A stretch of 55,441 nucleotides of DNA from Bdellovibrionales bacterium CG10_big_fil_rev_8_21_14_0_10_45_34 (GTDB lineage: Bacteria > Bdellovibrionota > Bdellovibrionia > Bdellovibrionales > 1-14-0-10-45-34): the NCBI GenBank assembly GCA_002778785.1, contig PEZS01000003.1, positions 1 to 55,441 on the forward strand. The letters run 5' to 3'. The notes under the pieces were generated by a model, which saw only the letters and a list, made by a program, of their open reading frames with translations, was not told where the DNA came from and did not search any database. Position numbers and translations under genes: made by a program. Numbering within the stretch: the stretch's first letter is position 1; every line of letters starts with the position of its first letter. This document shows positions 1 to 55,441 of the stretch, piece after piece.

Positions 1-61
1 TACCATGTTTTTATGGGTCTGGGGTTCACAATATTGCCGGCTGAGTCTCCGGATGATACTG

Positions 62-457
62 TCAACGAGTTATCGGGGAGCAGTATAATATTCGGGCCAT
101 TGTAACTTCAAAGTTGAGCGGCTTTGTTAAAAAATCGTTTGCTCCAGATTCAATGCATCCAACCACATCTGAAATATCAGTTTTAGCTGTAACCATAATG
201 ATTGGCAGTTCAATTGGGCTATGAGTTTTTCGAATATCCATAAGGATTTGGGTGCCGTATTTACCAGGCATCATTATATCCATAAGAATCATCGCTATGT
301 TATTTTCTTTAAGTGCTTCTAAGCATTCGTCACCGCTACTAACGCAAACTGGGTCAAGGTCTTCTCTCGAAGAGAGAATTTTCGCCGCCAGTCTTTGGTC
401 AAAGGCGCTGTCATCTACAATAAGAATCTTTTTCTTTTTATTTATTGGTAATCTCAT
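62..457 (-). CDS. Stand-alone receiver-domain response regulator
   Basis: A 131-residue protein that is a single CheY-like receiver domain. Acidic pair D15/D16 (ILIVDDS), phospho-acceptor D60 (ILMDIMMPG), T90 (MVTAKT) and K112 (LTKPLN) are all in place, so it should accept a phosphoryl group. It has no output domain, so it must act by protein contact or as a relay step. The ATG at 457 lies inside the end of the HPt gene (20-base overlap), which suggests translational coupling. It is the last gene of the phosphorelay operon on this strand. The C-terminus stops soon after the receiver core (MARILYC...), slightly short of a full final helix; a truncated longer protein cannot be excluded. Confidence 0.88.
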   Translation of the reverse strand: MRLPINKKKKILIVDDSAFDQRLAAKILSSREDLDPVCVSSGDECLEALKENNIAMILMDIMMPGKYGTQILMDIRKTHSPIELPIIMVTAKTDISDVVGCIESGANDFLTKPLNFEVTMARILYCSPITR

Positions 458-818
458 CGAGAAAATCTCTCAAATCTAAGGTTAAATGGTTAATGGCCAC
501 TGTTAGTTGCTGAAATAAAGACAGGGTATCTGTTGTAACTTTGTCGTGCCCCATTTGCTCGAGCTTCCAAGCAATCAGGTAGGCTTCATCTGCATAAAAG
601 TTAGAGACGGCGCCCTTTAAAGCATGTGCTGAAATTTCTAGATCTTGCAGGTTTCCAGTAGTTATAGCCGTTTCGATTTTTGCAAGCTGATCGGAGTAGG
701 TGCTCAGAAAACTCGAAATCGTATCCACAATCAAGTCAGTCGTTTGCCCGAGATTCTCAGTGAATCGATCCTTTTGGAAAGTTCTATACCTGAAGCTTTG
801 TCTCTTAGGTGAGTTCAT
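438..818 (-). CDS. HPt (histidine phosphotransfer) protein
   Basis: A 126-residue helical protein with the HPt signature SAHALKGA around H65, the expected phosphorylated histidine, followed by a helix rich in acidic and hydrophobic residues. HPt proteins shuttle phosphoryl groups between receiver domains. The ATG at 818 overlaps the TGA of the hybrid kinase in an ATGA arrangement, and its own end overlaps the next receiver gene by 20 bases. The natural reading is that it takes phosphate from the receiver of the upstream hybrid kinase and passes it to the lone receiver downstream. No signal peptide or membrane segment is visible, so it is cytoplasmic. Confidence 0.87.
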   Translation of the reverse strand: MNSPKRQSFRYRTFQKDRFTENLGQTTDLIVDTISSFLSTYSDQLAKIETAITTGNLQDLEISAHALKGAVSNFYADEAYLIAWKLEQMGHDKVTTDTLSLFQQLTVAINHLTLDLRDFLDEITNK

Positions 819-2983
819 GAGGCTATTTCTCTTTTCTTCGAGGGGTACTTAAGGAGTGCATCCTTAAGGCATTCTAGTAGTAATGGTTTTGCCAAAAAGT
901 CATGCATGCCTGCTTCGGCGCAGCGCTTCCTGTCCTCTGATGTCGTACTTGCTGAGAGAGCAATAATATAAGGGCATGTGCTATTATGTTTGAGAATTTG
1001 CCTTGTGGCTTCAAACCCATCCATCACTGGCATTTGGCAATCCATAAATATGATGTCGTAATGTCTTTCTTCTAACAATTTGACAACTTCATGCCCTGTC
1101 TTAGCCACATCCGCGTGATATCCGAGCTTCTTTAATAGCCCGATGGCTACCATCAGATTGGTAGAATTGTCTTCGGCTACAAGTATTCTTAGTGGCAAAC
1201 TTTCCGCAAGAGACTTGAGGTGCTTATATAAATCGGGCTTTTTGTCGGGTAAACGCTGAGAGCCTTCGAAGGCACTGACATCCATCTGATTGGATTTCTC
1301 TTCTTTCGCCACCTGGTCTAATTCAAGAACGAAACGAAATGTAGAGCCAATGGAAGGTTTTGTTTCAAAAGATATTGTGCCTCCCATTTTGTCGCAAAGT
1401 CCTTTACTAATTGCAAGCCCAAGCCCAGTACCGCCGAATTCCCTGGTGGTCGAAGCGTCGACTTGCGAGAACGATTGAAACAATTTGCCTTGCAGCGACT
1501 TTGGGATTCCGACGCCCGTGTCTGCTACCGCAAATTCGACGCGACATCTTCTGGAGTCGACCTGTTTTGAGTTTACACTAACATTCACACTGCCTACCTG
1601 CGTGAACTTAATTGCATTGCCAATAAGATTCGTAAGTATCTGCCGAATACGAGTTGGATCGCCAGTCACGGTCTGGCTTGCGCTAGCGTTGATTGTGCAG
1701 TCGAGTTTGAGTCCTTTTTCTTTTGCCTGAAATCGAAAGACATCTATTGTCTCTAGAACGCACTGAGAAATTGAAAACTCTCTGCTTTCAAGCTCAACTT
1801 TGTTGGCCTCCAGCTTTGAAAAATCGAGAACGTCATTGATAACCTCCATTAGCGAACTGCCACAGTTTTTAATGACGTTGAGCAGCTGTGTTTGCTCGGC
1901 ATTGATGGGCGTGTCGAGGAGCAGCTGCACCATGCCGATAATACCGTTCATCGGTGTGCGGATCTCGTGACTCATATTCGCCAAAAATTCAGAGCGAGCT
2001 TTCGTAGACTCTTTGAGCTGAACCTCAATTCTCTTGCGCTCTGTGATTTCATGGCGGATCGAAACGTACTGGGTGATTCTACCGAGTGAGTTCACAAAAG
2101 GAACAATCGTTGTGTCAACCCAGTAGAGCTCTGAGCCTTTACTCTTGTTGCAGATTTCTCCTCGCCAGGGTTTTCCAGAGCTAATAGTTGCCCACATGTT
2201 GTTGAAAAAGTCTGCAGGCATAACGTCAGACTTCACAATCCGGTGGTTCTGCCCAATGACTTCTTCTTTTTCAAATCCGCTTATTTCAAAAAACTTTTCA
2301 TTAGCGTAGGTGATATTTCCGGAAGCATCAGTTACGGTAACAATTGTGGCTTGATCTAGAGCGTCTTGATAGATCTGCACTTCATCCTGGGCTACCTTAG
2401 CACTGGTGATATCGTTGGCAGTTGCGATAATTTGAGACGATTGACCGTTCGTATGAAATGAGGTGACGTAGGATTCGATCCATCTTCCACCTTTAGAGTT
2501 TAAACTGGCAGTTCGAAAAACAACTCGAAACTGAGTGTTCGCGCCCGCTATGAGTGACTGAACACCTTCTCTTATTTCAAGGCGGTGGGCCGGGTGTATC
2601 TTCTGGAGCCAATCCTCAAACGGAATCTCAGAGCCATCATGCGACTCTTCAAACAACGAGGCACATCCTTCTGTCCACGAGATCGTTTTATTTTCGATGT
2701 CTAGTCGCCAGCTTCCAAACTTAGCAACCTTTTCTAGTTCACGTATTTGATTCTTTGTATCAAGGCGATGAGTCGTCAACTGATGCGAAAAAAGCCTTAT
2801 CAGTGAGTCTTGCTTTAGGCCCACAAGGGTCGCCAATAATCCTAAAAGAATCGGCGTCGCAGAAATTACTAATTTTAAATCATGTGTCTCAGCAAAAGCC
2901 GAAAAAATAAGTCCGATGAAGGTCCCGGTTACTGCATAGAGTAGGGTGTACGATTTTACGGGATTCCCTGGTTTTATGTCCAT
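815..2983 (-). CDS. Hybrid sensor histidine kinase (2 TM, 2 PAS, HisKA, HATPase, REC)
   Basis: About 722 residues. Order: two short membrane helices (roughly 12-32 and 38-56), a PAS domain (about 85-195), a second PAS domain (about 205-320), the dimerisation/H-box EFLANMSHEIRTPMNG with the phosphorylated His near 339, an ATPase domain with N-box NLIGNAIKFT, G1 DTGVGIP and G2 GGTGLGLAIS, and a C-terminal receiver (LVAEDNS, phospho-Asp in FMDCQMPVMDG, Lys in LAKPL). There is almost no periplasmic loop, so the signal is probably sensed in the membrane or by the PAS domains in the cytoplasm. I chose the ATG at 2983 over a TTG one codon upstream. The stop overlaps the HPt gene. Confidence 0.93.
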   Translation of the reverse strand: MDIKPGNPVKSYTLLYAVTGTFIGLIFSAFAETHDLKLVISATPILLGLLATLVGLKQDSLIRLFSHQLTTHRLDTKNQIRELEKVAKFGSWRLDIENKTISWTEGCASLFEESHDGSEIPFEDWLQKIHPAHRLEIREGVQSLIAGANTQFRVVFRTASLNSKGGRWIESYVTSFHTNGQSSQIIATANDITSAKVAQDEVQIYQDALDQATIVTVTDASGNITYANEKFFEISGFEKEEVIGQNHRIVKSDVMPADFFNNMWATISSGKPWRGEICNKSKGSELYWVDTTIVPFVNSLGRITQYVSIRHEITERKRIEVQLKESTKARSEFLANMSHEIRTPMNGIIGMVQLLLDTPINAEQTQLLNVIKNCGSSLMEVINDVLDFSKLEANKVELESREFSISQCVLETIDVFRFQAKEKGLKLDCTINASASQTVTGDPTRIRQILTNLIGNAIKFTQVGSVNVSVNSKQVDSRRCRVEFAVADTGVGIPKSLQGKLFQSFSQVDASTTREFGGTGLGLAISKGLCDKMGGTISFETKPSIGSTFRFVLELDQVAKEEKSNQMDVSAFEGSQRLPDKKPDLYKHLKSLAESLPLRILVAEDNSTNLMVAIGLLKKLGYHADVAKTGHEVVKLLEERHYDIIFMDCQMPVMDGFEATRQILKHNSTCPYIIALSASTTSEDRKRCAEAGMHDFLAKPLLLECLKDALLKYPSKKREIAS

Positions 2984-3071
2984 CAACTTCGAGTCGGTAT
3001 TTATTAAAAATTACTTGAGAGTTCAAGCGTTTAGCAGAGGTATTAAGATTAAAAGGCAAGTCCAATAGACC

Positions 3072-4037
3072 TCAGTTCGGTCCGGGCGCAAGAAGCCTAA
3101 AGTGTTTCGCTTTAAGACGTAAATAATCAGAGGTCTGTGCTCTGAGCCACTTCTTTCGCTTTGAAATCTGATTGTCAGACTTAATATCTTCTAATGAAAG
3201 CGAGTGCAGAAGTAGGCCACTTGCTGCCGAGTAAGTTAACAGTCTTTTCTTTAGGGAGCCGATCATCTGTAGGGTCTTAGCGATCAATTGTTTGCTTGTA
3301 AATGGCTTCTCGATAGCGCTATCGACGCCGAGGTTAATGGCCTCAACGAGCGCCGACTTGCTTAAGTAGGCGCTCACCAGAACAATTGGAGATATATCAT
3401 CTTTTTTTCGAATCTCTTTAATAAAATCTATTCCATTGAGTTTGGGCATTTCGTAATCTGTAAACACACACATCGGCCCAAGCTTTACAAGCTCGCGAAG
3501 TGCCTCTCTAGGGTCTGAAAACGTAATAACGTCGTAGCCGGTTTCTAACAAAATTTCTCTCATTATCTCTAGAATTTCTGGCTCATCATCTACAACAACG
3601 AGGGGATTGGGGCCGCCCAAGTCGACCTTAGAAAACGCCATAGCTGATGGCTCTGAGTAAGCATTCGGCTTTGAGTCCATAGTCGACTCAACGAGATCAA
3701 ATAGTCCAGATGTTACAAGTAGTGATCTAGCGCTTTCAAGGTTAAATAAGTAGGAGTCAATTTTTCGAGTGAAAAGCTCACTGTGTGCGGTCGACGGGAG
3801 CTCAGCCATACCTTTTGTTATTTCTTCTAGGTGTTCTTTAAGCTCTCGTTGACCGTCAACAGCGGCTGAACCCTTGATTTCCATTAAACCCTTGATCAAG
3901 GAGTCGTGTGCTGGCTCACAATTTTGATTGTTGAATGAATGAAGAAGATGCTTTTCAACTTCTTCTAGCAAATCAATGCTTTTTGCTAATGCTTCCATGC
4001 GCTCTGAATTTTCTAAGTCAGGATCTCGAGTTTTCAT
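3072..4037 (-). CDS. Response regulator with degenerate HPt-like N-terminus
   Basis: 321 residues in three parts. Residues 1-120 are helical and contain LMEIKGSAAVDG, which matches the HPt motif HxxKGS except that the phosphorylatable His is Met. Residues about 145-265 are a complete receiver: LVVVDDEPE, phospho-Asp in VFTDYEMPKLNG, Ser in LVSAYLS, Lys in IEKPFT. The last 55 residues are basic and helical, with no recognisable DNA-binding or enzymatic output. It lies 88 bases upstream of the hybrid kinase on the same strand, so it is probably the first phosphorelay gene of the operon. The HPt relationship is inferred from the motif alone. Confidence 0.8.
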   Translation of the reverse strand: MKTRDPDLENSERMEALAKSIDLLEEVEKHLLHSFNNQNCEPAHDSLIKGLMEIKGSAAVDGQRELKEHLEEITKGMAELPSTAHSELFTRKIDSYLFNLESARSLLVTSGLFDLVESTMDSKPNAYSEPSAMAFSKVDLGGPNPLVVVDDEPEILEIMREILLETGYDVITFSDPREALRELVKLGPMCVFTDYEMPKLNGIDFIKEIRKKDDISPIVLVSAYLSKSALVEAINLGVDSAIEKPFTSKQLIAKTLQMIGSLKKRLLTYSAASGLLLHSLSLEDIKSDNQISKRKKWLRAQTSDYLRLKAKHFRLLAPGPN

Positions 4038-4091
4038 GTTTTAGGTATTCCGGTTAAATTATTGGCACCATTGTTACACACAGTTGAGAAA

Positions 4092-4760
4092 TTAATCTGT
4101 CGATTTCGACCCTGAGGGAGTTTGTTCGAGCTGCCTTCTCCAATGACTAAGACCTTCACTTGTGAGAGCTCGATGCGTACTATCAAGTGCGAGAACAGAC
4201 AAAAAAAGTGTTTTGAATTTCTGAAAAGGCTCGATAGGTATCTTAAAAACTTGAGCCCAGCGATAAAAAATAAAAAGGTAGAAATCAACAATGGACGGGT
4301 CATCTCCAAAATAGAACTTACCAGATATTTGACTTTCAACCCATGAAAAGGAATTTGTAATCTTTTTGACTCCTACACTTTTAATATGAGGAACATTGGT
4401 TTCGTCAAAAGAGTAAGCATCAGGGTGAAATAGAAAGGAGAACGGTGGGTGCACCTCGGATGCAGCAAAACTAAGAATTTCGATGAGCTTGTGTGGCGCA
4501 AGTTCTTCTGGGCTCGGCACTATGGAAACCTTAGATTGCGAAGCGATGTACATCAAAACAGCAGGATTTTCTGTAACAACGCTTCCTGGAGACAACTCGA
4601 GAGTCGGAACTTTGTGTTTGCTATTGAGTTTGATAAACCGATCACGTTGCTCTTGAGGAGTGTCTTTTGCAATCTCCTTTAGTTCAAAAAGCAGCCCTGA
4701 GTGTTCAAGGGCAATATGGGCGGCAACGGAGCAGGCACCTTTAGTATAATATAGTTTCAT
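4092..4760 (-). CDS. Beta-class glutathione S-transferase
   Basis: 222 residues. The N-terminus MKLYYTKGACSVAAHIAL closely follows bacterial beta-class GSTs such as E. coli GstA, with the conserved Cys10 that contacts glutathione. The thioredoxin-like half continues with KHKVPTLEL and the glutathione-binding turn VTENPAVLMYIA; the rest is the all-alpha half. Cytoplasmic; probably detoxification or redox balance, substrate unknown. The start is the ATG at 4760, which has an AGAAGGA ribosome site, not an in-frame start 69 bases upstream. It sits 54 bases upstream of the receiver gene on the same strand, so co-transcription is possible but function does not suggest it. Confidence 0.88.
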   Translation of the reverse strand: MKLYYTKGACSVAAHIALEHSGLLFELKEIAKDTPQEQRDRFIKLNSKHKVPTLELSPGSVVTENPAVLMYIASQSKVSIVPSPEELAPHKLIEILSFAASEVHPPFSFLFHPDAYSFDETNVPHIKSVGVKKITNSFSWVESQISGKFYFGDDPSIVDFYLFIFYRWAQVFKIPIEPFQKFKTLFLSVLALDSTHRALTSEGLSHWRRQLEQTPSGSKSTD

Positions 4761-5016
4761 TTGTGTTCCTTCTGTAGACGGACATTTTGCTAAAAATTCA
4801 CCGACAAAGGTATCTCTAATTTCTGACAAAGGATGACATTGTTGACCACCCCACCCGAGTTTGCTCGGCCTTAGTGATGGGTCTGCAGGCCCAAGGTCTT
4901 CGTATCCTCAGGACTATGGCAGTGAGTGCAGCAATGAAAGTGGTATGACTTCTAGCCTTTCATTAGACTGGAGTTTGTCAATGAGGGGCCAAATCACAAG
5001 CGACCAAGGAGGGGAC

Positions 5017-6672
5017 ATGAGTCGTTTTTCACGACTAAGCGTGATTGTATTCAGCGCATTCTTAATAGCAATAGCGGCTGAAGCAAAAGAGACCGAAAAA
5101 AAGTTTGATGCTATACCAGGAGAGTATGTTGTCGGACTTACTAAAGAAGCGAAGACCTTTAACGTATTTGAAATTCTGAAAATGCTAAATGTTTCAAATG
5201 TAGAAATTGTTAACGAACGAGAAGGGGTTTATCTCGTTGTTCGGAGTATTGCCGAAAAGTCAGGCGCGGCTATTGAAGATATGATGAAATCAGGAATTCT
5301 AAGATATGCGGAGCCTAACTACCTTTACTATGCTGATTCATTCGCTCAGGTTCCAGATGATCCAGACCTACCGGTACTTTGGGGAATGAAAAACAGTGGG
5401 CAGCTAGATTCTCAAGGGCGACCTGGTATTGAACAAATGGACTCTGGGGCGTCGGACGCCTGGCAGCTAACTCAAGGAAGTAGCGACGTGATTGTTGCAG
5501 TGATCGATACGGGTGTCGACTATACTCATCCCGATCTGCGAGAGAATGCTTGGGTTAACGAAGCCGAGCTCAATGGAGTGCCCGGAGTCGACGATGATGG
5601 AAACGGCTACGTCGATGATATTCACGGATACGACTTTGCTAACGATGATGGCGATCCCATGGATGATAACAATCATGGAACTCACTGTGCAGGAACTATT
5701 GCCGCAAAAGGCAACAACGGCCTAGGAGTTGTTGGCGTGTCATGGAATGCAAAGATTATGGGTGTGAAGTTTCTCACCGGCTCTGGATCAGGTTCTTTGG
5801 CAAATGCTGTTAAATCAATAGACTACGTGACACAAAGCCCAGCCTTCTTTTCTAGTAACTCTTGGGGAGGCGGCCCTGCTTCTCAGGCCATGAAAGAAGC
5901 CATCCAGAGAGCCGGTGAAAAAGGAAAGCTATTTGTCGCAGCTGCCGGCAATTCGAGCAGTAATAACGACACGACACCACAATATCCCGCTAGCTATGAC
6001 AGCGACAACATCATTTCTGTTGCTGCAATCGATCGAAGAGGATCTCTGGCCAATTTCTCCTGCTACGGAAAGACCACAGTCGACATCGCGGCTCCAGGCG
6101 TAGATATCGTTTCGACGATTCTCGGTGGGGGTACTAAGAGTTATTCTGGAACTTCCATGGCAACTCCGCATGTAGCGGGCGCGGTAGCGTTAGTAAAATC
6201 TCTTTTCCCCAACTGGACAGGCGAGCAGATCAAGGAGCGAATTTTAGCCACGGCACGCCCCAACCCCAGAATAAGTAGTCATGTGGCTACTGGCGGGAAT
6301 TTAGACGTTTACGCAGCCCTTACGGGTAAGGTGCGAGACTCTGTGATCCCGGATCCAAATAGGCTAGAGTCGATTAGTCAGAATATTGAACTACTCAACT
6401 ATCAAAGTGATTACACTCAAACCTTCGATATAATTTTAGATAATTCAGTAAAGAAATTTTACGTGTACTTCGAAATGATTGATACGGAGCCTCGGTACGA
6501 TACGATAACGGTCTTGGATGGAAGCTCAAATGAAATCGAAGTTCTTTCGGGGAAGATGACCGGCCACTACACTCAGGCGGTGTTAGGTAATGTCGGCAAA
6601 CTAGTTTTCAAAAGTGATTCGAGTGTTAACGGAAAAGGCTTTCGAGTTACGAAGGTGGCGGTAGAGCGCTGA
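5017..6672 (+). CDS. Secreted subtilisin-family (S8) serine protease
   Basis: 551 residues. A signal peptide (MSRFSRLSVIVFSAFLIAIA, ending near AEA) is followed by an inhibitor-I9-like propeptide (YVVGLTKEAKTFN...RYAEPNYLYYA), then the catalytic domain with D164 (AVIDTGVDYTHPDL), H220 (NNHGTHCAGT), oxyanion Asn in AAAGNSSSNN and S380 (SGTSMATPHVAGA). About 105 residues after the core form a beta-rich tail resembling CUB or pre-peptidase C-terminal domains. The ATG at 5017 is preceded by AAGGAGG; an upstream TTG in the same frame would put 52 non-signal residues before the signal peptide. Exported, likely self-processed; substrate unknown. A strong terminator follows. Confidence 0.93.
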   Translation: MSRFSRLSVIVFSAFLIAIAAEAKETEKKFDAIPGEYVVGLTKEAKTFNVFEILKMLNVSNVEIVNEREGVYLVVRSIAEKSGAAIEDMMKSGILRYAEPNYLYYADSFAQVPDDPDLPVLWGMKNSGQLDSQGRPGIEQMDSGASDAWQLTQGSSDVIVAVIDTGVDYTHPDLRENAWVNEAELNGVPGVDDDGNGYVDDIHGYDFANDDGDPMDDNNHGTHCAGTIAAKGNNGLGVVGVSWNAKIMGVKFLTGSGSGSLANAVKSIDYVTQSPAFFSSNSWGGGPASQAMKEAIQRAGEKGKLFVAAAGNSSSNNDTTPQYPASYDSDNIISVAAIDRRGSLANFSCYGKTTVDIAAPGVDIVSTILGGGTKSYSGTSMATPHVAGAVALVKSLFPNWTGEQIKERILATARPNPRISSHVATGGNLDVYAALTGKVRDSVIPDPNRLESISQNIELLNYQSDYTQTFDIILDNSVKKFYVYFEMIDTEPRYDTITVLDGSSNEIEVLSGKMTGHYTQAVLGNVGKLVFKSDSSVNGKGFRVTKVAVER

Positions 6673-6776
6673 CTTTAGCCTTACGCATGAAGTGCGAGGT
6701 AGAGGTAGAGCGTGGACATTGGCTTAGGTTTTTGAACTCAAAATCAAAAACGAAGAGTTAGGATAAACTGAAGCAG

Positions 6777-6802
6777 CGGATAGCATCGTGCTATCCGTTT
6801 TT
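6777..6802 (+). terminator. Rho-independent terminator after the subtilase
   Basis: A perfect 9-bp stem (CGGATAGCA / TGCTATCCG, 3-base loop) followed by TTTTTC. It lies 105 bases after the subtilase stop and reaches the end of the opposing DUF2231 gene. The T-run is only on the plus-strand side. Confidence 0.8.
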
Positions 6803-7359
6803 CATTGATCTGTTTCTAAAGTATCGATTTCTGGTAGAGCATCAAGCTCCTTTTCAATGTTCTCTAAATCTAAGGTCGGCATCTCTTCTGGGATCAATTG
6901 CAAACCCGCCGGCGAAGGTGCGTGAGCTGCGGCGCCACCGTATATGTAAATAAGTTCGCCGCCGGTTCTGCCGGCTTGAAGGACGAGAAACATGACAACG
7001 AGGTTCGCAGCAAGTGTGACGTAAACAAGCCCAAAGCCACTAACAAAGTAGGCAACCACTGACAAAGTAAGCGCCGTTAAAGCACTCACTAAAACTTTTT
7101 CGCCCCATTCTTCGTGTTCGTGAACGGGTTCATCGCCTACGACAATCTCTACCCGGTCGTAGTCTTCTTCACCGGACCTTTCGGCAAAAAAAGCTGTGGT
7201 CGCTATGAGCAAGTTTGAAAGGATCACTAACAGCCAAGTAGTTTTGTGCCAGGTCAGTTTTTTTTGGCCAATAAGAACAACAACCAAAAGAAGTGGAGTA
7301 ATCAACCCAAGAGCTATTGGCAGATGAACAATTGCCGGATGTAATGGAATTTCGCCCAC
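6802..7359 (-). CDS. DUF2231 family membrane protein
   Basis: 185 residues. The N-terminus carries the DUF2231 hallmark IPLHPAIVHLPIALGL, followed by about four membrane helices (near 10-30, 40-57, 85-105 and 108-128) and a soluble acidic C-terminal tail. The acidic stretch between helices 2 and 3 (GEEDYDRVEIVVGDEP...HEHEEWGE) includes a His/Glu cluster that could bind metal. The family is a small inner-membrane group of unknown function. I prefer the GTG at 7359, six bases after AAAGGG, over a TTG five codons upstream. No obvious operon partner; it converges on the subtilase. Confidence 0.8.
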   Translation of the reverse strand: MGEIPLHPAIVHLPIALGLITPLLLVVVLIGQKKLTWHKTTWLLVILSNLLIATTAFFAERSGEEDYDRVEIVVGDEPVHEHEEWGEKVLVSALTALTLSVVAYFVSGFGLVYVTLAANLVVMFLVLQAGRTGGELIYIYGGAAAHAPSPAGLQLIPEEMPTLDLENIEKELDALPEIDTLETDQ

Positions 7360-7600
7360 GTCGAACCCTTTCAAATTTTTAGCTAAAAATACTTATGAGG
7401 TACGTTTTTACGTTTCGAGAATACCGAAGGTACAAACGGCTCACTAGAAGTAGCAATTAGTAGACTTATTTTTTTCAAGGATTTCAAGCAGGTATTATTG
7501 ATACTCTGAGCTAATCGTGGGGACACGCACTCTATAGTTAGCTAACCTTACGCTTTTTCCCGGCCTTAGGATCTCGCCATACGGGGTGAGTTTGTCGGCT

Positions 7601-8884
7601 TCAAGATTCTCCTCTGAGTAATATTCGAACTGTCGTACCTTTACTTAGGCTGGAATCTATTTGAAGTGTGCCATTCCAACGTTCAATCGCCTCTTTAGCA
7701 TAGTGAACCCCCAGGCCTGATCCGAATGGTTTATTGTATGAAAACCCCTTCTTCCCGATGTTTTTGAGAATCTCAGTCGGCATTCCGGATCCGTTATCTT
7801 TGATTTCTATAACGATTAGTTTTGAGCCACCTTCTCGATCTTGTTCACCTGAGGTGGACTCTCTAAGATTAACTTGGATCGTGTCCCCCGCTTTGGATGC
7901 CTCCTTAGCGTTATTGCAAATATTAGAAACGACCCTGCTGAAAACAGACTTCTGACAAACTATCTTTCCGCCATCTTTAAGTTCAGATCTAAAATCAATT
8001 TTTATTGCCTCATTTGAGTATTCCAACCTTTTTTCCTCAACCAATGTCTGCAAGAGTTCTCCAACATTATTCTGAGTCAGGGGTTCAATTCGATTTTGAT
8101 AGAGTTCATCCGCTTCTCTCTTTGCTATATTCTGAATATCAACGGCAATATCTTCGATTCTTTGAACAGAGCTATTTACTATCTTCCACAAGTCACGATT
8201 CAAACCGTCGGCCATCTTGAAGACTGATTTAAGTGCGGATATGGGGGATTGAATGTCGTGGGCAACTTGACGAGAAACCTGTCGATATAGCGATTCTCTT
8301 AGCTGAACTTCAGAGGTAAGGCGCTGGCGACCGATGAATTCTCTTTCTCGTAGCCTCTGCTGAATGTTCTTAATGGAATAGGCGATAATAAGTACATATA
8401 ATGTGTGCATGGAATGGTAAACCGCGATTCCCATGGACGAACTTGAAATACTTGTTTTGGCTAACATGTACACTAGTGGCCAATAAATAATGGCAGCGCC
8501 TACGAGAAAGTAAGTCTGCGGCATCGGGAAAAAGATGAGTGCCGCCAACCCTAACGTATGTATGCCGCCAATATAGAGCATAGAAATGTCGTTTGATAAG
8601 ACGATCGTTACTTGGAGGGGTAGGGCCACAACGAAGACCGAGAGAAGCGTGTAGCGGTAAACATTGTAGAGGGGGCGTACGTGATAAGCCGCGAGAGCCA
8701 AGACTGTGACGATGCCAGCTGAGGTTATTCGAAGAACCAGCGTAGTCCATTTTAGCTGTGGAACCATCTGAGAGTCCGCTACCCAAAAAAATAAGGTCAG
8801 CGGAGCTGCCAAATAGAGCAGGATGCTCCTGAGTTTTCCTTTGAACTCGACCTCGAGTTCGCGATCGAAATCTTGACTGTCCAT
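7601..8884 (-). CDS. Six-helix membrane sensor histidine kinase (paralogue A)
   Basis: 427 residues: six N-terminal membrane helices within about 18-172, a short coiled linker, H-box RQVSRQVAHDIQSPISAL with the phosphorylated His at 209, and an ATPase domain with N-box NICNNAKEAS, G1 DNGSGMP and G2 SGLGVHYAKEA. The input is the membrane bundle itself, with no periplasmic domain or receiver. It aligns end to end without visible gaps up to the H-box with the kinase at 14890, where the His is also residue 209. The ATG at 8884 follows TAGGGG. No response regulator is adjacent, so the partner is unknown. Confidence 0.92.
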   Translation of the reverse strand: MDSQDFDRELEVEFKGKLRSILLYLAAPLTLFFWVADSQMVPQLKWTTLVLRITSAGIVTVLALAAYHVRPLYNVYRYTLLSVFVVALPLQVTIVLSNDISMLYIGGIHTLGLAALIFFPMPQTYFLVGAAIIYWPLVYMLAKTSISSSSMGIAVYHSMHTLYVLIIAYSIKNIQQRLREREFIGRQRLTSEVQLRESLYRQVSRQVAHDIQSPISALKSVFKMADGLNRDLWKIVNSSVQRIEDIAVDIQNIAKREADELYQNRIEPLTQNNVGELLQTLVEEKRLEYSNEAIKIDFRSELKDGGKIVCQKSVFSRVVSNICNNAKEASKAGDTIQVNLRESTSGEQDREGGSKLIVIEIKDNGSGMPTEILKNIGKKGFSYNKPFGSGLGVHYAKEAIERWNGTLQIDSSLSKGTTVRILLRGES

Positions 8885-9123
8885 TTACCCCTATCGGAGC
8901 ATCCATTAACTTATTTTATTTGGGGGGCAGGGATGCGCAAGAGGCATAAAAAAACACCTTGGCTGTGGCGCACCCTGTTATCTGGCCGGCTACAATCAAG
9001 CTTAGAAGGCGCCAGCACTTTCGCTTGTCAAGGTTGATCTCAAAGTGAGGCATTACATCGTCTTAAAAGAGAATTCTTGTCTATTCATTTGGCGATGCAC
9101 GCGAATTTCCCGATAAATATTTA

Positions 9124-11217
9124 ATGGTTAAAGCGCTCGCAACTTTGATTCTGCTCATGTTTACCAACCAGTCGGTTTTGGCCGACGTGTCCAGAGAAAC
9201 TAAGTACATATGTTTGGAATTTGTAGACAGCAACGCTAAATGCGATGTCACCCATCTCGCTAGCAATACTGGTCAAGCGGAGAATGCCGGCGAATGGAAA
9301 GTATTCCATGAAAATTATTCGCTTGGCTACTTTTCAGGAACTGTTTGGCTTGCACTTGAATTTGACTCCTCGATCGAGAGCGGGGAAAAAGTACTTACGG
9401 TTAACTACCCTCTGATTGATTACCTAGATTTAACCATATTCGAAGACGGAGTGGAGATTTTGGCCTCACAGACTGGGGCACTCCGACCATTGAGCTCGAG
9501 GCCAATTCAAAGTACTGTGTTTGCATTCCCCGTCAACCTCAAGCCCGATAAACATTATCGAATGGTGCTCAAGGCTCAGAGTCAAACGGCAATGAGTTTT
9601 CCGATTGATCTAAATAGCAAGCGAGAATTCCTTGTTGCTGAAAAGGCGCGAGACTTCAAGTTCGGAGCATATTCGGGAATAATTTTGTTTATCGTAATAG
9701 TTAATTTCCTTCTCTATTTCGTATTCTTTGAAAAAAGTTTGATTGTTTATTGTTTGGCGGTGTTTTCTTACCATGGCTTCGCAGTTCTGTCGTTGTTTGG
9801 TTACCCAACTGTTTATCTCTGGCCAGATAACTTCTGGCTTATCGAAAGACAAGTAGCTCTTTCGGAGTGTTTGGCGGTTGCGCTCTCGCTAATGTTTGCT
9901 CTCAAGTATCTTAGACTCAAGCGACACTCCGAATTCTTGCATAAGGTATTTCTAACTTGTATTGGCACAAGTATTTTCTTGGCGGTTTTGGCAATATGGA
10001 TTCCTGGGCAAATTACTTTGATGCTCGCTGCGGGTATTTCGGTTCTAGCGGCTTCACTGAGTATTTGGACAGGGTCCGTTCTCGCCATAAAACGGAAAAG
10101 TCGAATGGGACTATTTTATTTAGTGGGCTGGACAGTTCTGTGTTTAACTACAATGCTCTTCCTAGCTCAGTACTTGGGATTAGTAGCTGAGAACATCGTC
10201 ACCGTAAATGCCATTTTTGTTGGGGGTGTGTTTGAAGCATCTATTCTGGCGTATGGCCTAGGGGATCGCTTTAGACGAATAATTACTGAAAAAATAGCAT
10301 CTCAGCAGAATGCCTTAACCCGGCTACGCGCAGCTAGAGCACGCCAAGAAGAGATTCTAAACCAGACCAAAAAATTCGTACCGTCAGGTCTCGTAGAGCT
10401 TCTTGGGAAAAGCGATATAACAAGTATTAATCTGGGTTCTGTCGAAAGCCTAGAAAGGACCGTATTGTTTCTAGATATTAGGAATTTTACTTCTGTCGCC
10501 GAACTCATGAAACCAACGGAACTTTATCAGTTCCTCCTACACTATCTTGCTAAGATTTCGCCCATCGTTGATAAATATCACGGTTTTATCGACAAGTTTA
10601 TAGGTGATGGGATTTTAGCAATTTTTGAGACACCTGAAGACTGCATGTCTTGTGCTCTTGATATTTTGAAGGGCCTAGAAGAACTTAATAGATCCGGTCT
10701 GATTAATGGTCTGGCAAAAGTTCAGGTGGGTTTTGGAATACATACTGGAGTAGTCGCTGCTGGCGTAATTGGGAATCCGATGCGTCTTGAGGCCACAGTC
10801 GTCGGCGACACAGTCAACGTAGCTGCACGCCTGGAGTCGACAACTAAGGAATATGGTTGTGAAATTCTAATTAGCAAGGAAACCTACCTTCGTGCGCCAG
10901 AGAGTCTTCTTGACCTTATAAGATTTGTTGATGTTATTCAGCTGAAAGGGAAGAGTAAGACCACTGAAATCTATCAGCTTATTGATCCTGACCATGTGAA
11001 GGATGTCGTCCCGAACATTACTTTAAACAAGTTGATCAGCCTTATAAAGGACGAAAAAGTTTCCGCAGCAAAACAACTGTGCCAAGAACTTGAAATTGCA
11101 TATCCCAAAGATAGACTAATCCAAAATTACAGGACAAAAATTCATTTGTTAAACTTTAAATCGACAACTCCGGACGCTCTGTCAGGGGTGCCCGGGAAGA
11201 AGCGGATGACTGGCTAA
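9124..11217 (+). CDS. 7TMR-DISM membrane adenylate cyclase (class III)
   Basis: 697 residues. Signal peptide to about 21; a periplasmic beta-sandwich like 7TMR-DISM extracellular domains (about 25-165); seven membrane helices (about 180-385); a short coiled coil; then a class III cyclase domain. Metal-binding aspartates are D451 (FLDIRNFTS) and D495 (FIGDGILAIF); Lys in FIDKF and Asp in VVGDTVNVAARLE fit adenine recognition, so ATP to cAMP is likely. The N and R of NVAARLE are the expected transition-state residues. It should make cAMP in response to a periplasmic, probably carbohydrate-like ligand. No clear ribosome site precedes the ATG. Its last 62 bases overlap the converging AlkB-like gene. 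Confidence 0.92.
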   Translation: MVKALATLILLMFTNQSVLADVSRETKYICLEFVDSNAKCDVTHLASNTGQAENAGEWKVFHENYSLGYFSGTVWLALEFDSSIESGEKVLTVNYPLIDYLDLTIFEDGVEILASQTGALRPLSSRPIQSTVFAFPVNLKPDKHYRMVLKAQSQTAMSFPIDLNSKREFLVAEKARDFKFGAYSGIILFIVIVNFLLYFVFFEKSLIVYCLAVFSYHGFAVLSLFGYPTVYLWPDNFWLIERQVALSECLAVALSLMFALKYLRLKRHSEFLHKVFLTCIGTSIFLAVLAIWIPGQITLMLAAGISVLAASLSIWTGSVLAIKRKSRMGLFYLVGWTVLCLTTMLFLAQYLGLVAENIVTVNAIFVGGVFEASILAYGLGDRFRRIITEKIASQQNALTRLRAARARQEEILNQTKKFVPSGLVELLGKSDITSINLGSVESLERTVLFLDIRNFTSVAELMKPTELYQFLLHYLAKISPIVDKYHGFIDKFIGDGILAIFETPEDCMSCALDILKGLEELNRSGLINGLAKVQVGFGIHTGVVAAGVIGNPMRLEATVVGDTVNVAARLESTTKEYGCEILISKETYLRAPESLLDLIRFVDVIQLKGKSKTTEIYQLIDPDHVKDVVPNITLNKLISLIKDEKVSAAKQLCQELEIAYPKDRLIQNYRTKIHLLNFKSTTPDALSGVPGKKRMTG

Positions 11218-12301
11218 GCGGCGGCGAGATTCTTTGTTGCTCTTCTATCTGTTTCAAAAATTTATCTAGAATTGGATGAATAAGGTTATGCCAAAGAACA
11301 GGGATGAAGGTAACTCCGACAAGTGTCGGGTACCCGTAAGGGAGCTTTGGAGCGACATCATTTAGGTGCAGGTTCTGATATCTTTTAGTTGCGGCTTTAT
11401 GATGTTCGGAATGAATTTGCAGGTTGAAAAGCAACCAGTTTGAAAGCCTGTTGCCGGAGTCCCACGAGTGATTCAGCTTCATAGATTCATAACGTGAACC
11501 CTGCTTTTTTCTAAGTAATCCATAATGTTCTATATAGCTTACGGTCTCTAACAATATAACTGCAATTACAGCCTGGACGACAAAAACTATTAAGGCGGTT
11601 AACCCGCCAAAAATAACAAGTGAGAGAATAAATAAAAAAGTGATCAGCCATAAGGTCACAAAATTATTCATGCAAATTCTTCGAAAAAAGCCCTCATATT
11701 GTGTAACCCTTCTTCTTTCATGTTCATAAGCGAACCTCAAACAGCTCGGAAGGGTTCTGCGCAGATAGGAATAAATGCTTTCGTCTCGCCAACCAGTGCT
11801 GTTGTCGGCTTTCGTACAAGCGAGCGCATGGTGGCCATATATATGGGAGATTTCAAAGTGTGGGTAGCCAGTTATCACCAGCCCAATTCGCCCGAACCAT
11901 TTTTCAACGATGCCTACTTTGTGTACCAACTCATGACTGGCATTGATTACTAAAGAACCAAGAGTGCCCAAAGATAGACTTAACCCGAGTAGTTCATATA
12001 AGTTCTTCGTATTGACTGCAGATACTGTTAAAAGGATCGCCAGAATATGGGCAAGCACAATTGTAGCGGGCGCCGCTGCAAATACGAAATCTGATAATCT
12101 AGAGTTTCGACTTTTACGTGCAGAAGGGAAATCAAATTCCCCGAAAAGTGGGTCGACTATTGGAATCACAATGAAAATAGTGGCAAAGGCTGCGAAGCTC
12201 CATAAACCACCGAATTTTAAACCCAGATAGTAAGATGAATAGAGTAAAAGTGGCAGATAGTAAAAAGGTATCGTTCGCCATGAACTTTCATTCGAACTCA
12301 T
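11156..12301 (-). CDS. AlkB-like membrane diiron hydroxylase/desaturase (paralogue 1)
   Basis: 381 residues with hydrophobic helices and the histidine boxes of integral-membrane diiron enzymes: HELVHK (123-128), HIYGHH (153-158), YIEHYG (H259) and HSEHH (297-301). This set is that of alkane 1-monooxygenase relatives, although the usual Glu of EHxxGHH is Ser here, so fatty-acid or aldehyde substrates are also possible. The ATG at 12301 lies inside the end of the upstream oxidoreductase gene (14-base overlap), pointing to translational coupling; longer in-frame readings would overlap that gene further. The C-terminus is polar and Ser-rich and overlaps the converging cyclase gene by 62 bases. 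Inner membrane. Confidence 0.85.
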   Translation of the reverse strand: MSSNESSWRTIPFYYLPLLLYSSYYLGLKFGGLWSFAAFATIFIVIPIVDPLFGEFDFPSARKSRNSRLSDFVFAAAPATIVLAHILAILLTVSAVNTKNLYELLGLSLSLGTLGSLVINASHELVHKVGIVEKWFGRIGLVITGYPHFEISHIYGHHALACTKADNSTGWRDESIYSYLRRTLPSCLRFAYEHERRRVTQYEGFFRRICMNNFVTLWLITFLFILSLVIFGGLTALIVFVVQAVIAVILLETVSYIEHYGLLRKKQGSRYESMKLNHSWDSGNRLSNWLLFNLQIHSEHHKAATKRYQNLHLNDVAPKLPYGYPTLVGVTFIPVLWHNLIHPILDKFLKQIEEQQRISPPLSQSSASSRAPLTERPELSI

Positions 12302-13301
12302 ACAGAAGGTCCTTGATGACGGGCACTGCGTTTTCGGCCGTTGAAGTTCCAATTGCGCAACACGGGATCGCGCCCTGATACCCGAGGGGCAAATTTGGAA
12401 ATACGCCACCTTTTACGCCAGAAATATGATAGGTGGGAATGCCTTTTGCCTTTAACTTTTTTAGTGTTTTAATGGATGGTTCTGGAAAGGTTTCGTTTAC
12501 TAGAACAATTCCTTCCCACATTTTATCAACATATGTGTCGATTGCCCCACTTCTCGATACATCAACAATTAGGCAAGGTTTGCCCTTCAACCGAGAAGGC
12601 AGATTGCCAAACCCAGGCCCCACATCAATCGTTATTACTTCACTGTAGTTTTCACTTAGTTTTCTAACCAAACTTTTACCAATTCGGCCAAGACCACCCA
12701 CAACCATGACGGTGGGAGTGAAGTCCAAAAAGTGTTTTCTAACCACCAGTCGTATCGATTCGACAACTATTTGGGCAACATTTTCCTGAGAGCTATCCCG
12801 AAAAGATGCATCTATTTTTTTGAAGACACTAGGTAAAATTCCAGAATAGGTAACCGACTTTGTGCCTATAAGTCGGGCTAAAAAATCAATCCGACTTTTC
12901 AATAAAAGCAAGTTGGTACGGTTGGCTGGATCTAAGAACTCTGCTTCAGTTACCGGTGACGCAAATATTAGACCTTGAACCCCAGCGCTCGAAAAAATCG
13001 CGATTGGCGTCGGCCACCACCGCAGCCATTTTCTGCTCCATTTAAAACAATATCTATCCGAATATCTGTCGCTTCCCGCGTAACAAAAAAAGCAAATACT
13101 CCAAGCGGGGCGAACTCTATTCACTACTCCTAGAACTACGCCAAGAAAATGTATTCGAACGAGCACGTTGAGGGAAAGAAGTAGTAACTTGAATGACGAA
13201 AGCCTGACTGCCAACTTTCCAAAGTGGAGCTTTCTAAGCTGCCGGCTATCACTGTGCAGCTGCAATAAAAAGCTATGAAATCGACTTAGGAGCTGGTCCA
13301 T
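12288..13301 (-). CDS. Putative acyl-ACP-reductase-like NAD(P)-dependent oxidoreductase
   Basis: Up to 337 residues. The middle has a Rossmann loop VMVVGGLGRIGKSLVRKL (about 200-217) preceded by a helical region ending SGILPSVF and followed by IVLVNETFPEPS and GAIPCCAIGTSTAEN. The order and spacing recall cyanobacterial long-chain acyl-ACP reductase (GGFTSI, VVGATGDIG, a late Cys-Ala segment), which makes fatty aldehydes; this is an eye comparison only. The first 59 residues are Leu-rich with no ribosome site at the ATG; a GTG at 13124 just after AGGAG is an alternative start giving 278 residues. Its end overlaps the AlkB-like gene by 14 bases. Shikimate-dehydrogenase-like or saccharopine-like functions are alternatives. 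Confidence 0.5.
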   Translation of the reverse strand: MDQLLSRFHSFLLQLHSDSRQLRKLHFGKLAVRLSSFKLLLLSLNVLVRIHFLGVVLGVVNRVRPAWSICFFCYAGSDRYSDRYCFKWSRKWLRWWPTPIAIFSSAGVQGLIFASPVTEAEFLDPANRTNLLLLKSRIDFLARLIGTKSVTYSGILPSVFKKIDASFRDSSQENVAQIVVESIRLVVRKHFLDFTPTVMVVGGLGRIGKSLVRKLSENYSEVITIDVGPGFGNLPSRLKGKPCLIVDVSRSGAIDTYVDKMWEGIVLVNETFPEPSIKTLKKLKAKGIPTYHISGVKGGVFPNLPLGYQGAIPCCAIGTSTAENAVPVIKDLLYEFE

Positions 13302-13679
13302 ATGAAATCTCTATTCAACAATCCTGCCAAAGAGGGGCAGAGGCGAAATACACTTCGGCTAAGTGTTTTGATCTCAAAATCAGCCTATCTACATGCCGCC
13401 CGGACTCACAGACCACCAGGGTGGGCCAATTAAGTAAGATTAATTGACAAATAACAGACAGAGTCAAAAAATTTTAGGGTTTACTATAAAAAAGTAAGGC
13501 TCCTTTCAAAGTGCCGAAGTAATTGACAAGGTTCTTCAAAAATTGTCTCAGAGCTACTTCCTCCACGCCCGATCCGAATTTGTTTGCAATCGACATTATG
13601 TTTATGTCTAGCTGAAGGGGTGAAGAGTGCGAATTTTATCAGGCCTAAAACAGTTAAGCTAACTGACCACGAGGTCGAG
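13302..13679. other. Intergenic region between divergent reductase-like and coaBC genes
   Basis: 378 bases with no gene I can support, though an in-frame extension of coaBC to a TTG at 13584 or GTG at 13620 is open. It must carry promoters for both directions. Two TTGACA hexamers occur (near 13444 and 13523), but neither has a convincing -10 box at 16-18 bases. No riboswitch or strong stem-loop is evident by eye. Confidence 0.5.
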
Positions 13680-14870
13680 TTGCGGGGTACGCATCTCAAG
13701 GGCAAAAAAGTAGCCCTGCTTGTCACGGGCGGCATAGCGGCGATGAAGGCGCCGCTATTGGCGAGGGAACTGAGGCGATACGGGGCAGAAGTAGTCCCCT
13801 ATGTATCTACTGAGGCATTAAGGTACACGGCTGCAGACGCCCTTTCTTGGGCTGCCAACAATACAGTAATCACATCACTCACGCCGGCGGCAGAACATCT
13901 CAACAAGGCTGCCCCCTTTGATCTTTTTCTCGTGGCTCCTGCGACCTACAATGCCATAAACAAAATGAGGTTTGGTATCGCCGATACCCCCATATCGACC
14001 ACTCTAGCAACTGCTATGGGATTAATGGAGCAAGGCAAAGCAAGAGTTGCGATTATCCCCACCATGCACGGAGATATGCACAATTCTATTCTTAGTGAAA
14101 GCGTCGAGGAGCTGCTAAACAGAGGAGTTGACCTTATCGAACCTAAAGACGCCTACGGTAAGCATAACTTGCCAGATATTAAAGTTATAGCCGCCAAGTG
14201 CTGTCGTCTTGTCTCTTCTAGCGTTTTAAAAGGCAAACGTGTGCTCGTGACAGGCGGGCCAACCCCAGTGAAGATAGATTCAGTGCGCAGAATAACAAAC
14301 AAGTTTCGGGGTCAATTGGCGATCGAAATAGCGAATGAGCTGTTTTTAAGAGGCGCTGAGGTAGATTTAATACTGGGTTCGGGGTCGGTTCAGCCACCCG
14401 ATCACTTACTTCCTTTCACAGCGATGATCGAGGACTACGAAGAGTACAAAGCGCAGGTTCTGAGTAAAATAGAACAAAATAATATTGAGATGGGTTTATT
14501 TTCCGCGGCGGTAGCGGACTATCAGCCAACCTCCGTTTTCGACGGAAAGATTTCAAGCAAATCGGGGTGGAATAAAATCGATTTGAGGCCTACAGAAAAA
14601 GTTATCGATATTGTTCGGGAGCAGTTTCCACACGTAAAAATGGTGAGCTTTAAATTTGAAATTAACATCGAAAAAGAAAAACTTTTCGATATCGGCAGAG
14701 ACAGAATATCAAAGGGGCATAGCCTAGTTGTTCTTAACCGAGGTGAAGATCTGACCGAGGGCAACCACACGGCGTATATAATGAACAAGACTGGCGATAT
14801 TAAGGAAGTATCAGGCGACAAAAGATCTGTCGCTAGGGATTTGATTACTACTATTGAACTAAATATTTGA
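13680..14870 (+). CDS. coaBC: Bifunctional CoaBC, divergent
   Basis: 396 residues from a TTG five bases after GAGG; this start gives the usual CoaBC length and N-terminus (LKGKKVALLVTGGIAAMK). The first half is the FMN-dependent phosphopantothenoylcysteine decarboxylase: flavin loop, catalytic His73 (EHLNKAAPFDLFLVAPAT) and GIADTPIS. The second is the CTP-dependent phosphopantothenate-cysteine ligase: KRVLVTGGPTPVKIDSVRRI, AAVADYQP, and DLRPTEKVIDIV. Together they make 4'-phosphopantetheine for CoA. Odd points: the family's PxMNxxM segment reads PTMHGDM, and the usual GRMxEP clamp is not recognisable (EPKDAYGKHNL), so the decarboxylase half is diverged. It is followed 19 bases later by a kinase gene. 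Confidence 0.85.
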   Translation: MRGTHLKGKKVALLVTGGIAAMKAPLLARELRRYGAEVVPYVSTEALRYTAADALSWAANNTVITSLTPAAEHLNKAAPFDLFLVAPATYNAINKMRFGIADTPISTTLATAMGLMEQGKARVAIIPTMHGDMHNSILSESVEELLNRGVDLIEPKDAYGKHNLPDIKVIAAKCCRLVSSSVLKGKRVLVTGGPTPVKIDSVRRITNKFRGQLAIEIANELFLRGAEVDLILGSGSVQPPDHLLPFTAMIEDYEEYKAQVLSKIEQNNIEMGLFSAAVADYQPTSVFDGKISSKSGWNKIDLRPTEKVIDIVREQFPHVKMVSFKFEINIEKEKLFDIGRDRISKGHSLVVLNRGEDLTEGNHTAYIMNKTGDIKEVSGDKRSVARDLITTIELNI

Positions 14871-14889
14871 AATTGGTCGGGATGAGACT

Positions 14890-16167
14890 TTGAGTGATCC
14901 TGTATTTAATCTTGAAATAGAACTAGAGATCAAGCGTAGGATCCGACTAACCCTTCTTTTTTTAGGGGCGCCTCTGACCCTTGTTTTTTGGATTGCCGAC
15001 AGGCAGTACATTCCCGAGTTTCAGTGGGAAGCTCTGCTCTTTCGCTTTCTAGCTGCTTCGATGCTTATCTTAATCGCATTTAACCTCCGCCAATTCAAAT
15101 CGCTCAAAAAAGCGTATGGCTTAGTGTTGATTTCGGTAATTGTTGTAACCTTGCCGGTTCAAATTTTAATCTTGCTGCAAGATGACGTGGCTACTCCCTA
15201 TATTAGCGGTCTACATATGATTTCAATTGCAGCTCTCACATTCTACCCAATGCCTAATCCCTATTTTATTGCAACTTGTCTCATTATATATATGCCCTAT
15301 TTCGTGGTTTTGGCGATGAAACCGATACAATCGAATTCAATCGGCATTGTTGTCGTCTACCTGATGAACTCCCTGTGCTTTTTGACAATTGCCTATGTTT
15401 TAAAGGTCATTCAGGAAAAAATGCGCGAAAAGGAATTTCTCGCCAGACAAAAACTCGAGTCTGAGATAAAGCTGCGCGAGACTCTTTATCGACAAGTTTC
15501 GAGACAGGTCGTTCATGACATTCGATCGCCGATCACCGCCTTTAAGATGATTGCAGAAAGCATAAAGAGCGAAAACCCAGATAGAGGCGTATTGCTAGCC
15601 CGAGCTGTTGATAGGATAGAACATATTACTGGGGATATACAAAACATAGCTAAGCGAGAGGCTGAGGAGCTCTACAGAAATGATATTGAACCCGTAGATA
15701 AAATTCGCATACTTGATTGCCTTCTCACAATAGCAAAAGAAAAAGAAAGCGAGTATTCAATCGACAACCTTAAGGTAGAGGTGACGTGTTCTGTTAATAG
15801 GAACACACGGGCATACGCCCAAAAATCAGTTTTCGAGCGAATAATTTCAAACCTCCTTAACAATTCCAAAGAAGCCTCTAAAGATGGTTCTAAAGTTTAC
15901 ATTGAACTGCGAGAGGCGACGCAGGATGAACTTAAAGAACTGGAGGGCTCAAATTATATAGCTATAACTATAAGCGACGAAGGCCGCGGTATTCCCGAAG
16001 AAATCCTCGAGAAACTTGGTAAAGAAGGGTATTCGTACAATAAAAGTGGTGGCTCTGGTCTGGGCCTTTACCATGCAAAAACCGCTTTAAAGCGATGGGG
16101 CGGAGAACTTCGTATCAAATCAGAACTTCAACAAGGGACAAAAATAACACTCTTTTTAAGAGTCTAG
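14890..16167 (+). CDS. Six-helix membrane sensor histidine kinase (paralogue B)
   Basis: 425 residues with the same plan as the kinase ending at 7601: six membrane helices (about 18-172), H-box RQVSRQVVHDIRSPITAF with His209, N-box NLLNNSKEAS, G1 DEGRGIP, and G2 SGLGLYHAKTA. Long stretches match paralogue A, including the start of helix 1 (APLTLVFWIAD versus APLTLFFWVAD) and the helix-4/5 turn (FYPMPNPYF versus FFPMPQTYF). It starts at a TTG after GGGATGAG and is 19 bases downstream of coaBC, so it may share its transcript. It lacks a receiver and an adjacent response regulator. The signal is unknown and probably sensed within the membrane. Confidence 0.92.
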   Translation: MSDPVFNLEIELEIKRRIRLTLLFLGAPLTLVFWIADRQYIPEFQWEALLFRFLAASMLILIAFNLRQFKSLKKAYGLVLISVIVVTLPVQILILLQDDVATPYISGLHMISIAALTFYPMPNPYFIATCLIIYMPYFVVLAMKPIQSNSIGIVVVYLMNSLCFLTIAYVLKVIQEKMREKEFLARQKLESEIKLRETLYRQVSRQVVHDIRSPITAFKMIAESIKSENPDRGVLLARAVDRIEHITGDIQNIAKREAEELYRNDIEPVDKIRILDCLLTIAKEKESEYSIDNLKVEVTCSVNRNTRAYAQKSVFERIISNLLNNSKEASKDGSKVYIELREATQDELKELEGSNYIAITISDEGRGIPEEILEKLGKEGYSYNKSGGSGLGLYHAKTALKRWGGELRIKSELQQGTKITLFLRV

Positions 16168-16300
16168 GCCCTCCGTCAAGGAGCCTGGCTCCTAAAATGC
16201 ATTAAGTGTTAGAACGCTTAGCTGCTAAGTGCAGTGAGCGAGCAGCTTATTTGATGGCCAACGCATGTCTTCAAATAAAATGTAGCTTTAGGAGACTTTG

Positions 16301-17107
16301 GTGAAACAATTTCGCGGTGGTAAACAGAGAAAAGAGCAGATGAAATGCCAGTTTTGGGCGCTTTTGTTGAAGGTTTTGCTTGTTTTTGGAATCGCAAGTC
16401 CGCAAGTATTACTCGCAGTTTCGCCCCCTAGCCCTCAACCGGTATATGTTGTCGATTCGTCTAGGTGGTTGCAGGAGTTAAAGGCACATAAAATTGAACA
16501 AGTTGAATGGCCGACCACTCTTCAAAAATGGCATCTTCATCTAATAGAAGCTATTGCTAAAGAGGCCATGGCAATAAATACTCCTTCGAATGAGCGTCTC
16601 CAAGATCTTTACAAGTCAGCAGTGGGTATATGCTGGGAGCTTTTACCTCACATCGAAAAATGTTTAAGCGGTTTTCAAAGAACCCTCGGCAATGAGATAA
16701 AACAGACTCTAGAATTTCTTGGGAGTGTTAGAAGTCAAGTTGTTAAAAACCTACGTGAGATCAGCAACCGGTACTTTAACGATGTTTTGGTTCGGCGCTT
16801 AGCAATTTTCGATGCGGTTTTAGTAGCTACCTACGATTATTATCAAAAGGACCTCGCGCTTAGAAATGAGTGGGCCACCGCTAGGCTTGTCCTGTTTTCG
16901 GGTATGTTAACAGGAGCGCTGGGAGGATACGTGGTTGCAAACCTTCCTGGTCTTGCTGTTGGAGCACTTGTTGTCCCGGCTGGTGGAATTACGACTTTGC
17001 GATTTTCTATCGTCTCGATGAAAGAGCGAAGTGAACAGCTAGCGGCTTTTCTTATCAAAAAAAGCTATAACACAAAAGTCATCCCAGAAATCCGTCCGAG
17101 CCTTTGA
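16301..17107 (+). CDS. Hypothetical membrane-associated protein
   Basis: 268 residues, not recognised. It opens with a basic stretch, then a hydrophobic helix (about 19-40, FWALLLKVLLVFGIASPQVLLA) that may be a signal peptide or anchor. The middle (about 50-195) is helical, with two Cys (GICWELLPHIEKC). A pair of hydrophobic helices near 200-235 (LVLFSGMLTGALGGYVV, LPGLAVGALVVPAGG) suggests a hairpin in a membrane. The GTG at 16301 lies six bases after GGAG and is preferred over the TTG just upstream. A 133-base gap with small palindromes (AGGAGCC/GGCTCCT at 16179-16193) separates it from the kinase gene. No function proposed. Confidence 0.65.
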   Translation: MKQFRGGKQRKEQMKCQFWALLLKVLLVFGIASPQVLLAVSPPSPQPVYVVDSSRWLQELKAHKIEQVEWPTTLQKWHLHLIEAIAKEAMAINTPSNERLQDLYKSAVGICWELLPHIEKCLSGFQRTLGNEIKQTLEFLGSVRSQVVKNLREISNRYFNDVLVRRLAIFDAVLVATYDYYQKDLALRNEWATARLVLFSGMLTGALGGYVVANLPGLAVGALVVPAGGITTLRFSIVSMKERSEQLAAFLIKKSYNTKVIPEIRPSL

Positions 17108-17188
17108 GTGATGCCTACACGGCTTAAGCTGATTCGACCTATGCTTCCCTGGTCCCTGCCATTTTAGGAGATGATGAAGCTTTCGCTA

Positions 17189-17686
17189 TTACCTTATGAA
17201 ATGACAAGTATAACCATCGGGATTTTTTTGCAGATAATCTTGATGGTCTTCTTCGGCGGGGTAAAAGTGTTTAAGCTTTTCTAGCTTGGTTACAAGTGGC
17301 TTCTTCCAGGTGCCGGATTTATTGATCTCATCGATAACTTTCTTTGCAACCTTTTCTTGTTCGGGTGTGGCGAAAAAAATAGCCGACCTATATTGAGATC
17401 CTATGTCGTTGCCCTGGCGGTTGATAGTTGTTGGGTCATGTATCTTAAAAAAAAATTTTAACAACTCATCCAAGCCCGTTTTACTTGGGTCAAATTCGAT
17501 TTTGATGGCTTCTGCATGACCAGTTTTACCTGTTTTCACATCGTCGTACCTTGGATTTTCTGTTGTGCCGCCCGTATACCCAACAATAGTGTCAAGCACG
17601 CCCGGCTGTTTGCGAATGAGCTCTTCAACACCCCAAAAACATCCACCCGCCAGTACAACGGACTCTCGTGTTTTACTATCAGACAT
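17189..17686 (-). CDS. msrA: Peptide methionine-S-sulfoxide reductase MsrA
   Basis: 165 residues. The catalytic motif AGGCFWGVEE carries the nucleophilic Cys; other hallmarks are VGYTGGTTENPRYDDV, GHAEAIKIEFDP, FFKIHDPTTINRQGNDIGSQYRS and AEEDHQDYL. MsrA reduces the S form of methionine sulfoxide in proteins using thioredoxin. Length is normal for the single-domain form; there is no MsrB fusion and no signal peptide, so it acts in the cytoplasm. A Cys near the C-terminus (YTCHF) may be resolving. The ATG at 17686 follows AAAGGA; an upstream in-frame extension lacks support. It is divergent from the methyltransferase gene. Confidence 0.96.
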   Translation of the reverse strand: MSDSKTRESVVLAGGCFWGVEELIRKQPGVLDTIVGYTGGTTENPRYDDVKTGKTGHAEAIKIEFDPSKTGLDELLKFFFKIHDPTTINRQGNDIGSQYRSAIFFATPEQEKVAKKVIDEINKSGTWKKPLVTKLEKLKHFYPAEEDHQDYLQKNPDGYTCHFIR

Positions 17687-17792
17687 GTTACAATCCTTTT
17701 CTAAGCATACTTTTCTACGAAGAAGCAAAACACCAACCGGCGTGTTTCTTTGTAAAAGAGCGTGTGATCAAAGATATCTCTGGGAGGCCTAA

Positions 17793-18611
17793 ATGTCGAC
17801 GACTCGATCTATCTACCTACATGGATTTAGTAAAAAGGAGCAGGATCGCCTGAGGCAACAAGCTGCCTTTGAAGAAAGGGATGTATTCAACCGCATTGAT
17901 CTCTACAGCGCCAAAAAGCTTATTGAAATAGGCTGCGGAGTAGGGGCCCAAACAGAAATACTCCTTAGGAGGTTCCCGCAACTCTTCATTGACGGAATTG
18001 ACCTCAACGACAGTCAGATAAAGGCTGCAGAAGAGGCGCTCAGTAAAAATGGCTTATTCAATGGTCGCTTTCAGCTTCAACAAATGGATGCAACACAGCT
18101 CGAGTTCGAATCCGAAACATTTGATGCTGCTTTTCTTTGCTGGACACTCGAGCATATACCAGATCCTGTGAGAGTGCTGGGTGAGGCGAGGCGCGTTTTA
18201 AAGCGTGGCGGACAAATCTGGCTGACAGAAACAATGAATTCGTCTTTGTTTTTAGACCCCTATTCACCAAATCTTTGGAAGTACTGGATGGCTTTCAACG
18301 ACTACCAATATGCGAGTTCCGGTGATCCATTTGTGGGGGCAAAGCTAGGCAACTTGTTAACGGCTGCGGGCTTTAAGGAGATTCAAACTCATGTTATGCC
18401 TTGGCACTACGACAATCGAACTCCTAAAGAGCGAAAGATCGCTATCGAGGCATGGGGAGAGCTAATTCTCAGTGCCTCCAATAAGTTGCTTGCAGAAAAG
18501 TATGTAGATCAAGAGACCGTGAGCGCCATGCAAGAGGAACTAAAGAAAGTAAAGCATGACCCAAATGCGGTTTTCTTTTTTGCTTTCGTGCAAGCCACTG
18601 CGATCGCGTGA
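17793..18611 (+). CDS. Class I SAM-dependent methyltransferase
   Basis: 272 residues. Motif I LIEIGCGVGAQTE (about 43-55) and the acidic IDLND after beta-2 bind S-adenosylmethionine; post-motif features are MDATQLEFESETFDAAFLCWTLEHIPDP and LGEARRVLKRGGQIWLTE. This is the UbiE/ArsM-like small-molecule methyltransferase fold. The substrate cannot be told; the motif content is shared by quinone, lipid and natural-product enzymes. ATG preceded by GGGAGG. It stands alone, divergent from msrA and converging on the hypothetical gene at 18699. Confidence 0.9.
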   Translation: MSTTRSIYLHGFSKKEQDRLRQQAAFEERDVFNRIDLYSAKKLIEIGCGVGAQTEILLRRFPQLFIDGIDLNDSQIKAAEEALSKNGLFNGRFQLQQMDATQLEFESETFDAAFLCWTLEHIPDPVRVLGEARRVLKRGGQIWLTETMNSSLFLDPYSPNLWKYWMAFNDYQYASSGDPFVGAKLGNLLTAAGFKEIQTHVMPWHYDNRTPKERKIAIEAWGELILSASNKLLAEKYVDQETVSAMQEELKKVKHDPNAVFFFAFVQATAIA

Positions 18612-18698
18612 GATTTTTCGAGTGCTCGCTGCGTCCTTTTAAGGCAGCCAATGAGAAAGGGGTGCAAATGCCGTTGGTGTTATATGGTGTGACCACGT

Positions 18699-20420
18699 TT
18701 AGGACCTGGCACCTGTGAAGAATTGGAAGTAATCGGGGTCGCGGTAATCGAACACCTTTTTATTTTTGCGGTCTAACAAGTAATAGTTGTCACTGTAATA
18801 AATGAGCAAAAGCCCTTCGCTCTCATACTCTTCAATCGGGGTGCCTCTTTCGATGAGGCGGCTATAGAACTTCTCTTTGACCCGGATGGGTCGCCCACGA
18901 ATATTCTCAAGCGGAATAAACTCCTTCCATAATGCTGAAATATCGATTCGGCCGACCATCGACCGTCTTGAGAAATATCGTAGCGGAGGATTCTCTATTT
19001 TTTTGAGTTTACGGAGCTCAGCGTGAACAGCAGTGTGGAGGCTATAATTTGTCTTTCTTATTTTGTCGTACCAGCGGCTGAGTTCGGGGCAAAAAATTTC
19101 CTTAACGGCGCGAAAAGTTGGGATGGTAAATGAAAACTCATCTTCACGAAACATAACATTCAGGTGGCTTGGATTATCTATAGCGTTCTGAGCGCTCACT
19201 GAAAGTAAATTGTAGAGGCCTTGCCGCTTTGTCAGTGTGTTGAAGTCCGAAATGCTGAGTCTTGCGTAGGCGAGCCTGATGATATCCCGGCGATCAATTT
19301 CATTGTAATCCGTCGGATAACCCACTTCGTTCAGTAAGATCTGATCGACCGTGAAAGCCGCTTGGAGAGCGACTGGTTTCGACTGCCAAAACTTGTAAGT
19401 CTGCGCTTGTTTGGCGAAGACAAAATTGAAAAGAGCATTTCGTGCATTAGCACGTGTCTTTTGTAACTCTGTGATGTCTTCAGCTGAAGCTTTACGAGTC
19501 TTCTTTAAGAACTCTATTTGTCCGCCGACCTTACTCTCCCACAGTCTAAATCTTTCAGACCACTGCTCGGCATTGATCTTTAACAGATCTTCAACAACAC
19601 CAAAAACCCAAATGAGATCGCGCTTTAAGGCCGTATCGATGGGAGGCCGCTTTGAGCGTAAAAGCTTTAGATAAATTGTGTCGATAGAAGTTCTGTAATA
19701 GCGATCAGAATCGCCAGACTCATTTTCTGGGGCACCGTCCTCCCAAATCTTTCTCATAATGAAGAACTTCTTGTGTTGTCCGTCTGCTTTGGTTTTTAGC
19801 TCTTCGTACTTGTGGCGGTTCGCCAAGTGATCAACAGGAAAACTAAAGTTACCTAAAAACTTTAAAGACTCGATCCATCTGATGAGTTGAAAGCGCAAAG
19901 ACTCCCACTCAGAGTCCTTGGGATTTAAAAAGTAATTCGCAACCTTCTTTCTTAATTGCTCGGTTTGTTCTTTTTGCGCGGGCCACCGCGAGGCGCTTCT
20001 TTCTACGGTCATCATTCTTTTGTCTATCCAGTTCTTCTTTTCGACAAGAAGATCTTCAATCTCTTCAAGGTCATCATTTGAAACATCTGGATCTGGTAAG
20101 AACGGCAGTGGCTCTTCGCGCTGATAGTCTAAGTACAAAGTTTCAAACTCTTGCGCGGTTGATTTAGGGCAAGTGGTTTGTCTCATTTTAATCAGGTGTT
20201 TCTTGTAGTTTGAAAAGGTTTCAAGTCTTCTGAACGAAACAATGGGGCTAGTTTTCTCCGGTTTATTCGTGTCGCCGGTGCTACTGGCTTTGCTTTTTGT
20301 AGGACTCTTTTTGGTGACCGGGCGGGCAGTACGTTTTTTGCTTGGTGCGGCGGCAATCGGATCACCCGTGGATAAGACGCAAACAAAAAGGGCAGTTAAA
20401 ATCAAGTTTAGAAACGGCAT
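18699..20420 (-). CDS. Hypothetical secreted protein, last gene of a five-gene operon
   Basis: 573 residues, not recognised. A signal peptide (MPFLNLILTALFVCVLSTGDPIAAA) is followed by a Lys/Thr/Ser-rich low-complexity linker (about 27-60) and a long, mostly helical, basic and aromatic-rich body. Only two Cys are present in the mature part, which could form a disulfide. The C-terminus is beta-like and rich in Tyr and Asp (LLLIYYSDNYYLLDRK...FDYRDPDYFQF). It starts one base after the coiled-coil gene, and the whole series upstream overlaps or abuts, so it belongs to the metallophosphoesterase-DOMON-NamZ operon. An envelope role is the only inference from context. Confidence 0.75.
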   Translation of the reverse strand: MPFLNLILTALFVCVLSTGDPIAAAPSKKRTARPVTKKSPTKSKASSTGDTNKPEKTSPIVSFRRLETFSNYKKHLIKMRQTTCPKSTAQEFETLYLDYQREEPLPFLPDPDVSNDDLEEIEDLLVEKKNWIDKRMMTVERSASRWPAQKEQTEQLRKKVANYFLNPKDSEWESLRFQLIRWIESLKFLGNFSFPVDHLANRHKYEELKTKADGQHKKFFIMRKIWEDGAPENESGDSDRYYRTSIDTIYLKLLRSKRPPIDTALKRDLIWVFGVVEDLLKINAEQWSERFRLWESKVGGQIEFLKKTRKASAEDITELQKTRANARNALFNFVFAKQAQTYKFWQSKPVALQAAFTVDQILLNEVGYPTDYNEIDRRDIIRLAYARLSISDFNTLTKRQGLYNLLSVSAQNAIDNPSHLNVMFREDEFSFTIPTFRAVKEIFCPELSRWYDKIRKTNYSLHTAVHAELRKLKKIENPPLRYFSRRSMVGRIDISALWKEFIPLENIRGRPIRVKEKFYSRLIERGTPIEEYESEGLLLIYYSDNYYLLDRKNKKVFDYRDPDYFQFFTGARS

Positions 20421-20421
20421 T

Positions 20422-20964
20422 CTATCGCTTGTAAAAATTTAAAGTGCTCAGCAAGAAACGTATACTCTGCTGTAGCTGAATATGACGGGTGCGCATCCTG
20501 TCATGCATTGTTCGCAGCTGATCATAGTCGTCGTGATACTCGAAATGATCGCCATTGATGATCTCGACCATAGTTGGATCGGCTTCTGCTTGTTCGATAT
20601 CATCTTTATGCTGGTCGAGCTGCACGTGTAGGTCTTCTATACTGTCAAGATGTGCTTTGAGATCTTTGGCATGTTGCTCGAATGATTCGATAATGTTAGC
20701 AAGCTCTGTAAACCAAGCATCTTTTTGATCGGACCACTGAAGGGCTTCAGCCGTAAGGCTATCAAGTTTCTTTCTCAGAGAGTTTGAAAAGTGCAAGTAA
20801 TCGTCTGTGCGAGACTTATTAACAATTTGTTTTTGAGCGTTGATGGCTTCTGTTGTTTCAGAGGGTTTTTGCAAAATGGGTTCGATTGCCTTCTGGCTTT
20901 GCGCAAACTCCAAGACCTTGCGGCGCTCTCTTTCTTCACGACTTTCTAAAAGTAAAACGTCCAT
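20422..20964 (-). CDS. Hypothetical coiled-coil protein
   Basis: 180 residues from the ATG at 20964 (GAGG two bases upstream, a tight spacing); a GTG at 21027 would add 21 residues inside the end of namZ. The protein is highly charged and helical with heptad-like stretches (around 40-130 and 150-175, e.g. LDSIEDLHVQLDQHKDDIEQAE), and no signal peptide or membrane segment. It is probably a cytoplasmic coiled-coil or scaffold-type protein. It sits 14 bases downstream of namZ and one base upstream of the secreted hypothetical gene. No family recognised. Confidence 0.65.
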   Translation of the reverse strand: MDVLLLESREERERRKVLEFAQSQKAIEPILQKPSETTEAINAQKQIVNKSRTDDYLHFSNSLRKKLDSLTAEALQWSDQKDAWFTELANIIESFEQHAKDLKAHLDSIEDLHVQLDQHKDDIEQAEADPTMVEIINGDHFEYHDDYDQLRTMHDRMRTRHIQLQQSIRFLLSTLNFYKR

Positions 20965-20978
20965 GTCCTCTATGATAC

Positions 20979-22190
20979 TCAATCTTGGTCTGGATACAAA
21001 AGAAACTCTTTTCGCTGGCTGAGCCACTCAGTTTCATCCTTCACCAAAAGCGGTTCAAGATCTGAGGGGCTTGATGAGCGATTATCCACCCATTCTCTTA
21101 GCCATGTACCTGCTGTGATGACATCAATAGCTAACTTATCAGACACATATTCGTACTGGAAATTGCGCCAAAGTTCATAATCCGGATAGACTTCTCTGAG
21201 CGTTTTAAGAAATAAGGCAACAAGGCGAAAAGGACGAAAGTCGAGATGTTTGTAATTGGATCCGGTTGCATGAATCTGAAGCCCGCTGCAAATCGAATCG
21301 ACATGTTTGTAAAAAGATGGCTGAAAATAAGTGGTTCGAACCCGACATCCAGATGTCCAGTTAGCATTCTCGAGCATTTTCTTTACGATGATTTCGCCAT
21401 CAATGTTGGGCGCACCAATCACTTCTAAAGGAACTGTCGTACCTCGCCCTTCGCTCAATGTTGTGCCCTCGATCATCACGGTACCAGCAAAACATCGAGC
21501 CATATTAAGAGATGCTGCGTTGGGGCTTGGGTTTACCCAGGTCAGCGCTTGCGGCCAACCGAAGCCGGGGCCAGTGTTCGGATCATATTCGGTCATCGGA
21601 ATGACTGTAAGGTCACAAGAAAGTTGAAACTGTTTCTTAAAATACAAAGCCAATTCACCAATAGTTAGACCGTGCCTAATAGGGATTGGAGCGCAGCCGA
21701 CAAAGCTTTCAAAATTTCTATCCAAAAAACGACCTTCAACGGGGCGTCCCGCCGGATTAGGCCGGTCACACACCACAACTCGTTTGCCGTTGTCGGAGGC
21801 GACTTTCATGCACTCTAACAAAGTGGTGATATAAGTATAAATCCGGCACCCGACATCTTGAAGGTCCACCAAAAATCCGTCGATATTCTGAATCATTTCT
21901 TTCGTTGGAGTTCGAGTCTCACCGTAAAGGCTCCAAATGGGAATTCCCCACTTAGAGTTTCTCTCATCCGGGGTTTCAATCATATTGTATTGCTTTTCAC
22001 CCTTCATTCCATGCTGAGGGCCAAAAGCAGTAGTAACTTGCAGCTGCTTTTTTTCTATTAAAACGTCCAGGCTGTGCCGGATGTCAGACGTTACAGAGGC
22101 AGGATGGCCTATAAATCCCCATCGAAGCCCATTAAGCGATTCCAAAGTGTTTGAGTCGTTGATTAGACGGTCTATTCCTAATTGAAACAA
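20979..22190 (-). CDS. namZ: NamZ-type exo-beta-N-acetylmuramidase (DUF1343)
   Basis: 403 residues matching the DUF1343/YbbC family, whose characterised member NamZ removes N-acetylmuramic acid from the non-reducing end of peptidoglycan fragments. Hallmarks: GLRWGFIGHPASV, FGPQHGMKGEKQ, WSLYGETRTPT, GFLVDLQDVGCRIYTYITT, VCDRPNPAG, LTIGELALYF, and TLSEGRGTTVPLEVIGAP. Length is typical of the mature enzyme. No signal peptide precedes the domain, unlike secreted relatives, so it may act on imported muropeptides in the cytoplasm. The TTG start lies after AAGGAG and overlaps the DOMON-like gene by 13 bases. Confidence 0.9.
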   Translation of the reverse strand: MFQLGIDRLINDSNTLESLNGLRWGFIGHPASVTSDIRHSLDVLIEKKQLQVTTAFGPQHGMKGEKQYNMIETPDERNSKWGIPIWSLYGETRTPTKEMIQNIDGFLVDLQDVGCRIYTYITTLLECMKVASDNGKRVVVCDRPNPAGRPVEGRFLDRNFESFVGCAPIPIRHGLTIGELALYFKKQFQLSCDLTVIPMTEYDPNTGPGFGWPQALTWVNPSPNAASLNMARCFAGTVMIEGTTLSEGRGTTVPLEVIGAPNIDGEIIVKKMLENANWTSGCRVRTTYFQPSFYKHVDSICSGLQIHATGSNYKHLDFRPFRLVALFLKTLREVYPDYELWRNFQYEYVSDKLAIDVITAGTWLREWVDNRSSSPSDLEPLLVKDETEWLSQRKEFLLYPDQD

Positions 22191-22708
22191 AACGCATCTC
22201 CTTGAAAATGTATTTTAAAGTTTTTTTTATGATGAAAATCTGGCTTGTCAGCTGGATGGTAACCGGCAAAAAAATGTCTTTTACCGCTGACATCCAGAAG
22301 GATAGTACTGAGAGCTAGGTGTGAGTCATCATAGTTTTTATCGGATTTTTTAAGCAACACATTCAGCTTCAATTCATATAAATTATTTTTCAATTCAATT
22401 TCAGGCGGAGTTACAGACGTTTCTTCTTTCATGTCTTGTCGGTAGTCACTAAAATGAAAACAGTTCCAGCTTTTGTTACAAGAAAAATTGTATTCCCAAT
22501 AGCCCACATCCCCATGTCTACGGACAAAAAGTTCAAATGTTGTATGCTCCCAAAGCTTTAGCTCTCGAAGAGGCGGTTTTTCGAGACTCAACTGCAGGCT
22601 CTGCGTTGGCCCCGTAACTACGTACTGAAAATACAAATGTTCTTCGGTAGCCTGGCATTGCACGGATACGCCAAACGGTGTCGGAAGCTCATAAGGCTTA
22701 AGCTTCAT
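22178..22708 (-). CDS. DOMON-like domain protein
   Basis: 176 residues, a beta-rich protein with LKLWEHTTFELFVRRHGDVGYWEYNFSCNKSWNCFHFSDYR around the middle (about 48-90). This pattern, 'LWE.T.FE.F....YWE.NFS....W..Y.F..YR', is that of a small family of DOMON-like domains; DOMON folds often bind sugars or haem. Here no haem-ligand Met/His pair is obvious, so sugar binding is the more natural guess beside NamZ. No signal peptide. The ATG follows AGAAGG and overlaps the metallophosphoesterase end by 11 bases; its own end overlaps namZ by 13, giving strong coupling. Confidence 0.7.
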   Translation of the reverse strand: MKLKPYELPTPFGVSVQCQATEEHLYFQYVVTGPTQSLQLSLEKPPLRELKLWEHTTFELFVRRHGDVGYWEYNFSCNKSWNCFHFSDYRQDMKEETSVTPPEIELKNNLYELKLNVLLKKSDKNYDDSHLALSTILLDVSGKRHFFAGYHPADKPDFHHKKNFKIHFQGDAFCFN

Positions 22709-23909
22709 ACCTTCTGCTTTCTGAGTGCTTAAGAGTTATATGAGTGATTTCTGCTGGCACCCCGAGGCGATTTGGCGGCCCCCAGTAACCTGTAGCCTGA
22801 TTGACGTAAACCCACATATCTTTGTGTAAGTTAAGCCCTTTAGAGTAAGGGTGAAATAGGCTAATGAACATACTAAAAGGAAAGAACTGACCTGCGTGGG
22901 TATGTCCGGATAGCATAAGATTTGCACCAGCCTCGAAGACGTCGAAACAACTTTTCGGCTGATGAGCTAGAAGTATTTTGAATACATCTTTAGGAGCATT
23001 TCTGAGAGCATCCATAGCACTGCTTTCGTGATCTGGACGAAACCTTTTGCACGAGTAGTCTCTCACACCAGCTATGACCAAGGGGGCGCCATTTACCTCA
23101 ATGACTTGATGTTGATTCTCAAGCACCTGAATGTTGATACTTCGAAAATACTCAAGCCAACTATCAATATTGTAGAAGTACTCGTGATTTCCGGAGCAAT
23201 AGAAAAGACCGTGCTTTGACTTTAAATTCTCTAAAGGAGCGGTATGATACTTTAACGAACTAACGCTGCCGTCTACCATATCACCTGTAATGCAAATAAT
23301 GTCAGCCTCGGTGCTATTGACGGCCTCGACAACTTTCTCAACATATTCTCTCTTTATCGTCGGTCCAACGTGCAAATCGGAGATCTGAAGTATCTTTAAG
23401 CCGTCGTGTTCTGGTGAAACTCGAGGATCAAATATACTTACCATCTTAACGTTAGGACCAGAAACAGCTTCTGCCAGTCCCGCTCCAGTTGCCGAAACCC
23501 CTGCAAGCGCTGCGAACTGGGGGGCCCTCGTAAAAAGATCTCTTCGTGTTTGATCGACGGAGTCCTTCGGACTAAGCAGTTTTTTGCGTGCCCGGAATCG
23601 CTCCAAAGCACTCTTTATAAGGAGAAAAGTTTCGCCAAAAATAAAATAGGCGCCGACAGAGAACCAGAGGCCCATTAAGGAGTAGGCCAACCAAGGAACC
23701 CAAGATAGTTCGGCAAATCCCCTAAATGCATCACTTCGACGAAGTGGTTGGTAACCGATGATTATGGTTAAACCAACGACGAGAAAAGCTCTAAGACTGT
23801 ATCGACCTTGTGGTCCCAATGGGCGCACAAGTCGCCTTTCGATCCAAAGGGTTAATAAAATCATGACTAAACTAATAGTCGCAAAAAATCCGAGTATTTT
23901 AATTCTCAC
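22698..23909 (-). CDS. Membrane-anchored metallophosphoesterase
   Basis: 403 residues. About three membrane helices (5-24, 40-55, 72-95), then a segment TRRDLFTRAPQFAALAG (near 125) resembling a twin-arginine motif before a hydrophobic stretch, then a calcineurin-like catalytic domain: QISDLHVGPT, TGDMVDGS, CSGNHEYF, LAHQPK, and LSGHTHAGQFFP. These ligate two metals. It resembles YkuE/YaeI-type enzymes, some of which act on lipid-linked or cell-wall phosphates; the substrate here is unknown. It begins at a GTG (23909); an ATG 15 codons later lacks a ribosome site. First gene of the NamZ operon, divergent from the AlkB-like gene 43 bases away. Confidence 0.88.
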   Translation of the reverse strand: MRIKILGFFATISLVMILLTLWIERRLVRPLGPQGRYSLRAFLVVGLTIIIGYQPLRRSDAFRGFAELSWVPWLAYSLMGLWFSVGAYFIFGETFLLIKSALERFRARKKLLSPKDSVDQTRRDLFTRAPQFAALAGVSATGAGLAEAVSGPNVKMVSIFDPRVSPEHDGLKILQISDLHVGPTIKREYVEKVVEAVNSTEADIICITGDMVDGSVSSLKYHTAPLENLKSKHGLFYCSGNHEYFYNIDSWLEYFRSINIQVLENQHQVIEVNGAPLVIAGVRDYSCKRFRPDHESSAMDALRNAPKDVFKILLAHQPKSCFDVFEAGANLMLSGHTHAGQFFPFSMFISLFHPYSKGLNLHKDMWVYVNQATGYWGPPNRLGVPAEITHITLKHSESRRYEA

Positions 23910-23952
23910 AAATGCCCCATATTTAGATGGTAAAAAACTTTTTTCTGAAACA

Positions 23953-25032
23953 ATGCTCTGCTACTCTTACAGGGTGTCAACTCTCATTCGATACGGCGGC
24001 TCGCTGCCAGTTATTATTCTTGTTTTGGTAGGAATTGAATTAGGCTTTCAATTCCACCCGGCCTATTGGGCAATTGGAGCTATCGCACTTTTTATTGTAC
24101 ACCCACTTCTTGACACTATTGTTGGCCAAAACAAGAAAAACAACAAGGCAGATCCACGTTTAGCGAAAGCAATATTGTATCTTTATGCCATTTTTCAAAC
24201 GGTTCTTTTGTATCGATCTCTAGCCGCATCGCAAGAGCTGTTTTTGGCTGGGATTTCTACTGCTTGGTACATGATCCTTGCAGTTTCGATCGGAGTTTTA
24301 ACTGGCTCATTCGGAATAACCTTTGCTCATGAGCTTTTTCATGCGCCCGATAAACTTTCGCGAGGTCTTGGCGTTTGGCTCTTACTTTGCGTCTCCTACT
24401 CGCACTTTCGCATAGAGCACGTTTTTGGACACCACAAAGACGCGGCAACTCCACTAGATACTGACACCGCACTTCGGGGGGAGTCTTTTTACCGATTTTT
24501 AGTGAGATCCTTTTTATCTGGTTACACGAATGCATGGCGCATAGAGGCTAAGAGACTCACTAATAAGAGTTCGCTTGCCTTTATTTTTGCAAATCGCTTC
24601 ATCAAATATTCTCTCATGCAGGCGATGATTTACGCTCTTATTTATTATTTTTTTGGTGTTGTGGGACTGCTGTTTTTTGCCGCACAGTCTTTGGTGGCAA
24701 TTGTGCTGTTAGAGGTGGTTAACTATATCGAACACTATGGGCTTCAGCGTAAAAAGCTCGACTCTGGTCGATATGAGTCGTATGGTCCTCAGCACACGTG
24801 GGACAACGCGCATGTAATGACAAACGCCTTGCTGATCAATTTAGGCAAGCATTCTCACCACCATATAAGCCCGTCAAAACATTATCAAGAGTTGGAACTC
24901 CTGGGGGGAGCCTTTATCCACCCGTACGGTTATGCTGTTATGGTCTGGTTTGCTCTGATCCCGCCACTCTGGTTTTCAGTTATGGACTGGCGAATAGATG
25001 CACGTGTTCAAGCCGGGGGCATTCAGGTCTGA
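23953..25032 (+). CDS. AlkB-like alkane/fatty-acid monooxygenase (paralogue 2)
   Basis: 359 residues from the ATG at 23953; earlier in-frame starts would run into the divergent metallophosphoesterase gene. Six or so membrane helices and all four alkane monooxygenase histidine boxes: HELFHA (126), EHVFGHH (155-161), NYIEHYGLQRKK (258-269) and HSHHH (300-304). The second and third boxes match alkane 1-monooxygenase better than the paralogue at 11156. A diiron site would hydroxylate the end of an alkyl chain using rubredoxin or ferredoxin electrons; no rubredoxin gene is seen here. fadD follows 188 bases downstream on the same strand, which fits handling of fatty acids. Confidence 0.85.
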   Translation: MLCYSYRVSTLIRYGGSLPVIILVLVGIELGFQFHPAYWAIGAIALFIVHPLLDTIVGQNKKNNKADPRLAKAILYLYAIFQTVLLYRSLAASQELFLAGISTAWYMILAVSIGVLTGSFGITFAHELFHAPDKLSRGLGVWLLLCVSYSHFRIEHVFGHHKDAATPLDTDTALRGESFYRFLVRSFLSGYTNAWRIEAKRLTNKSSLAFIFANRFIKYSLMQAMIYALIYYFFGVVGLLFFAAQSLVAIVLLEVVNYIEHYGLQRKKLDSGRYESYGPQHTWDNAHVMTNALLINLGKHSHHHISPSKHYQELELLGGAFIHPYGYAVMVWFALIPPLWFSVMDWRIDARVQAGGIQV

Positions 25033-25081
25033 GAAAGCCCTCAGAAAATAATTGATAAATGTCTCATTGGAATTACCATAG

Positions 25082-25105
25082 GATCTGTAGATCTGTAGAT
25101 CTGTT
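25082..25105. repeat. Short tandem repeat of GATCTGTA
   Basis: Three consecutive octamers, GATCTGTA, GATCTGTA and GATCTGTT, in the 188-base gap between the AlkB-like gene and fadD. Each contains GATC. It could be a slipped-strand tract or a regulator site ahead of fadD; no more can be said. Confidence 0.6.
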
Positions 25106-25220
25106 GTCCCACGGTAGTGACTCCACTATGTGAGTTCCACTTTAAAGCAAAGAAGTGGCCGCAAGCTGTTTGGGATTATACAACTTCAAATTGAACTAGT
25201 GGCATGGATGAGGTGAAAAA

Positions 25221-26879
25221 ATGGAAAAGATCTGGCTGAAAAACTACCCTAAAAACGTAGCTCCAGAAATCAACATTAATGAGTTTCAGTCAATCAATGA
25301 CGTGTTTTCAGAAGCGTGCAAGAAGTACGGCCGTCGGGGCGCCTATTCCAACATGGGAAAAACCATTTCGTACAACGACCTTGACGATTTGACGAATCAT
25401 TTGGCGGCTTACTTTCAAAATCAACTAGGGCTAAAAAAGGGCGACAGGGTTGCGATTCAACTTCCAAACATATTGCAATTTCCCATTACGCTTTTCGCAG
25501 CACAAAAGGCAGGCTTGGTCGTAGTGAACACTAACCCACTCTACACAGTGCGAGAGATGGAACATCAGTTTGTGGATGCCGGAGTCAAATGTGTGGTGAT
25601 ATTGGCAAACTTTGCTCACAATCTTGAGAAAGTGCTTCCAAAAACTAAGATTGAATCGGTGATTGTCACAGAGCTTGGCGATATGTTGCCACAACCCAAG
25701 CGGACTCTGGTTAACTTTGTTGTAAAGTACGTTAAAAAGATGGTTCCCAATTTTAGTTTGGGATCTAGTACCACCTTTCTTGAGGCTATAGAAAAGGGCA
25801 AAGGACAGCGGCTTGAGCCGGTGGATGTTCGGCATGACGACTATGCATTTTTGCAATACACAGGGGGCACAACTGGTGTGGCAAAGGGCGCCGCTCTCAC
25901 ACAAAAAAACATTTTAGCGAATATGCTTCAGATCTCAGCATGGATGGCTCCCAAGCTCAAAGAGGGGCAAGAAATTGCTATGGCACCGCTTCCTCTTTAT
26001 CATGTGTTTTCACTCACCGTGAATTGCTTGAGCTTTATGAAATACGGAGCTCTCAATGTACTTATCACTAATCCAAGAGATATAGCGGCGTTTATTAAGG
26101 AACTAAAAAAATGGAAGTTTTCAGTATTTGTGGGACTCAACACGCTATTCAATGCTTTGTTGAATCATCCCAAGATTAAAGAAGTAGATTTTAGTTCCCT
26201 TCAAATCGGAGTAGCAGGAGGAATGGCGCTTCAAGGGGCCGTCCTCAAGCGATGGGAGGACCATACTAAGTCGAAATTGGTCGAGGGTTATGGCCTTACT
26301 GAGGCGTCACCCGTTGTGTGTTGCAATCCAATCGACGGTAGCGACAGACCGGGTACAATTGGTCTACCTCTACCTTCAACAGAAGTGCGAATTTGTGACG
26401 ACGCCGGCAAAGAGCTTGGTATTGGTGAAGTGGGAGAACTATGGGCTAAAGGGCCTCAAGTTATGAAGGGTTACTGGAATCGCCAAGACGAGACAGACAA
26501 TGTTTTGAATTCTGATGGTTGGCTGCGCACAGGAGATATGGCGACGGTTGACTCCGACGGGTTTTTTAAAATAGTGGACCGCAAGAAAGATATGATTATT
26601 GTATCGGGCTTCAAGGTATTTCCAAACGAAGTAGAAGAGGTCATCGCCATGAACTCAAAAGTTTTGGAAGTCGCAGTGATTGGAGTTGACGACGAGCGTT
26701 CCGGCGAATCCGTAAAGGCGGTCATTGTTAAAAAGCAGCCCAGCCTCACAGAATCAGAAGTAATTGCGTTTTGCCAGGAGAGGCTTACGAACTACAAGGT
26801 ACCAAAGCATATTGAGTTTCGACACGAGCTACCAAAAACAAATGTGGGCAAAATTCTCAGGAGAGCCTTAAGAGAATAG
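25221..26879 (+). CDS. fadD: Long-chain acyl-CoA synthetase
   Basis: 552 residues, an adenylate-forming enzyme. The AMP-binding P-loop YTGGTTGVAKGA begins at 213; further hallmarks are PLPLYHVFSL, VEGYGLTEASPVV, GELWAKGPQVMKGYW, and the FACS-type segment DGWLRTGDMATVDSDGF...DRKKDMIIVSGFKVFPNEVEE; catalytic Lys in NVGKILRR near the C-terminus. It activates free fatty acids to acyl-CoA with ATP at the inner face of the membrane. Length is close to E. coli FadD. ATG preceded by GAGGTG. It is seven bases upstream of ktrB, so the two are likely co-transcribed although functionally unrelated. Confidence 0.95.
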   Translation: MEKIWLKNYPKNVAPEININEFQSINDVFSEACKKYGRRGAYSNMGKTISYNDLDDLTNHLAAYFQNQLGLKKGDRVAIQLPNILQFPITLFAAQKAGLVVVNTNPLYTVREMEHQFVDAGVKCVVILANFAHNLEKVLPKTKIESVIVTELGDMLPQPKRTLVNFVVKYVKKMVPNFSLGSSTTFLEAIEKGKGQRLEPVDVRHDDYAFLQYTGGTTGVAKGAALTQKNILANMLQISAWMAPKLKEGQEIAMAPLPLYHVFSLTVNCLSFMKYGALNVLITNPRDIAAFIKELKKWKFSVFVGLNTLFNALLNHPKIKEVDFSSLQIGVAGGMALQGAVLKRWEDHTKSKLVEGYGLTEASPVVCCNPIDGSDRPGTIGLPLPSTEVRICDDAGKELGIGEVGELWAKGPQVMKGYWNRQDETDNVLNSDGWLRTGDMATVDSDGFFKIVDRKKDMIIVSGFKVFPNEVEEVIAMNSKVLEVAVIGVDDERSGESVKAVIVKKQPSLTESEVIAFCQERLTNYKVPKHIEFRHELPKTNVGKILRRALRE

Positions 26880-26885
26880 GAACTC

Positions 26886-28631
26886 ATGCTGCATTTTTTA
26901 GGCCCGTTTCTTATACTTCTCGTCGACACGCTTTTTTTCGATCTACGCGAATTGCCGATTGTATTAGACGCGCTGACGATTTTTATCTTCGTGTCTTTAC
27001 TACGAAGATTTCAGCTGCGAATCTTATATGTTCGCCATGATCGCATCTCCGAAATAGATTTTGAAACTCGAGAGAGCGCGTCCAAAAGATTAGTTTGGAA
27101 CTTCTCAAGCTTGGCTTGGACAGGTATCGCTATTTTGTCATTTCTCTTCTGGTATTCTCGTTGGTTCTACTCTCAGGGAATTCCCGATTCACCAGATGCG
27201 CTCGCAAAGTTGAAGCCATTTCTTCATCTCGGAATTGTGCTATTCATATTTGATCAAGTAGGAGCAACAAAACCGTTCATAAAGTGGTGGTTTGGCTTAA
27301 AGCTAACGCCGCTGAGACTAGGTCTGCTATTCTACTTATTGCTGTCGATTTTTGGCGGCATATTACTGCTGCTGCCGTTCAATCAGCTCAAAAACTCACA
27401 CCTGTCGCTCATCGATGCTTTCTTTACAAGCGTGTCGGCACTGACAGTAACAGGTCTGACAACTGTTTCTGTGTCGCAGACATTTTCGAAGTCAGGCCTC
27501 GTCGTCATCTTGGCCTTAATTCAATTGGGCGGGATTGGGATTGTGGCCTTCAGTCTGACCGCGGCCACAGTATTTAAACGAAGATTTAGTTTGGGTCACA
27601 CGAAGCTTGGCCAGCAGCTTTACGGAAACCCAGAAGTCGGTGAAGTCTCGGTTTTTTTGTGGAAGCTCCTCGTTACCTTTTTCGCTTTGGAGATAATTGG
27701 AGCCGCTTTTCTCTATACACTTTTTCCGGAAGGTATATCAGATCGTTTCTTTCATGCAGTTTTTCATTCGATATCCGCGTTTTGCAATGCGGGGTTCAGT
27801 TCCTTTGACGACAGCCTTAACTTTTCTGGCGGCATTCCGTTTAAAATCTGTATCTGTATTTTGCTCGTGGCAGGTGGTTTCGGGTTTCCGGCACTGTTTG
27901 AGTTTTTTCAGTGGAACAGAATAAAGAATTGGTTTGTCGGTCGACAGAAAAGCCAACAGAGGGCTTCGAACCTTTCAGAGAACTTTCGTCTCACTCTGTT
28001 CGTATCGCTAGCGCTTTGGATAAGTGGAGCACTGTTAATCTTTTTAGGTGAAGTTGCGAGTGGGGCGCGAGGCGTATTGTCGTCTCTCGGCGATGGGCTT
28101 TTCTACACTTTCTCCAGTCGAACTGCAGGCTTCAATACGACGCCAGTTGCCGATCTGAGTAGTTTTTCTCAAACGATTATAGGGATGCTCATGTTTATAG
28201 GTGGAGGCGCTGTTTCAGCGGCTGGCGGGATAAAAACGTCCACCTTAGGAGTGTTAGTGATGTCGGTGAGGAGCTTTTTGAAAGGACATCAAAAAGCCAA
28301 ATTTGGTAGGTCCGAGATCCCTCACGAAGTGATCATAAGAAGTTTGGCCGTTTTACTTACCTATTTGGCAGTCTTGTTTTTTGCGGTTATTTTACTTAGG
28401 TTTACGGAACCGATGGCACTCGGCACATTGGTATTTGAATCTATTTCAGCATTGTCTACTGTGGGGCTATCGGCAGGACAAACAAGTGAGTTTTCGCCGA
28501 TTGGAAAACTCATATTGTGTTTTCTGATGCTTGCAGGAAGGTTTGGTATTTTGGCAATGATCAGTGTAGGCATCGGCAACGGTCAAAGGGAGTCTTATCG
28601 ACTTCCACCCGGCCGCTTTTTTATTGGGTGA
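26886..28631 (+). CDS. ktrB: Potassium uptake channel subunit KtrB/TrkH family
   Basis: 581 residues with four membrane-pore-membrane repeats. Each pore loop carries the selectivity Gly: TVTGLTT (near 189), CNAGFSS (near 302), RTAGFNT (near 414) and STVGLSA (near 525). The glycine-rich gate loop GGGAVSAAGGIKTSTLGV is present. It is longer than usual KtrB (about 450) because of an N-terminal extension of roughly 120 residues with two or three additional hydrophobic segments. It should import K+, possibly with Na+, when capped by the KtrA ring. AGGAACTC precedes the ATG seven bases after fadD; ktrA follows in 16 bases. Confidence 0.93.
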   Translation: MLHFLGPFLILLVDTLFFDLRELPIVLDALTIFIFVSLLRRFQLRILYVRHDRISEIDFETRESASKRLVWNFSSLAWTGIAILSFLFWYSRWFYSQGIPDSPDALAKLKPFLHLGIVLFIFDQVGATKPFIKWWFGLKLTPLRLGLLFYLLLSIFGGILLLLPFNQLKNSHLSLIDAFFTSVSALTVTGLTTVSVSQTFSKSGLVVILALIQLGGIGIVAFSLTAATVFKRRFSLGHTKLGQQLYGNPEVGEVSVFLWKLLVTFFALEIIGAAFLYTLFPEGISDRFFHAVFHSISAFCNAGFSSFDDSLNFSGGIPFKICICILLVAGGFGFPALFEFFQWNRIKNWFVGRQKSQQRASNLSENFRLTLFVSLALWISGALLIFLGEVASGARGVLSSLGDGLFYTFSSRTAGFNTTPVADLSSFSQTIIGMLMFIGGGAVSAAGGIKTSTLGVLVMSVRSFLKGHQKAKFGRSEIPHEVIIRSLAVLLTYLAVLFFAVILLRFTEPMALGTLVFESISALSTVGLSAGQTSEFSPIGKLILCFLMLAGRFGILAMISVGIGNGQRESYRLPPGRFFIG

Positions 28632-28647
28632 GGTCTAGGAGAAGACT

Positions 28648-29322
28648 ATGAAAAAGAAAAAGTTTCTCGTAGTAGGTATTGGTGTTTTGGGAAGGGCGAT
28701 GGCACTGGAACTTTCAAAAAACGGTGTCGAAGTCATTGCCATAGATTCAAAGCTTTCTTGTGTGGATCCCATCCGAGACAGGGTGTCCATCGCCGCGGAA
28801 TGTGATGCGACAGACGTGAATGCGCTGAAGCAGTTGGGAGCAGCCACAGTTGACGTAGCTATTGTTTGCATCGGCGAAGAGTTTGAGGCCGCAGTTTTGG
28901 CAACAGCCCATTTATTAGATTTGAACGTACCGCACGTGGCGGCCAGAGCAAATAGTGATGTTGCAGAATCCATATTGAAGCGACTGGGTGCGCATGAGGT
29001 TTTCTTCGTCGAGGGCACGATTGGCAAGATGGTAGCGGATCGATTGGTTCATCCCAACGTGTTAACGGATCTTCAAATCGGAGACGATTACAGGATGATT
29101 CAATGGCATGCAACCGGAGGCTTAGTCGGAAAATCGCTGACTAGTATTGAGCTACCGAAGAGATATGGTATCCAGGTCATGGCTATTAGATGCCCAGAAA
29201 CTAAGAACACCAGCATGCCAGATCCGGCCGTTCCCATTAAAAGTGGTGATCGACTCTTTTTATTAGGTAAAGAGGCAGATTTAGACCGGTTCATTGGTGA
29301 ACTAGAATCTGGTAAAAGCTGA
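28648..29322 (+). CDS. ktrA: Potassium uptake regulatory subunit KtrA/TrkA
   Basis: 224 residues with an RCK-N nucleotide-binding domain (FLVVGIGVLGRAMALEL, Gly-rich loop near 8-14; acidic IDSK after beta-2) and an RCK-C domain (about 140-220, ending with VPIKSGDRLFLLGKE). Such proteins form an octameric ring under KtrB and gate it by binding ATP/ADP or NAD. AGGAGAAGACT precedes the ATG. The ktrB-ktrA-MscS order gives potassium import and osmotic release side by side. Confidence 0.94.
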   Translation: MKKKKFLVVGIGVLGRAMALELSKNGVEVIAIDSKLSCVDPIRDRVSIAAECDATDVNALKQLGAATVDVAIVCIGEEFEAAVLATAHLLDLNVPHVAARANSDVAESILKRLGAHEVFFVEGTIGKMVADRLVHPNVLTDLQIGDDYRMIQWHATGGLVGKSLTSIELPKRYGIQVMAIRCPETKNTSMPDPAVPIKSGDRLFLLGKEADLDRFIGELESGKS

Positions 29323-29347
29323 CAAGTGACTACAAGAAAGGCTTAAA

Positions 29348-30472
29348 ATGACAGATCTTGCAAAGATTTTTAATGAGAACTTAGATTGGCTGCTTCTACT
29401 CTCCTATGCTTTCGTAATCTACGTTTTGCAATTGGGCCTGCGCTCTTTCTTTAAGTCGAGACTTAAAGAAAAGCAGCGTCGAAGTTTTGGCGTAACTCTT
29501 GAACTGGGAATCACACTCATTGAAAAGACGAGAACCTGGTTTGTAATTATTGCGGCCGTTTACCTGGGTCGGGGCGCATTTGCGCTGCCATGGCTTCAGG
29601 GAAAAGTTTTGCACAATCTGTTTGTTGTTTCTGTTTTTATTCAGGGATCTATCTGGGCCTTTAAAGTTATCGACCAGTGGCTGCGGTACTATGCCGAAAA
29701 GGGCGCCGATTTAGACGGCGACGGCGCGAGAGATGTAGAGGTCAGAAGATCTGCATCCTACAGCATAATAGGTTTTATGTTAAAAGGCGCAGCTATCTCT
29801 GCCCTCTTCCTAATGGCGCTTCATAATTTTGGGATCGACATTACAGCTCTTGTAGCCGGATTAGGTATTGGTGGTGTGGCTGTAGCATTGGCGCTTCAAA
29901 ATATTCTTGGAGATCTGTTTGCATCACTTACCATTGCCCTTGATAAGCCGTTTGTCGTTGGCGATTTTTTAGTTATCGGCACTCAGCGTGGACATGTAGA
30001 AAAAATTGGCATCAAGACAACGCGAATTCGTTCATTAGATGGAGAGCAAATTGTAGTCTCAAACAGTGATTTGCTTTCGACGAGAATTCAAAACTTTAAA
30101 CGTATGGAGCAACGGCGGGTTTTGTTTAAGGTCGGGACCACTTATGGAACCCCGGTGGAGACACTGAAGAAAATTAAGCAAGGGGTAAAGGATATCATTA
30201 TTAAAACGCCAAAGACGAGGCTTGATAGAGGCCACTTCTTTTCTTTCGGTGATTCTGCTCTCATTTTTGAATTTGTCTACTTCGTGCTCGACGGCGAGTA
30301 CAATGTTTATATGGATACCCAAGAAGAAATTAACTTTAAGATTGCGAAGCTTTTTGACGAGTTAGGCGCAGACTTTGCCTTCCCAACACAAACTCTACAC
30401 CTGGTCTCGGAAGATCTTAAAATCGCAGTTTCTCATGCGGCAAATTCTGGCGCCTCACCTATAGGTCCTTGA
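29348..30472 (+). CDS. MscS-family mechanosensitive ion channel
   Basis: 374 residues. Four or five membrane helices (about 15-35, 60-80, 90-110, 145-165) lead to the pore helix and MscS core: LVAGLGIGGVAVALALQNILGDLFASLTIALDKPFVVGDFLVI, beta domain with KIGIKTTRIRSLDGEQIVVSNSDLL. Between helices 3 and 4 is an acidic loop (GADLDGDGARD) reminiscent of an EF-hand-like turn. MscS channels open with membrane tension to release solutes. AAAGG precedes the ATG. It lies 25 bases after ktrA, so it is probably the last gene of the transcript; its end overlaps the converging deaminase-like gene by 14 bases. Confidence 0.93.
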   Translation: MTDLAKIFNENLDWLLLLSYAFVIYVLQLGLRSFFKSRLKEKQRRSFGVTLELGITLIEKTRTWFVIIAAVYLGRGAFALPWLQGKVLHNLFVVSVFIQGSIWAFKVIDQWLRYYAEKGADLDGDGARDVEVRRSASYSIIGFMLKGAAISALFLMALHNFGIDITALVAGLGIGGVAVALALQNILGDLFASLTIALDKPFVVGDFLVIGTQRGHVEKIGIKTTRIRSLDGEQIVVSNSDLLSTRIQNFKRMEQRRVLFKVGTTYGTPVETLKKIKQGVKDIIIKTPKTRLDRGHFFSFGDSALIFEFVYFVLDGEYNVYMDTQEEINFKIAKLFDELGADFAFPTQTLHLVSEDLKIAVSHAANSGASPIGP

Positions 30473-32111
30473 GTTTTTTTCTCATTTGCCAAAAATACTC
30501 GCTAATAAGTGGTCGCCGGGATTCTCCGGTCGTGACCATTAAAAGTTTTGTTATCTTTAAATCCGCAGGGTCAGTTAAAAGCAAAATGAGCATCTCTTGA
30601 ACAAAGTTTGTGTTGAGAGTGACATAATTGTCTGTTCCTACGCCGAGGCTGACGCCCTTTTTCTCCCACCAAGAAAAGGGATGATCTTTAAAGTCTTTAA
30701 TGTATCCGGTGAGTCGTTGATTTGAAGAAGGTAGAGCAATGAGTGAGACTTCTTTATTTATCATTCGGTTGAGAACGTCATGCTGATAGTGTTCCACCTC
30801 TCTTGCCGTGTGGAATTTGGCCTTCATAAATTTGAGAGTCTCTTTCTCATTCAATGGCTGACCCGCAAGTAGCTTCTTTGAGATTTCGGTGTTGTCGCCC
30901 CATTCCATTTCTTCGACTTCTTGAGCGTCAAGAGTTCCTGGCTGAATCGGCTCGCTACGTTTGTTATTTCTCATTAGTCTCTGGAAGAGGCTATGAAAAT
31001 AGTAATTAGGGTTGATGCCTAAACTTAGTCCGTGCTCAAGCGTGTCTATATGCCAAATGTTCATGGCGTTGTCGACGGCTTGAATGCCTCTGCGCAGAGT
31101 TCTCCAAACCTCTCCGTGGTGTGACCGAATTTTGAACCCTTTATACTGAAGTCTTCGAAGGCCTACCCGCATTTCATTAAAATGGCTTTTGCGGTAGTGA
31201 TTGGTTTCGTTACCAACAGTATCGACCTCGCAAAGGTGAGGGGCAATCTCCGGATAAGTGCTTACGATGCGCAGAATCTCATCAACCTGCGCTTCGAAGT
31301 GCGCCTTCTTATTTGGGTATTTAGAGCTATCATAATAGGCGGATTCTTTTCGAAAGCTAGGTGCTAAAATAAACTGAAACCGAGAGACTCGTTTTTGGTA
31401 CTCTTTAAAGCCGTCGTAAAGACCTAGTACAACCTCTTCTGAAGTGAGGACATCTAGGCCAGGAATCTTTTCACTCTCGTCGGTAGTGGAACGGTCAAAG
31501 GTAAACTTTAGTCGAATCATTCCCACATTGTACTTTTTGTGAAGGGTCTCTGCTAAGTGATAGGCAGCATCTTGGTGAGCCTTTCTATCAGTGAGAATCA
31601 ACTTAGGTAAAAGTAGCTTCTTAAGGTAGACATCAAATCGATCTGTTTCTTTGAGTAAAATGAGTTTTTCGACGTCTTCTTCGGAGTTAATTTCTTCGGC
31701 GCTTTCGCCGTAAATAGACTGAATTTTTTTGTAAATAACTTCCTTTTGAGGTCCATTGAGTAAAGCTTTTAACCTGGGAAAGATAAAAGAGCTGTCTAGT
31801 GATCCGGTAAGGTGTATGTGCTCTTCTCGATAGTTGAGCGGAAACTCTGTAAAAAAGCGGCAAAGAGCTCCAGCGAAGGGATGAGAAAGCAACTCAGCAA
31901 TGTCGATCTGATCTTGTTGAAACTGACCGAGCTTTGTTTGAAACTCGGTCAAAACTTTTAGAATTTCTTGAGATTTTTCAACTTCGTCTGCTTGGAGCAA
32001 GAGCTCCAGCGTGTCGTTAAGGGTGATCCCGTTCGTTTCAGAAATAATTTGAGTTGTAAGCGCGTAAAGTTTATTTTCGATAGCTGAATCGCTGTTTTTA
32101 GACATAACCAT
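30459..32111 (-). CDS. Adenosine/AMP deaminase-like metal hydrolase, enlarged
   Basis: About 550 residues. Metal and catalytic motifs of the adenosine deaminase family are in the right order: HIH (98 and 100, in EEHIHLTGSL), then IRSHHGEVW (metal His and catalytic Glu), IDTLEHGLSLG (catalytic His), LPSSNQ and GVGTDNYVTL (metal Asp). All needed ligands are present. It is about 200 residues longer than ordinary Add; the added length is N-terminal (about 95 helical residues) and between the first motif and the HHGE motif. The substrate could be adenosine, AMP or another amino-purine. No signal peptide. The start may be ATG at 32111 or 32105; no clear ribosome site. Confidence 0.82.
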   Translation of the reverse strand: MVMSKNSDSAIENKLYALTTQIISETNGITLNDTLELLLQADEVEKSQEILKVLTEFQTKLGQFQQDQIDIAELLSHPFAGALCRFFTEFPLNYREEHIHLTGSLDSSFIFPRLKALLNGPQKEVIYKKIQSIYGESAEEINSEEDVEKLILLKETDRFDVYLKKLLLPKLILTDRKAHQDAAYHLAETLHKKYNVGMIRLKFTFDRSTTDESEKIPGLDVLTSEEVVLGLYDGFKEYQKRVSRFQFILAPSFRKESAYYDSSKYPNKKAHFEAQVDEILRIVSTYPEIAPHLCEVDTVGNETNHYRKSHFNEMRVGLRRLQYKGFKIRSHHGEVWRTLRRGIQAVDNAMNIWHIDTLEHGLSLGINPNYYFHSLFQRLMRNNKRSEPIQPGTLDAQEVEEMEWGDNTEISKKLLAGQPLNEKETLKFMKAKFHTAREVEHYQHDVLNRMINKEVSLIALPSSNQRLTGYIKDFKDHPFSWWEKKGVSLGVGTDNYVTLNTNFVQEMLILLLTDPADLKITKLLMVTTGESRRPLISEYFWQMRKKLKDL

Positions 32112-32149
32112 TTTTATTTTCTGATGCTGCAAGTGTCAACGAATTCCCT

Positions 32150-32815
32150 TTAGATTCCAGAGAGAAACTCCTCACTCTTTCTGAGTACACTGAGTGGAAT
32201 CTCGTGCCCTCCGGTAAACGGCATCCATAAGGGTGACCAATCGGATTGTTCAAAGCATTCGTAGAGTTTTTCTGCACCTTGAAAGCTAAGCACGTTGTCT
32301 TTTGTGCCATGGCTTTGAAAGACGGGTATCGCAGGCTGCTTACTTAACCTTTCTCGCACCCACTTTTCATCAAAAATTTGACCCGAAAATTGAACGAGTG
32401 CCTTGAAGGAGGCTTTAGACTCTAGCGCTAAAGCGAGACTCACCATGGCACCTTGACTGAAGCCACCAATAACCGTTTGAGCCGGATCTAGCTCAAGTTC
32501 TTTCATCCATCCGTCGAGCTTACTTACTGCCTCATCGAGCCCCTTGGGTCGAACTTGAGAAAAGTCTTTGTGTGTACCTCTCTCGAGGTGTTGCTGAAAC
32601 TGGGCGACATCTATTTTAAACCAGGCTTGTCCGTGCGAACCGAACCCTAGATCGACTCTTATGGGCCCATTGGGAAAGAGAAAACGAGCATGATAAGGGA
32701 GACTCCACTCAGAGGCTAAGCTTGTAAGATCATGCATCGATGCACCAAATCCGTGTATGAGCACAATATTCATATCAGTACTTTGCGAAGTCTTGATTTC
32801 GAGATGTTCTAACAT
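32150..32815 (-). CDS. Phospholipase/carboxylesterase family alpha/beta hydrolase
   Basis: 221 residues. Start of fold IVLIHGFGASMHDL, nucleophile elbow VIGGFSQGAMVSLAL (Ser), acid in SHGTKDNVLSF (Asp) and His in FTGGHEIP form a Ser-Asp-His triad. This is the YpfH/carboxylesterase-2 group, which cleaves small esters and in related proteins acyl-thioesters. Cytoplasmic. ATG at 32815 preceded by AAAGGG seven bases away, preferred to a TTG two codons upstream. It sits 38 bases upstream of the deaminase-like gene on the same strand and is divergent from the glyoxalase II gene 85 bases away. Confidence 0.88.
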   Translation of the reverse strand: MLEHLEIKTSQSTDMNIVLIHGFGASMHDLTSLASEWSLPYHARFLFPNGPIRVDLGFGSHGQAWFKIDVAQFQQHLERGTHKDFSQVRPKGLDEAVSKLDGWMKELELDPAQTVIGGFSQGAMVSLALALESKASFKALVQFSGQIFDEKWVRERLSKQPAIPVFQSHGTKDNVLSFQGAEKLYECFEQSDWSPLWMPFTGGHEIPLSVLRKSEEFLSGI

Positions 32816-32900
32816 ACTCAATCCCTTTCAGTTTCCGCCTCTGACCCTCGGCAGATGCAAATTTTGTATTGTGGGTTTCAATAGTGTAATATTACCGCAT

Positions 32901-33689
32901 ATGAAGGTCCATGCCATACCTTGTTTATCAGACAACTATTCTTTTGTGATTGAGCCGTCACAAGAATGCCGGGGCACGCCGACTCAGGAGTCACAGGCTT
33001 GGCAGGCTCAGACTTACGACACTCAAACCGCTTCAGTGCTAGTGGTCGATGCTTGTGAAGCTAAACCGCTGATGCAGTTTTTTGAACAACATGCTTTTCG
33101 TCCAGAAGTGATATTAACAACTCACCACCATCATGATCATGTCGGTGCAAATTCGGAGCTGCAAAGAAAATTTAAGTGTTCCGTTTATGCAAGGTTTCCT
33201 GATTCTGAGCAAGTTCCTGCCTTATCGAGTCGTTTAGATGTTGAAGACACCGAGTCTTTTATGACATGGCGAGGGATAGAAATATTTGCCTTGGCGATAC
33301 CCGGCCATACGTTAGGGCACACGGCGTACTGGTTTAAAAACGAGAATACATTGTTTGTTGGTGATACACTTTTTCGGTTCGGGTGCGGAAGACTATTTGA
33401 AGGCTCCTATGGTCAACTTTTTAGTTCGCTGAAGAAGCTTGCCGATCTGCCGGATGAAACTACTGTTTACTGCGGGCATGAGTACGCGTTGAGAAACTTA
33501 GACTTCTGCGAGAAGCATAAATTGATCGCAGATGGAAATACTCAGCGTAAAAAAGTAGAAGAGCAAATCAACTCTACGGGCAGTTCCGTGCCATTTTTAC
33601 TTAGCGATCAGAAACAGGTGAATCCGTTTTTGACAGCTAAAACGGTTGAGGATTTTACACAATTAAGAAAACTCAGAGATAGGTTTTAA
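32901..33689 (+). CDS. gloB: Hydroxyacylglutathione hydrolase (glyoxalase II)
   Basis: 262 residues. The metallo-beta-lactamase fold motif TTHHHHDHVGAN, followed by PGHTLGHTAYWF, FVGDTLFRFGCGRLFEG and YCGHEYALRNL, is diagnostic of GloB; the C-terminus (VNPFLTAKTVEDFTQLRKLRD) is the family's substrate-binding end. It hydrolyses S-D-lactoylglutathione, the second step of methylglyoxal detoxification, and fits with the GST in implying glutathione use. An insertion of about 20 polar residues follows the first strand (ECRGTPTQESQAWQAQTYDT), a loop that is short in most relatives. Start at the ATG 32901 (MKVHAIPCLSDNYSF); the longer reading into the divergent esterase gene is unlikely. Confidence 0.94.
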   Translation: MKVHAIPCLSDNYSFVIEPSQECRGTPTQESQAWQAQTYDTQTASVLVVDACEAKPLMQFFEQHAFRPEVILTTHHHHDHVGANSELQRKFKCSVYARFPDSEQVPALSSRLDVEDTESFMTWRGIEIFALAIPGHTLGHTAYWFKNENTLFVGDTLFRFGCGRLFEGSYGQLFSSLKKLADLPDETTVYCGHEYALRNLDFCEKHKLIADGNTQRKKVEEQINSTGSSVPFLLSDQKQVNPFLTAKTVEDFTQLRKLRDRF

Positions 33690-33763
33690 TAAATCGTAGT
33701 TGCACCCAATTCTTTCAAACTAATGCACAAAACCTAGTCTAAAGAATGGCGAAGTTTCTCGCA

Positions 33764-33783
33764 AACGGGCGGGCCCCCCGGTT
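33764..33783. repeat. GC-rich imperfect palindrome between converging genes
   Basis: A 20-base near-palindrome centred on GGGCCC with two mismatched pairs, in the 164-base gap between gloB and uppP, which converge. It could contribute to bidirectional termination, but there is no adjacent T-run. Confidence 0.4.
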
Positions 33784-33853
33784 ATGACGCCTTAATGCCT
33801 GTGTTTCATTTCTTCTGAATCATCGCGCTACGTTTAACGAATGGCAAAAGCCC

Positions 33854-34654
33854 CTATTGAAAAATGAGAACAAACGAACCAAGGATGATTCTGTAAATTC
33901 CAAACCACTTAAACCCAAACCGCTGTAATAGTCCGATGAAAGTTTTTATAGCCAGCATCGCCACAACGAAGGCGACGACGTTTCCGATGATAAGGAGCTG
34001 AATTTCGTCCGAACTAAAAGGTGTGGGCGTCTTCCAGATCTTATAAACGGTTGCGGCAAACATTGTGGGGACAGCGAGAAAAAATGAGAATTCGGCGGCG
34101 TAGGTTCTTGAGGCTCCAGTCAAAATACCTCCCAATATCGTTGCCCCAGAGCGCGAAACTCCAGGAATCAATGCGAAACATTGGGCGAAGCCGACCTTTA
34201 GAGCTTGGGAGCTACTAAACGTCTCATCGAGTTTTTTGTCATTCACGAGTTTACTCGTAGCATCTACTGCAAGAGGCACAGGTGGTTTGATCTTCCAATA
34301 GTCAGACCAGATGAGTACAGCCCCTCCCACCACAAGGCTTATAGCGACGGTGTTCGCACTTTCTAAAAGAGCGTCGATATGATCACCAAACAAGAGACCT
34401 ATTATGGCGGCAGGCAAGAAGGCAACAAACAGTTTTAGGTAAAACTTTGGTCCAACGAGAAACCGCCTCCAATAAAGAGTAACGACAGACAAGATGGCGC
34501 CAAATTGAATGATGATTAAGTAACTTTTCGTAAAGCTATCTTCTTGTATACCAAACCAGCTGGAGGCCAGGATCATATGACCTGTAGATGATACCGGTAA
34601 GAACTCTGTGACCCCTTCAATAACAGCGATAACAAGAGCTTCGACTAGCGTCAT
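33854..34654 (-). CDS. uppP: Undecaprenyl-diphosphatase UppP/BacA
   Basis: 266 residues of mostly membrane helices. Both signature regions are present: EGVTEFLPVSSTGHMIL near the N-terminus and LIPGVSRSGATILGGILTG (about 168-186), which carry the catalytic Glu, Ser and Arg residues. It dephosphorylates undecaprenyl diphosphate, recycling the lipid carrier for peptidoglycan and other envelope polymers. Start at the ATG 34654 with GGGGAGG upstream; an open frame extends 71 codons further but lacks the family's features. Length is typical. Confidence 0.96.
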   Translation of the reverse strand: MTLVEALVIAVIEGVTEFLPVSSTGHMILASSWFGIQEDSFTKSYLIIIQFGAILSVVTLYWRRFLVGPKFYLKLFVAFLPAAIIGLLFGDHIDALLESANTVAISLVVGGAVLIWSDYWKIKPPVPLAVDATSKLVNDKKLDETFSSSQALKVGFAQCFALIPGVSRSGATILGGILTGASRTYAAEFSFFLAVPTMFAATVYKIWKTPTPFSSDEIQLLIIGNVVAFVVAMLAIKTFIGLLQRFGFKWFGIYRIILGSFVLIFQ

Positions 34655-35057
34655 GACGATCAACCTCCCCAATTCTTCTACAGCATTTGAAAAGTCACTA
34701 TAACGACTAACCTTACTGTTGAAAAGAAGGGTTCCTTCTAAAAATCTTGAGGGGTCGGGATGAGAGCACTTTGCCCTTACGCAGCCGAAAGGGATTTCGT
34801 ACTTCTGGATGTTTTCGAATGAGACTAAAATGTTCGACCTGTTGCATCCGAAAAAGGCAGCAGGCACGGCATGGTGTTTCTCAGTTTGATACGAGAATCC
34901 TTGTAAAACTGTCTACTCCATTTCTGAGTGAACCCGATGAGTTAGCAAATCCAAAGATTTTTGACAAAAAGTTCGACAATCAGAGTGAGACTTTCAGATG
35001 AGTTAGTATTTTTTTTCACTGGACCAACGTAGAGTTGAAGTAGGTGGGAGGTGTAGC
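34655..35057. other. Intergenic region between divergent uppP and PA14 lipoprotein genes
   Basis: 403 bases. Short open frames on both strands have no ribosome site, no family resemblance and odd composition, so I do not call genes. A TTGACA at 34960 lacks a matching -10 box. The ribosome sites GGGGAGG (for uppP) and GGGAGG (for the lipoprotein) are at its ends. Nothing else seen. Confidence 0.5.
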
Positions 35058-36302
35058 GTGAAAACGTTTACCCTTAAAGATGAAAGTATTCTGATGTCGA
35101 CTGTTCCAGTGAGAGCTCCATTAATTGCGCCAGCGATCTTATTATTGGTGCTCGCGGGCTGCGCGGGGGGCGGAGCCGGCGGCGAAGGGGCTTCAATTGA
35201 TGCCGGGGCAACGGATTCCTTGCAAGGAGAGTCACCTGTTGAAGGTATTTCGGCTGAAGAGATAAAGTTCGGCCAGTACGATATCAATATGTATCCGCTG
35301 AACAAGGTGGTGTGCGATCCTTTTGGAGGCGGACAGCAGCAGCCGACTTCCAGTCAAGGTGTCAAAGGGACACTTTTCTATCGCACCGCAATTCACCCTC
35401 GCTGGTACGAAGTCGCTAAATACATAAACCTGGGGTTTCAGTCTTCTCAAGAAATTTTCATGTCGCAGCTCAACCTACCTACCAGGAAGTTCGAGCTAGG
35501 GTTTTCAACACCGACTGGTGACAAGATTAAGGATGATGATGGAAATGTCTTGATTGAATACTTTGGTATGCGATTCCAAACCGTCATTAAGCTAGCAGAA
35601 GGCCAAGAGGCGGGAATGTATCAGTTGGCCCTTCTGTCTGATGACGGCACGGTGATGCGCATTCGAGATGAAAACGGTGTTTGGAAAACAATAATCAACA
35701 ATGATGGGGATCACCCAACGAAAATGGGTTGTGCGAGTGAAGCGATTTATATGTCTCCAGAGCGAGAATACCTATCAGAGATCGACTACTATCAAGGCCC
35801 TAGGTACCACATTTCACTCGTGGCTATGTGGAGAAAAGTCGATGACAACACTCCCGCCGAAGTCGAATGCGGCAAAAGCGGGAACAACTACTTTTTTAAC
35901 GAGAATACAAGCCTTCCAAGGGCACCATACAATGGGCTTCTTAGCCGCGGATGGACCGCGCTGGTGCCAGCCAACTATGCTCTTGCCCAGCAAGCGGTTT
36001 TCAACCCATGTAAGGAAGGCACCGCTCCGGTAATTAGTAATCTCGACATTAATGAATTTGGACCTACCTACGCTTTTGTATACTGGGAGACAGACATTCC
36101 CGCTTCATCGCAGGTCTATTCTCTTAACCTATCGAATGGTGAGTCGAAGCTCACTACGAGCGATAACGTTTTGAGAACTAGGCACCTATTGCCAATTACT
36201 GATTTAACACCGGGAACGCTCTACGAATTTAGAGCTGTCTCTTACTCAGATGACTACGGTCATGCAGTCAGTGAATCTCTGACTTTTAGAATGCCGCAGT
36301 AA
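35058..36302 (+). CDS. Lipoprotein with PA14-like and fibronectin-III-like domains
   Basis: 414 residues. Lipobox LAGC (Cys35) after a hydrophobic stretch; then a Gly/Ala-rich linker. Residues about 95-270 resemble PA14 domains: GMRFQTVIKLAEGQEAGMYQLALLSDDGTVMRIRDENG, with the LSDDGT turn, followed by HISLVAMWR. PA14 domains bind glycans in adhesins and glycosidases. The last 95 residues (PVISNLDINEFGPTYAFVYWETD...SLTFRMP) look like a fibronectin-III domain. Start is GTG at 35058 after GGGAGG; the ATG at 35094 would give a more ordinary signal length. Likely an outer-membrane surface lipoprotein that binds carbohydrate; that is inference. Confidence 0.8.
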   Translation: MKTFTLKDESILMSTVPVRAPLIAPAILLLVLAGCAGGGAGGEGASIDAGATDSLQGESPVEGISAEEIKFGQYDINMYPLNKVVCDPFGGGQQQPTSSQGVKGTLFYRTAIHPRWYEVAKYINLGFQSSQEIFMSQLNLPTRKFELGFSTPTGDKIKDDDGNVLIEYFGMRFQTVIKLAEGQEAGMYQLALLSDDGTVMRIRDENGVWKTIINNDGDHPTKMGCASEAIYMSPEREYLSEIDYYQGPRYHISLVAMWRKVDDNTPAEVECGKSGNNYFFNENTSLPRAPYNGLLSRGWTALVPANYALAQQAVFNPCKEGTAPVISNLDINEFGPTYAFVYWETDIPASSQVYSLNLSNGESKLTTSDNVLRTRHLLPITDLTPGTLYEFRAVSYSDDYGHAVSESLTFRMPQ

Positions 36303-36345
36303 TCTCTCGCTCATATGCCCTCCTTTGGTCTTGATTAAGTAGATG

Positions 36346-36373
36346 ACTCCTAACGAGCTAACTCGTTAGGAGT
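36346..36373. repeat. Perfect 12-bp inverted repeat
   Basis: ACTCCTAACGAG, a 4-base loop CTAA, then CTCGTTAGGAGT. It lies 44 bases after the PA14 lipoprotein stop and 54 bases before the cyclic-nucleotide-binding gene. There is no T-run on either side, so it is not a classical terminator; it may be a regulator operator or an RNA hairpin. Confidence 0.75.
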
Positions 36374-36426
36374 TAATCTGTGTACCAGAGCAACCAGCTC
36401 TCAGATTTGTTCTGGAGGACAGTGAG

Positions 36427-36858
36427 ATGAGTGAGCTTTATCACCAATTAGAAAGAGTTAACTTTTCAAAAGGAGAGGTTCTCTTTAAAGAGGGGGAGGC
36501 GGGATACTTTTTTTATATACTTCAAGAGGGTGCGGCTGAAGTTTTCAAAACAACTCCATCGGGCCAAGAAAAAAGATTGGGAGTCGTGAGAGCAGGGCAA
36601 CCTCTTGGAGAATTCGCGCTGATAACCCAAAGCCCGCGATCGGCATCGGCTAGGGCCACCGATAATGGTTACGCCATTAAGATTTCATCAGATGCTTATG
36701 AAAAGCTCCTTGCAGAGCTTCCCGAGTGGGCCATGTCTGTTCTTGAAAGTCTCGTAGATCGGCTAAAATCAGCGAATGACCTCTTGGCGCAATTCTCAGA
36801 CAGAATAGATGATGGCGATAGGTTTGGTAAAACAATTCGAGAGAGAATCAGTCAATAA
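36427..36858 (+). CDS. Stand-alone cyclic-nucleotide-binding domain protein
   Basis: 143 residues forming one CAP-family cyclic-nucleotide-binding domain: GEVLFKEGEAGYFFYILQEGAAEVF, then the phosphate-binding cassette GQPLGEFALITQSPRSASARATD, with the Glu (GEF) and Arg (PRSASA) that contact the cyclic phosphate. A C-terminal helix ends at DRFGKTIRERIS; there is no winged helix or other output, so it cannot bind DNA as CRP does. It may act as a cAMP-responsive adaptor, and the window encodes an adenylate cyclase. GGAGG precedes the ATG. A 12-bp inverted repeat lies just upstream and a stem-loop after the stop. Confidence 0.9.
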   Translation: MSELYHQLERVNFSKGEVLFKEGEAGYFFYILQEGAAEVFKTTPSGQEKRLGVVRAGQPLGEFALITQSPRSASARATDNGYAIKISSDAYEKLLAELPEWAMSVLESLVDRLKSANDLLAQFSDRIDDGDRFGKTIRERISQ

Positions 36859-36864
36859 GAAATG

Positions 36865-36894
36865 CCCCTCCCGGGCGAACGAAATTGGGAGGGG
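36865..36894. terminator. Stem-loop between converging genes
   Basis: CCCCTCCC and GGGAGGGG separated by 14 bases, seven bases after the stop of the cyclic-nucleotide-binding gene. The stem is strong, but there is no T-run after it, so it may be a Rho-assisted or bidirectional terminator with the converging metalloprotease gene. Confidence 0.5.
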
Positions 36895-36986
36895 GTTAGA
36901 ACCACAATCAAACTTTTTAGTACCGTTTACACGAGGATCCCAGGTACGACCCTTTGTGGGCCGACCAACTGTGATCCCTACTACAA

Positions 36987-39900
36987 CTATTTTCTTGGTA
37001 GCTCTGAGAGCACTCTTTCGTAGTACTTCGAACTCCTGAACCCACCGGGTTCACCCATTCGGCCATCCAAGTGTTTCTCTAAAAACTCTGCTTTGAAACC
37101 GTAAGCCAGCTTTTCTTGCGGGCTGGCGCTTTCTGGTGCACTCGCCCCTTGTTGCACGGCTTGGAGTATCGCGTTTAGCTTTTCTAAATCAAACGACTCA
37201 AGGAGCCTGTTAAAAACATAGGCTTTCGCGATGACGTCGGTCAGAGTGCTATCATCTTTGTAGTAATAAGTCGTCGTGCTCGTTTTGATACTTCTAAATT
37301 GACCGCCGGCACTTTCTAGGGCTTCGCCGCTGGGCAGTTGCCCATAAATAGTCATCGCGTTTAGTAACTCATCGCCGACTGGGTCGGATGTAGGCTCTTC
37401 AGACAGGTACATTCCAAAGCGATCCAAAGCCACGCTTGTGAACGTTTGATTGTCGACTCTTAACTTTGTGGCTTTTACAATACCTGAAGTGAGTGTCTCG
37501 ATTCTATGCGAACCGTCGACATCGCCTTCGAGGCCATAACTTAAAGCGACCAGGCTCAAACCCGCCGTGCCTTCGACGTTCAATACCTGATGAAAGTCAT
37601 CGAGAACGAGAGACACGATGAGTTCAATCACGGAAGGTATAAGCTCCGGTATATTCAAAACGTTTTCGCGGTTTCGATCAAAGGTCGATATGCCCAAGCG
37701 TCGTTGAAACAAACTATCGAGAGCCGCAATCTTATCTAGCCAAACTCCTCTAACATCAATTTGATCGACGTACGGGTTGGTACTGTCAGGAGACTTTTTA
37801 GAGTGAAAAAGCCTACCAACTTGACCAATATAGTTGAGATTTGGGTTCGACCTTAAGGCCTCACAGTTGATATGCCTATCGTCAACTTTAAGGAGCGGCG
37901 CTACAAGCAGCTGTGTTGGGTCTGCTGTCGTTGTAGCTAAGCAATGAACATCCGGTGTGCTGACTACTTTAATAAAGAACTTTCCTGCCGTGACTGCCGC
38001 ACTCTTAATGTCGATAAAGAAAGGTATGGTCTGCCAATGCGTCGGAGTTATTTGAGAAATCTTCGAGAGTCTCTCATAAAGCTCGATCATTCGTCTAAGG
38101 CCCAGAAAGTAAGAACGCACTCTGCTATAGTGTGCCTTATCTTCAATCAACGAGAAGCTTCTTAGGCCTCGGCGAAAATTTCTTTTACGGTAGAGCTCGT
38201 CGTAGGCCTTGACCATGTGTTCCGCAATTTCGGAGTAGCTGCTGCCCTCATCAAAGCGGTTACATCCCGGATTCACGTCAACATGTTCGTCTGTGCAGTA
38301 GCGAAAACTTTTCAGCTCTTCAATCCCAAATTCAACCCCAGAGACATCTTTGATGGCTGTTTGAGTCGGAACTTCAACATTCACTAGACGTTCTTGGTAG
38401 CTTGCGTCCTGCGGAAGTTGAATGATCTTACCGTTAATGTCTTCTAATTGGCGGTTGTAACCAAAGCGAAGTGCCGCGACGTCATATTTACCTAAAAGTC
38501 TAAGCTCATTCAGTTGTCGGTAGCTGTAATCCATAACTGAGGAGTACTCAAAGTTTCCAGAAAAGCCTCTTTGAGTGAGTTCCTCTTGTGTGTAAAAATT
38601 GGCCTTGTCTTCAGACCCACCGAAGTTGTGTCTCAGCCCCAGGTTATGACCTATTTCATGCACGAGTACCGGTATCCATACGACGGGAATGAGCTTATTG
38701 AGAATTGCCGTTTTTTCTTCTTCTCCAAGTTCATTCCAAGCCTTTGGTTTTTGCCCACTTTCGAATAGTTGAGGTAGAGCGCTTCTAAAAACACGGCTCG
38801 TCTCTGCCATATCGCTAGGGTATCCGCAGTGCTTTGCTTCCTTCCTAATGTTTAAAAGTTCATTCGAGTCATCCACTCTGCGAAGAGTCGGATCACTCAC
38901 TTCGCGAATAAGATCAGCAAGCGTGCGGCCATGAATCAAGTCATCTATGGATCCTGTGTTTGAGTGATTATGGCTGTGGCCTCGCTGCACTGCCAACTGC
39001 GATAATTGTGAGACAAATCTTTGCTCGGGCGTTGCATGTTCGCCGTGGGCAACGGAATGGACGTGCCCTGCTGCGCCGGAATCAGTTGGCTTGCCAACGG
39101 GGGGCTTGGTTTGCCCCCCGCCACCAGCTGGCGGTGCGGGACTTTGCGGGCGAAAGGGTTCTAACAAAAGCGAAAAGGCCTTTGGAGTTGTCAAGTTAGC
39201 ACCTGTCGGGGTTGTCTCTGGCGCATTCATAGTTGCTACGATCTCTTCGTAAGTATTTATGAGTCCTCTTTTGATCGTTCCCAAATACATGATAGTTCTG
39301 GCACTCAGTATTTCGCCTGTATAACGGTTCGCGGCTGAGGGCCCATACCCAATCGGCCCTGCCGAATGGGGATCTTCCATAAGGACAATAGAGCTGTGAC
39401 GAATATCACCAGGGCTGCGTCCTTTGGCAGGCGCAGTTTTAATGCGAAACTTAACTCCTGCCTCTGCTAGGCCTTCGTTTAGAATTTGTATTCCCTCGAG
39501 CGTTGCTGCTTTGACGACGGCATTTTCTGGCTTCTCGAACTCATCACTAAGGTAATAAAGAACCTCATCTCGATGAGGATTCCATCTGTTTATGAGCACC
39601 ATCTCACTTTCTATGGAGTCTCGATTGTCAACATCGAGCCGAACCTGCTCTGTTGAAAAGAATCCAAACGTAGATTCATCAGTTCGAGGATATTGAACCT
39701 TTGTATATTTAGGGCTCTCGATGTCTTTAAGGCGTGCCAAAGAGTGCTGGAATCGCATCTTGAAGTTAAGATCCTTCACATCTTTTATGTCATCAGCACA
39801 TTCAACACCCGCCGCAAAAGAGTTTTCTGTGATGATATTGAATGCGCCATTTTCAAACGCGTAGCTAACGATTTCCGCTCCAGTTTCTTTGTAACAGCCG

Positions 39901-40424
39901 ATAAGATGAGATTCAAATTTGATAGGCAGGAAGTTAACATCCATAATCTTCATCTCTGAAAGCTTCATCTTAAAGCTGCTGCGCTGATTCCATGCAAGGC
40001 TTTCATCTTCTTCTTCTTGCTGAGTGCATTCTCCGTAAGCATCTGTCTTACAGCGGTAAGCAAGGTGCTCCACAGGTATGGAAATTAGCACCTTTAGATT
40101 CGCAGGGTTTTCGTTCTTGCGTGCATCAATAGAGATTTCTACGATTTCTAGTGCGCTCTCTGTAAAGCGAAACTTTGCTAGGCGGTCGTCACCCATCCAG
40201 TGAGGCCTGGCAGCGCTGACGCCCAGGTCGGTCTCTAAAGATGATGGCAGATACATGAAAATCGACTCTGTATCAATAGAAGCTTTGGCAATTACATCGT
40301 GCTTCGGCTCAACTTTGTACTCCGGATCCTGCGTACATCCGGCCGCTAATAATGCGAAAGCGCCAAATGCCAAAAGCATTCTCTTTAAGCCTATGTTAGA
40401 TTTTTTTTGCCCCTTTGTTTTCAT
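36987..40424 (-). CDS. Very large zinc metalloprotease lipoprotein
   Basis: 1145 residues. Lipobox LAAGC near residue 30. The metzincin-type zinc motif HEIGHNLGLRH is at 589-599 (ligands H589, H593, H599; catalytic E590), followed by a Met-turn SSVMDYS; the order is that of the DUF5117-type bacterial zinc proteases. Ahead of it, at about 425-500, is a Pro/Gly-rich segment with a His-rich stretch (HVHSVAHGEH, HSHNH) that may bind metal. The C-terminal 500 residues are helical and unrecognised. GAGGGGG precedes the ATG. Likely exposed on the envelope, degrading proteins outside the cytoplasm; substrate unknown. Confidence 0.9.
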   Translation of the reverse strand: MKTKGQKKSNIGLKRMLLAFGAFALLAAGCTQDPEYKVEPKHDVIAKASIDTESIFMYLPSSLETDLGVSAARPHWMGDDRLAKFRFTESALEIVEISIDARKNENPANLKVLISIPVEHLAYRCKTDAYGECTQQEEEDESLAWNQRSSFKMKLSEMKIMDVNFLPIKFESHLIGCYKETGAEIVSYAFENGAFNIITENSFAAGVECADDIKDVKDLNFKMRFQHSLARLKDIESPKYTKVQYPRTDESTFGFFSTEQVRLDVDNRDSIESEMVLINRWNPHRDEVLYYLSDEFEKPENAVVKAATLEGIQILNEGLAEAGVKFRIKTAPAKGRSPGDIRHSSIVLMEDPHSAGPIGYGPSAANRYTGEILSARTIMYLGTIKRGLINTYEEIVATMNAPETTPTGANLTTPKAFSLLLEPFRPQSPAPPAGGGGQTKPPVGKPTDSGAAGHVHSVAHGEHATPEQRFVSQLSQLAVQRGHSHNHSNTGSIDDLIHGRTLADLIREVSDPTLRRVDDSNELLNIRKEAKHCGYPSDMAETSRVFRSALPQLFESGQKPKAWNELGEEEKTAILNKLIPVVWIPVLVHEIGHNLGLRHNFGGSEDKANFYTQEELTQRGFSGNFEYSSVMDYSYRQLNELRLLGKYDVAALRFGYNRQLEDINGKIIQLPQDASYQERLVNVEVPTQTAIKDVSGVEFGIEELKSFRYCTDEHVDVNPGCNRFDEGSSYSEIAEHMVKAYDELYRKRNFRRGLRSFSLIEDKAHYSRVRSYFLGLRRMIELYERLSKISQITPTHWQTIPFFIDIKSAAVTAGKFFIKVVSTPDVHCLATTTADPTQLLVAPLLKVDDRHINCEALRSNPNLNYIGQVGRLFHSKKSPDSTNPYVDQIDVRGVWLDKIAALDSLFQRRLGISTFDRNRENVLNIPELIPSVIELIVSLVLDDFHQVLNVEGTAGLSLVALSYGLEGDVDGSHRIETLTSGIVKATKLRVDNQTFTSVALDRFGMYLSEEPTSDPVGDELLNAMTIYGQLPSGEALESAGGQFRSIKTSTTTYYYKDDSTLTDVIAKAYVFNRLLESFDLEKLNAILQAVQQGASAPESASPQEKLAYGFKAEFLEKHLDGRMGEPGGFRSSKYYERVLSELPRK

Positions 40425-40494
40425 ATGCCCCCTCTTAAATTAACCCGTACTATTAATTTGAATCCCTATTATCAAAATCCTTGTTTCTTAGATG

Positions 40495-41550
40495 TCATAT
40501 CTGTAGCCCTAACCCTAAGCCGAAGAGTGTGTCTTGTTGGTCGAAAAAAGAAAAATTTGAGTCCCTGCCATTTCTTCTAAGTAGATTTCCACCATTCTCG
40601 TAACGAAAAATAAGTCGCGATTTTTCACCAAGGTGGTACTGGATAAGACTCAACAGTTGGTAGCTCTGTTTCGTCAACCCTCTGTAAGTGGTTCCGTTAA
40701 GAAGTTGCGCATTGAACAAAAACGAAACCGACTCTTTGTACGCCCCCGCAAATAACAGTTCGGGCCCATGCGAATACTGGATATTAGGGACAGCTTCAGA
40801 ATTAAGAGTGTATCCATGAAAGTAGCGTAAATAGTTGTAGCTTAACGAAACAGAGGATTTCACTCCTAAAAAGTTCTGACTGTGCCGAATACCCGGCGCC
40901 ACACCAGCCGCCCCTTGATAGGAATCCTTTTCGCGAGAAACTTCGTTGGTAGGAGCAACCGCTAAAGCGCCCACGAAGAAATCTAGGTCGCTTCGAACGG
41001 ACATGAGATCGACTTGATAAAACAGGGCTGTGTTGCCTATGATTGTGTCTTCGGGTTTCACATGCATTCTTTGAATTGAAGTCAGTGCTATCAACGTCCC
41101 GGCCTCTTGAAAGTTAGCACTAAAAAGTCCGCGAAAAACCGATGCTTGCGAGCGCTTGGAGTCACTTGTGCTAGCCAGGTTGCTTTCAAACGTGTAGCTC
41201 AAAAGAGCCGAAAAAACTTTGGTGTCCACCTCTGAAGCTGCCTTTTTTACTGAAATTGAGCTGGCCCCAGATTCGCTTCGGCCCATCGCATTTTGCTCAG
41301 AAATGCCTTTTGCTTGTGAATCACTTTGCGAAGATTTGTTCGGTGAATCGTCTTTGATCGAAGATTGAGAATGAGCCACACCATTAAAAAGAGTCGTCGC
41401 AGCTAAGATGGCAACAAACGTGGAAGCAAAGATAAGCGAGTGAAGGCGTGCAATTTGACGGTGTTGGGCCTCTCCATTCTTCGCGAATTCCCCTTGTGAC
41501 AAAGTTTCTAAAGCCAAAGTCTTTAAAATTCTGTCGGTGTGTCGGACCAA
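40495..41550 (-). CDS. Probable outer-membrane beta-barrel protein
   Basis: 351 residues from a TTG at 41550, chosen because GAGGGGG lies five bases upstream; an open frame goes 22 codons further. A hydrophobic stretch ending in a signal-like GVAHSQ (about 35-63) is preceded by an unusually long polar N-region. A Ser/Lys-rich linker follows (about 64-110), then a C-terminal half of alternating polar and hydrophobic residues that ends GLGLGLQI, compatible with a beta barrel. It is 70 bases upstream of the metalloprotease on the same strand, so the two could be co-expressed; a transport role is not supported by any motif. Confidence 0.6.
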   Translation of the reverse strand: MVRHTDRILKTLALETLSQGEFAKNGEAQHRQIARLHSLIFASTFVAILAATTLFNGVAHSQSSIKDDSPNKSSQSDSQAKGISEQNAMGRSESGASSISVKKAASEVDTKVFSALLSYTFESNLASTSDSKRSQASVFRGLFSANFQEAGTLIALTSIQRMHVKPEDTIIGNTALFYQVDLMSVRSDLDFFVGALAVAPTNEVSREKDSYQGAAGVAPGIRHSQNFLGVKSSVSLSYNYLRYFHGYTLNSEAVPNIQYSHGPELLFAGAYKESVSFLFNAQLLNGTTYRGLTKQSYQLLSLIQYHLGEKSRLIFRYENGGNLLRRNGRDSNFSFFDQQDTLFGLGLGLQI

Positions 41551-41697
41551 CGTAACCCCCTCATTTAGCGGTGTCGATTCGACTCCGCTAGCTTTCACAG
41601 ATAAAGCAAGGTTCAATCTTTGGGCCAGAGGGTAATTCAGTTTGAAAAATTTACTAAGGGGCCTGAGGTAGGTCGTCTTTGACGGCCAGGAACGTAC

Positions 41698-41739
41698 GGG
41701 GCCGACTTAAAGTGACTTGAAGATCTAAGTCGGTTCCCC
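41698..41739. promoter_or_regulatory. Nested inverted repeat between OMP and murD genes
   Basis: Left arm GGGGCCGACTTA at 41698-41709, right arm TAAGTCGG plus CCCC (41726-41739) with a TT bulge. The 16-base loop contains a smaller palindrome AAGTGACTT that overlaps the left arm's edge. It lies in the 262-base gap between divergent genes, about 74 bases before the murD ATG. No T-run on either side. It may be a cis-acting RNA element or a dimeric regulator site. Confidence 0.6.
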
Positions 41740-41812
41740 AAAACTGAATTCTCGGTTAACCTAAAGAGAAAACGCGTGTATCTTTTTCATTTTTCATCGG
41801 AGGCGGGTCAAG

Positions 41813-43192
41813 ATGGCCCCATTAGCAACGTTAGTCCTTGGAGCGGGTAAATCAGGTATCGCTGTCATGCAGTTTCTTGCTAAGAGCGCGGCGGTTTATC
41901 TATATGATGACAATTGGACTGACAATAAGCGAGAGCAAATAAAGCCCCCCGAGAAGTCGCAGCGGGTAAAGATATTCAACCAAAAAGATCTTGCAGAATG
42001 GCAACGTGGTAAAAGACCTCCTTTTGAGCAAGTCTGTGTAAGCCCGGGAGTTCCTCCAAATCATCCTGTAATTAAGCAAGCTCGAAAACACAAGATGCTT
42101 TTAACCTCGGAAACGGAATTCGCCCTAAGAAATATCGATAAGCCGATCATTGCAATAACGGGTACCAACGGAAAAACAACGACAACAATGATCACCGGCC
42201 ATCTGTTAAAAAGTGCCAACCGTCGGGTCTTTATCGGCGGAAACATCGGAACTCCCTTAATCCAAGCAGTCTCAGAGGCAAACGAAATTGTTGTTGCTGA
42301 ACTTTCGAGCTTTCAGATTGATATTACAAAAAGTCGTAAAGTGAATGTCGCCGCCATCACCAATATCTCGGCAAACCATTTGGACAGATATGGAAGTATG
42401 AGGAGTTATCTCAATTCCAAGGTACGGTTGATCTTGGATTTACTTGTGCCCGGTGGTTCAGTTGTTCTCAACGCCGATGACGTTCATTTAGTTGGTTGGT
42501 ATTTAAAAAACAAAAAACTTCTTTTACGTCGTCGCAATCACGTCTTCTGGTTCTCTGGCAAGGGCAAGCTGAAGTCAAACATGACGGGATTGTTTCTCCG
42601 TGGAGATTGTCTGATGGGGCAAGGAGAGTTGAGCGATTTTAATCTGCGTCACACAAGCTTTACGTTAATTGGCAAGCACAACCTAGAAAATCTCATGGTG
42701 GCGATTCTCACAGCGAAAAGCTTGGTACCAGATATTTTACTAGATGAGGTTGCCTTAGCGTCTTTCGTGGGTGCTCCGCACAGAATGGAGTTGGTTGCAA
42801 AAATAGAGGATCGCCAATTTGTCAATGACTCCAAAGCCACGACCCCTGCGAGTTTAGAAGTCAGCATAGATTCCGTCGCTGATCATCGGGGAATTTTGAT
42901 TCTCGGCGGGAGAGAAAAGGGTGGTTCCATTTTGTATCTAAAGCGCAAACTTTCTATCAAGTGCAAAATGATAGTATTGATAGGAGAAACTAAAGACAGA
43001 TATCAGAAACTATTGGAGGAATTAAGCCCCGTGCAAGCCAATGACATGGAGGACGCTATAGCGATAGCAATTATGGCATCAGAGCCCGCAGACACCATCT
43101 TGCTCTCACCTGCATGTGCTAGTTACGACATGTTTCGAGATTTCGAACACCGAGGAGAGAAGTTCAAAAGAGAAGTAAATTTGTATCGGTAA
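41813..43192 (+). CDS. murD: UDP-N-acetylmuramoylalanine-D-glutamate ligase
   Basis: 459 residues. N-terminal UDP-MurNAc-Ala domain with LVLGAGKSGIA; P-loop ITGTNGKTTTT (116-126); ELSSFQID, ISANHLDRYGS; VNDSKATTPAS; and LLSPACASYDMF, all standard MurD motifs. It adds D-Glu to UDP-MurNAc-L-Ala with ATP in the cytoplasm. GGAGG lies nine bases before the ATG. Its neighbours are not the usual cell-division and wall cluster (no mraY, ftsW, murG), so this is a stand-alone copy; whether a second murD exists elsewhere cannot be seen here. Confidence 0.96.
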   Translation: MAPLATLVLGAGKSGIAVMQFLAKSAAVYLYDDNWTDNKREQIKPPEKSQRVKIFNQKDLAEWQRGKRPPFEQVCVSPGVPPNHPVIKQARKHKMLLTSETEFALRNIDKPIIAITGTNGKTTTTMITGHLLKSANRRVFIGGNIGTPLIQAVSEANEIVVAELSSFQIDITKSRKVNVAAITNISANHLDRYGSMRSYLNSKVRLILDLLVPGGSVVLNADDVHLVGWYLKNKKLLLRRRNHVFWFSGKGKLKSNMTGLFLRGDCLMGQGELSDFNLRHTSFTLIGKHNLENLMVAILTAKSLVPDILLDEVALASFVGAPHRMELVAKIEDRQFVNDSKATTPASLEVSIDSVADHRGILILGGREKGGSILYLKRKLSIKCKMIVLIGETKDRYQKLLEELSPVQANDMEDAIAIAIMASEPADTILLSPACASYDMFRDFEHRGEKFKREVNLYR

Positions 43193-43280
43193 TGGCGCAT
43201 TTGTTTGAAAGGCAGCGTCACTTGTGGTAAGGTCGACTAGCTCATATCAACCGTGAGTACCTAGGAAGGGGCACGAGGCT

Positions 43281-43961
43281 TTGGACAATTTACTATCTCC
43301 GTTGGATGCATCGATGCAGCCAACGACAGTTCATAAAACGGAAAAAAATATTTCAGACAAAATCGTTGAATCGGCGTTGTCTATTTTCGCGCGCAAAGGC
43401 CTTTCGCAGACAACTCTTAGAGAAATTGCAGAACAAGCATCCGTTAGTTTGAGCGTTATTCAGTACCACTTTAGGACCAAAGAGAAGCTTTATGCACACT
43501 GTATTTCAACCACCGCTCAGAAGCGCCTTGAGATTGTGCAGGCAATACTTAAAGAACCTGCGACTTATGAAGAGTTTAAACAACAGTTTCGAAACTATAT
43601 TTTGAATTACTTTGATAGCCTCGTAAAAGATAGAGACTATCACCGCATTTTATTTTTTGAAACAGAACGGCCAAGTCTTATAGCCGAGCAAGTGTTGTCT
43701 GATTATATCTTGCCGGTTTTTTTGGCGATGAAGTCTTTTATCGAAGCTGCCAAACGAAAAGGCTTCGTGCACGCCCACATCGACTCTTACGTTGCCGCCG
43801 AAGCGATCTATGGGATCTTGTCGAATTATTCGAAGGGTGAGTATATCAGAAGGAGTTTTTTTGGCATCGATATGCAGGATTCTGAATATCGCGAAATCTT
43901 AGTTAAACATTTACTGCGGTTCATTCATCAGGGAATCAGTACAAGATCTATTCATAGCTAA
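43281..43961 (+). CDS. TetR-family transcriptional regulator
   Basis: 226 residues. The N-terminal helix-turn-helix is at about 27-72: KIVESALSIFARKGLSQTTL, REIAEQASVSLSVIQYHF, RTKEKLY, the typical TetR signature. The remaining helices form the ligand/dimer domain; no ligand can be told. Residues 1-24 before the DNA-binding domain are polar. It starts at a TTG after a GA-rich stretch (GGAAGGGGC); an ATG 11 codons later lacks a ribosome site. It lies 88 bases after murD on the same strand and 178 bases before the giant-protein gene, which are possible targets. Confidence 0.9.
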   Translation: MDNLLSPLDASMQPTTVHKTEKNISDKIVESALSIFARKGLSQTTLREIAEQASVSLSVIQYHFRTKEKLYAHCISTTAQKRLEIVQAILKEPATYEEFKQQFRNYILNYFDSLVKDRDYHRILFFETERPSLIAEQVLSDYILPVFLAMKSFIEAAKRKGFVHAHIDSYVAAEAIYGILSNYSKGEYIRRSFFGIDMQDSEYREILVKHLLRFIHQGISTRSIHS

Positions 43962-44139
43962 GAATGGCTGTGATTTTGTAATGTCAGCTGCGATTTCCAC
44001 CATACCTCGGCGCAAGCCCAATTGCAACGGGCTCCAGGCCTGTCAAAAAAAAATCCGTATAAAAAATACAGGAGCTATTCAGACACGCGACCATGCCTCC
44101 TCTTTCTGCTAGTGAGTAATGCGGGGAAAAGGGGGAGTA

Positions 44140-47100
44140 GTGTATTTAACACTAGCGGGCCAATTCTTATCTTATACTTTAGTTTTCAAAAAAAATAGAC
44201 AAAGCCTTTTTGCTCTAAGGCTTTTGATCCTTGGTTTGGCAATTTATCCGCTGCCAACAAAGACATGGGCGGGAGCAAGCTTCCCCGTGCCGTCTCTAAA
44301 TACGAGATCAGTTTTAGAGAACCAAGCGCCAGCGACAGACCTTCTAAGAGACGGACGATTGATCGACGTTGATCAAGCGATTGAGGATCTCAGAAGAGGC
44401 ATAGATCTGAGTGTTTATGATCCCGCAGCTAGCGATGTTTGGGGAAACGACCTCACAGGATTTACCGAAGACCCACTTCCGGCGGAAGACTCTACAGTTG
44501 AGTTTAGCTCAGAGCTTTCTTCAGTAAGAGAGTCTTACAGAATGAATGCAGTCTGGACTAACGAAAATGGTGAACGACTTAATAGAAACGTATTTTTTAG
44601 TACAAAAGCCCATGAAGCTCTCATGAGAGGCGCGCTTTTAAAAAAGATTGGTTACAACGTTCCCCCGCTCGTTAGACGTAGGAACATGACGGTCATATTT
44701 AAAACGCTTCCGCAAGCCTGTGGTTTCTTAGATGATTTGTCGTCAAGAACCCTTACCAGCCGCCTTCGCTGGTTAGCTAAAGAGCAACAGACTACAAATG
44801 TTTTAACTTCGGAAGGCACGAGTCTACAAGGTCGTGTTGCTGAAGTGTGCGAGAAACTAGAGGCAAGGGCTAAAGAGATACGGCTTTCCGGAAAGCCCAT
44901 GACGCGTGACAAGCTTTATAGATCTCATGAAGGAGATTTGAGTCTCAAGGTGATCAGTGTTTTGGTGGCGCCAGCTAGAGTTGTTTTACCGCAGTTTCAG
45001 TGGGGCGTTTTCAGCCGTGAGGCAATTCGCGGCCGTCGGGCTCTTCGGGCCATCATTATTCCATTTCATATGACGGCGGTGGGCGAGCACATCAATTACT
45101 TTCCTTGGGAATTCGGCAAGATATTTAACCAGTCTATCCTTATTGATTACGAGTATGGAGATCGCTTCGAAGAATCCACCTTCTATGACGCTCTTTGGGC
45201 GGCAAGAAAAATTGCAAACCTCAGTCGTTCTGACTTTGAGGAAATAGCAGCTGCGGGAGACTATCCTAAGGAAGTGAGTCAGTTGGTCGCGGAAAAACTA
45301 ATCGCAAGACGCGAACAAATGCTTGAATTGTTTGATATTAAAAAAGAGTACGCGAAGATTGGTCACAATCGTCGACTCAATATGGGTAGCGTTGTCGACG
45401 GTAAGTTAACGCAAGAATATTTTGAAGGATACGCCGTAAGGTTTCGAACAGAAGATCCTGACTCGCCAATCAAGGTGAGTGATATTTTTCGCTTTTTAAA
45501 AATAGAAGGAATCGGCGTTGGACTAAATCGGCTTTGGAAGCTGGTAAACGAAAACCTCCCGAATGGCAGCATTTCTGATATCGCCCAAAAACGCCAAGAC
45601 GAGATTCTCAATGATGTCATCGCACATATTAACACGCATGGGCCAAATGTTCCCTACGAGAGGCAAGTGGGAGTGTGGCACGGGCCCACTTTTGCTCCAA
45701 ACTTCACGGCGTCACGAAACGTTGTATCGGGCACCTATTATGGGGTCGACTCTAAGATTCAGTTGGTTGATGCCATATCCGTAGCAATGAGCGCAGGCTA
45801 CTTTGTCGGAATTGACGGTATAGATAATGTCTTCCCGGGGCTTTCGGCGCATGTCTCTGTTGTGCGAAGTTACATTCATATTCGGCCTCTACCAAATATG
45901 AAGGCAGCCGATGAATACCCTTGGAAGAACCTTTGGGTTCCGGCTTTTATGGGAGGCAAAGCAAAAAAACTTATTGAAGCGGAGGAGCATGCCTCTTCGG
46001 ACCCAGATATCGTGAGACTGAAACCTCAGATGAACGAGGGATCAATCTCAAATGCAGCGAATTCTTCAGAGAGTTCGCCAGCCGTGCCTGACGCGAACAA
46101 CGACGAACTCGTTGAGTCACTTAACGAGTTTTCAAAAGACATCAATGAAGGTGAAATGTTTTTGGTAATTGACAGCTTAGTGTTTGGTGGCGCGGCCCAG
46201 GTTTCTATCCCGATCGTGAAGCTTCTGGGTGGGCCAGTTGGTGTAAATAGCTCGCTGAATGTGTCGGTGGCAAAGAATTTTCTTATTACCGACAGGCTTA
46301 TGCTCCAAAAGGTGTCTGACGGTTTTCAGCTCTATTCTCAGAAAATGAAAACTAGCACTCAGAGCTTTGCCGTTAGCTTTAGTTATTGGATGAGCATGTT
46401 TAGGTATTCTCAAACTCATCAAACTGGCGACATATCTACCAAACTCTACGACATCACATGGGACGAGAAGGATCCTGTTTCAGCGTTGCGGGCTGCCCAG
46501 AGTCTAAGGAAAGTTTTAAAGGATGGCAGTCGTAAACTAGTAGAAGTGAACTACGCGCCTCTTTTACTGGATCACGAAATAGATGCCAAGATCAAGAGGA
46601 CTTCTTTTTTCTTTCGTAAGTGGGATCGGTTAGAAGAGGATCACCAAGTAGAGCTGACTCCGCGAAAAGAAAGTTCGTGGCCCGATGGAGCAAATCCAGA
46701 GGATTACAAACGTCAGCTCATGTCTTACCGAATTGTGAATCGAAGGGGTAATAATTTTTACTCAGGAATTGCTGACGTACTTGATGGATTCTCTAATGGG
46801 CTTGGCCCTTCAGGAGCGGGAGGAGACGGCAACCCTGCGAATAGTTTTTTAGGAAGCGGGGAGTGGAAGTCGATCACTACTGAGCTTGAACTCACGAAAG
46901 CCCGAGACTCGAAGCAGGTAACCGTAGTGGACCACTTTTTTGGAGGATGGTCTATTTCCAGAGATGGTTTGTTTAAAATACTTGAGCGAATTGAAAAACG
47001 ATTGGGCCGATTTACGCGGGGCAACCCCATTGTGAATCGCGATGAATTTGGCGATACACCAAAGCTTCAGTTTTACGAAATTCGCTCGACATTGATTATC

Positions 47101-47622
47101 TACCCTCAGGGGTACGAAGGTTTATTTAAGAAGTTGGGCTTTGAAACTTCCGAAAGAACACTTGTTGAGTCTTTGATCGACTTGGCCGGAAGAGAACAAC
47201 ATGAACAAAACTGTCAGTTCTTCTATAGGTCTCTCGAAAACACGATGGTGCTTAAGTACTTTGGAGAAGAGCAAACCTACCCTTGTGTGCAACCCTGGAT
47301 GAAGTCACTACTTGATTTCCGTAAAAAACGATACTCGCTAAGCCCTGCAGAGAAAGCCAAGTGGATGACCAGGCTTTTTGAAAAGCTAGAGCGATACGTG
47401 GGGTTCGAAAGTCTACTTGGGCTTATTGGCGAAGATAACTTTTTCTTTATCGCTCGTGTGAATGGCTTTCGCACACAAGACGAACGAGGCGACGAAATGA
47501 CCGTATCGAACACCATTGGTAGATACCGACCAGAAATAGGTTCTGGCATTTTTAATGAATTTCTATCAAAGGGTGTATCGGACTACGAACTGCGGGCGAG
47601 GTATTTTGTTGAGGGCTTCTAA
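44140..47622 (+). CDS. Giant secreted protein of unknown function
   Basis: 1160 residues from a GTG at 44140 right after AAAAGGGGGAG; an ATG at 44119 without a ribosome site is the alternative. A hydrophobic stretch near 25-38 followed by KTWAGAS looks like a signal peptide. Segments: about 130-300 containing THEALMRG-like helix (STKAHEALMRGALLKKIGYNVPP), which is faintly like the first helix region of CotH/HipA-type kinase folds; 310-400 with HMTAVGEHINYFPW; a Ser/Asn/Asp-rich linker near 625-660; and a C-terminal half unlike anything I recognise. Only four Cys occur in the latter half. It is followed 44 bases later by a subtilase gene, so they form a pair. Confidence 0.7.
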   Translation: MYLTLAGQFLSYTLVFKKNRQSLFALRLLILGLAIYPLPTKTWAGASFPVPSLNTRSVLENQAPATDLLRDGRLIDVDQAIEDLRRGIDLSVYDPAASDVWGNDLTGFTEDPLPAEDSTVEFSSELSSVRESYRMNAVWTNENGERLNRNVFFSTKAHEALMRGALLKKIGYNVPPLVRRRNMTVIFKTLPQACGFLDDLSSRTLTSRLRWLAKEQQTTNVLTSEGTSLQGRVAEVCEKLEARAKEIRLSGKPMTRDKLYRSHEGDLSLKVISVLVAPARVVLPQFQWGVFSREAIRGRRALRAIIIPFHMTAVGEHINYFPWEFGKIFNQSILIDYEYGDRFEESTFYDALWAARKIANLSRSDFEEIAAAGDYPKEVSQLVAEKLIARREQMLELFDIKKEYAKIGHNRRLNMGSVVDGKLTQEYFEGYAVRFRTEDPDSPIKVSDIFRFLKIEGIGVGLNRLWKLVNENLPNGSISDIAQKRQDEILNDVIAHINTHGPNVPYERQVGVWHGPTFAPNFTASRNVVSGTYYGVDSKIQLVDAISVAMSAGYFVGIDGIDNVFPGLSAHVSVVRSYIHIRPLPNMKAADEYPWKNLWVPAFMGGKAKKLIEAEEHASSDPDIVRLKPQMNEGSISNAANSSESSPAVPDANNDELVESLNEFSKDINEGEMFLVIDSLVFGGAAQVSIPIVKLLGGPVGVNSSLNVSVAKNFLITDRLMLQKVSDGFQLYSQKMKTSTQSFAVSFSYWMSMFRYSQTHQTGDISTKLYDITWDEKDPVSALRAAQSLRKVLKDGSRKLVEVNYAPLLLDHEIDAKIKRTSFFFRKWDRLEEDHQVELTPRKESSWPDGANPEDYKRQLMSYRIVNRRGNNFYSGIADVLDGFSNGLGPSGAGGDGNPANSFLGSGEWKSITTELELTKARDSKQVTVVDHFFGGWSISRDGLFKILERIEKRLGRFTRGNPIVNRDEFGDTPKLQFYEIRSTLIIYPQGYEGLFKKLGFETSERTLVESLIDLAGREQHEQNCQFFYRSLENTMVLKYFGEEQTYPCVQPWMKSLLDFRKKRYSLSPAEKAKWMTRLFEKLERYVGFESLLGLIGEDNFFFIARVNGFRTQDERGDEMTVSNTIGRYRPEIGSGIFNEFLSKGVSDYELRARYFVEGF

Positions 47623-47666
47623 GCGAGAATTTGCATTATGGGTCAAGTGAACCTTGGGGGAGTATC

Positions 47667-50600
47667 TTGAAGACTTTTCAACGACACTTTAAATATTTTC
47701 TGCAAGCAAACCTGTTTGCGTCGTTTCTTTTCTGTGGGGCTAGTCTCGAATTAGCTGTCGCGAGTGCTAAACATCGTGTTTTTGTAGTTACAAAGAGCAT
47801 TAGTGAATCTAGAAATGAAGTTCAAGAACAGATTTTACGACTAGAAACCAAATGCCCACATTTTTCATCAAAGAACGACGTCTTTACAGACATCGAACAA
47901 TCATTGATTCAGGGTTTGGGTTCCGAAAGCCTGGGCAAGTCCCAATCTTATAATTTTAAAAGCCTAAAATCGAAACAAGAGTTTTTAAAATGTTTTAAGG
48001 CTTGCGGTGCCAGCGGACTTGAGCTGGATCAGGGGCTGAAAGGCCAATCTCTTGGTGATCCTCTGAGCCGGGAACTTTGGGGCATAAATAACTCCGGTAT
48101 AAAGCAGCTGGTCGAAGTTAATTATCTCACGAGCGAAGTTGTTCAAGGCATTGAAGGTGAAGACGTCAATCTTCCACGGGATCTCGACGAATCTCAGTTG
48201 CGTGAGGTTAGAATTGCAGTTCTTGATACGGGCGTAGACCTACGACATCCTGATCTTGAGGGAGCATTTGTAAGAAAGGAATCTGAGTGTGCACTTGTGA
48301 ACGAATACCATGCGTGTTTAGCCGACGCCTCGACGTCGGCGGAAAGATCGCGCTGTGACGAAAAATTTTCAGCAATGGACTCAGATCAGAACGGCTACCC
48401 ACTCGATTGCAGCGGTTGGAATGTCGAAAGTGAAAAGAACTTTCGTAAAGGAGTCAAAGGGTCCCCTTTTGTAATTGATGACCAGGGACACGGTTCCCAT
48501 GTTATGGGTACGATTGCAGCAAGAAAAAATGAGGTTGGTATTCGAGGGATTGCACTCAACGCGAAGTTGATTCCGGTGAGGGTTTTGAAGTCTTCCCCAA
48601 AAGAAGCACTCAGTCTAATGAACAGTGATGATGCTGCCCGAGATACACTCTCTGACGGCGAGGATTTACCTAGCCCCAATGAGTCAGAGCTTCCGCCGGC
48701 AGAGGTTGATCCTGACGTCTTTGCTCGAGGTATGCTTTACGCCCTCATAGAGAAAGCAGACATCATAAATATGTCTCTAGGTTGGCCGCCAGGTGCGGAT
48801 TCTCCCTTGATGAGAAAATTGATTGATCTAGCACACAAACAGAAGAGACCTCCTTTAATAGTAGCTGCGGCGGGCAACGATTCGACGGATGGATTAATTC
48901 TTCCTTGTTCCTATAGTGGAGTTATTTGCGTGGCCGCACATGGGGTAGATGGCGGACTCACTCACTTTTCTAATTTCGGATCTGGCGTAGAGGTAGCAGC
49001 ACCGGGACAAAGTATATTATCTACGTGGCCTATGAGCTTAAGAAACCGAATCTATACCGATCAACCAGGTTGGGAGTTTAAGTCAGGTACGTCAATGGCA
49101 GCTCCCGCAGTGGCCTCTGCGCTGGCGGTGCTTTTAGGTAAGGGGTTTTCACCATATGAATCAGTTGCTCGTCTATATGCAGGTGTTCGGCCAACAAAAC
49201 CGTTTCGATGGTCACAGAGAGACGATCAAAACAGAAGTGTCGTGTTTGGAAATATAGACATAACTGCAAGCCTTCGTGCTAAGCCGCGACCGATTATTGT
49301 AAGGGCAAATAAAACTCCAAAGCTTACCGGTTTTGTAGCTCGCCAAAATATTAAAACGTCGATTGAGCTAAAAAATCTATGGGCGAGTGCCAAAGATATC
49401 ACTTTGCAAATTCAAATTCCTCAAAGGTACGGCGACGAGTTCGAAGTGATTTCGCCGCGCGAGTCCGTACTGATTTCTCAATGGGATTCGCTTGAAACGA
49501 TCGAAAAGTCGATAGAAATCCGGCCGAAATCTGAGAGAGTAACAGGCGAATTTGAAGTGGAAGTGAGAGTATTCGCAGAGAACATTGATGAAACCCTTTA
49601 TATGCCAGTGAATCTTGTTGTCCCAGTTGATCGAGTAAAGGGTGCGGCCGGGATCGTAAACATTCCTATCGTCGGCCCAAATCAAGAGGACTTCTCTCTT
49701 GATTTAACGCCTAGGTCTGTTGTCTCTATGGATAAAGGCTCCACCGGAGAATTTTTCTTTGTAAAGAAATCTGAGCAGAACCCCAGCGCAACCGACTTTC
49801 TGATTGTCAGAAGGCAAGAAAGTCCTCGGCTCGTTTACCAAGTACAAGAGGCCGGGCAAATTTCGAATCCCGTCGCGGACTTAAATATGTTAGTGAAGGG
49901 TCCCTTTAAGGATTCGATCAACTATGTCGCTGTTTTCAGGAATCGCAAAACCAACGACCATATTCGAGGAACTACGGAGTTTATTTTGTTGGGTTCTGAT
50001 CTTCAGCCACTTGAATGGTCAGTCGGTGTAACAAAGCTTCAACATGTTAACGAAAAAGCCACATTGTCGATAGATTTTCAGTGGATGAAAAAGGATGGCT
50101 TGCTGTTACCGACTTGGGTGGGAATTGGAGTTGTACCCGATGTAGAAAAACCGGGATTTGATCCGTGGAATCTGACGCCTCAAGACCCTCGGCAACTGCG
50201 ATTATATTATTTGTCGCCCAAAGGATTGAGAAGCGTAGATGCGCCTGATGACTTTACATTCATTCAAGCTCTGCCGAGCGACCGAGCTTCTGATGGTGTT
50301 GTGAGAGTGGTTATGGCAGCCGGTGGCGGCTTTGATGCCGATTTTTACATCGCGGAGATTTCTGAAGGTCAAATTGATGCAATGGAGAGATTAACAGTTA
50401 AGCCGTATCATTCCTTTGTAAACTTGCAGCCGCAAATGACGTTAGACCTCAATGATGATGGTGGGGCGCAAAATCGCTCAATTGCCTTTGGCGGTCCGGC
50501 GGCTTTAAGTTCTTTGAGAGTGAGTTTGTTGGACCCCGTACACCATTCGGGAAGCAGTTTTCGAATCGATGCATTCGACAAGTATGATGCACTTCGAAGG

Positions 50601-51020
50601 TTGGCAGGTGTTTACACTTCAAACACGTCCCAATATGTAGTGGCGCAGAGTCAGTATGATCTCTATTTTTATGACTTGCTTGCAGGCAAATCAGCTCGAA
50701 CGAGTCTTAAAAGATTTAGTTTTTTAGCGGGTTACCTTTTTGACAGCTTCTTTTATCCGGTCACTTTGCGTGATCCTGATCTTAAGAATGCTCAGGCGGC
50801 TGTTTACATTCCAGGTGGTTTCGGAGTGACACCAAACAGTGAGTTGTTAGCGGTCAAAAAGACAGAAGAGGGCTATGCTTTCACCCGACCTGCAAAGTTT
50901 AGATACCTTTTGCCACAAGGGTGCACAGAGCTTGATGCACAGAATCGTGAGCGTAGAAGGCAATACACTCTTATGTATTTCTGCGGAGACAGATTTTTCG
51001 AAGCGGCACTCACTTGGTAG
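47667..51020 (+). CDS. Large secreted subtilisin-family (S8) protease
   Basis: 1117 residues. A TTG at 47667 follows TTGGGGGAG; an in-frame TTG 12 codons earlier lies in the wrong place for a signal peptide. Signal peptide about 1-34, propeptide about 35-145, then D187 (AVLDTGVDLRHPDL), H275 (GHGSHVMGT), Asn in AAAGNDST and S476 (SGTSMAAPAVAS). There is an insertion with paired Cys after the Asp motif (about 197-240) and an acidic insertion near 315-340. The C-terminal 600 residues are beta-rich and unrecognised, perhaps several Ig-like or propeller repeats. Exported; may process the protein encoded directly upstream. Confidence 0.92.
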   Translation: MKTFQRHFKYFLQANLFASFLFCGASLELAVASAKHRVFVVTKSISESRNEVQEQILRLETKCPHFSSKNDVFTDIEQSLIQGLGSESLGKSQSYNFKSLKSKQEFLKCFKACGASGLELDQGLKGQSLGDPLSRELWGINNSGIKQLVEVNYLTSEVVQGIEGEDVNLPRDLDESQLREVRIAVLDTGVDLRHPDLEGAFVRKESECALVNEYHACLADASTSAERSRCDEKFSAMDSDQNGYPLDCSGWNVESEKNFRKGVKGSPFVIDDQGHGSHVMGTIAARKNEVGIRGIALNAKLIPVRVLKSSPKEALSLMNSDDAARDTLSDGEDLPSPNESELPPAEVDPDVFARGMLYALIEKADIINMSLGWPPGADSPLMRKLIDLAHKQKRPPLIVAAAGNDSTDGLILPCSYSGVICVAAHGVDGGLTHFSNFGSGVEVAAPGQSILSTWPMSLRNRIYTDQPGWEFKSGTSMAAPAVASALAVLLGKGFSPYESVARLYAGVRPTKPFRWSQRDDQNRSVVFGNIDITASLRAKPRPIIVRANKTPKLTGFVARQNIKTSIELKNLWASAKDITLQIQIPQRYGDEFEVISPRESVLISQWDSLETIEKSIEIRPKSERVTGEFEVEVRVFAENIDETLYMPVNLVVPVDRVKGAAGIVNIPIVGPNQEDFSLDLTPRSVVSMDKGSTGEFFFVKKSEQNPSATDFLIVRRQESPRLVYQVQEAGQISNPVADLNMLVKGPFKDSINYVAVFRNRKTNDHIRGTTEFILLGSDLQPLEWSVGVTKLQHVNEKATLSIDFQWMKKDGLLLPTWVGIGVVPDVEKPGFDPWNLTPQDPRQLRLYYLSPKGLRSVDAPDDFTFIQALPSDRASDGVVRVVMAAGGGFDADFYIAEISEGQIDAMERLTVKPYHSFVNLQPQMTLDLNDDGGAQNRSIAFGGPAALSSLRVSLLDPVHHSGSSFRIDAFDKYDALRRLAGVYTSNTSQYVVAQSQYDLYFYDLLAGKSARTSLKRFSFLAGYLFDSFFYPVTLRDPDLKNAQAAVYIPGGFGVTPNSELLAVKKTEEGYAFTRPAKFRYLLPQGCTELDAQNRERRRQYTLMYFCGDRFFEAALTW

Positions 51021-51092
51021 TGGTGTCACTTTGTTTGGCATGTTCGTTGCTCTGTGTGGATGCGGAGATCGAAAAACAAAAAAGGGGGAACA

Positions 51093-51818
51093 ATGAGAAA
51101 ATCAGTTTTAGTGAAAGCGCTTGCGCTATTGGGATTGGCTGCTTGTAACGGCGGCGGCGGTACAGTTGTAGTGAGTGGTGGAGCCGGCGGTGGCGGCCCA
51201 ATATATTACGAGGCTCTTTGGTATGACGTATACGGAAGTCCTTGCACCCAGCTACAAGCCGAATGCACTTATGTAGATAACTACAGCGACCTAAAGGCAA
51301 TGTGGGAATTAGATCCATTCTACAGCCCATTTGAGGAGCCTATCTTCGACACTGTCTATGACACCGACTATGGTTACTATGTCGATGCATGGGGCTTTTA
51401 TGGCGTGAACGGTGTTTTCTATGATTACTACACTGGCCGAGCTATCAACGAAGGTAACCAATCTGGCCGAGACATTCTTGCAGATGAGGGCGTTCGTGAG
51501 TCAGACGTGATCGAGAAAGCGGGCGAGGCATTTGCAGCGAAGTATGCTTTAGATGCTGAGACCGGTGTTAAGGTGGCACGCACAATGAACGACTGGAATA
51601 AACTAGCGAAGAGTCGTTCTCGAACAGCCGAAGACGTTGCAGACTTCACAAAGAGGCTTTACGGCGTTGATGTAAATGCGTTTATGGATGCAATTCAGAC
51701 TGGGGAGCAAGCATCTCTTGATAACATGCTTCAGGCTGCAGCGGAGAGCTGGAATACTTCTTCAGAAAACATGAGAAGAATTTTGGGCTCTGTTTATGCT
51801 CAGGCTCAAAAACAGTAA
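51093..51818 (+). CDS. Lipoprotein, first of two tandem paralogues
   Basis: 241 residues. Lipobox LAAC (Cys18) and a Gly-rich linker lead to a Tyr/Asp/Trp-rich beta region: WYDVYGSPC, a CX6C pair, CTYVD, then VDAWGFYGVNGVFYDYYTGRAINEG. The C-terminal half is helical: ARTMNDWNKLAKSRSRTAEDVADFTKRLYGVDVN and a final WNTSSENMRRIL. The gene at 52216 encodes a full-length relative. No known domain identified; I recall similar 'SRSRT..DVADF..RLYGVD' proteins in Bdellovibrio, which is memory and not a search. ATG follows AAGGGGGAA. It begins 72 bases after the subtilase and ends in a strong terminator. Confidence 0.85.
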   Translation: MRKSVLVKALALLGLAACNGGGGTVVVSGGAGGGGPIYYEALWYDVYGSPCTQLQAECTYVDNYSDLKAMWELDPFYSPFEEPIFDTVYDTDYGYYVDAWGFYGVNGVFYDYYTGRAINEGNQSGRDILADEGVRESDVIEKAGEAFAAKYALDAETGVKVARTMNDWNKLAKSRSRTAEDVADFTKRLYGVDVNAFMDAIQTGEQASLDNMLQAAAESWNTSSENMRRILGSVYAQAQKQ

Positions 51819-51852
51819 GTAAGTTTTCGCAGATTTAATAGCTTCGCAGATA

Positions 51853-51885
51853 GCAGAGGGAGTGGGATCTCCCTCTGCGTTTTCG
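51853..51885 (+). terminator. Rho-independent terminator after first paralogous lipoprotein
   Basis: A perfect 10-bp stem GCAGAGGGAG / CTCCCTCTGC with a 6-base loop, followed by GTTTTCGTTT. It starts 35 bases after the stop codon, and separates the two paralogues into independent transcripts. Confidence 0.85.
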
Positions 51886-52215
51886 TTTAAACCGACTTCT
51901 TGCTACGTAGACGCCCGCAGCGTCAAATGGATATGTTCTAGTGACAAACGAGAATTTATTTCGATTGCAATTACCGTCCGTATGCCAGGTCCATGTAAAG
52001 CCTCTAGATTCGAAGTAAGTTTTTTCTCCTAACTAAAGTTCGACTTTCGCAAAAATTTGTAGGCGTCAGCGACAAAGTTGCCTTGCCAAAAAATAACTTG
52101 CAGTAAAAAGTTTTATTCGAAAAAGCATTTAGTTAGACACTTTGCTGGTGACAGCAAGTTAAATATTTAGTAGTTAGCTTTTGGGCGAGGGAACAAAAAC
52201 TAAATAGGGGGAATA
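51886..52215. other. Upstream region of the second lipoprotein paralogue
   Basis: 330 bases, AT-rich, no gene supported. Near its end a TTGCTG/CAGCAA inverted repeat (52142-52157) contains a possible -35 (TTGCTG) with TATTTA sixteen bases on, giving a tentative promoter overlapped by an operator-like palindrome. The ATG is preceded by AGGGGGAA. The paralogue therefore appears to have its own promoter. Confidence 0.4.
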
Positions 52216-52908
52216 ATGAAGAAAGTTAAACTTTTGTTGGCGGCCATTGGGCTTTGGGGACTTGCTGGATGTGGCGGCTCCGGAAGCACAGCTTATTTCA
52301 CGCACACTTGGTACACTGTATACGGCAGCTCTTGTGGCAATCTCAAACCAGGCTGCACTTACGTTGACTGGTTTACTAGCGCAAAGGCTCAGTGGTGGGA
52401 TGATCCCAGTTACAGTATGTTTAGATCGCCCGAGTGGGCAATTGTTTTCGACACCGACCTTGGTTTTTACGTAGATGCTTTTGGATACTGGGGTTTCAAC
52501 GGTGTGTTCTATGATTACTATTCGGAGCGCGCTATCAATGAAGGTGCAGGTGAAGTCTCAAGAGACGTGTTGGCGATCGAAGGCAACCGCGAAGAAGACA
52601 TGATTGAAGTTGCTGGAAAAGACTATGCAAAGCGATACCAGTTGGCTGATGAAACTGGAATGCGAGTTGCGCGTGTGATGAACGATTGGAATAAAATCGG
52701 AAAGAGTCGATCGCGAACTGATGCTGATGTCGCAGATTTCACTCAAAGACTTTATGGTGTAGATCTTAATGAAGTTAATTCTGCATTCACTGAAGGTGAT
52801 CAGGCTAGTCAAGAAGAGCTTCTTTCAAAAGCGGCTCAAACTTGGAACACTTCAGCCGAGAACATGAGAAAGATTCTTTCTCATACTTACCAAGCGGTTA
52901 ACCAATAA
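52216..52908 (+). CDS. Lipoprotein, second of two tandem paralogues
   Basis: 230 residues. Lipobox LAGC (Cys19). It matches the product at 51093 along its length: WYTVYGSSC, CX6C, CTYVDWF, FDTDLGFYVDAFGYWGFNGVFYDYY, RAINEG, VMNDWNKIGKSRSRTDADVADFTQRLYGVDLN, and WNTSAENMRKIL. The Gly-rich linker of the first copy is shorter here. Both copies keep two Cys six residues apart, likely a disulfide. Because both the aromatic beta part and the helical tail are kept, the pair is a recent or constrained duplication. Function unknown; probably an outer-membrane lipoprotein. Confidence 0.85.
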   Translation: MKKVKLLLAAIGLWGLAGCGGSGSTAYFTHTWYTVYGSSCGNLKPGCTYVDWFTSAKAQWWDDPSYSMFRSPEWAIVFDTDLGFYVDAFGYWGFNGVFYDYYSERAINEGAGEVSRDVLAIEGNREEDMIEVAGKDYAKRYQLADETGMRVARVMNDWNKIGKSRSRTDADVADFTQRLYGVDLNEVNSAFTEGDQASQEELLSKAAQTWNTSAENMRKILSHTYQAVNQ

Positions 52909-52926
52909 TTTCTAAAGTAAAAAAAG

Positions 52927-52955
52927 AAAGGGATCGGAACTTCCGATCCCTTTTG
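52927..52955 (+). terminator. Rho-independent terminator after second lipoprotein
   Basis: A long stem AAAGGGATCGG / CCGATCCCTTT around AACTT, followed by TTTTGATT; it begins 19 bases after the stop codon. Confidence 0.85.
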
Positions 52956-52998
52956 ATTAGGCAAATCCGATCTTTCACAGATAGACTGCCGTCTCTTT

Positions 52999-53040
52999 TC
53001 ACGGCCAAAGGCTAGTGATTGCTCACTCCTTCAGCCGTGA
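52999..53040. promoter_or_regulatory. Nested inverted repeat upstream of pfkA
   Basis: Outer arms TCACGGC (52999-53005) and GCCGTGA (53034-53040) enclose an inner pair AGTGA / TCACT with a 4-base loop. It lies about 120 bases before the phosphofructokinase start, after the lipoprotein terminator. It may be a regulatory hairpin or operator; unproven. Confidence 0.45.
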
Positions 53041-53161
53041 GATTACTACAGAATTGATTCATCCCACCACCTCCTCTCGCGGCCTAAGAAGACCTGACTT
53101 CATTGTAAATCAGATGCATAACTGAGCCAATCGAAACTATCACCGGAAGGATTTCAAAAAA

Positions 53162-54199
53162 GTGAGTGCAATGAAAATAGCTATATTGACTGGTGGCGGA
53201 GATGCCCCTGGACTAAACGGAATCATAGAAGCGGCCGGAAAGACCCTTTTAAGACAAGGGCATCAGGTCTACGGAATCCTCAACGGATTTGAGGGTATAT
53301 TTAACTCTCGTATTATTGAACTCAATGAGGGAAATCTCGAAGGCCTTCATGCGAAGGCTGGCACTCTGCTGGGTTCAAGCAATCGCACAGGCACTCAAGA
53401 CAGAGAAAAAGAATTCCTAGATAAATATAAAGAGCTAGATCTTAACGGTTTACTTGTCGCAGGTGGAGACGGAACATTCGCTGGCTTAAAAGCTTTTCGC
53501 GAGCAAATACCGATCATCGGTGCTCCCAAAACAATCGACAATGATATCCCCGGCACCGACATTTCGTTTGGCTACGATACGGCATGCACAGTGGTTGCCG
53601 AGTCAGCAGACGCTTTGCGAGCGACGGCGGATGCTCACAGCCGAATAATGATTGTTGAAGTTATGGGACGAACCGCAGGATGGATTGCACTTGGTGGCGG
53701 CATAGCCTCCCAGTCAGAAGTGATTTTACTCCCAGAGCGCCCATTTGATTTTCAAGCCCTTTGCAAATTTTTAAACGATAAAAAAGCCAAAGGCCGAAAA
53801 GGCCTCATCATAGTAGTTGCCGAAGGAGCCTCAGAGAAAAACTCAAAACCCGAAGTCGCTTTCGAAGTAGAAGGCTCTCCGCAGTCTGAAAGGTATGGAG
53901 GAATTGCTGAGCTACTTGCAAGGAGAATAGAAAGAGAAACTGCGTGGGAGAGTCGGCATGTGGTTTTAGGTCACCTTCAGCGCAGCCGTCCACCAACAAC
54001 TACAGATAGGTTCTTAACGATCGCAATGGGAGTCGAAATGGCAAGGATGGTAGCCGAAGGCGACTGGAACAGAGCAGTTGTTTATAAAGATGGTCGCGTG
54101 CGTAGAGACTCAATAGATGTTTTTATGACAGGCGCAAGACTCGTACCGGATGATCATCGATGGGTGGGGATGGCCCAAGCTCTCGGCCTCTACATTTAA
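53162..54199 (+). CDS. pfkA: 6-phosphofructokinase
   Basis: 345 residues. Nucleotide loop ILTGGGDAPGLNG, VAGGDGTFAGLK (101-110), catalytic PKTIDNDIPGTD with base Asp126, and EVMGRTAGWIALGGG. It phosphorylates fructose 6-phosphate in glycolysis. Gly104 is the residue typical of ATP-using enzymes, whereas Lys123 (E. coli position 124) is typical of PPi-using ones; some actinobacterial enzymes with this Gly/Lys combination use ATP. I expect ATP but the donor is not certain from sequence. The GTG at 53162 follows GGAAGG by eleven bases; an ATG three codons on is the alternative. A short stem-loop follows the stop. Confidence 0.93.
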   Translation: MSAMKIAILTGGGDAPGLNGIIEAAGKTLLRQGHQVYGILNGFEGIFNSRIIELNEGNLEGLHAKAGTLLGSSNRTGTQDREKEFLDKYKELDLNGLLVAGGDGTFAGLKAFREQIPIIGAPKTIDNDIPGTDISFGYDTACTVVAESADALRATADAHSRIMIVEVMGRTAGWIALGGGIASQSEVILLPERPFDFQALCKFLNDKKAKGRKGLIIVVAEGASEKNSKPEVAFEVEGSPQSERYGGIAELLARRIERETAWESRHVVLGHLQRSRPPTTTDRFLTIAMGVEMARMVAEGDWNRAVVYKDGRVRRDSIDVFMTGARLVPDDHRWVGMAQALGLYI

Positions 54200-54204
54200 A
54201 GAAT

Positions 54205-54227
54205 TGTAGCCTCATTGCTACAGCTTT
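54205..54227 (+). terminator. Weak stem-loop after pfkA
   Basis: TGTAGC and GCTACA with a 6-base loop, six bases after the stop, followed by GCTTT. Short stem and poor T-run make this only a possible terminator. Confidence 0.4.
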
Positions 54228-54451
54228 AGCTAGTTAGGCTGATTGCCAATTCACATTATGGCGGTCAGAAAAAATCAAAGAACCTACTGGGCAATCTGCG
54301 GTTTAGTGAAGATATTATTCGTCAAGCAATGTGTTAAAAACGCATCACTATGGTAAATTTGCTTAGCTGACAACCACCTTGTACTTGGATATCGTTTTGA
54401 AAAGTTAAACGCAAGTATCTCTTCGTAAGGAGATGCCTAACAGGAGGTCAA

Positions 54452-55021
54452 ATGAAACGTCTATTACTCGTTGCCATTTCAAGTGCTTTGTTTGGTTGTT
54501 CTTCGAATCCACACAAAGCAGAAGAGATCGACACCGAAATGGAGCGGTCCCAAGAGGTTTCTGGAGAAAACGTCGGAACAAAAGACGGTAAAATGATTGT
54601 TCAGCGAAAGCAGTTAATTTCTGAAGAGCTTCGAAAACTACAGTACGAAGTTTATGCACTCGACGATCATGTCTACGGCAACCGCAAGTTCGGCTCTAAA
54701 GGCCTCTATGGAGTATTAAAAGATTGCCGGGTAAAACTTTCTGATAAAACCAATGGTGGCGATGGCAAGCTTAGATGGATGGAGCCTCTTGAAAGAGTCA
54801 CTGACAAAGAAACAGAGTTTAAAATTGGCGTGGACGAGAACGACCAGCTTGTAGCCGTAAGTGAAGAATACTTACTCGATCGTATTAAGAGATTTAAAGA
54901 GTACAAAGCTGTCTTGATGAAAAGGCAGGATGAATTTGAAGAGAAAATTGATATTTGCAAAGCCGAAGCCCGCTCAATGCAGCATGACGTTAAGGCAGCG
55001 AAAACTCCAGCAGCGGAGTAG
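54452..55021 (+). CDS. Lipoprotein, hypothetical
   Basis: 189 residues. Signal with lipobox LFGC (Cys16). The mature protein is highly charged and helical, with a central Gly/Lys-rich patch (KFGSKGLYGVLKDC, TNGGDGKLRW) and a long terminal coiled coil (about 145-180: EYLLDRIKRFKEYKAVLMKRQDEFEEKIDIC). Two Cys in the mature part. AGGAGGT precedes the ATG. Ten bases separate it from the next small lipoprotein gene, so they form a two-gene operon. Not recognised; a coiled-coil lipoprotein in the periplasm is the plain description. Confidence 0.75.
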   Translation: MKRLLLVAISSALFGCSSNPHKAEEIDTEMERSQEVSGENVGTKDGKMIVQRKQLISEELRKLQYEVYALDDHVYGNRKFGSKGLYGVLKDCRVKLSDKTNGGDGKLRWMEPLERVTDKETEFKIGVDENDQLVAVSEEYLLDRIKRFKEYKAVLMKRQDEFEEKIDICKAEARSMQHDVKAAKTPAAE

Positions 55022-55031
55022 GAGAGTGAAT

Positions 55032-55337
55032 ATGTTAGTATCAAATAAATTGGTATTCGTTCCAATAGCGGCGATCCTTATGGGCGTTGTTGGATGCTCC
55101 TCAAGATCTGTATTGCCGGACGTCGAAGAAGTTCGGGTTAGCCGCGAAGCACCTGATCCGGAATGTGTCAGCCTTGGTAAAGTCAGCGGAAAGTCTTTTA
55201 AGGTAAAAGCTACCGAAGAAGATGCAATGGCTGACCTCAAGAACACCGTTGTTCGTAAGGGTGGAAATTTCGTACAGGTTAAGGAGTATTCGAATTCGGG
55301 GGCGACTGTTACCGGTGAAGCCTTCGAATGCCCCTGA
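55032..55337 (+). CDS. DUF4156/RcsF-like small lipoprotein
   Basis: 101 residues from the ATG at 55032 (GGAGAG upstream); lipobox VVGC (Cys22). The mature part carries CVSLGKVSGKSF, EDAMADLKNTVVRKGGNFVQV and a C-terminal FECP, matching the RcsF-like DUF4156 pattern of two disulfide Cys and a 'dLkN.v...GaNfV' helix. RcsF reports outer-membrane stress, but this family is broader and no Rcs kinase is visible here. Second gene of the pair starting at 54452. Confidence 0.75.
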   Translation: MLVSNKLVFVPIAAILMGVVGCSSRSVLPDVEEVRVSREAPDPECVSLGKVSGKSFKVKATEEDAMADLKNTVVRKGGNFVQVKEYSNSGATVTGEAFECP

Positions 55338-55372
55338 TTCGCGCTTGAAAATCTGTCATCTGCTGCGTTCTC

Positions 55373-55427
55373 GCTTCAAAATCTTCCTCCGACGTATATG
55401 TCATACGCCTGCGGTCGATTTTGAAGC
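55373..55427. repeat. REP-like imperfect inverted repeat at the window edge
   Basis: Outer arms GCTTCAAAATC (55373-55383) and GATTTTGAAGC (55417-55427) with an inner pair CGTAT / ATACG (55393-55397 and 55403-55407). A related direct copy GCTTGAAAATC begins at 55343. It lies after the last lipoprotein stop and runs near the window end. It looks like an intergenic repeat unit such as REP/BIME-type elements. Confidence 0.6.
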
Positions 55428-55441
55428 TGCGGCCTTGCATC

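Follow-up and report, generated by a model that had tools for sequence, protein, structure and literature searches.

The window, a 55,441-nucleotide stretch of contig PEZS01000003.1 from a Bdellovibrionales bacterium, contains a gene for an AlkB-like membrane protein whose start overlaps the end of a gene from a rare orphan family with a predicted Rossmann domain. The AlkB half of this pair is clear, whereas the chemistry of the upstream enzyme is not. A firmer point than the function of the pair is the lack of a detectable rubredoxin in the AlkB-bearing relatives.

The gene pair and its upstream family

Along 13400-12250, the upstream frame scored best for coding in 16 of 18 scoring windows; the two exceptions begin at 13100 and at 13400, most of the latter lying before the ATG at 13301. 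We suspected that the ORF might be decaying or frameshifted in its first ~100 codons, with an apparent N terminus out of frame, as other frames of 13000-13100 seem protein-like and the coding score at 13100 prefers another frame. Yet the relative's protein aligns in the ORF frame over its full length, N terminus and suspect stretch included (32-35% identity; 32% for the whole length). This alignment refutes the frameshift, which we regard as extremely improbable. The ORF is intact and belongs to a rare family, present in 2 of the 368 genomes of the phylum.

Table 1. Features of the gene pair in the window
Feature	Position	Strand	Basis or remark
Orphan Rossmann-type protein gene	12288..13301	-	337 aa; in-frame homolog L049/L054, coding score, models
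AlkB-family membrane diiron protein gene	11156..12301	-	381 aa; PF00487 1.1e-28, PDB 8F6T E 2.1e-49
Overlap of the two reading frames, 14 bases	12288..12301	-	AAGGA 7 nt before downstream ATG
Predicted membrane segment, residues 39-57	13131..13187	-	Kyte-Doolittle 2.22 over 19 residues; homolog 1.93
Family motif TYSGILPS	12828..12851	-	Identical in both members
Dinucleotide loop VVGGLGRIG, residues 200-208	12678..12704	-	Model residues 191-260, mean pLDDT 70-83
Family motif WEGxxxVNETxPEPS	12474..12518	-	Alignment of both members
Invariant Cys-Cys (C314/C315) in GxIPCCA	12354..12374	-	Both members; candidate catalytic Cys if thioester reductase
Histidine box HELVHK	11918..11935	-	8F6T alignment
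Histidine box SHIYGHH, with Ser replacing a non-ligand Glu	11828..11848	-	Ligand list PMC10113152
Box SYIEHYGL, iron-binding Glu-His pair	11516..11539	-	8F6T alignment and PMC10113152 ligand list
Histidine box LQIHSEHH	11399..11422	-	8F6T alignment

Neither Pfam nor NCBIfam contains a family to which the upstream product could be assigned, and its relative likewise has no NCBIfam match worth naming. Two further contig scans returned only JABJPQ010000038.1 (MAG Halobacteriovoraceae SI075_bin7), a 6,339-base contig identical with G173:C65; the second scan used two short patterns, and members may exist elsewhere. No member was found in the phage and viral collections. Against plasmids, the window protein gave one weak match, under a methyltransferase gene, and the relative's protein gave none. 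PADLOC gave no match that would suggest a link with defence.

The 14-base overlap described in the original prediction was confirmed: the upstream TGA occupies 12288-12290 and the downstream gene probably starts at the ATG at 12301; the listed ORF begins earlier, with a GTG at 12409, which is an unlikely start. By itself such an overlap is ordinary, since 5 of the 12 same-strand neighbour pairs checked in the window overlap, by 4-49 bases with unrefined ORF starts; a 13th pair, separated by 15.6 kb, was excluded. We infer that the two genes are co-translated. Their pairing is not conserved among the searched genomes, because the sole relative has no adjacent AlkB; none was found either in the rest of that 80%-complete genome.

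This last finding, and the frequency of overlapping genes in the window, would fit genes placed side by side by chance or only for expression, with the AlkB-like enzyme working alone and the upstream protein in an unrelated role, perhaps signalling with the adjacent 7TM receptor-cyclase. In both genomes a 7TMR-DISM gene indeed lies no more than two genes away from the family member, although PF07695 has only two matches in the own genome and one in the relative's. However, the two genomes differ in the side and the strand on which the 7TMR gene is found, the coincidence was spotted post hoc, and the shared strand, the overlap and the ribosome-binding-like site favour co-expression. We consider this explanation unlikely.

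The AlkB-like protein and its electron donor

The downstream product aligns to the AlkB alkane 1-monooxygenase of Fontimonas thermophila (PDB 8F6T; also 8SBB) from residue 11 to residue 351, nearly the whole membrane domain, and matches the FA_desaturase-type membrane domain. The membrane diiron protein with four histidine boxes that had been proposed was confirmed. A passage of PMC10113152 lists ten AlkB iron ligands, nine His and one Glu; in the 8F6T alignment, with a hand-counted shift of 3 from the chain index to the published numbering, the window product keeps all ten. The Ser noted earlier in the second box is present as well, and replaces Glu166 (8F6T numbering), which that list does not count as an iron ligand. 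The weight placed on this Ser was therefore unfounded, since the replaced Glu is not a ligand and all ten ligands are kept.

Most relatives have Glu at this site, with Ser in L021 and Ala in L019; L012 was left out of this alignment and included in the AlkB tree. A further AlkB comparison used 7 of 10 loci, three near-duplicates being omitted. In the tree, the window AlkB stands on a long branch, with open forks, apart from the other Ser-bearing AlkB (L021/G017). Against plasmids, 36 records matched; the 15 shown, 30-35% identical to the window product, comprise 13 annotated as alkane 1-monooxygenase and two without annotation. Of 17 regions examined with a sequence pattern, 15 contained a recognisable AlkB. 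A second AlkB is encoded in the same genome, 12 kb from the gene pair.

Judged by its sequence and ligands, the downstream product belongs to the AlkB family, of which it is a very divergent member. It shares the membrane domain and diiron ligands of the Fontimonas enzyme and differs from it by the long branch, the Ser and the overlapping orphan partner gene. Its place in the family does not make it a proven alkane monooxygenase.

Rubredoxin, free or fused, is the usual electron donor of AlkB. The window product has no fused rubredoxin, and PF00301 detected none in its genome, nor in any of the 25 other AlkB-bearing relatives; as a control, the same search gave matches in 27 of the 368 genomes of the phylum and in 7 of 14 control genomes. 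All 26 AlkB-bearing genomes found, the own one included, are without detectable rubredoxin, and these AlkB-like enzymes would therefore use another electron donor or catalyse another reaction. Ferredoxin-fused AlkBs exist and are active, according to a passage of PMC8918992.

Comparison of the upstream protein with acyl-ACP reductases

The upstream product is predicted to consist of an N-terminal membrane segment, a middle region and a C-terminal NAD(P)-binding domain, and is probably membrane-anchored. The Rossmann loop reported earlier is present; the relative has ILGGKGNVG at this position, and the loop type is common to Rossmann enzymes in general. An extended short-chain dehydrogenase/epimerase was considered and rejected, as it needs an N-terminal Rossmann domain and the loop here begins at residue 200 of 337, with ~130 residues after it.

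It had also been claimed that the segments flanking the loop follow the order seen in acyl-ACP reductases. With the single window protein this did not hold, the reductase profile matching at the nucleotide loop only (23 columns) and ranking 19th of 490 by hhalign; for the relative the rank was 65 of 490. With a two-member profile, the local alignment spanned the loop and ~90 residues before it, in the order of the reductases (P 8.5e-5), but an epimerase control set scored higher at the loop (P 9.8e-8), though biased upwards as it was drawn from earlier matches of the same query. The claimed order of flanking segments was not confirmed, and the profile-profile comparison did not set the upstream product apart from other Rossmann proteins. 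Against a seven-member reductase profile, hhalign gave 1.6%, and in an HMM ranking the own ORF (E 0.063) ranked directly behind the 11 true members and a single other protein. TIGR04058 (acyl-ACP reductase) had no match in the own genome at E 0.1. By these searches, the upstream product is no nearer to acyl-ACP reductases than other Rossmann proteins are.

Structure prediction gave a divided answer. Two models, of the window protein and of its relative, were each built from a two-row alignment and are of low overall confidence (mean pLDDT 50.3 and 52.1); they support a Rossmann domain, and pLDDT in the Cys-Cys region of the window-protein model is below 50. For that model, the carmabin TAD filled the first eight places among PDB chains (E 5.7e-8 to 1.3e-6), ahead of the next family at 3.8e-5. 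The TAD (235-255 residues, Z 9.7-10.2) and the acyl-ACP reductase 6jzq (231 residues, Z 9.8, rmsd 6.5) gave the longest alignments, glutamate dehydrogenases tying or leading by Z. Shikimate dehydrogenase, the other family proposed for comparison, was among the fold matches of this model but below the TAD. TM-scores to the TAD were only ~0.4. The relative's model, in contrast, placed L-tryptophan dehydrogenase and dipicolinate synthase first, subunit A of the latter leading (Z 13.0, rmsd 3.3, 134 residues), with no TAD or acyl-ACP reductase among the matches listed. An acyl-ACP-reductase-like enzyme is possible: one low-confidence model favours the related TAD fold, but no profile matches and the second model differs.

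The upstream protein might instead be a generic two-domain NAD(P) dehydrogenase akin to shikimate, glutamate and leucine dehydrogenases and dipicolinate synthase A, oxidising the alcohol made by AlkB or reducing another carbonyl without a thioester intermediate. Both models match this amino-acid-dehydrogenase-like group, and the sequence evidence fits any Rossmann enzyme; on the other hand, the matches lie mostly within the Rossmann domain only, the window model puts the TAD first, and the invariant Cys-Cys is left unexplained. We regard this reading as a realistic, if somewhat doubtful, possibility.

The cyanobacterial acyl-ACP reductase (PDB 6JZQ/6JZU) resembles the upstream product in that the NAD(P) loop lies beyond the middle of the chain and is followed by a Cys. 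It differs in profile, in lacking the extra hydrophobic N-terminal segment and in its loop-to-Cys stretch, which is ~20 residues shorter in the upstream product. We infer that C314/C315 may be equivalent to the catalytic Cys294 given for the reductase in a passage of PMC7089970. The carmabin TAD, an NRPS off-loading domain within a megasynthase (PDB 9E4S and others), is ~14% identical to the upstream product; its PDB titles describe bound NAD(H) and a Cys in disulfide with dephospho-CoA. We found no paper on its reaction, and a passage of PMC10949194 assigns terminal amide formation to a domain believed to be related to that of carmabin. By sequence, a reductase-like domain of the Bdellovibrio type connects TAD, PigE and acyl-ACP reductase with one another. 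PigE's N-terminal thioester reductase falls into the same reductase group, as do PigE-like proteins of ~730 aa from Bdellovibrio-type relatives, which are present in the taxonomic order of the window organism, but the upstream product forms a separate family (best phmmer score 1.7 bits).

Proposed role of the pair

We tentatively propose, with less than even confidence, that the two genes form a unit that oxidises lipid or hydrocarbon chains, with the upstream enzyme at the aldehyde or acyl-thioester end. The AlkB-like enzyme would work in the membrane and hydroxylate a fatty or alkyl chain, with electrons from a donor other than rubredoxin, for which ferredoxin is the natural candidate. Anchored in the membrane through its N-terminal segment and binding NAD(P)(H), the upstream protein would act on that chain at its aldehyde or acyl-thioester end by means of one residue of the Cys-Cys, as in the acyl-ACP reductase, PigE and carmabin-TAD group. 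It might be a reductase supplying the aldehyde, or a thioester-forming dehydrogenase taking an aldehyde made downstream of AlkB.

Deformylation, also suggested in the original prediction, found no support, because the partner known to carry out deformylation with acyl-ACP reductase is, according to PMC7089970, ferritin-like and not an AlkB. An aldehyde-deformylating oxygenase was likewise rejected for the downstream gene, whose product is of the membrane FA_desaturase type rather than a soluble ferritin-like diiron protein. The partner gene here is AlkB-like, in contrast to the deformylating oxygenase of the cyanobacterial reductase.

A more specific version, in which a membrane-tethered, unnamed thioester reductase or dehydrogenase passes fatty aldehyde directly to, or receives it from, a rubredoxin-independent AlkB, seems to us a long shot. 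If true, it would be a lipid or hydrocarbon module analogous to acyl-ACP reductase and deformylating oxygenase, but with a membrane diiron enzyme. To our knowledge, the lipid chemistry of relatives of predatory bacteria has been little studied. If the pair cooperates, such a relative would couple AlkB chemistry with an enzyme that depends on NAD(P) and acts on aldehydes or thioesters.

Layout and integrity of the gene pair

The original prediction had an acyl-ACP-reductase-like gene overlapping an AlkB-like gene by 14 bases. This overlap was confirmed by the positions of the upstream TGA and the downstream ATG; a GTG at 12409 is unlikely to be where the AlkB-like gene begins. The latter stops 62 bases within the 3' end of a convergent receptor gene. 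The host genome comprises 3.06 Mb in 16 contigs, the window being part of contig C3. Two similar histidine-kinase genes flank the region of the pair, and, elsewhere in the window, open reading frames (ORFs) with no significant Pfam match adjoin a NamZ exo-muramidase gene.

Features of the window
Feature	Position	Strand	Remark
Upstream ORF	12288-13301	-	337 aa; runs into AlkB-like gene
Stop (TGA) of upstream ORF	12288-12290	-	
AlkB-like gene	11156-12301	-	381 aa
Start (ATG) of AlkB-like gene	12301	-	AAGGA 7 nt ahead of ATG
7TMR-DISM receptor with cyclase domain	9124-11217	+	convergent with AlkB-like gene
Histidine kinase	7601-8884	-	427 aa
Histidine kinase	14890-16167	+	425 aa
ORFs with no significant Pfam match	18699-20420, 20422-21027, 22178-22708 (-)		
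NamZ exo-muramidase	20979-22190		
Second AlkB-like gene	23758-25032	+	adjoins ligase gene
Long-chain acyl-CoA ligase	25221-26879	+	beside second AlkB-like gene

Three frames look plausible between 13000 and 13100, which initially cast doubt on the N terminus of the upstream ORF. A search of the 368 genomes of the phylum set yielded one relative of its product, in genome G173 (E 1.9e-38; core 35% identical). The full-length alignment of the two proteins (32% identical) follows the ORF frame through the doubtful stretch, and this frame scores highest for coding in 16 of 18 scoring windows from 13400 to 12250; the two that depart from this begin at 13100 and at 13400, the latter lying largely ahead of the ATG. 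A faulty N terminus was therefore ruled out, and the gene is intact. A two-member profile retrieved no third member from the same 368 genomes; its five other matches (E 4e-5 to 9e-4) involve mainly the Rossmann part.

The AlkB-like protein and its electron donor

The downstream product matched the AlkB structure 8F6T at 2.1e-49 and, as counted along this alignment (published numbering and chain index differ by three), keeps all the iron ligands listed in PMC10113152, i.e. His137, 141, 167, 171, 172, 272, 311, 314 and 315 and Glu271, which bears out its description as a membrane diiron AlkB-like protein. The serine said to replace the glutamate of EHxxGHH is present, but the replaced residue, Glu166, does not figure in the ligand list of PMC10113152; PMC10110569 names nine histidines and another glutamate close by. 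Among 20 sequences compared (two from the window and 18 from relatives, leaving out locus L012), serine also occupies this position in L021, and alanine in L019. A tree built from 22 sequences gives the window protein a terminal branch longer than any other (2.1 changes per column), and no other sequence in it is closely related (35% identity at most). Identity to its best-matching plasmid proteins, the majority of them annotated as alkane 1-monooxygenase, is 30-35%.

Rubredoxin is described as the usual electron donor of AlkB (PMC8918992). No rubredoxin (PF00301) was found in the window's genome or in the 25 other phylum genomes with an AlkB match (0/26 altogether), though the same search found it in 7 of 14 control genomes and in 27 of the 368 phylum genomes, 26 of these 27 lying outside the window's class. 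We infer from this that another source probably supplies electrons to the order's AlkB-like enzymes.

The second AlkB-like gene of the window and its neighbouring ligase gene are arranged as in alkane assimilation. In loci L077 (3918-15001, genome G017) and L075 (genome G026), an AlkB-like gene has its start 14 bases within a preceding fatty-acid-desaturase gene. Behind it come cyclopropane-synthase, amine-oxidase-type and PKS (ketosynthase, acyltransferase, carrier) genes, and the whole resembles a lipid or polyketide cluster. The box reads SHILGHH in the AlkB-like protein of G026.

The upstream protein and the acyl-ACP reductase reading

Neither the upstream protein nor its relative matched a Pfam or NCBIfam family at cut-off. 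The former has a hydrophobic stretch (residues 39-57; Kyte-Doolittle 2.22, 1.93 in the relative), a middle region and a dinucleotide loop (200-208), and the motifs TYSGILPS, WEGxxxVNETxPEPS and GxIPCCA are nearly or fully invariant between the two.

Structure prediction, suggested as a check on the reductase claim, gave a divided answer. Each protein was modelled with AlphaFold from a two-row alignment. The model of the upstream protein (mean pLDDT 50.3; 70-83 for residues 191-260) retrieved in Foldseek the off-loading domain (TAD) of the carmabin-pathway NRPS at ranks 1-8 (5.7e-8 to 1.3e-6), followed by dipicolinate synthase and amino-acid and shikimate dehydrogenases. With VIA-align, TAD scored Z 9.7-10.2 over 235-255 residues, the cyanobacterial acyl-ACP reductase 6jzq Z 9.8 over 231, and glutamate dehydrogenases and dipicolinate synthase Z 10-12 over 123-214; under the rule that the tool itself sets, these count as ties. 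The relative's model (mean pLDDT 52.1) matched solely an amino-acid-dehydrogenase-like group and other Rossmann proteins.

A seven-sequence profile of the reductase-like domain of same-order relatives matched, among PDB sequences, PigE (5e-31), cyanobacterial acyl-ACP reductase (5e-12) and TAD (1e-6); these three therefore form one group, the closest in Foldseek to the model of the upstream protein. In acyl-ACP reductase and PigE, a cysteine downstream of the loop is described as carrying the acyl group or as the counterpart of the residue that does (PMC7089970, PMC8341465), and the upstream family has an invariant Cys-Cys in this area. On these grounds, the upstream protein may be an acyl-ACP reductase. 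Yet we do not file it under that name, because its sequence resembles the reductase group no better than other Rossmann proteins, its loop-to-cysteine spacing is about 20 residues shorter than in acyl-ACP reductase, the model is unreliable around the Cys-Cys, and the model of the relative did not repeat the match. TIGR04058 had no match in the window's genome. In relatives, proteins of about 730 aa (L039-L048) carry an acyl-ACP-reductase/PigE-like domain as their C-terminal half.

The pair as a possible unit

The upstream family is absent from all AlkB-bearing relatives found, and no AlkB was found in G173 (80% complete). There, the family member has as neighbours an FkbM methyltransferase gene and, on its other side, a divergent 7TMR-DISM-like gene that the contig end truncates; the latter matches the window's receptor by BLASTP (3e-7) and PF07696 (9.8e-5). 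A 7TMR-DISM gene is thus close to both members, although PF07695 has just two matches in the window's genome, one of them the window's receptor, and one in G173; this coincidence was spotted in hindsight, and the two genomes differ in arrangement.

In the open-access literature searched (Bdellovibrio with alkB; acyl-ACP reductase and alkane monooxygenase operon), no such pair is reported. PMC9535955 names aliphatic-hydrocarbon degradation enzymes in Bdellovibrionota_B, and PMC3860262 cites alkB sequences from an oil plume attributed to Bdellovibrio.

The proposed chemistry, formation of an aldehyde and its hydroxylation, desaturation or deformylation, is a fair hypothesis rather than a finding. 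The pair is real and probably co-expressed. In a genome with no detectable rubredoxin, it joins a divergent enzyme of the AlkB family to an orphan NAD(P)-binding partner that is probably anchored in the membrane.
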